Made by a program: the position numbers and the translations under genes. The notes below the pieces were generated by a model. That model was not told where the DNA came from. It was given only the letters and a program-made list of their open reading frames with translations, and made no database searches. Positions 1 to 26,837 of a DNA stretch of 26,837 nt are shown here, in pieces (within the stretch, counting starts at the first letter, position 1; each line of letters opens with the position of its first letter). The stretch comes from a virus, in the IMG/VR virus record IMGVR_UViG_3300027631_000112, positions 1 through 26,837 of that record. One strand, 5' to 3'.

Positions 1-212
1 GTTATAGATGTATTAAGGGGTACTGCTAGGTTATCGTCCACTATCACGCGTCCGCCACCACCACCCCCACCAGTAGCGCCTTGGGCAAGGAATGTGGCAT
101 GAGAACTACCGCCGGAAGCCCCACCGGCTACTATTACTGCTTGAACAGTAGTAGGAAACGGTGAAGAAGAAGAAATTGAATTAAGATATGAAAGTGAAGA
201 AAGTCTTGTCAT
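1..212 (-). CDS. Glycine-rich tail tip/fibre protein, N-terminal part (cut by window edge)
   Basis: An open frame starts at ATG 212-210 and runs without a stop to the left edge, giving about 70 residues. It begins MTRLSSLSYLNSIS, then has a segment TTVQAVIVAGGASGG followed by a run of glycines (ATGGGGGGGRVIVDDN). A short beta strand ending in V-A-G-G and then glycine-rich loops is typical of the glycine-rich domain found at the start of many phage tail appendage proteins; that family assignment is from memory of the pattern. The start lies one base after the stop of the large fibre gene (TAATATG). No clear Shine-Dalgarno sequence is visible, so translation probably depends on re-initiation. 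It could be another fibre subunit or an adhesin at the fibre tip. The C-terminus and true length are unknown. Confidence 0.72.
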   Translation of the reverse strand, partial: MTRLSSLSYLNSISSSSPFPTTVQAVIVAGGASGGSSHATFLAQGATGGGGGGGRVIVDDNLAVPLNTSI

Positions 213-213
213 A

Positions 214-3200
214 TTATGCGTACGAAGTTAAGGCGCCTATTACAGTCCAAGTACTAGGCGTTGTTTGGATAAAGGATAAAGTGACTAAATTAACTCTACT
301 AACTACACCAATAGCAGCTACCGCACCTTGCCACTTTATTGTAAAAGGCGCTCCATTAATTGTTATACTAGTTAAGGGTAGATAAGCTGTCGCTCCCTGC
401 ACTATTATTAAAGTAGCAGTACTAACATAATTAGCAGTAGTGGGTATATTAGTAAAATTTGCAGTAAAATTTGCACTAACACTAGGAAAATAAAATATAC
501 CTGATAGACTATAATTTAGTGTTACTGTATTAGATACTATTGTTGGAGTAGTAAAGTATTCTTGAAATGCTGCGGCTGTAGTTATACCTGTAAAAGTAGG
601 ACTAATTTTTGGCGCTCTTAAATCTAAGGCATTAGTAGTTGCTGTACTAACTGGTTTATTTAAGTCAGTAGTATCTTCAGCAAACTCTAATCCAACCATT
701 TTTTTAGTAATACCACTTACTGTTCCACTAAAGGTTGGGCTTGCAGCAAATACTAAATTTCCAGTACCTGTCTTATTTGATATAATGCTGGCTAATTCTG
801 CAGAAGTAGTTGAAGCATGTACTGATAGTTTATTACTTGTATAGGCAACAGTACCTCCTGTACTAAAATTAACTGAACTTAGATCAGTACCTGTAAATGT
901 TAATGTGTTATCTACAGTAAGAATTTTATCATTAGCAATAGTTAATGTAGAACCAAGTGAGGGGGCGGTAATTGTTACTTTGTTAATTGTAGTAGCGGAA
1001 GCAACACCAAGAGTTGGTGTTACTAATGCTGGACTTGTAGCAAATACTAATGAGCCACTACCTGTTTCGTCTGATATAATACTAGCTAGCTCAGTTGACG
1101 TAGTTGAAGAAAATGCTGATAGTTTATTAGCTGTATAGGCAACAGTACCTCCTGCACTAAAACTAACTGAACTTGCATCTGTACCCGTAAATGTTAGAGT
1201 ATTACTTGCTGTTAATGTTTTACCATCAGCAATAGTTAATGTTGACGCAGTTGCTGGAGCAGTAATTGTTACTCTGTTAATTGTAGTAGAGAGACTACCA
1301 TTAACAACAAAGTTACCATTAATTATTAAATCATTATTAATTGTTGTAGTACCATACCCTGCACCCATGCTTAGGGCACTAGCCGCTCCGAAGGCATTAA
1401 TAGTAGTTGCAGTTGTATTCAATAATGCAAAACTTGTGCTTGGTGTAGTTAACGATGTAGTAATTGCTGGACTTGTACCAAATACTAGTGCTCCAGAGCC
1501 AGTTTCATCACTAATTACGCCCGCTAATTCTGCTGAAGTAGTTACAGCAAATGCTGATAGTTTATCAGCTGTATAGGCAACAGTACCTCCTGTACTAAAA
1601 TTAACTGAACTTAGATCCGTACCTGTAAATGTTAGGGTGTTATCTACAGTAAGAATTTTACCCTCTGCAATAGTTAGGGTAGAACCAGTTGCTGGAGCAG
1701 TAATAGCTACTCTGTTAACTGTAGTAGCTGAGGCAATGCCCAGCGTTGGTGTTGTTAGTACTGGGCTTGCTGAAAACACTAAAGATCCAGAGCCTGTTTC
1801 ATCTGATATAATACTAGCTAATTCTGCAGAAGTAGTAGCAGCATGTACTGATAGTTTATTACTTGTATAAGCAACAGTACCTCCTGTACTAAAATTAACT
1901 GAACTTAGATCAGTACCTGTAAATGTTAGGGTATTACTTGCTGTTAATGTTTTACCCTCTGCAATAGTTAATGTAGAACCAGTTGCTGGGGCAGTAATTG
2001 TTACTCTGTTAACTGTAGTAGCTGAGGCAATGCCCAGCGTTGGTGTTACTAATACGGGACTTGTAGCAAATACTAACGATCCAGAGCCTGTTTCATCACT
2101 AATTACACCCAGTAATTCAGCTGAAGTAGTTGCAGCAAACGCACTAAGTTTATCGCTTGTTGTGGCTAATGTGCCGCTCGTTGGCATTGTTAATGATGTA
2201 ATACCTGTTGCAGTAAGTGTTGTAGCAAATGCACCACTAGTAGTTAAGTTACCTCCTAAGGTAATAGTCTTACCCGTGTTATTTACGCCCGTGCCGCCAT
2301 ATGTTGGATCAATAATAGTAGCATTCCAAGTACCAGTACCTATTGTAGCAACACTAGTTAGGCTGGAAGTAGTAACACCTGAACCAAGTGTTGACGCACT
2401 TAGTACATCAATACCACTAATCTTAAATGTTTTACCACCTACAACATTAAAATATTCTGAAGAAGTCCAGCCATTTGCGGCACTCCAAGTAATATATTTA
2501 TCAGTTGCACCTTTAAGAGTAATACCACCACCTGTGGCGGATACATCTGTTGGGCTAGCTGTATCACCTAAGGTAATATTAATATCATCTACAGAAACAG
2601 TAGTGGCATTAATAGTTGTTGTTGTACCATTAACAATAAAGTTACCACTAATTGTTAAATCATTGTTAATTGTTGTAGTACCAGAACTTGCACCAATACT
2701 TAATGTTGTTGCGGAACCGGCAAAGTTAATTGTAGTTGCAGTTGTATTCAATAATGCAAAAGTTGTACTTGGTGTAGTTAACGATGTGGTAATTGTTGGA
2801 CTGGTACCAAATACCAGTGCTCCACTGCCTGTTTCATCTGATATAATACTAGCTAGCTCAGTTGACGTAGTAGCAGCAAACACGGATAGTTTATTACTTG
2901 TATAAGCAACAGTACCTCCCGTACTAAAATTAACTGTACTTAGATCCGTACCTGTAAATGTTAGGGTATTACTTGCTGTTAATGTTTTACCATTAGCAAT
3001 AGTTAGGGTAGAACCAGTTGCTGGAGCAGTAATAGCTACTCTGTTAATTGTAGTAGCTGAGGCAATGCCCAGCGTTGGTGTTGTTAGTACTGGGCTTGCT
3101 GAAAACACTAAAGATCCAGAGCCAGTTTCATCACTAATTATACCCAGTAGTTCAGCTGAAGTAGTTGCAGCAAATGCTGATAGTTTATTACTTGTATAGG

Positions 3201-5637
3201 CAACAGTACCTCCCGTACTAAAATTAACTGTACTTGCGTCAGTACCCGTAAATGTTAGTGTATTACTTGCTGTTAATGTTTTACCATCAGCAATAGTTAA
3301 TGTAGAACCATTTGCAGGAGTAGTAATAGCTACTTTGTTAATTGTAGTAGCTGAGGCAACACCAAGCGTTGGTGTTGTTAGTGTTGGAGAAGTTAAATTT
3401 GCAGAATTTAAAGTGGGACTTGTAGCAAATACCAGTGCTCCACTACCTGTTTCATCACTAATTACGCCAGCTAATTCTGAGGAAGTAGTAGCGGCAAATA
3501 CTGATAATTTACTACCGGTATATACAACAGTACCTCCAGTACCAAAATTAATTGAAGAAGCATCAGTACCTGTAAATGCTAGAGTATTATTTACAGTAAG
3601 AGTTTTATTATCAGCAATAGTTAACGTAGAACCAGATGCAGGAGTAGTAATTGTTACTTTATTAATTGTAGTAGCTGAGGCAACACCAATAGTTGGTGTT
3701 ACTAGTGTTGGAGAATTTAAGGTTGGGCTTGCTGAAAACACTAATGATCCAGACCCTGTCTCATCACTAATTATACCCAGTAGTTCAGCTGAAGTAGTTA
3801 CAGCAAATGCGGATAGTTTATTAGCTGTATAGGCAACAGTACCTCCCGTACTAAAATTAACTGAACTTGCATCCGTACCTGTAAATGTTAGGGTATTATT
3901 TGTTGTTAATGTTTTACCCTCTGCAATAGTTAATGTAGAACCAGTTGCTGGAGCAGTAATAGCTACTCTGTTAACTGTAGTAGCTGAGGCAACGCCAAGC
4001 GTTGGTGTTACTAATACAGGGCTTGTAGCAAGAACATTACTACCAGTACCAGTAACTGTATTGAACGCAGTAAATGAAGAAGACCAAGATGCTGCCGTAG
4101 TTCCTGTAATTGCCGTTACTGTAAAAATAGCAGAAGTACTTGGGGGCACTACTAATATAATGTTTAATCCACTACTTTGTACAGTTATGTTATCCGTACT
4201 ATTATTTACAATTTGATATTGTTGGCCAATTACTAATGTACTTGTAACTGGAAGTACTACAATTTGTGTTGCAGTACCTGTAAAATATTGTTGATGATTG
4301 CTGGAATTAGTTAACGTAGTAGTTAATGTATTAGTTATAGTAGTACTATATCCATTAATATTATTCTTACTTGAAACTATATTTGCACTAATATCTGCTG
4401 CTGATATTGTACCGGTAAACGTTGGACTTGCTGAAAACACTAGTAGTCCACTACCTGTTTCATCTGATATAATACTAGCTAGCTCAGTTGACGTAGTAGC
4501 AGCAAACACGGATAGTTTATTACTTGTATAAACAACAGTACCGCCACTACTAAAATTAACTGAACTTAGATCCGTACCCGTAAATGTTAGGGTATTACTT
4601 GCTGTTAATGTTTTACCATCAGCAATAGTTAATGTAGAACCATTTGCAGGAGTAGTAATAGCTACTTTGTTAATTGTAGTAGCTGAGGCAACACCAAGAG
4701 TCGGTGTTGTTAGTGTTGGACTTAATAGTGGTATACTAATAACACCATTATTAATTGTAATAGTAGTACCATCAACTTTTACACCACCTAGTACACTAGT
4801 ACTTGCTACTGGAATTCCTCCTGGAGGTAGTCCAGTATAGTATAGTTGCCCTGATGCATTATATGTTAAAGTTGAGCCGTCTACTTTAACGCCGCCAAGT
4901 ACTGATGTACTGGCTACAGGTAAAATATAACTAATTACACCACTATTAATAGAAATAGTAGTACCATCAACTTTAACGCCACCAAGTACTGATGTACTAG
5001 ATATGGGTAAAGTATAAGCATATGGTGCACTAATTACACCATTATTAATTGTAATAGTAGTATTATCGATTTTAACGCCACCAAGTACTGTTGTACTGGC
5101 TACAGGTAATGAATATCTTGCTGCATTTATTGCTGCAGTAGTTGCTGTACTAACTGGTTTATTTAAGTCAGTAGTATCTTCAGCAAACTCTAATCCAACC
5201 ATTTTTTTAGTAATACCATTTACAGTACCACTAAATGTTGCTGTACCCGTAAAGTTAGGCGAAGCTTTTGGCGCTAGTAATCCTTCAGCTAATAATGCTC
5301 TAGATGATTCAACTAATATAGCGTTATTAATTGCAGTAGTTGTTAATGTATCTGTAATACCATATCCAGCAATTGTAGTAGGCTTACTACTTAAACTTGC
5401 AAATACACCATTAAATCCACTAATAATACCACTACTAATTGTAATGGTTGTACCATCTACTTTTACTAAGCCTAATACAAGATTAGTAGCTGTAGGTATA
5501 GCTGCCCAACTTGTATTAGTACCGTCAGTAACTAAATACTTTCCACTATTACCAGCAACTGTTGGTAATACCATACTTGATGATAACACATTTAGTTGAG
5601 TAATATAGTCTGTTTGACCAACGTAAAAACTAGGCAT
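214..5637 (-). CDS. Large repeat-built tail fibre protein (1807 aa)
   Basis: A probable side or tip fibre for host attachment, extremely rich in Thr, Ser, Ala, Val and Gly. Four regions can be seen. Residues 1-180 are an N-terminal part with a TKKMVGLEFAEDTTDLNKP segment. Residues about 180-300 hold four copies of a VLGGVKVDGTTI motif. Residues about 310-1640 hold nine copies of a repeat of about 95 residues (key parts SATTIN.V.IT.P, STLTIA, LTFTGTD, GGTVAYT, ISDETGSG). The C-terminal 170 residues repeat the TKKMVGLEFAED segment and end in a beta domain (NAPF/WTVIGALTSYA region). Non-repeat inserts follow copies 1 and 5; the second (ISGNFIVNG, DINITLGDT) resembles domains seen in fibres of aquatic phages. 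The start ATG follows the upstream stop directly (TAAATG) and has a strong GAGGAG site. No enzymatic motif is visible. Assignment as a fibre is firm; the receptor is unknown. Confidence 0.88.
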   Translation of the reverse strand: MPSFYVGQTDYITQLNVLSSSMVLPTVAGNSGKYLVTDGTNTSWAAIPTATNLVLGLVKVDGTTITISSGIISGFNGVFASLSSKPTTIAGYGITDTLTTTAINNAILVESSRALLAEGLLAPKASPNFTGTATFSGTVNGITKKMVGLEFAEDTTDLNKPVSTATTAAINAARYSLPVASTTVLGGVKIDNTTITINNGVISAPYAYTLPISSTSVLGGVKVDGTTISINSGVISYILPVASTSVLGGVKVDGSTLTYNASGQLYYTGLPPGGIPVASTSVLGGVKVDGTTITINNGVISIPLLSPTLTTPTLGVASATTINKVAITTPANGSTLTIADGKTLTASNTLTFTGTDLSSVNFSSGGTVVYTSNKLSVFAATTSTELASIISDETGSGLLVFSASPTFTGTISAADISANIVSSKNNINGYSTTITNTLTTTLTNSSNHQQYFTGTATQIVVLPVTSTLVIGQQYQIVNNSTDNITVQSSGLNIILVVPPSTSAIFTVTAITGTTAASWSSSFTAFNTVTGTGSNVLATSPVLVTPTLGVASATTVNRVAITAPATGSTLTIAEGKTLTTNNTLTFTGTDASSVNFSTGGTVAYTANKLSAFAVTTSAELLGIISDETGSGSLVFSASPTLNSPTLVTPTIGVASATTINKVTITTPASGSTLTIADNKTLTVNNTLAFTGTDASSINFGTGGTVVYTGSKLSVFAATTSSELAGVISDETGSGALVFATSPTLNSANLTSPTLTTPTLGVASATTINKVAITTPANGSTLTIADGKTLTASNTLTFTGTDASTVNFSTGGTVAYTSNKLSAFAATTSAELLGIISDETGSGSLVFSASPVLTTPTLGIASATTINRVAITAPATGSTLTIANGKTLTASNTLTFTGTDLSTVNFSTGGTVAYTSNKLSVFAATTSTELASIISDETGSGALVFGTSPTITTSLTTPSTTFALLNTTATTINFAGSATTLSIGASSGTTTINNDLTISGNFIVNGTTTTINATTVSVDDINITLGDTASPTDVSATGGGITLKGATDKYITWSAANGWTSSEYFNVVGGKTFKISGIDVLSASTLGSGVTTSSLTSVATIGTGTWNATIIDPTYGGTGVNNTGKTITLGGNLTTSGAFATTLTATGITSLTMPTSGTLATTSDKLSAFAATTSAELLGVISDETGSGSLVFATSPVLVTPTLGIASATTVNRVTITAPATGSTLTIAEGKTLTASNTLTFTGTDLSSVNFSTGGTVAYTSNKLSVHAATTSAELASIISDETGSGSLVFSASPVLTTPTLGIASATTVNRVAITAPATGSTLTIAEGKILTVDNTLTFTGTDLSSVNFSTGGTVAYTADKLSAFAVTTSAELAGVISDETGSGALVFGTSPAITTSLTTPSTSFALLNTTATTINAFGAASALSMGAGYGTTTINNDLIINGNFVVNGSLSTTINRVTITAPATASTLTIADGKTLTASNTLTFTGTDASSVSFSAGGTVAYTANKLSAFSSTTSTELASIISDETGSGSLVFATSPALVTPTLGVASATTINKVTITAPSLGSTLTIANDKILTVDNTLTFTGTDLSSVNFSTGGTVAYTSNKLSVHASTTSAELASIISNKTGTGNLVFAASPTFSGTVSGITKKMVGLEFAEDTTDLNKPVSTATTNALDLRAPKISPTFTGITTAAAFQEYFTTPTIVSNTVTLNYSLSGIFYFPSVSANFTANFTNIPTTANYVSTATLIIVQGATAYLPLTSITINGAPFTIKWQGAVAAIGVVSRVNLVTLSFIQTTPSTWTVIGALTSYA
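634..715. repeat. 82-bp exact direct repeat, copy A (3' end of fibre gene)
   Basis: Base-for-base identical, by reading, to 5137-5218. It encodes the KKMVGLEFAEDTTDLNKP segment near the C-terminus of the fibre. The two copies start 4503 bases apart, a multiple of three, so they are in the same reading frame. Confidence 0.9.
720..4740 (-). repeat. Nine tandem-like copies of a ~95-residue fibre repeat
   Basis: The coding strand contains nine units beginning with (V/I)ASATT(I/V)N(K/R)V or a close variant (the eighth begins LSTTINRV). On the plus strand they begin near 4706, 4004, 3692, 3373, 3074, 2041, 1745, 1290 and 1013. A full unit runs through LTIADGKTLT, NTLTFTGTD, NFSTGGTVAYT and ELASIISDETGSG to TSPTLVTPTLG. 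Copies differ by a few substitutions at the protein level, and some are nearly identical in DNA: 1667-1794 and 2996-3123 differ at one position in 128 by my reading. Spacers between units vary, and two contain unrelated inserts. The boundaries given are approximate. Confidence 0.88.
4740..5115 (-). repeat. Four copies of a VLGGVKVDG fibre motif
   Basis: Within the N-terminal part of the fibre, four units of about 25-40 residues share the pattern P(V/I)(A/S)ST(S/T)VLGGVK(V/I)D followed by a short strand and usually NGVIS. A fifth, diverged copy (LVLGLVKVDGTTI) lies near 5420-5490. This is the kind of short beta motif common in trimeric fibre shafts, and the unit differs from the longer repeat that follows. 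Confidence 0.8.
5137..5218. repeat. 82-bp exact direct repeat, copy B (5' part of fibre gene)
   Basis: Identical to 634-715. It encodes the KKMVGLEFAEDTTDLNKP segment near residues 140-167 of the fibre. With copy A it brackets the whole repeat array. Confidence 0.9.
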
Positions 5638-6567
5638 TTAAATCTCCTCAATATCAACAGTAGTACTGTATATTTCAAACATAGGATGTACTAAATCAGG
5701 TAATTGAGATAATTTTCCGTAAATCTGATGTGCTTGTTCTTTATCCCAGTCCTCACTATTATCTGGAAATAGGCTAATTACCAATGGTCGTGGTAGCCCA
5801 TTACCACGTAAAATTCTAGTAAACTCTAATCTATCTGAGGGTACTAAATACTTTAAATCAAAATTCATACTTCTGTAACTAATGCCACGATTTGTAACAA
5901 GATCACCAGACTCAGTACGAGTATGCGCGCTTAAATCTTTAGTAGTAGAAGATAGTCCAAAGGAGGTATTGTACTTAGGATACCAGTATGATCCAACGAC
6001 TAATCTTGAAGCTTCGATGTAAGGACTCTGATTTTGTGAGTCTACTATCTCAATTAATAAGCTAGTACAGGCAGCTTGTGATGCTAAGGGTATCCAGACT
6101 CTGCCGTAGGTTCCTCCACCATAGGAGTAGCTGTTAACTCCTAGGGGTAGTGTACCCCAATTCCATAAACCTAATACCTGATAGGGACATGCCATAACCA
6201 CGCCTGAGTCAAACCTTAAGGTGCCAGTAGCCGCAGTTGTTGGTGAGTCTACTGTCCCACCAAGTGTAGGAGCAGTTCCAGTATATCCACGAACTCTGAT
6301 TGTTGCAGCTGAGGATAGATTGCAGAAAGGCAGTATAACACCACCAATATTTGAACTTGCTAAACTAACCACTAAGTTAGCCTTAGCAGCATACAGGCCA
6401 TTCACTGCTGCAGTAGTAACAGAACCAGATCTCCAAACAAGTGATTTGGAGTCTAGTTTCATGTTCGACGCTGGAGTGCCTCCAGATGCTGTACTGGAAG
6501 CAGTTATAGTAGACGTACTAAGGTCTACTATATTTTGATAAATTATTCTTAAATTATTTGCTGCCAT
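5638..6567 (-). CDS. Tail tip-associated structural protein, unknown (309 aa)
   Basis: I do not recognise a named family with certainty. The N-terminus (MAANNLRIIYQN, then ASNMKLDSKSLVWRS) looks like the start of a beta-sandwich of the discoidin/carbohydrate-binding kind found in phage tail tips. It is followed by small polar strands and a glycine/tyrosine loop (SYSYGGGTYGRVW). The C-terminal half holds charged segments and ends in IYSTTVDIEEI. No signal peptide, membrane segment or catalytic motif is visible. It lies between the 976-residue tip protein (30-bp gap) and the large fibre, whose ATG directly follows its stop, so it probably joins fibre and tip or binds the fibre. The start ATG has only a weak GGA upstream. 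A possible promoter overlaps the end of the preceding gene. Structural role in the tail tip: likely. Exact role: unknown. Confidence 0.72.
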   Translation of the reverse strand: MAANNLRIIYQNIVDLSTSTITASSTASGGTPASNMKLDSKSLVWRSGSVTTAAVNGLYAAKANLVVSLASSNIGGVILPFCNLSSAATIRVRGYTGTAPTLGGTVDSPTTAATGTLRFDSGVVMACPYQVLGLWNWGTLPLGVNSYSYGGGTYGRVWIPLASQAACTSLLIEIVDSQNQSPYIEASRLVVGSYWYPKYNTSFGLSSTTKDLSAHTRTESGDLVTNRGISYRSMNFDLKYLVPSDRLEFTRILRGNGLPRPLVISLFPDNSEDWDKEQAHQIYGKLSQLPDLVHPMFEIYSTTVDIEEI

Positions 6568-6596
6568 ATTCGTCCAATACGTTTAAATTGTTTTCT

Positions 6597-6626
6597 ATCA
6601 TACTGATATAGAAATAGTCTTGTTAA
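6597..6626 (-). promoter_or_regulatory. Possible sigma70-like promoter before the 309-aa tip gene
   Basis: On the minus strand TTAACA (6626-6621) and TATGAT (6602-6597) are separated by 18 bases; each hexamer matches consensus at 5 of 6 positions. A start near 6590 would leave a leader of about 20 bases before ATG 6567. It overlaps the last codons of the 976-residue gene and has no terminator before it. In AT-rich DNA this could be chance. Confidence 0.35.
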
Positions 6627-9528
6627 CTAAGTCTATAACAAATAGATTATCAGTGGATTTTAGAGTTGAAGCCTCTACTGTACCTTTAAATATAGCATTT
6701 CCAGCAGTATCTATTGAAAAAGTAGTGGCTCCGCTTTTTCTACCTACTAAACCATTACTACCTAAGTAGAGTCCATTATCTGTAGTACCTGCAGCATTTA
6801 ATGTGCCTACTACAATTGCACCTGCAGTATTAAAACTAACAGGTCCGGTCATTGTCTGCGCACCACTTTTATCAAGTTTACCACTAACTGTAGAAGCTAC
6901 AGCATTAGCTTTAGTTGTAGCATCGCCTGCTGCAGTTGATACAGCACTAGCTCTAGCACTTTCTACAAGTGCTGCAGCATCTTCTACATTTATAACCCAA
7001 TCAGTAGGAATGTTACCCTCCTCTAGTTTAACATACCCAACATTTAAAGTAAATGGGGCAGCAGCTAAAGGATAAAAGTAAAATCTGCAGTATGTTAAAT
7101 TAGCACTACTAGGTGTAGTAAACGTCTGATATATACGTTTCCAACTTGTTGTAATTGCGGTATCGTAGGCTCCAGAAGTTTCTTGATGTACATTATTAAC
7201 GTTTTCATCTCGCCAACTTTGTATATGTAAATGAGTATCATAGGCGCCTGCTAGAGCGGCACTACCCTTAACAAAGGCGCTAACAGTATACTGTGTGTTA
7301 GCTTTTAATCTCATTGGTGTACTAGTAGTTGCTCCACCGCTACCAACTAGTTGCAAAGTACCATAGCTGCCATAAGTTACCGCACTACTATAAGTTACCG
7401 TAGACCCGTTAGTAGTCCACCCTGTAGCAGAAGTAAAATTTCCGCTGTAGCGCATTAAATTAGCACCACCTATAACAATTGCGCTATTATTAATATCTGA
7501 AGCAACTGTGGTAGCTGAAAGTAAGGCTTCTCCTACACCGTTAAATATACTACCACCTGTTAGTGAGAGTAATCCTGTAGCAGTATTATAGGATAATCCA
7601 GATGTGGCATTATTTATTCTGAATTTTTGAGCACCGCCATCATTACCTAAAAAGAATCCTGTAGTATTATCATCAAAACTTGTCTTACCTGATTTAAGTG
7701 ACCCACCACTGAATACATCTACAGTACCTAAACTTGCGGCAAGGGCTGATAGGCTACCTACTTTTAGGTTACTTAAGTAGGGCTCACCCCAAGTTATATT
7801 AGTAGTATTAGCACTATATGTACCATCACTTTGATACATATATTGACCATCAGTTAAGGTACTGGTAGCCGTTTTAGACCATGATGTAGTAGTTCCACCT
7901 ACAGTAACTGTACTAGTAGGTGCAACGTCCCCAGTACCAGCGGTTGGAGCAACTAGACTGGTTTGAGGGCTCACGCCTGTCCACACACCATTTGTAACTA
8001 CATAGGCAATACGGTACGAATCACCATTTATACCTATAGTACCATCGTTACGATAGCCAATAGTGTTAATTGAAGAGTTAGTCCAATTTGCACTAGTAGT
8101 AGCTGCTAAGCCAGTATCTGTAAGTGTTATATTACGTTGATAAAGGGTATACCCATTAGTTGTTGCGGCTCCTGCGGCTCCGGACCATCCACTAGGATAC
8201 GCACTTATGGCCCCAGTATTCCAATTATAGGTAAACGCACCACTATAAGCAGGTGGGGAAGCAGCCCACTGATACATGCTTAAGGTAATTGACTTAGTAG
8301 CCTCCGCTACACCATACTTGCCAACACTTATGTAGTCAAGGGCTACACTAGCAGTTGCGGCATTAACGAAATCAAATCGTAAATTAGTAATATTACCGCC
8401 AATTAAGTAATCAGTACCGCCGGCAGTTAGTGCACGCATGTCTACGTTAATAGTAGTCCATACATCTAAGGCTGGTTGAGGAATAGCTTTGTAATACGAT
8501 CCGCTCTCTCCATGAAGAGGATTTGAATAAAATAGTATGCCTTCCCATAGACCACTAATCCATTTAACTCGCATACTGATTATATATGAGTTATTTGGAA
8601 CTAAATTTAAATTGGTTAATCTTAAATTTTGATCAAGAACAGTGTTAGTAAAGAGTGTAGCTGTACCACTCTCATAAGTTTGTGCAGTACCTGCAAAAGT
8701 TACCGCAGTTGGTAAAGTTGGTAAGGTTGCACCAGCAAAATCATAGTTAGCTACTGGAGTTAGGTTAGCACCATCAGCACCTATACTACCATTATTAACT
8801 TTATTATAGACGACAGTTCTAGTATATGTAGTAGCTACCGGAGTGGCGGATGAGTCATATACAGTTATAGTAAACGTAATTTTAGCACCATCCTGTGCAA
8901 TAGCACTTATAGCAGGTATAGTCCAAGATGTACTAGTTGTTGTAGGGGTGGCAGTTATTGTTACGTCAACTACAGCATATGATACTGTAAAACTATTTGC
9001 AGCAGGTGTACTACTGTAGGTTAAATTAGTAGTACCACGACTTACTGTAACTCCAATATCTGTGTTATTAAAGGAGAGGGGTAAACCATTAGCATCACAG
9101 GTTACTAATACATTAGTTCTACTTAGTGTAATGAAATTAGACTCTGCACCTTCTGAGCTATAAGTTACAGTATAGTAGCCATATGCGTCATCAAGTAGGT
9201 TTTCTGAAATTATACATCTGTACTGTACTGAGGCGTTCTTAACCCATGAATCGCTATTGTTTAGGGTCCACGTTTTTCCTGTACCTAAAGTAATAAAGGT
9301 ACTAGGGGCACTACTTAGTGCATATGACCAAGTATAAACAGCGCTGCCTGAAAATACTGATCCAGAGGGGGTGGCAGTTAAAACAATAGTAGCAGGAAGA
9401 ATTGTAATACTATTCTTACTTGCTAAGAATGCGGACGCAGTACCAGTAATAAGAAGATTAGTTTGTTTTGATCTATACTTAGCAGCTTGTAGGGCTAGGT
9501 CTCTATCATTTAAAATAGGTGCTGTCAT
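6598..9528 (-). CDS. Tail tip/central fibre protein with carbohydrate-binding-like domains (976 aa)
   Basis: Probably a central tail tip protein that reaches towards the cell surface. Residues about 25-250 form Thr/Ser-rich Ig-like beta domains. Residues about 253-403 (from ANLTPVANYDFAG to YISVGKYG) and about 686-839 (from GGANLMRYSGNF to YVKLEEGNIPTDW) each look like a carbohydrate-binding-module-type beta sandwich; the LEEGN.PTDW ending is a familiar mark of such domains in phage tail proteins. An Ala/Thr-rich, possibly coiled segment (VEDAAALVESARASA) follows. The C-terminus (FSIDTAGNAIFKGTVEASTLK) resembles the end of lambda gpJ-like host specificity proteins. It begins with TAATG overlap with the hub gene upstream, which suggests coupled translation and a matched subunit ratio. 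It could also be classed as a tail fibre. Confidence 0.8.
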   Translation of the reverse strand: MTAPILNDRDLALQAAKYRSKQTNLLITGTASAFLASKNSITILPATIVLTATPSGSVFSGSAVYTWSYALSSAPSTFITLGTGKTWTLNNSDSWVKNASVQYRCIISENLLDDAYGYYTVTYSSEGAESNFITLSRTNVLVTCDANGLPLSFNNTDIGVTVSRGTTNLTYSSTPAANSFTVSYAVVDVTITATPTTTSTSWTIPAISAIAQDGAKITFTITVYDSSATPVATTYTRTVVYNKVNNGSIGADGANLTPVANYDFAGATLPTLPTAVTFAGTAQTYESGTATLFTNTVLDQNLRLTNLNLVPNNSYIISMRVKWISGLWEGILFYSNPLHGESGSYYKAIPQPALDVWTTINVDMRALTAGGTDYLIGGNITNLRFDFVNAATASVALDYISVGKYGVAEATKSITLSMYQWAASPPAYSGAFTYNWNTGAISAYPSGWSGAAGAATTNGYTLYQRNITLTDTGLAATTSANWTNSSINTIGYRNDGTIGINGDSYRIAYVVTNGVWTGVSPQTSLVAPTAGTGDVAPTSTVTVGGTTTSWSKTATSTLTDGQYMYQSDGTYSANTTNITWGEPYLSNLKVGSLSALAASLGTVDVFSGGSLKSGKTSFDDNTTGFFLGNDGGAQKFRINNATSGLSYNTATGLLSLTGGSIFNGVGEALLSATTVASDINNSAIVIGGANLMRYSGNFTSATGWTTNGSTVTYSSAVTYGSYGTLQLVGSGGATTSTPMRLKANTQYTVSAFVKGSAALAGAYDTHLHIQSWRDENVNNVHQETSGAYDTAITTSWKRIYQTFTTPSSANLTYCRFYFYPLAAAPFTLNVGYVKLEEGNIPTDWVINVEDAAALVESARASAVSTAAGDATTKANAVASTVSGKLDKSGAQTMTGPVSFNTAGAIVVGTLNAAGTTDNGLYLGSNGLVGRKSGATTFSIDTAGNAIFKGTVEASTLKSTDNLFVIDLVNKTISISV

Positions 9529-11351
9529 TAAATAATTACCTCTACATTAATTGTACCATCTGCCCAATTAGGGCTAAGGGTTATTACTTGTCCAGTTTTA
9601 CCAGCACTTAATCCAAATCTATTATGTGTTAGTGTAACTTGCTGACCTAACTTTAAATATAGTAGTTTGGCTGTACCAGTAAAAGCGTATACTGTATGTG
9701 GTACTTTAAAATAGTTATTCAAAGTAGTAGCTAAGGCACTAGCATCCGATCCACTAATTAAACTAGTGTCTGTTTGTACAGGAGTACTATCTAATCTATA
9801 GGTTGACTCTACGGCTGTATCTGTAACAGTTTTTGAGTACCACTCATCATTAAACATGTAGTTACTATCAGCAGGTATACTACCAGCTAACGCTGTTTGA
9901 GGAGTATAGTTAAGCGCATAACCAACCTTGGTAGCTGCTACTATTTTAGTCTTATTAGATATGTGTAAACTGTGATGTAGGATATCCCCATCAGTAATAC
10001 TCATTACTGAGTCTGAAGTATAGGTGCCTAGCTGCAATAATTGCAATAACCCTAGTCTATTAAAGAAAAGTTGTGCATTAGCACTACGGGCAAGTTTCTG
10101 GCAGACTTCCAGTACATTTACTCTATCTTTAAGTACAATACCTACAGCGGCAGTATTAGCCGCAACAAATGCTCTTAGGTTAACTAGGTCTAAATCAGAG
10201 GAAGTTAATCTATTACTAACTTGTCCATACTGGGTAACTATAAGTGTGATTATATTCGCTATATTATTAGTATAGGTTGACAATAGTCCAGCAGTTCCAG
10301 TTTCACTTAAATCTACAGAATTCTTCAATCCCTGTAAACTCATGGTAACAGTACCCTCAGGTGGAGACTTTAAGGTAAACTTACCAGTAGTTAAATTTAC
10401 TATAGCTCTATCAGGTCTATTAATATTACGTACTCGTATAGTACCTGAAGCAGTTGCAGTAGTTAAAACAAGGGTATTACCGTCTGGTAATTGAGAAATA
10501 CTAAAAGCAGTTGAATTTACTATAGTTTTTACATAGTAGGTTGTACCTGCTACAATACCACCAATTGACGTATCAAATATAATGGACATCCCAACAGATA
10601 AATTTTGCGTACTAGCACAGGTAATATAGTTTGTAGTTGCGGCTGTTGAGGTTACTGTAGTACCATAAACTGTAACATCAGTATAAATAGGTACTCCATT
10701 ATCACGTATTTCAATTGCTAACTCACTAACACCATCATTAAACATATACTCTAAGTACGCAGGATCTACTAGTACTGGTGACGAGTTAAACACTTCACCA
10801 AACACAAGTGGTCGTAAGGTATCTTGATTTGTCTGCCCATTTGCCCAAGTACCATAGGTTCCAAGCTTATTATCACTTATTGGATAATTAAGACGATTTA
10901 ACTTATCGCGTACTTTAACATTGATAAACTCACGCTCGCTTGAGTCTACGTCCTCAATAATACCATCAAATACTTTCTCGAATACAGTACGTACATCTGC
11001 TAAGGTAGCTGCCTCCCATGTTGGATCACCTAGGTAAACTTTGACAGCTCTGCTATCCCAAATATACTTAGTTCTATCTAGCCAGTCATCTAAGTCACCA
11101 TTGTAGTTAGCTATCTTTATATCACCAAAACTCATTGACAGGCTTCCATCAAGGGTAAGAGATTCAGTTGTCTGTATATTGCCACTAATAATTGGTAAAT
11201 ATGTTGCATCAGCACTAGTTGTAGTATAGCCAATGTTAGATAGGTAAAATGTCGTCTCCGTTGCAGTAGAGACATTTTTTGCAGTAATTTCTACTAATAA
11301 GCCTAGTATGTGGGTAGGATCTGCTAACCACGCTTGAGTTACATTACTCAT
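9528..11351 (-). CDS. Tail hub / distal tail protein (607 aa)
   Basis: First gene of the tail tip unit. The N-terminal 200 residues (ILGLLVEITAKN, YLSNIGYTT, LTLDGSLSMSFGDIKIANYNG, DDWLDRTKYIWDSRAVKVYLGD) suggest a beta-rich ring-forming distal tail domain. The C-terminal half (RVNVLEVCQKLARSANAQLFF, LGQQVTLTHNRFGL, TGQVITLSPNW) looks like a hub domain of the kind that closes the tail tube. Residues about 226-307 are a Thr/Val-rich inserted domain (LSVGMSIIFD, GIVAGTTYYVK, STAFSISQL). I place the start at ATG 11351 because GGGAG lies five bases before it; a TTG 18 bases upstream in the same frame lacks such a site. It is preceded by a strong promoter and leader. It could be a fused distal-tail plus tail-associated protein; specific family not certain. 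Confidence 0.78.
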   Translation of the reverse strand: MSNVTQAWLADPTHILGLLVEITAKNVSTATETTFYLSNIGYTTTSADATYLPIISGNIQTTESLTLDGSLSMSFGDIKIANYNGDLDDWLDRTKYIWDSRAVKVYLGDPTWEAATLADVRTVFEKVFDGIIEDVDSSEREFINVKVRDKLNRLNYPISDNKLGTYGTWANGQTNQDTLRPLVFGEVFNSSPVLVDPAYLEYMFNDGVSELAIEIRDNGVPIYTDVTVYGTTVTSTAATTNYITCASTQNLSVGMSIIFDTSIGGIVAGTTYYVKTIVNSTAFSISQLPDGNTLVLTTATASGTIRVRNINRPDRAIVNLTTGKFTLKSPPEGTVTMSLQGLKNSVDLSETGTAGLLSTYTNNIANIITLIVTQYGQVSNRLTSSDLDLVNLRAFVAANTAAVGIVLKDRVNVLEVCQKLARSANAQLFFNRLGLLQLLQLGTYTSDSVMSITDGDILHHSLHISNKTKIVAATKVGYALNYTPQTALAGSIPADSNYMFNDEWYSKTVTDTAVESTYRLDSTPVQTDTSLISGSDASALATTLNNYFKVPHTVYAFTGTAKLLYLKLGQQVTLTHNRFGLSAGKTGQVITLSPNWADGTINVEVII

Positions 11352-11377
11352 AAAATCTCCCAAGATCAATTTACCCT

Positions 11378-11406
11378 ATTATACTTGATTAGCTAAAATA
11401 AGTCAA
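11378..11406 (-). promoter_or_regulatory. Strong sigma70 promoter for tail tip/fibre genes
   Basis: Minus strand: TTGACT (11406-11401), 17-base spacer, TATAAT (11383-11378). The -35 box matches 5 of 6 and the -10 box 6 of 6. Transcription should start about 11371, giving a leader of about 20 bases before ATG 11351. It lies directly downstream of the tape measure terminator, so it should restart expression of the genes from 11351 leftward. Confidence 0.88.
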
Positions 11407-11424
11407 GCATAATTTTTATTAGGG

Positions 11425-11452
11425 ATAAAAAAGCCCGCATAAAGCGGGCTTT
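11425..11452 (-). terminator. Rho-independent terminator after the tape measure gene
   Basis: A 9-bp GC-rich stem (AAAGCCCGC / GCGGGCTTT) with a five-base loop, followed on the minus strand by a run of Ts that continues out of the stem (six Ts in total), then ATCCC. It begins two bases after the tape measure stop codon. Confidence 0.93.
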
Positions 11453-11454
11453 CC

Positions 11455-14400
11455 TTAAACTACGGTTACCCCAGAACGGGCTTTCCAGTTTTGTTGATTT
11501 AATGCTTGTACGTTACCATTATTAATGGCTTCTGCATTTCTTGCATTTGCTGTAAATGTTGTTGCGATTAAGTGTCCTGTTTGTTCCTTTTGATCTTCAC
11601 GTAACTTTGTTACTTCTTCTCTTAAGGCTTTAACTTCTGCGATTAAGGCGTCATTGTTAAATAGATTCTTACTGTCTGCGTTAGAGTAAACTCTTCCGGG
11701 GTTAACAAAGTCTACTAGCTCAGGTCCTTGCTCACCTACTAAGGACATTCCAGAGGCTAAACCTCCAGCGGCATACTTAGCATAGGGAACACCTGCAGCC
11801 GTAGAGCCTGAAGCAGTTGCTGAAGCTTGAGCTATAGTGGTTACTCCTACTGCTGTTAAATACTTTTCTAGTAGTTGGGCTGTTGTATCTGTTGCCGCTG
11901 CAATCTTATCTAGGAAACCTAGCTGTTCTTGCACTTCTGTTTGCTGTGTAGTTAGTATACTACTAGTAGCGTCTATAGCTGTACCAACTGCGGCAAAGTC
12001 CGCAGCATACTGGGTACCAGACGCATTCATAACCTTAGAGTTTGCTAAGAAACTATCAGATGCTTTTGATAGATTGGCTACGGCGTCATCTCTAGTTTTT
12101 ATTTCTGCTGTAGAACTTGAAGTAGTAATTGTTGCTTTAGCAGCAGCAGATGTTTGTTCAAATATTGCTTTAGATTGTGCATACTTTTCTGCAGGAGACA
12201 TGGTAGAAGAACTTCCACCAAGTAGTGCAGTTTTATAGTCTTGTAAGGATTTAATTGATGATGTTAGTGAATTATTTGTAGTATCATAAGCAGACTTAAG
12301 TTTATCACGAAGTGCAATCTCATCTGTTAAGGCATTAAGATATCTTTGACGAGGTCTTAGAGCAGCGTCCATCGCGTCTAATTCCTTCTGTCTAGTTAAG
12401 TTTAGAGCCTCGTTACTTCCCTTTAATTGATATATCTTTATTTCTAGATCTAAGGCTGAATCAGCTAAAGCTTTAGCTGCTTCTGAGGCTTTAAGTACTG
12501 TATCAAGTCCAGGAGCTAAGTCCATTAAGCTTTGATACATTTTTTGTCCGGCATCTGTACTTAAGTCCTGTGCATTAACTAATTTTGCAAACTCCTCGCG
12601 ACTAATATTAGTGTTAATACTTAGTTTAGTTAACTGCTTACTTACACTTTCCTGTACGGGTGCAAGTCTTTGAGCATCTGTTAAGAAGGCATCTTTAAAA
12701 AATGAGGACTGTTCCATAAACTTTTCAAGTCCGCCGGCAGCTTTAATCATAGCTTCTGATATATCAAATTTACCTATTATATTAAAGCTATTACCAACAG
12801 ATCTTAAAGCTTGATCTACTTTTTTATTGCCATCTGTTACTCTAACTACTGTTTCTAGATATCCTTCGCCAAATTTCTTAAACTTGTCAAATCCACCAAA
12901 TAGTAAGTGAGCAGTTTCGTCTAGTTTAGCACCTACTACAGCATTTAATTGATCAAGGGCTGCTTGACCTGTTAAGCCCATAGTATCAATATCGCCCTGA
13001 ATACCACTAAAATTTATGGATTTAAAAGCCTGATTTATAGCATCTGTTCCTACACCTGCCGTAGCACCTACTTCTGTAAATACTTCTTTAGCATTTTTAA
13101 ATACGTCTGATAATCCTTTACGTACTTCAGCTCCAACAGCAACAGCTTGTCTGCTAAGCGTTGTCCAATCTTGATCACTACCAAACCATCCGCCATCCCT
13201 ATGAAATTGTGTAAGTACATCTTTATAAGCAGTAATACTACCTTCAGTCTCATCAATAAGATTTTGTAGGCTACCATTTACATTAATACCTGCTCCAGCA
13301 ATACTAGTATTAGCAGTGGTTGCTCCACCAAATACGCTATTTAAGAATCCACTACCAAATAATCCACCCTTACTAGTTGTTTCAGTACCTGGTTGTGTTC
13401 CAAATGTAGTTCCACCTTTTCGTAATCCTGGAATATTATAAATAGCTTGTGAAGTTACGCTTAAAGAATCGGCTAATTTACTAAACGCTTTTAATAGCTT
13501 GTCGTCATAGTCTAACCCTTCTATAGAATTACTCGCTAATATTTCCATAGATTTAGCTATAGATTCTGATTTAGCTGAGTCATCTCCAAATACTCCACCA
13601 GTACCTGCACTAGCTTGTTTTTCTGCAGAGGTTTTGCCGGTCATGTCAACACTAGGAGGCGCTGAACCACCTCCGCCTACCATAGCCAGTAATGAAGCTA
13701 CTAAAGCTGCACCAATTGCATAACCTACTGGGCCCATAGTAGCAAATGAGGATAGTATAGCTGGTGTATTAGCCACCGTAGTACCTGCTGCTCCTACTGT
13801 GTTTTCTGCTACAATTGCGGTTTGAGCAGCACCTGTAGCAGCTACTTCAGCTTGTAGTATCCTCGTATGTAAGAGAAAACTTTTACCTAAATTAAAGGCC
13901 TCGGCAGCCATTGTTTTAAGTTGTAAACCTAGTTTTATTGCATTAGAGGTTTTTTCTAAGTTATCAAGAAGTCTATATGCTACACTTTTTTGATCTACTA
14001 GTTTTTTAGAGTTTGCAGATATTGTTGATATACTACTTAGTTCTTCTTTAGTACTTAGGTCTCTATACTTAGCATCTATAGCATATTTTTGTTTAGGGTC
14101 CATAGGCCCGACACTCATTGCAGCATCTATTTCTGCCTGTTTCTGTTTAACTAGATCTTCTTGAGCTTTTACAGATGCGTACATACCTTTTACAACTTCG
14201 CCTAAGGCTGTACCCATATCGCCAAATATAGCAGTTAGGTTAGAGGCTAAACTTTCCTGATCTTTTAATAGTTTATTTTGTCTTTCTAATTCTAACCCTT
14301 GTGCTCTGCTTGATTCAATTAATTTTTCAGAAATTGCGGCTTGTTCTAATAACACACTACGTTTGCTATTTAATAGTTCTAGAACTCTTTGAGTTGCTTT

Positions 14401-17400
14401 TTGTTCCTCAGTTAGTGGCATTTCCTGAGCCCCTGCACCTTCGGGTCCTTTAAAATTAGGGGTCATCAAAGAAGCTGCAAAGTTGGCAATACGAGCTTTT
14501 TCTTGGGCATTTTCAATTGCAAGAGTTGAATCTAATAAAGCTAAATTACTAGATAGCTGTAACTTTGATAAGTCTATATCGGCTTTTCTATTAATATAGA
14601 ATTCTTGGCTTACAGTATTTAATTCCTTTTGATTTTGTAGAAGTTGTTGTTCTAGGTCTAATCTTGTAGTAGATATATCAAATATATCTTGCGAAAGAGC
14701 TCTTTCGTGTTCCTGAATTTTTATTTTATCAGCTAACTTACCATTAAGAGTATTTATATTTTTTTGTACGCCCAAATCATATAGTTTACTAGAAGTTATC
14801 TGTTTTTCTACTTTAAGAGAGGCATCTAATTTTAGAATAGTTTCATTATGTAAATCATTCAAAGCTTTTTTGTCTTCTCGACTAGCGTTGGCTAAGTCTT
14901 TGCTTCTCTTTTCATAGTCATTAATTTCTAATTGTTTGGCAGACTCTAACGCATTTATCGCATCTATTGATCTTTCTTTTTCGCGAGAGACCAATAAAGA
15001 GCTAGTTTGTTTTGCAATTTCTTCCTCAGTAAGTAGCCCTAATTCTTTTGATAAATTTAATCTATTTTCAAGTACGGTTAGTTCTCCACTAGCTAATATA
15101 GAAAGACGAGAAGTTCTAATATCTATTATTTTTTGATCAAAATCTGCTTCAGCTTTTTTTCCCGCTAAGCTTTCTTCCGCATATCCAGCCTTGCGCTTAG
15201 CTAAAGCCTGTGCATCTCTTTCCGCTTTATTATTAAGTTTGGTGGTAAGTTCAGAAGCCGCACTTTTAGGGTCTCTTATGTCAGATCCTCCTAGTATTGC
15301 TTTTTTAATTTCTTGTTGAATATCTAAATACTCAGAAGCTTCCTTATTTAAAGCTATGGCTTCAGCTATTCTTTCTTTTTCTTTCATTGCACTTTTACTT
15401 AAAAACAAAGAATTTTTTATTGTAATATCTAGACTTTGTTGTTGAGTAAGTAGTCGTTCTAGTTGAGTAGCTGCTAAATCTTTTTCTACTTTAAGAGCAT
15501 CATCCATCAGACTAAACTGGGCACCTGTAGATATAGATTTCTGCTGACTCATAAGTTCTGCTTTACTAGCCGCTGCACCTGCAGTTATTGCGGCACCTGG
15601 TTGCAATATTTTAGCTGCCTCAAATCTGGCCTGACCGACGCTACGGTCACCCACACCAAATTTTTGTATAATCTGATTCAATTGGTCAAAAGTATAGTCA
15701 CCCATCTCTTTGGACATTTCTATACCAACTCTACGATTAGTTATATCGCTATCCATCTTTTGTTCTTGCTTTATGTTAGCTTCTGTAGGCGTTCTACCGC
15801 CTTTTCTATTTCTTTCTTGAATAGTCTCTAAAAGAATTTGTTGATTAACTAAAGTATTCTCCTCTTCGGCAATTCTTAAATTATCCATTACTTTGGATAA
15901 GCTAGCTTTAGCATCTAGTTCACGAATTTGTAATCCAATACTTTGTATCTCTAAGGCCGCTCTTGTTTTTATACCCTCAGCAGTATCTCCTAATCCCGCA
16001 GCTTTAGCTTTAGCTTCAGTAATTTTTGCTTTTTCAAAAGCTATACCTATACTATCTGCTACTTTTTGTGATCCTCTGGCAAATACAGCCTCTTGCTCTT
16101 TATTAATTTTATCTATATAAGGTTGTATTTTAATTTTTAAGGGATCAATAAGATTTATTAGATCTTTTTGTTGTTTTTGATTATCCCCTATCTCTTTATC
16201 AAACTGAATCTGATAAACGCCAAATTTAGTATCAGCTCTTTTTGCTTTTAAGGCTTCTTCTTCATTTTTTAGTCTGTCTAATGCACTTGTATAGGTGGAA
16301 ATGTCTGCTGCCATTTCTTTAATTTTAGGACTGGCTTTATATAATTCACTTGCTGCTTCAGGATCAAAAAATCTTAACTTAGCGGTATCTCCGGATATTT
16401 CTACTAACTTACTTAAAGCAGTAGTAGGATCTTTGAAAGCTTTAGCCATTTTCTGAGAAACATCTATAGATTGAAATCCTAATTTAGCTAAATCATCTGA
16501 AGGTTGCATGCTAGTTAAAATTGCAGTAAATGTATCTCCAGCAATTTTAAAGGAGTCATCAAGTTCTTTTCCTTTTGATGCCGTATTACTTAAATCTACA
16601 CCTAGTTGCTGCATAATAGTAGTAACTTTTGGAGCAATTTCTAAAAACTTCTCTGGTGTATCATTCAAATATTCTCTAAACGCTTTTTGATCTGTTGGAT
16701 CAACCCCTGTTAATTCTTTAATTTCTCTTAATGCTTTTGTTGTTTCCTCACCTGGTGTAGCTAATTTAAAAGCTTCAGATACACTTATTGATAATGCTTT
16801 AGAGGAACTTCTCAATAAACCAAACCCTACTGCTACTGCTGTAGTATCAAAAAATTTATCTAAATCACTTGCAGCAGCATTTTCTGCTATAAGTGCTTTA
16901 ACAGCTTTAGCAGAAGCGTCACTAACTTCTAAAATTGCATTAGCTTTTGCACTCATTGCTGCTGTAGATATTTTATAAAGAGGATCTCTATCCTCTAAAT
17001 CTTTCATTACATTGTTTAACATTTCTGAAGCTGCAGTCAAATTCTCAAATGAGGATCTAGTTACCTTAGCCTCTTTACCATTAGAACTTAGAGTATCGAC
17101 CAGAAGATCAACACTAGCTACAACAAATGCAATTATAGCACCAATTTCACCGTATTTTCCAATAAAAGTAGAGATCTTACTTAAAGCACTACTAGCTTGA
17201 GTTTTTATAATACCATAACTGCCTGCTACAGTTTCATTCACTCTTTGTAGAGCATTAAGTTTACTTATTTGCTCAGTAACTTCTTTACCTTGTTTATCAT
17301 AAGTGCCAGTACCAATAGTTAGCTTTCCTCTACCGAGTATTCCGCCTTGAGCAGCAGCTAGCTGTGCATTCATACTAGTTAAAGCAGCTATCATACCTTT

Positions 17401-18981
17401 AGTTGCTTGAGTTTCTGCAGTTATTGCTTTAATATTATCTAGGTGATACCTTTGATTTATACTATTAGTTCTATCTTTAAGAGCAGCTAGTTGCTTAGTA
17501 TTTTCTACATCTTTAGCAGCAGAATCATCGGATGCAGCTTGGCCAATTTTACCACTTTTAACTTTAGCTTTTTCAATACTATTATATAGATTACCTAATT
17601 CTTTAGAGTGTTGTTGTTCAATATCTAATGAACTACTAGCTAGTTCTTTTTGCTTGCTCTTTATTGTAGCTATTTCACCAGGAGTTAGGTCAAAAGGACT
17701 TTTCTTTGCAATAGCTGCAACTTCTTTTCCTACTACCCCTTCATCTAGTTGTCTAATTTTTCTTTTACTATTATAAGCTGTTTGATACGCTTTTTCAGCG
17801 GCGGCAGAGGCGGCACTATCTTTCTCACCAAGCATAGCTTCTAAATCTGATACCTCTTGATTGGAGGCAGCTCTAGTAGTAGTAGCATAATCTTTTGATT
17901 TTTTAGCTAAATCTACCATGCTTATCTTATAAGCAGTTAGCCCCGGTATAGCCATATTTAATAATGTTTTTCCTACAGCTGCTAAAGCTAGTGCTAATAG
18001 TGCACTATTGTCTGCAAGTACTGATATAAAAGCTCCTACAGGAGTATTGATTAATTCTAAGAAACTTTGTACTATATTTTGTACACTTGCAGATAGTTTA
18101 GAGTAAGGGTTGGAGTCAAGTTTAATCTGTCCAAATTTACGTTCGCCTTCATCAAGTACTGCATTAGCAAAAGCTTGACGTTTTTCAAAATCAGTTAATT
18201 CTGTAGTAGATTTTCCTAATGCTTTAGCATACGCTTGATGAGCAGGTATAACGCGAGCCATAATACCTAATTCGTCTAATAATTCAGGTTGAACCTTAAC
18301 AATACCTTTTGTTAAACGATCCATTGAATCAGGCATATCTCTACCTAAAGCTAAGGAGGCCTTTTTAGCTACTTCTGTCATTCTCAAGATATTAGCACTG
18401 CTTAATCCACCAGCAGTTGCTAGTGCTGTAGAAGTCATAGCTTGCTGCATCGATATTGCACCACCAGTAACTAATACCATTTGTTTTGCTAATCCACCCA
18501 GACTTCTACCACTTACAGCACCTAGTTGATCTAAACCCTTTACAATATTTGAGATATCAGCGGCTTTAGAAAGTGCATTAAATGCTGCACTTACAGCAAA
18601 TAAGTTAGCAGCAAAAGTTGCATAGACGTGAACAAGCCCGCCCAAGCCTTGAGCCTGTGCTGCAAAATCTCTTCCACTTGCACCAGTTTGTCCGGCAAGT
18701 CCACGACTTAGGTTAGTATCACTAGCAGTATTGCCTGGCCCACTAGCAGCCCTATAAGCTGCTGATTTTGGCTGACTTGCTGAAGCACTTTGGCTCATAG
18801 TACTAGGCTGACTTCTAGCTACACCTTCACGAGCTGCCGCAGTAGCTGTGGGTACACGTATAGAAGCAGCTGCTTGAGCCGCTCCTTCAAGCGTAGTTCT
18901 TAACTGCTCTGCTCTTTTATTTGCTGCAGTTGTAGTACCATTATCCGCTACATTAATACCTATATTAATGGTTTCTTGCAT
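11455..18981 (-). CDS. Tail tape measure protein (2508 aa)
   Basis: Sets tail length and is held inside the tail tube, probably entering the cell envelope during DNA delivery. The size, position after the chaperone genes and alpha-helical, Ala/Lys/Glu-rich composition are those of a tape measure protein. Residues about 50-115 are low-complexity Ser/Ala/Gln. A conserved-looking N-terminal helical region follows (LGAVSGRSLGGLAKQM, STALATAGGLSSANILRM). Hydrophobic segments lie near 318-343, 610-630 and 1745-1768. Long coiled-coil stretches fill about 940-1650. The C-terminus has the GLASGMSLVGEQGPELVDF motif and VYSNADS, typical of this family. The start has AAGGA six bases upstream. I see no lysozyme or peptidase motif. 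The gene is flanked by its own promoter and terminator. Confidence 0.95.
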   Translation of the reverse strand: MQETINIGINVADNGTTTAANKRAEQLRTTLEGAAQAAASIRVPTATAAAREGVARSQPSTMSQSASASQPKSAAYRAASGPGNTASDTNLSRGLAGQTGASGRDFAAQAQGLGGLVHVYATFAANLFAVSAAFNALSKAADISNIVKGLDQLGAVSGRSLGGLAKQMVLVTGGAISMQQAMTSTALATAGGLSSANILRMTEVAKKASLALGRDMPDSMDRLTKGIVKVQPELLDELGIMARVIPAHQAYAKALGKSTTELTDFEKRQAFANAVLDEGERKFGQIKLDSNPYSKLSASVQNIVQSFLELINTPVGAFISVLADNSALLALALAAVGKTLLNMAIPGLTAYKISMVDLAKKSKDYATTTRAASNQEVSDLEAMLGEKDSAASAAAEKAYQTAYNSKRKIRQLDEGVVGKEVAAIAKKSPFDLTPGEIATIKSKQKELASSSLDIEQQHSKELGNLYNSIEKAKVKSGKIGQAASDDSAAKDVENTKQLAALKDRTNSINQRYHLDNIKAITAETQATKGMIAALTSMNAQLAAAQGGILGRGKLTIGTGTYDKQGKEVTEQISKLNALQRVNETVAGSYGIIKTQASSALSKISTFIGKYGEIGAIIAFVVASVDLLVDTLSSNGKEAKVTRSSFENLTAASEMLNNVMKDLEDRDPLYKISTAAMSAKANAILEVSDASAKAVKALIAENAAASDLDKFFDTTAVAVGFGLLRSSSKALSISVSEAFKLATPGEETTKALREIKELTGVDPTDQKAFREYLNDTPEKFLEIAPKVTTIMQQLGVDLSNTASKGKELDDSFKIAGDTFTAILTSMQPSDDLAKLGFQSIDVSQKMAKAFKDPTTALSKLVEISGDTAKLRFFDPEAASELYKASPKIKEMAADISTYTSALDRLKNEEEALKAKRADTKFGVYQIQFDKEIGDNQKQQKDLINLIDPLKIKIQPYIDKINKEQEAVFARGSQKVADSIGIAFEKAKITEAKAKAAGLGDTAEGIKTRAALEIQSIGLQIRELDAKASLSKVMDNLRIAEEENTLVNQQILLETIQERNRKGGRTPTEANIKQEQKMDSDITNRRVGIEMSKEMGDYTFDQLNQIIQKFGVGDRSVGQARFEAAKILQPGAAITAGAAASKAELMSQQKSISTGAQFSLMDDALKVEKDLAATQLERLLTQQQSLDITIKNSLFLSKSAMKEKERIAEAIALNKEASEYLDIQQEIKKAILGGSDIRDPKSAASELTTKLNNKAERDAQALAKRKAGYAEESLAGKKAEADFDQKIIDIRTSRLSILASGELTVLENRLNLSKELGLLTEEEIAKQTSSLLVSREKERSIDAINALESAKQLEINDYEKRSKDLANASREDKKALNDLHNETILKLDASLKVEKQITSSKLYDLGVQKNINTLNGKLADKIKIQEHERALSQDIFDISTTRLDLEQQLLQNQKELNTVSQEFYINRKADIDLSKLQLSSNLALLDSTLAIENAQEKARIANFAASLMTPNFKGPEGAGAQEMPLTEEQKATQRVLELLNSKRSVLLEQAAISEKLIESSRAQGLELERQNKLLKDQESLASNLTAIFGDMGTALGEVVKGMYASVKAQEDLVKQKQAEIDAAMSVGPMDPKQKYAIDAKYRDLSTKEELSSISTISANSKKLVDQKSVAYRLLDNLEKTSNAIKLGLQLKTMAAEAFNLGKSFLLHTRILQAEVAATGAAQTAIVAENTVGAAGTTVANTPAILSSFATMGPVGYAIGAALVASLLAMVGGGGSAPPSVDMTGKTSAEKQASAGTGGVFGDDSAKSESIAKSMEILASNSIEGLDYDDKLLKAFSKLADSLSVTSQAIYNIPGLRKGGTTFGTQPGTETTSKGGLFGSGFLNSVFGGATTANTSIAGAGINVNGSLQNLIDETEGSITAYKDVLTQFHRDGGWFGSDQDWTTLSRQAVAVGAEVRKGLSDVFKNAKEVFTEVGATAGVGTDAINQAFKSINFSGIQGDIDTMGLTGQAALDQLNAVVGAKLDETAHLLFGGFDKFKKFGEGYLETVVRVTDGNKKVDQALRSVGNSFNIIGKFDISEAMIKAAGGLEKFMEQSSFFKDAFLTDAQRLAPVQESVSKQLTKLSINTNISREEFAKLVNAQDLSTDAGQKMYQSLMDLAPGLDTVLKASEAAKALADSALDLEIKIYQLKGSNEALNLTRQKELDAMDAALRPRQRYLNALTDEIALRDKLKSAYDTTNNSLTSSIKSLQDYKTALLGGSSSTMSPAEKYAQSKAIFEQTSAAAKATITTSSSTAEIKTRDDAVANLSKASDSFLANSKVMNASGTQYAADFAAVGTAIDATSSILTTQQTEVQEQLGFLDKIAAATDTTAQLLEKYLTAVGVTTIAQASATASGSTAAGVPYAKYAAGGLASGMSLVGEQGPELVDFVNPGRVYSNADSKNLFNNDALIAEVKALREEVTKLREDQKEQTGHLIATTFTANARNAEAINNGNVQALNQQNWKARSGVTVV

Positions 18982-19001
18982 AGGTTTTCCTTATTCTATA
19001 A

Positions 19002-19017
19002 ACGTAAAATTTTACGT
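19002..19017. promoter_or_regulatory. 16-bp perfect palindrome in the tape measure leader
   Basis: ACGTAAAATTTTACGT reads the same on both strands. It lies downstream of the tape measure promoter, at roughly +13 to +28 of the expected transcript and 21 bases before the start codon. With no loop of its own it makes a poor RNA hairpin (six pairs with an AAUU loop), so a protein-binding operator is the likelier role if it has one. No second copy was noticed in the window. Confidence 0.5.
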
Positions 19018-19036
19018 CTTAATATTTACAGCCCCA

Positions 19037-19065
19037 ATTATACCATTTACGGAAGTAGAAGTCAA
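19037..19065 (-). promoter_or_regulatory. Strong sigma70 promoter for the tape measure gene
   Basis: Minus strand: TTGACT (19065-19060), 17-base spacer, TATAAT (19042-19037). The hexamers and spacing are the same as at 11378-11406, although the spacer sequences differ. The expected start is about 19030, giving a leader of about 50 bases that contains a 16-bp palindrome. It follows the terminator at 19088-19120. Confidence 0.88.
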
Positions 19066-19087
19066 TAAGTAAATTTTTTTCGCTCAT

Positions 19088-19120
19088 AAAAAAACCCCTG
19101 TATCTCTCAATACAGGGGTT
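19088..19120 (-). terminator. Rho-independent terminator after the tail chaperone genes
   Basis: A 10-bp stem (AACCCCTGTA / TACAGGGGTT) with an eight-base loop, followed on the minus strand by seven Ts counting the last two of the stem. It starts three bases after the stop codon of the downstream chaperone ORF. Confidence 0.93.
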
Positions 19121-19122
19121 AT

Positions 19123-19431
19123 CTATTTTGTTTTCGGTCTTGCATCGGCAATGGCTTTTGACCTATGCCTATCAATAATTCCTATTAACTCAAACTGGGT
19201 TCTTCTATCTTCGACCGGTACCTCTAGTAGTTCTAGTATATCTACTAATCCTACATAATTTTTACCTAAGTATACGCCGTTCATTGTATCCCACTCGTCT
19301 CGCAGTTTTTGATAAACTCCTAAAGCTTCTTGAACATCTAAACAGAAATCCTCGTATTCAACGGGAATCTCTGAATCTAGGGGCTCTGAGCCTAAGGCTT
19401 CACACATCTCAAAGTAGTCATCTTTAGTCAT
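19123..19431 (-). CDS. Tail assembly chaperone, T-like part, expressed by -1 frameshift
   Basis: An acidic helical ORF (MTKDDYFEMCEALGSEP, VEYEDFCLDVQEALGVYQ, DILELLEVPVEDRR). Its own ATG at 19431 has no convincing Shine-Dalgarno site. The same frame is open upstream through HEDQYLELNRQLESYFSNG as far as the slippery site at 19497-19503. A -1 shift there would join 136 residues of the upstream chaperone to 124 residues in this frame, a fusion of 260. This is the layout of lambda gpG/gpGT and of many siphoviruses, where the G part coats the tape measure and the T part recruits tail tube subunits. I give the ATG-based ORF coordinates; the real product is more likely the fusion reading 19904-19497 and then 19497-19123. 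Confidence 0.82.
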   Translation of the reverse strand: MTKDDYFEMCEALGSEPLDSEIPVEYEDFCLDVQEALGVYQKLRDEWDTMNGVYLGKNYVGLVDILELLEVPVEDRRTQFELIGIIDRHRSKAIADARPKTK

Positions 19432-19436
19432 TGAGA

Positions 19437-19488
19437 CAGTACCATTTGAAAAGTAGGACTCTAATTGGCGATTTAATTCAAGGTACTG
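19437..19488 (-). other. Possible frameshift-stimulating stem (or pseudoknot)
   Basis: In the mRNA, CAGTACC (19488-19482) can pair perfectly with GGTACTG (19443-19437). The stem begins eight bases after the slippery heptamer, a spacing usual for stimulatory structures. The loop is 38 bases, so the stem alone is weak unless the loop folds or forms a pseudoknot. GTAC-containing words are common here, so chance pairing is possible. Confidence 0.35.
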
Positions 19489-19904
19489 GTCTTCGTGAAA
19501 TTTGAGAGCTCAGTTACTGTCTCTGAAATAAAGGCATCGAAATTGGCAGATGATTGCATTAGGAATAATGCATTGTCTTGGTCATAGGCCAGTTCATCAT
19601 CAGGATTCTGTCCTGTTAAGTCTACTGGAGCTAACTGTTCTAGGTAAGATAGTTTAAGACCTGACCATCCTTTAATACATGCATTAACATATAACTGCAA
19701 GAATAGTTTGTCATCAAGTTCTTCAACTGGTTGACGATTCTTGAAAGTTGTCTTAGTTGACTTCTTACGAATACCTACTAATGTTTCGCGAGAAAGAAAG
19801 ACTGCGTTAATCTTGAAGCCATTTAAGCCTGGGTAATCTACTTCGACCGCTTTAGAGGGTACTAATAGTGATTTCAGGCTGAGAGCTGCATTTTGTGTTG
19901 CCAT
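19473..19904 (-). CDS. Tail assembly chaperone, G-like (143 aa)
   Basis: Follows the tail tube gene and precedes the tape measure, the usual place for the gpG-type chaperone that binds and extends the tape measure during tail assembly. Visible segments include VDYPGLNGFKINAVFLSRETLVGIRKKS, given here in two parts for reference as VDYPGLNGFKIN and VFLSRETLVGIRKK, then EELDDKLFLQLYVNACIKGW and a C-terminus SETVTELSNFTKTSTLN. The basic RKKSTKTTFKNR stretch around residues 46-57 and the conserved-looking W in CIKGW are typical of small tail chaperones. The start has AAGGA seven bases upstream. Codons 135-136 (AAT TTC) and the preceding A form a slippery heptamer, so a minority of ribosomes should move to the -1 frame and extend the protein. 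Excess of this short form over the fusion is expected. Confidence 0.82.
   Translation of the reverse strand: MATQNAALSLKSLLVPSKAVEVDYPGLNGFKINAVFLSRETLVGIRKKSTKTTFKNRQPVEELDDKLFLQLYVNACIKGWSGLKLSYLEQLAPVDLTGQNPDDELAYDQDNALFLMQSSANFDAFISETVTELSNFTKTSTLN
19497..19503 (-). promoter_or_regulatory. -1 ribosomal frameshift slippery heptamer A AAT TTC
   Basis: In the frame of the upstream chaperone the mRNA reads TC[A AAT TTC] ACG. This fits X XXY YYZ with X=A, Y=T, Z=C. After slipping one base back, the anticodons face AAA and TTT, and reading continues as CAC GAA GAC into the frame of the downstream ORF with no stop. It lies eight codons before the stop of the upstream ORF. Confidence 0.85.
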
Positions 19905-19933
19905 TAAATTGTCCTTTTATTATAATAGACGAG

Positions 19934-19964
19934 AAAAAAGGGTAGAGGAGATCAACCCTCTACC
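19934..19964 (-). terminator. Rho-independent terminator after the tail tube gene
   Basis: An 8-bp stem (GGTAGAGG / CCTCTACC) with an eight-base loop, followed on the minus strand by C and then six Ts. It lies just after the tail tube stop codon. No good promoter follows before the chaperone gene, so read-through must supply the chaperones; a leaky terminator would set tube protein well above chaperone. Confidence 0.85.
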
Positions 19965-19972
19965 AAGAAAAA

Positions 19973-21421
19973 TTAAGCCGAGAAGTAACGAATTGCGATA
20001 TCGTTGTTCTTATCAAGTGCAAAAGTATTCCCATTTGCAGTAGCAGAAGGCGTAGATCCTTCAGCAGTGAAGTTAATGGTTGTAGATACAACTGCTTGAA
20101 CGTCAATTGTAGGAATACTAAATACAGCGGAAGGCATATCAATAACAACCCTAGTTGCGTTTGAGGCACCACCGATAGATATGCTTAGTGTAGCCATAGG
20201 TTCAGTACTACTAGACGCTGCTGCAAGCATGTCAGCTAATAATTGTCCAGTGCTTTGTACACCTACACCAGTTTTCATATATGCACTCATAGTGCCTGTT
20301 ACGGCGCGAGTAGCAGTATAGTAAGTGAAAGGAACATTAACAACACCAAGATTAGCAGGAGTAATGTAGGCAATATTATTATTAATAGTAATAGAACCAC
20401 CTGTTAGGGCTATAGCATATGATGTACCTGCTGCTGCACTACCGATTGCATTAACTAAACTCAGGCTAACAGTGCTTAGCTTATTAGTAATGAATGGTGC
20501 AGTAAGATTTCTAGCAGTATATTGAGCACCACCACCTGTAGCAGTTAGTGTATTAAGTGCTGCAGCTAAACCAATTGTTGCCGACTTATCAGAAAGGGCA
20601 GTTCCCATACCTGACCAAGCAATTGTGGCAATACCGTCAAGACCAAAGTCAACTACAGCTTGATTTAGGGCGCAGTTATCAACAACGTAGGTAACGCTAT
20701 CAACAATGAAAATCATACCAAACTTTTGTAGTTGGTTAAAGTTTGATCCAGCACTGCTTACATAGGAGTAAGTAGTGGCAACAGGTGCCCATGCTGACTT
20801 ATATAATTTAACAGGACCAGCAGCAGTAATTGCAGTGATTGCAGCACCAGCAGCTTTTGGGTTTGTTAATTCAATAGTAATTGAACTACCAGTTAAAGTC
20901 TTAATAACACCAGCAGAATTTAAGATAGATGCATCGGTTGCATGACTAAGTCCACTAATAATTACTGCGTCGCCTACTGCTAAACTTGTAGTAGTAAAGG
21001 TACCGGTTAGGGTAACTGTACCAACACCTGCAGCAAATGCATAGGCAGCTGTAACACCGCTAGCAGCAATTGTAAGAGTATTAGCAGTACTAATTGCGTT
21101 AACTCCTAGTAAGGCGTTCCATAGTACGGCTTCTTCAGCAGTAATCGAAGTAGTCGCATTAGCAGGACGAATATACGTACTCATTGAAAAGTCTACAGGA
21201 GCTAAACTTGTATTGAATGAACGTTGTCCACGAATAGGTGCAGAACCTGCTTCAGATACTGTAATTGTATCTTGGTTGGTTGCTTGTGTAAATGTAAAGC
21301 CGTCAAGAACTTGTAATTCTTGTGTATTAGCAGCGGTAAAACCGGATGTTTGGACTACTCCGTAAGTGTCCACGTTAGTAGTAAAGAATACTCTACTATT
21401 ACGTACTAGATTTAATGCCAT
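19973..21421 (-). CDS. Major tail tube protein (482 aa)
   Basis: The main subunit of the tail tube, placed between the tail terminator and the chaperones as in most siphoviruses. The N-terminus (MALNLVRNSRVFFTTN) and the segments ELQVLDGFTFTQATNQDTI, GQRSFNTSLAPVDFSMSTY and RPANATTSITAEEAVLW match what I know of long tail tube proteins of this type; the arginine/serine-led start and the VDFSMSTYIRP strand are the best cues. Residues about 112-205 look like an inserted Ala/Thr-rich beta domain (VGTVTLTG, SLAVGDAVIISGL, SSITIELTNP) that would decorate the tube. The C-terminal 150 residues are a further beta domain. The start has AAGGA six bases upstream. A terminator follows it directly, consistent with a highly expressed gene. 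The 71 bases before it hold no convincing promoter. Confidence 0.85.
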   Translation of the reverse strand: MALNLVRNSRVFFTTNVDTYGVVQTSGFTAANTQELQVLDGFTFTQATNQDTITVSEAGSAPIRGQRSFNTSLAPVDFSMSTYIRPANATTSITAEEAVLWNALLGVNAISTANTLTIAASGVTAAYAFAAGVGTVTLTGTFTTTSLAVGDAVIISGLSHATDASILNSAGVIKTLTGSSITIELTNPKAAGAAITAITAAGPVKLYKSAWAPVATTYSYVSSAGSNFNQLQKFGMIFIVDSVTYVVDNCALNQAVVDFGLDGIATIAWSGMGTALSDKSATIGLAAALNTLTATGGGAQYTARNLTAPFITNKLSTVSLSLVNAIGSAAAGTSYAIALTGGSITINNNIAYITPANLGVVNVPFTYYTATRAVTGTMSAYMKTGVGVQSTGQLLADMLAAASSSTEPMATLSISIGGASNATRVVIDMPSAVFSIPTIDVQAVVSTTINFTAEGSTPSATANGNTFALDKNNDIAIRYFSA

Positions 21422-21492
21422 TTTATTTCCTTTTTATTTAGTATCTTGGTACTAGACTAGATATTTATCTGTGTTCATGCCTCTGATACTGG

Positions 21493-21930
21493 TTACATTA
21501 TCTGATATCTAACCTGTAAGTTTATTTCACCTACGGCATAAGGAGCTAATAGCCCTTCATCAGTTGTTATTGAAACTACTAAAATCTCAGTAGTTTCATA
21601 GTTTCTTGTGGTGTCGTAGACTACGGACCTATTCTGGTCTACTACGGTTTCTATGTCCTCTAGCAACTGTTCTAGCTGCATTTGAGCATCTTCACCACGG
21701 GTGTAAGCTTTTATGCTTACATTTAAAAAGCCCCAAGCAAAGCCTGCTAATTCATACTGGCGTTGTTCGCTGCCTGGACTCATATAAATTGAGGGAAAGT
21801 CGTTGACTTCATCCCAGAATTTTAATTTGGGGTAGGCATTACTATAAACATTTGAGGGATAGGTAATACCGTCTAGCAAAGTTTTAAACCTATCTGCTAG
21901 GGCGGTAAGTATTGATGTTCTACGACTCAT
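21493..21930 (-). CDS. Tail terminator/tail completion protein candidate (145 aa)
   Basis: Probably the protein that caps the tail tube and joins it to the head. The length, an N-terminal helix (SILTALADRFKTLLDGI), the strand-rich middle (FPSIYMSPGSEQRQYELAGFAW, LNVSIKAYTRG), a central helix (QLEQLLEDIETVV) and a closing strand (VGEINLQVRYQIM) follow the alpha/beta layout of gpU-like tail terminators. Its place immediately before the tail tube gene supports this. The start overlaps the stop of the 548-residue gene by four bases (ATGA), pointing to coupled translation. Sequence alone cannot separate a tail terminator from a head-completion protein with the same fold. Confidence 0.68.
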   Translation of the reverse strand: MSRRTSILTALADRFKTLLDGITYPSNVYSNAYPKLKFWDEVNDFPSIYMSPGSEQRQYELAGFAWGFLNVSIKAYTRGEDAQMQLEQLLEDIETVVDQNRSVVYDTTRNYETTEILVVSITTDEGLLAPYAVGEINLQVRYQIM

Positions 21931-23573
21931 ATTGCCTGTGCTCTTAGTTGATTACCTACCTTTGTGGCAGCGATTTCTCTGATTGACTGCGATATTAGCA
22001 GTTTAGGGTCTCGTGTTTTAGGACTTCCCTGTTTAAATCCTGGTTCAAATGTTTGATAGGGATTTTTCATATAGCTATAAAAAGCTGTAATCATCCCTTG
22101 CCTACTCTGACTCATTGATTCTACTTTAGCCGACGCTGCGAAGCGTCCGGTTCTGTAATTTAGAATTCTTTTCTCAGTACCACTACCCATATTCGCAGAG
22201 ATTACGTTTTGTAAGTGCTGGTTTATAAGTGACTGTAAGGAGGTTAAATTAACTGTATTTGTTGAAATATTTGTAGATTCTTTTACTACTTTAACAATTG
22301 TTTTATTGGAACTAATTTTATTTTTACTTGTTCCTTTAACTTCAGTATTTGTAGGTTTCGGTAATGTTTTATCTCTCATAGGAACACTACCCTTTACAGG
22401 GCTATGTTTCTTTAGTACTTTTACTTTACCACTTAATGCACTAACTATTTTATTTCTAGTATTCTCTACAATATCTTCAATAATAGTATTACTACCTTTA
22501 AGATTTGCAGCAATATTTTTAAACTCTTCAGTTATTTCACGTTTAATTTTTGCCTCATCTGCCGCTAAAGCGTTATTCAATTCAAAGAATTGAACAGATA
22601 ATACAACTATACCTACAGTTTTTGCAAGTTTAGTAGTACTATCCGGCGCTGTGTTATGAAATACATAAGTAACCTCACCATGTGCTTTATCTAATTTATT
22701 TATGTATTTCTGTACTATATCTCTAGCAGAGCTACTTAAATTTTTATATACTAAAGCTTTCTGTAATCTATCTCCTAAAGGGGTACGGCCTCCTCGAGTA
22801 TTTTTTTTAAATAAGTGTCCTATATCTAGCTTTGATAACCATTCACGTTTAAGTTTTGGAAAATCACCTATTGGTCCAATCGTAGAATCTTTATTACTAC
22901 CTAGGGTAACAGTACCATCAGTATTAGCAAGTTGTGCACCTCTATGATCGGATATGGTCTCTAATTTAAATGCTGAATCATTAGGAGGTGGCAAGGGTAC
23001 AAGTACATGAGTATAGGGACCTAAATTTGTATTTTCAACTAATTCAAATTTAGTACGTTTTCCAGTATTTAGTTCTGTTACTGTTCCAACTCTACCGTTG
23101 TCTAGTAAAAAGCTTTTGCCTTTCAGACCTATTAAAGAACTTCCTTCTTCTAATTTATAAGCGTACTTTGTTCCTGTTAAAGTTTTTTCCCTATAGGATA
23201 TTCCAAAATATTCATTATCTGGAATAGAGTGTGATACTTGTGTAATTATTCTTCTTGCTGCACCAAAATTTAAACATATTAGTAGAGCTACGCCTTCTAT
23301 AAACTGAGGACCAATATTTTTATTATTTCTACTGGCTGCAATAGCTGCATCTAAAGAATAGGCCTTTTTAGTTAATTGTTCTACAGCTATTATAAATTCT
23401 ACATATGACTCTTTAGCTAATTGTTCGTCTTCAAGTTTATTAAATTTTAATAAATGATCATAACTTAAGTCTAGTACATGAAATGTTTCATCAAGTTTAG
23501 TTCTAGGACTTTTAGCTTCTAGAACCTGTGTTATCATCTTTTCAATAGTTTTTTTAGCCTCTGGAGTACTCAT
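21927..23573 (-). CDS. Neck/minor structural protein with neck-like C-terminus, unknown (548 aa)
   Basis: I do not recognise the full protein. It sits where siphoviruses usually encode a small HK97 gp10-like neck protein of 100-200 residues, but is several times longer. Residues 1-130 are helical and charged. Residues about 130-210 are a small beta-rich part (SSLIGLKGKSFLLDNGRVG, HVLVPLPPP). Residues 240-380 are again helical, and 380-430 are Lys/Thr/Ser-rich and probably flexible. The last 100 residues (ILNYRTGRFAASAKVESMS, YSYMKNPYQTFEPG, SIREIAATKVG) resemble the C-terminal part of neck or minor tail proteins. The gene begins one base after the connector stop (TAATATG) with a weak ribosome site and overlaps the tail terminator gene by ATGA. 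Role in the head-tail junction is inferred from order. Confidence 0.62.
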   Translation of the reverse strand: MSTPEAKKTIEKMITQVLEAKSPRTKLDETFHVLDLSYDHLLKFNKLEDEQLAKESYVEFIIAVEQLTKKAYSLDAAIAASRNNKNIGPQFIEGVALLICLNFGAARRIITQVSHSIPDNEYFGISYREKTLTGTKYAYKLEEGSSLIGLKGKSFLLDNGRVGTVTELNTGKRTKFELVENTNLGPYTHVLVPLPPPNDSAFKLETISDHRGAQLANTDGTVTLGSNKDSTIGPIGDFPKLKREWLSKLDIGHLFKKNTRGGRTPLGDRLQKALVYKNLSSSARDIVQKYINKLDKAHGEVTYVFHNTAPDSTTKLAKTVGIVVLSVQFFELNNALAADEAKIKREITEEFKNIAANLKGSNTIIEDIVENTRNKIVSALSGKVKVLKKHSPVKGSVPMRDKTLPKPTNTEVKGTSKNKISSNKTIVKVVKESTNISTNTVNLTSLQSLINQHLQNVISANMGSGTEKRILNYRTGRFAASAKVESMSQSRQGMITAFYSYMKNPYQTFEPGFKQGSPKTRDPKLLISQSIREIAATKVGNQLRAQAI

Positions 23574-23574
23574 A

Positions 23575-24144
23575 TTAATTTACCGTCAGGGCATACTGAT
23601 CAAAAATACGTTGGATTGATGCGGGTAGCTTGCTGTTTGTAATGTATTCGATTTGAGTACCTGCACCGCCAGGCGCGGAGTTAGAATGTACTGCACCTTC
23701 GTGGCGCATATAATAGTGTATGAATTCTAAAACACCTAGTTTTAAACCGTCTGGGCAACCGTCGTTTCCTGCTACATAGGTTAATTTATAACCTGCGGGT
23801 CTTAGTGGAAATACTGAGCTGAAAATACATTTTACAACTTGTTCTTTTTGTACGTAGATCCAGTCTTCGTACTGCGTTAACGCTTCCCAAGTCTTACCAT
23901 AATCCTGAGAATAACTAAGTGAAGAAACTGCTACTACAGGACCACTTGATGGGATTAGTACTGAATTTCCGCCTTCAAATATTTCAGCAATAGATTCTTG
24001 AGAGTCTAATAGTGGATTTCTGCAAAAAATTCTTACAGCACTTGAAATTTTAGGTATTAAAAAATCTATTTGATCATCCTGTGTGGTACTAGATATACCG
24101 GCATAGTCTTTATATTCTGCTCTGGATACTAAATCATTAGCCAT
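23575..24144 (-). CDS. Head-tail connector (gp6-like adaptor, 189 aa)
   Basis: Probably forms the ring below the portal. The N-terminus (LVSRAEYKDYAGI, TQDDQIDFLIPKISSAVRIFCR) is the helical opening seen in HK97 gp6/SPP1 gp15-type adaptors, where D/E-x-x-I-x-x-L-I spacing is common. A beta region (SVLIPSSGPVVAVSSLSYS) and a long helix with GVLEFIHYYMRH follow. The C-terminus (GTQIEYITNSKLPASIQRIFDQY) is also typical. The start has AGAGGA six bases upstream. Its leader contains a hairpin ending directly next to the ribosome site, and the gene is separated from the capsid gene by a UUCG-capped hairpin. Confidence 0.8.
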   Translation of the reverse strand: MANDLVSRAEYKDYAGISSTTQDDQIDFLIPKISSAVRIFCRNPLLDSQESIAEIFEGGNSVLIPSSGPVVAVSSLSYSQDYGKTWEALTQYEDWIYVQKEQVVKCIFSSVFPLRPAGYKLTYVAGNDGCPDGLKLGVLEFIHYYMRHEGAVHSNSAPGGAGTQIEYITNSKLPASIQRIFDQYALTVN

Positions 24145-24157
24145 ATTTATTCCTCTT

Positions 24158-24196
24158 GTCTTTTACATACTCCGACTAGCGAGGCATGTAAAAGAC
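24158..24196 (-). other. Leader hairpin before the connector gene, competes with the upstream hairpin
   Basis: In the mRNA, GTCTTTTACAT (24196-24186) pairs perfectly over 11 bases with ATGTAAAAGAC (24168-24158), enclosing a 17-base loop. The 3' arm ends immediately before the AAGAGGA ribosome site. The 5' arm shares GTCTTT (24196-24191) with the 3' arm of the UUCG hairpin, so both cannot be fully paired at once. Confidence 0.7.
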
Positions 24197-24216
24197 AGGA
24201 CCGAAGTCCTGTCTTT
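24190..24216 (-). terminator. UUCG-capped terminator/attenuator hairpin after the capsid gene
   Basis: An 11-bp stem (AAAGACAGGAC / GTCCTGTCTTT) closed by a C-UUCG-G tetraloop, one of the most stable loops known. It is followed by a single further T and then ACATG, so the U tract is short (four Ts including three in the stem). It could be a leaky terminator, an attenuator, or a structure that protects the 3' end of capsid mRNA. Confidence 0.65.
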
Positions 24217-24231
24217 ATCTAACTCAATAGA

Positions 24232-26238
24232 TTAACCAATGTAACGTAGGGCAGAAACGCCAACGCTAGCACTGACTTGTGCCATACCAACACGCATTGA
24301 AGCCACCATCACACGAGCTTGTTCAGCTGCTAGTTCTTGTGTATCAACACGTAGACCGCGCTGACTTCCCATTAGGAAGTTAGGGAGGTAAACTGCAATA
24401 GCAGCTACGTTAGTTAGTCCAGATACACCGGCTGTAGTTGCTGCCGAACCAGTTGCTGGTCTAGCAGGCATTTCACCAGAGGCAATAACTGGGGAACCAC
24501 TAATGAAACCTACTTGACCTGTTAGAACAGTAGCTAATGGGCCTACTTTTTCCATTGTCATGAATTCAGTTGCTTCCATTAAATCGTAGTATGTTTCGTT
24601 GTTAACAATATATGCTACTTCGGCTGGATCGAGACCATAGTTACCTAAAGAGGCACGTAGAGCACGTAGTTTAGCTAAATTGATTGTAGTAGCAACTGCG
24701 TTTTGTTGAGCAGTTGCCGAAGCACCTGCGCGATTAGCTAAACCACTAATTGGAACAGTAGAACCATCACCAACTAATAGGGCGCTGTCAATTGCTTTAG
24801 CACAACGACGAACCATAGCTTCACGAATCATTGGCATTAATACTAGTAAGGAATCTTCTTCCTCTTCGTAACCTACGAACTCTTTTGTTGCAATTTTATA
24901 TGCATTTAAGGTAACTTCGCTTAGTTTATGAGATACACCTGTACCGCCTGAAGTTGTGTTCAAGGTTGTGGCATTAGTAGGATTATATGCAGTAACCCAA
25001 GTTGCTGATCCTACTTCAGGATTAACAGGAATACTTAACACATTAGTCTTCATCGCGATCTGACGGAATAGCGGAGCTACTACTAATTTACGCTTTAAAG
25101 CTTGTTCCATAGTTAACGAAACCTCTAGTTCCCATGGTGTAGCACCAGGAACGTGGGCTTGGCTAGACTTCTCTAGTAATGCACGGCCATAGTCAGTATC
25201 TTTGATAGACTTGCCTAGTACTGAAGCTAACATAACTGCATGAGTTTTTTCTTCGATACTAACAGCACCTTGATCGGTCTTGTCTGCAAAAGTCATCTTA
25301 GATTTTTGCATTGCTGCAATTTCTGCTGACTTTTCTGCTAGGGCAGATTGTAGGCTACTTAGTACTTCTTTTGTTGTTTCTTGCTGTTCGTTGAAACGCT
25401 TTTCAACTTCAGCCATTAAACGCTCAGCACCAGTGTCAACTGTTTGTACAACAGGAGCTGCTGGAGTTGCTGCGGCTACTGCTGCTGCAACTGCTGATTT
25501 AACACGAGCGTCAATTTCAGCTTCTTGAGCTGCTTTAACTGCTTGTGCTTGTGCTTGTGCAGCGGCTTGATCTGCAAAAGCTTTAGTGGTTTGTTCAACC
25601 GCTGACTTAGCTGCATCTGCAACCATTTGTTTGATTTCTTCTGGATTCATTTTCCATTCCTTCTGTGATGTGCCGTCTGCTTCCTTAGAGGATTCTAGCC
25701 CTTTAGCTGACTCGCTTTCGGGTGCAAACTGCTGTTTAAATATTTTATACTCATCGGCATCGTCAAATGCCTTAGACAAACTAAATAGAGTGTTTTGGTT
25801 TGCAGGCACTGAAACTATTGATACTTCTACCAGCTCCAATTGCTTGATTACAAATAACTCAGTTGCAGCATTATATTCAGCATCCATAACTCTGAATCCA
25901 ACGCTAAACGCGGTTAGTACCTCGTCTTTTACTAAATTGCAAATTTCTGCAGCTGCAGAAATTCTTGCTTTTATCCATAAACCTTTATTATCTATTCTAT
26001 GCTCTACCATTCGACCCACTGGATCATTATAGTCATGCTGTGCAAGAATAATAGGATTTTTCAAGTAGTTTTTAATTCCTGCTTCCCAAACGCTGGCAGG
26101 AACTACGTCCCCTTGTCTGTCTATGTCTGTGGTACTTGCGTACCCTTCAATATAAACTGAATCACTAGGCTCATCGGATGCAGGAGCTGCTTTATTAGTA
26201 AAAGTACTATTAAGATATAATACTTTGTTCTTATTCAT
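24232..26238 (-). CDS. Prohead protease–major capsid protein fusion (668 aa)
   Basis: Residues 1-160 are an S78/HK97-type prohead protease: YIEGYASTTDIDRQGD, ILAQHDY with likely catalytic His68, LTAFSVGF with likely catalytic Ser112, and VEVSIVSVPAN. Residues about 197-320 are Ala/Glu/Gln-rich and helical, like the HK97 delta (scaffold) domain. Residues about 320-668 are an HK97-fold capsid subunit: PGATPWELEVSLTMEQAL, SIPVNPEVGSATWVTAY, EFVGYEEEEDSLLVLMPMI, ALLVGDG and a closing ALRYIG. Most HK97-like phages encode the protease and capsid separately. The start has AAGGAG overlapping the portal stop. The ORF contains an internal ribosome site and ATG at the protease/scaffold border, so both a full fusion and a free scaffold-capsid protein of 472 residues may be made. 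The mature N-terminus cannot be read from sequence. Confidence 0.93.
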   Translation of the reverse strand: MNKNKVLYLNSTFTNKAAPASDEPSDSVYIEGYASTTDIDRQGDVVPASVWEAGIKNYLKNPIILAQHDYNDPVGRMVEHRIDNKGLWIKARISAAAEICNLVKDEVLTAFSVGFRVMDAEYNAATELFVIKQLELVEVSIVSVPANQNTLFSLSKAFDDADEYKIFKQQFAPESESAKGLESSKEADGTSQKEWKMNPEEIKQMVADAAKSAVEQTTKAFADQAAAQAQAQAVKAAQEAEIDARVKSAVAAAVAAATPAAPVVQTVDTGAERLMAEVEKRFNEQQETTKEVLSSLQSALAEKSAEIAAMQKSKMTFADKTDQGAVSIEEKTHAVMLASVLGKSIKDTDYGRALLEKSSQAHVPGATPWELEVSLTMEQALKRKLVVAPLFRQIAMKTNVLSIPVNPEVGSATWVTAYNPTNATTLNTTSGGTGVSHKLSEVTLNAYKIATKEFVGYEEEEDSLLVLMPMIREAMVRRCAKAIDSALLVGDGSTVPISGLANRAGASATAQQNAVATTINLAKLRALRASLGNYGLDPAEVAYIVNNETYYDLMEATEFMTMEKVGPLATVLTGQVGFISGSPVIASGEMPARPATGSAATTAGVSGLTNVAAIAVYLPNFLMGSQRGLRVDTQELAAEQARVMVASMRVGMAQVSASVGVSALRYIG
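25648..25662 (-). promoter_or_regulatory. Internal ribosome site and ATG for a separate scaffold-capsid product
   Basis: AAGGA (25662-25658) lies seven bases before ATG 25650-25648, which begins MNPEEIKQM at residue 197 of the fusion, exactly where the protease domain and linker end and the scaffold helix begins. Initiation here would give a 472-residue protein, ending at 24232, without the protease. The position at a domain border makes it more than a random SD-ATG pair. Confidence 0.6.
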
Positions 26239-26249
26239 AAGACTCCTTT

Positions 26250-26837
26250 TTAAGTGCTCGTACTATCTTTAGTAGGAGCCCCACCTTGCGACGGATTGAC
26301 AGCCGAGCCAGCAATATTTGCGGGAACTCTAATCTGATCTAAACCTGCAATTTTATCATAGCGTAACTCTTCACGTGCCTCATTAGGTGTTATAATTCCA
26401 CCATTTACTAGGCTTGAGTGATAAGCTGCTATATCTTTTAATTCGGGTTGTAAACTAGTAACATTTGAAGTTATCGCATCTACATCATACCCAAAATATC
26501 TTTCTAATGCTGATGTATACTTGCGAACTACGGGCATTACTGTTTCTAAGTAAAACATTCGTAAATTCGGCGCTATATTAGCATTATTTCCACCATCTAA
26601 AAGAATAGGTGGAACGCCAATTGACTTTAATATTTTAGTATCATGAGATTTAATTGAATTATCAAAGTCCATGTCCTGAAAACTAGTATTAAGTAAATTT
26701 GATGGCTTTAGACCGCTATCTAAAATCATAGGGCGACGAGCCCCATTTTTTGGATTATATTTTGCGATCCAGTTTTGTATTGTTTTTTCTTTTGCCTGAG
26801 CACTAAGTGTATTATCACTAGTTAGTACAATACCTGG
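26250..26837 (-). CDS. Portal protein, C-terminal part (cut by window edge)
   Basis: The frame is open from the right edge to the stop at 26250, giving 195 residues; it has no start in the window, and the ATG at 26729 is internal. The reading PGIVLTSDNTLS, ARRPMILDSGLKPS, SHDTKILKSIGVPPILLDGG, MFYLETVMPVVRKYTSALERYF and ITPNEAREELRYD is the pattern of an HK97-type portal: the (I/L)GVPP..L segment, the helix preceding the stem and the NEAR.EL region near the C-terminus. Twelve such subunits would form the vertex ring through which DNA is packaged. The protein ends in a low-complexity tail (NPSQGGAPTKDSTST). The stop overlaps the AAGGAG of the next gene. Terminase genes are expected beyond the right edge. 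Confidence 0.9.
   Translation of the reverse strand, partial: PGIVLTSDNTLSAQAKEKTIQNWIAKYNPKNGARRPMILDSGLKPSNLLNTSFQDMDFDNSIKSHDTKILKSIGVPPILLDGGNNANIAPNLRMFYLETVMPVVRKYTSALERYFGYDVDAITSNVTSLQPELKDIAAYHSSLVNGGIITPNEAREELRYDKIAGLDQIRVPANIAGSAVNPSQGGAPTKDSTST

Follow-up and report, generated by a model that had tools for sequence, protein, structure and literature searches.

The tail assembly chaperone genes G and T of the virus analyzed here are very probably a single gene read in two ways, whose products would be a 143-aa chaperone and, as a minority product, a 260-aa GT fusion reached by a -1 slip on the heptamer A_AAU_UUC. The window, i.e., the whole analyzed stretch of 26,837 nucleotides (IMG/VR record IMGVR_UViG_3300027631_000112), thus provides a well supported, though by itself ordinary, new member of the classical -1 recoding family, as judged from its sequence. 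The comparison with related loci leads further. It is likely that the direction of the shift was reversed within one homologous chaperone family, UUU_CGN (+1) and A_AAU_UUY (-1) having replaced each other, in whichever order, at the same Phe codon, with small compensating indels that keep the fusion colinear, and that the +1 site of the T5-like phages was overlooked in the published descriptions.

The structural genes of the window are localized on its minus strand. In the gene order tail tube, G, T and tape measure, the G/T pair follows the tail tube gene and immediately precedes the tape measure gene, which is the location expected for a pair of the lambda type. The coordinates of the particular elements are presented in Table 1. 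Terminator-like hairpins flank the G-T unit on both sides, and a promoter-like site (19065-19037) precedes the tape measure gene. A terminator-like hairpin 3' of T was also found in 45 of 56 relatives carrying the heptamer G_GGA_AAC and at 13 of 20 loci with T in the +1 frame (both groups are described below).

Table 1. Elements of the G-T region and its neighbors in the window
Feature	Position	Strand	Basis or remark
ORF G, tail assembly chaperone, 143 aa	19473..19904 (ATG 19904, TAA 19475-19473)	-	ORF call; PHROG; fold model
ORF T from its own ATG, 102 aa; T domain of the GT fusion	19123..19431	-	ORF call; PHROG; model
Predicted GT fusion, 260 aa, via -1 shift at 19503-19497	19123..19904	-	reading frames
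Slippery heptamer A_AAU_UUC, -1 direction	19497..19503 (5'->3' 19503-19497)	-	P-site AAT Asn135, A-site TTC Phe136
Trans-frame linker, 22 codons, HEDQYLELNRQLESYFSNGTVS	19432..19497	-	-1 frame; first codon CAC re-reads C at 19497; start overlaps the end of G
Major tail (tube) protein; putative partner of the T domain	19973..21421	-	phrog_3575, E 2.7e-52
Tape measure protein, 2508 aa; putative client of G and GT	11455..18981	-	phrog_3779, E 1e-43
Intrinsic-terminator-like hairpin directly after T, ahead of the tape measure gene	19093..19120	-	hairpin prediction
Terminator-like hairpin between the tail tube gene and G	19941..19964	-	hairpin prediction

Several other features of the window were recorded. 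The region between the tail tube gene and G (19905-19972) is devoid of the gene for a 'minor tail / base plate tail tube' protein of about 300 aa, which the T5-like phages carry at this place. The tape measure protein is about twice as long as that of the T5-like phage phiR2-01 (1226 aa), and if the rule of 1.5 angstrom per residue (PMC8624392) is applied to its 2508 aa, a tail of about 376 nm would be expected. The head maturation protease and the major capsid protein form a single 668-aa ORF (24232-26238, minus strand), in place of the two genes of T5-like phages such as Shivani. Moreover, positions 214-5637 (minus strand) encode a fibre-like protein of 1807 aa with many near-identical repeats, and several long antisense ORFs across this region look like by-products of the repeats. 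Searches of the window for tRNA genes and Rfam families found none, and a search against phage DNA, the distant mode included, gave no match to the window.

The identity of both proteins, which the first-pass annotation had described as G-like and GT-like, agrees with the PHROG searches, in which both parts matched tail assembly chaperone families: G phrog_313 ('Tail assembly chaperone', E 1e-11) and T phrog_3914 ('tail assembly chaperone', E 3.5e-10). The model of G (pLDDT 81) aligned best with the PDB chains 3klu (YqbN, Z 5.2) and 2ob9 (the HK97 tail assembly chaperone, gp13, Z 4.5). These scores are modest, but the top two rows are the expected tail assembly chaperone fold. For the model of T (pLDDT 88), BFVD gave matches to the tape measure chaperones from Salmonella phage Shivani and Proteus phage Stubb, and T is similar to tape measure chaperones predicted for siphoviruses, T5-like and others; a weak structural match to CcrColossus was found as well. 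Foldseek searches against the PDB yielded no confident match for the G or T models, Pfam contained no match for either protein, and a sequence search of the PDB returned no match worth naming. The nearest isolated relatives of G, T and the tail terminator are T5-like phages (Demerecviridae), with less than 42% identity.

The end of G reads CTC TCA AAT TTC ACG AAG ACC AGT ACC TTG AAT TAA. The heptamer A_AAT_TTC is in phase with G and is located 28 nt ahead of the TAA codon; as had been noted in the first-pass annotation, it precedes the stop of G by eight codons. The -1 frame is indeed open into the downstream ORF: after the slip, reading would continue with CAC GAA GAC CAG through the linker to the ATG of T (19431) and then through T. 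The distance from the slip site to this ATG, previously given as 27 or so codons, is 22 codons, and the lengths of G (143 aa) and of the fusion (136 + 124 = 260 aa) are as proposed before. The junction peptide of GT predicted for cleavage with Asp-N is DAFISETVTELSNFHE.

It should be stressed that a heptamer in one sequence alone is weak evidence, barely beyond chance. About 0.04 in-phase X_XXY_YYZ motifs are expected per eight codons of the window genome. When the 16 codons surrounding the site were shuffled synonymously, such a motif was present in 18% of the shuffles. This modest improbability leaves room for a reading in which the heptamer is accidental and G and T are separate genes, with translation of T beginning at its own ATG, either through translational coupling or through reinitiation past the stop of G. 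The presence of that ATG about 41 nt past the stop fits such a reading, as do most records of T5-like phages, in which two genes are annotated. The heptamer of the window gains significance because it is conserved in relatives.

A first set of relatives comprised 67 usable viral contigs, most of which carried AAATTTC or AAATTTT and all of which had the -1 frame open. Wider scans, together with the records of T5-like phages, gave 401 loci with G, which were thinned to 204 loci differing by more than 5%; these are related sequences, and the counts given below are therefore not counts of independent events. A stop codon between the two frames in related phages, which the first-pass annotation had named as an observation that would speak against the shift, was found in 0 of the 204 loci. 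T is in the -1 frame in 182 of them. The search for the same heptamer in relatives, which had also been suggested, showed that 177 of these 182 loci keep either this site or, shifted upstream by one codon, another slip heptamer. Two classes can be distinguished here. Class A (118 loci) has A_AAU_UUY at the junction Phe codon, and class B (59 loci) has (C/T)TG GGA AAC TTY, which places G_GGA_AAC one codon upstream; the five remaining -1 loci are without a perfect heptamer, and all of them keep U_UUU. According to the tree, the two heptamers were swapped several times within the -1 group.

The conservation concerns exactly those bases that a tandem slip would use. In class A, the codon preceding AAT ends in A at all 118 loci, whichever amino acid it encodes (TCA, GCA, ACA and GAA for Ser, Ala, Thr and Glu). 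In class B, the Leu codon ahead of GGA AAC ends in G in 59 of 59 loci; the corresponding figures are 23 of 118 in class A and about 20% for Leu codons in other parts of the same genes. Among 37 sequences of the window's clade, the slip codons NNA AAT TTC, the first of which varies between Ser, Ala and Thr, all have a third-base entropy of 0, as compared with typically 1-1.8 bits just upstream of them; in the window's subclade the entropy is also low just downstream of the slip, where two frames are coded. The median distance from the opening of the T frame to the Phe codon downstream of it is 10 nt. In the fusion, the T frame is read only from the slip onward, and the coding of T therefore offers no explanation for the conservation of the bases preceding the slip.

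The same data bear on two further explanations of the frame relation. The site is A/T rich (AAATTT), and joining of the frames by transcriptional slippage on this run could be considered, yet the run consists of just three A and three T residues, which is short for polymerase slippage, the conservation is phased to codons, and relatives substitute G_GGA_AAC for it; we regard this explanation as highly improbable. The other one, namely that the gene is truly continuous and the two frames reflect a sequencing or assembly indel, draws on the fact that metagenomic contigs can carry such errors, and its probability is negligible: it is refuted by the 182 non-redundant loci with the same frame relation, with the stop of G soon past the site and, in nearly all of them, with a slip heptamer.

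The region between the stop of G and the Met of T provides evidence of another kind. In 113 close pairs, dN/dS of this region was 0.20 in the T frame, and the alternative frames gave values of 1.1 and 1.8, a pattern of purifying selection which supports translation of the linker as protein in the frame of T. In the model of T the linker forms a confident helix (residues 3-22), and the codons before the ATG are predicted to be a part of the first helix of T. No Shine-Dalgarno-like sequence precedes the ATG at 19431, which agrees with the earlier remark that this codon lacks a ribosome site. In many relatives the Met of T is exchanged for Val, Ile or other residues, and 81 of the 204 loci have no ATG, GTG or TTG start for T in the region. 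A Shine-Dalgarno-like tetramer accompanies a T start at only 9 of the 204 loci, but is found at 103 of 125 starts of G. The selection on the linker, the loss of Met and of starts, the scarcity of Shine-Dalgarno-like tetramers and the helix model make a separate expression of T unlikely, and, with the invariance of the slip-site codons added, the two-gene reading of the window as a whole appears very improbable.

For the single gene read in two ways, the following course of events can be proposed. Most ribosomes would terminate at the stop of G and release the 143-aa chaperone. A minority would slip back by one base, the tRNA-Asn and tRNA-Phe located on A_AAU_UUC pairing anew with AAA and UUU, and would carry on through the linker and T to produce GT. 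If lambda and its relatives (PMC5009743) serve as a guide, the long tape measure protein would be covered by G, and the small number of GT molecules would use their T domain to bring in the tail tube subunits.

RNA elements that could stimulate the slip were searched for around the site. In the window's clade, the downstream structure did not differ from that of coding-preserving shuffles (mean z 0.02), and no clear Shine-Dalgarno-like stimulator was found upstream of the window site. A stem of the window, CAGUACC...GGUACUG (7+5 bp), was considered as a downstream stimulator and rejected (p 0.09-0.13; the clade does not keep it). In a marine sister clade with GAA AAT TTT at the site, a hairpin is located about 8 nt past the site (mean z -2.5 vs coding-preserving shuffles), and it covaries, with 53 double-change cells compared with 28 in shuffles; the signal of the G_GGA_AAC group is weaker (z -1.8). 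The marine hairpin may be a stimulator which the window's clade lost or never had. In loci such as L212, L218, L228 and L274, it is composed of the left arm CAAGUA and two alternative right arms.

The remaining 22 of the 204 loci have T in the +1 frame with respect to G. They include all 14 T5-like (Demerecviridae) isolates checked, representing Markadamsvirinae, Mccorquodalevirinae, Ermolyevavirinae, Sugarlandvirus, Priunavirus, Novosibvirus and unplaced Demerecviridae, and eight environmental relatives. The window does not belong to this group, its T being in the -1 frame and its junction reading AAT TTC ACG. The junction Phe is one of seven residues invariant in the alignment spanning the -1 and +1 groups. 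In the +1 loci its codon is TTT in 22 of 22 cases and is always followed by C, as a part of CGN in 20 loci and of CAC in two; in the T5-like isolates TTT is followed by CGT or CGA. The codon before TTT is variable (ACC, ACT, TCT, TCC, ACG, TCA, AAC, GGG, CAC, AAT, CGA), and the Met of T is unconserved in this group too. From these patterns we infer that a +1 slip on UUU_C(GN) leads to the fusion in the T5-like phages and some environmental relatives, at the Phe codon where the window's large environmental clade would slip by -1. Separately, in one odd relative, locus L376, whose G ends near 2399, T is in the +1 frame and the alignment shows no Phe at the junction.

In the tree of G plus T, all -1 loci lie on one side of a branch with a support of 99, so that one change of direction is needed, the tree being unrooted as to which direction came first; an earlier tree with fewer +1 loci agrees on a single change. 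The sites on the two sides of the branch are similar, as can be seen from GCC AAT TTT CGA AGA GAA CCA G in L369 (+1) and GCA AAT TTT ACG AAG AAC AG in L372 (-1). The fusions are colinear, as a Gln is located four residues past the Phe in 180 of 182 -1 loci and in six of eight environmental +1 loci.

The contrast between +1 and -1 would disappear if the T frame of the T5-like phages were reached by a -2 slip, or if T were a separate gene there. Slips by -2 are exemplified by phage Mu. The joined product is already annotated in the records of Sw2 and Shivani, most T5-like records having two separate genes, and its length in Shivani, 277 aa, fits a -2 slip, while +1 would give 276 aa. Moreover, according to the description of phage Sugarland no frameshift signal is predicted in it, as in T5 (PMC6256483). 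On the other hand, most +1 loci have a T frame that becomes open shortly upstream of the shared Phe codon. As the codon before TTT varies and TTT-C is constant in 22 of 22 loci, the +1 re-pairing from UUU to UUC is always preserved, and the -2 re-pairing is not; the unconserved Met of T argues against a separate gene in these phages as well. We consider the -2 or separate-gene reading of the T5-like loci rather unlikely, and the reversal of direction remains the favored account. In the open literature, to which the search was confined, no description of a +1 shift in T5-like phages, or of UUU_CGN in phages, was found.

Less expected than the window site itself is the finding that branches of a single family place T in different frames with respect to G, and have distinct slip sites at one codon; this suggests that selection keeps the output of two products rather than the mechanism by which they are obtained. 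The family therefore offers a natural pair for asking what steers ribosomes to slip forward or back. For T5-like phages, where one paper reports no signal, the comparison shows where to look. At a practical level, annotation pipelines would split the G-T gene of the window in two.

A known counterpart of the window site is the reviewed -1 frameshift in the tail assembly gene of lambda, which yields gpG and gpGT (PMC5009743). In both phages, the gene that immediately precedes the tape measure gene would give two products, the longer one through a -1 slip on an X_XXY_YYZ heptamer close to the end of G, and the T domain is without a usable start of its own; the heptamer differs, being here A_AAU_UUC (Asn-Phe codons), and the likeness is one of arrangement and predicted mechanism. 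In Caulobacter phages phiCbK and Colossus, a -1 shift was predicted in the chaperone gene preceding, as in the window, that of the tape measure, and the heptamer of Colossus, GGGAAAC (PMC3556154), is that of the class B relatives; these are other phages, and T has a weak structural match to CcrColossus. The UUU_CGN sequence, which occupies the putative shift site of the +1 relatives and is absent from the window itself, is the +1 frameshift motif of influenza A PA-X and of plant amalgaviruses (PMC3498833, PMC5052127), which are eukaryotic viruses, with host tRNAs different from those of the +1 phages. A further comparison is provided by the T5-like pair of Salmonella phages Sw2 and Shivani and Klebsiella phage Sugarland, which shares with the window homologous G and T, the same order before the tape measure gene and the same invariant junction Phe, but has T in the +1 frame with UUU_CGN, as opposed to the -1 frame with A_AAU_UUC in the window.
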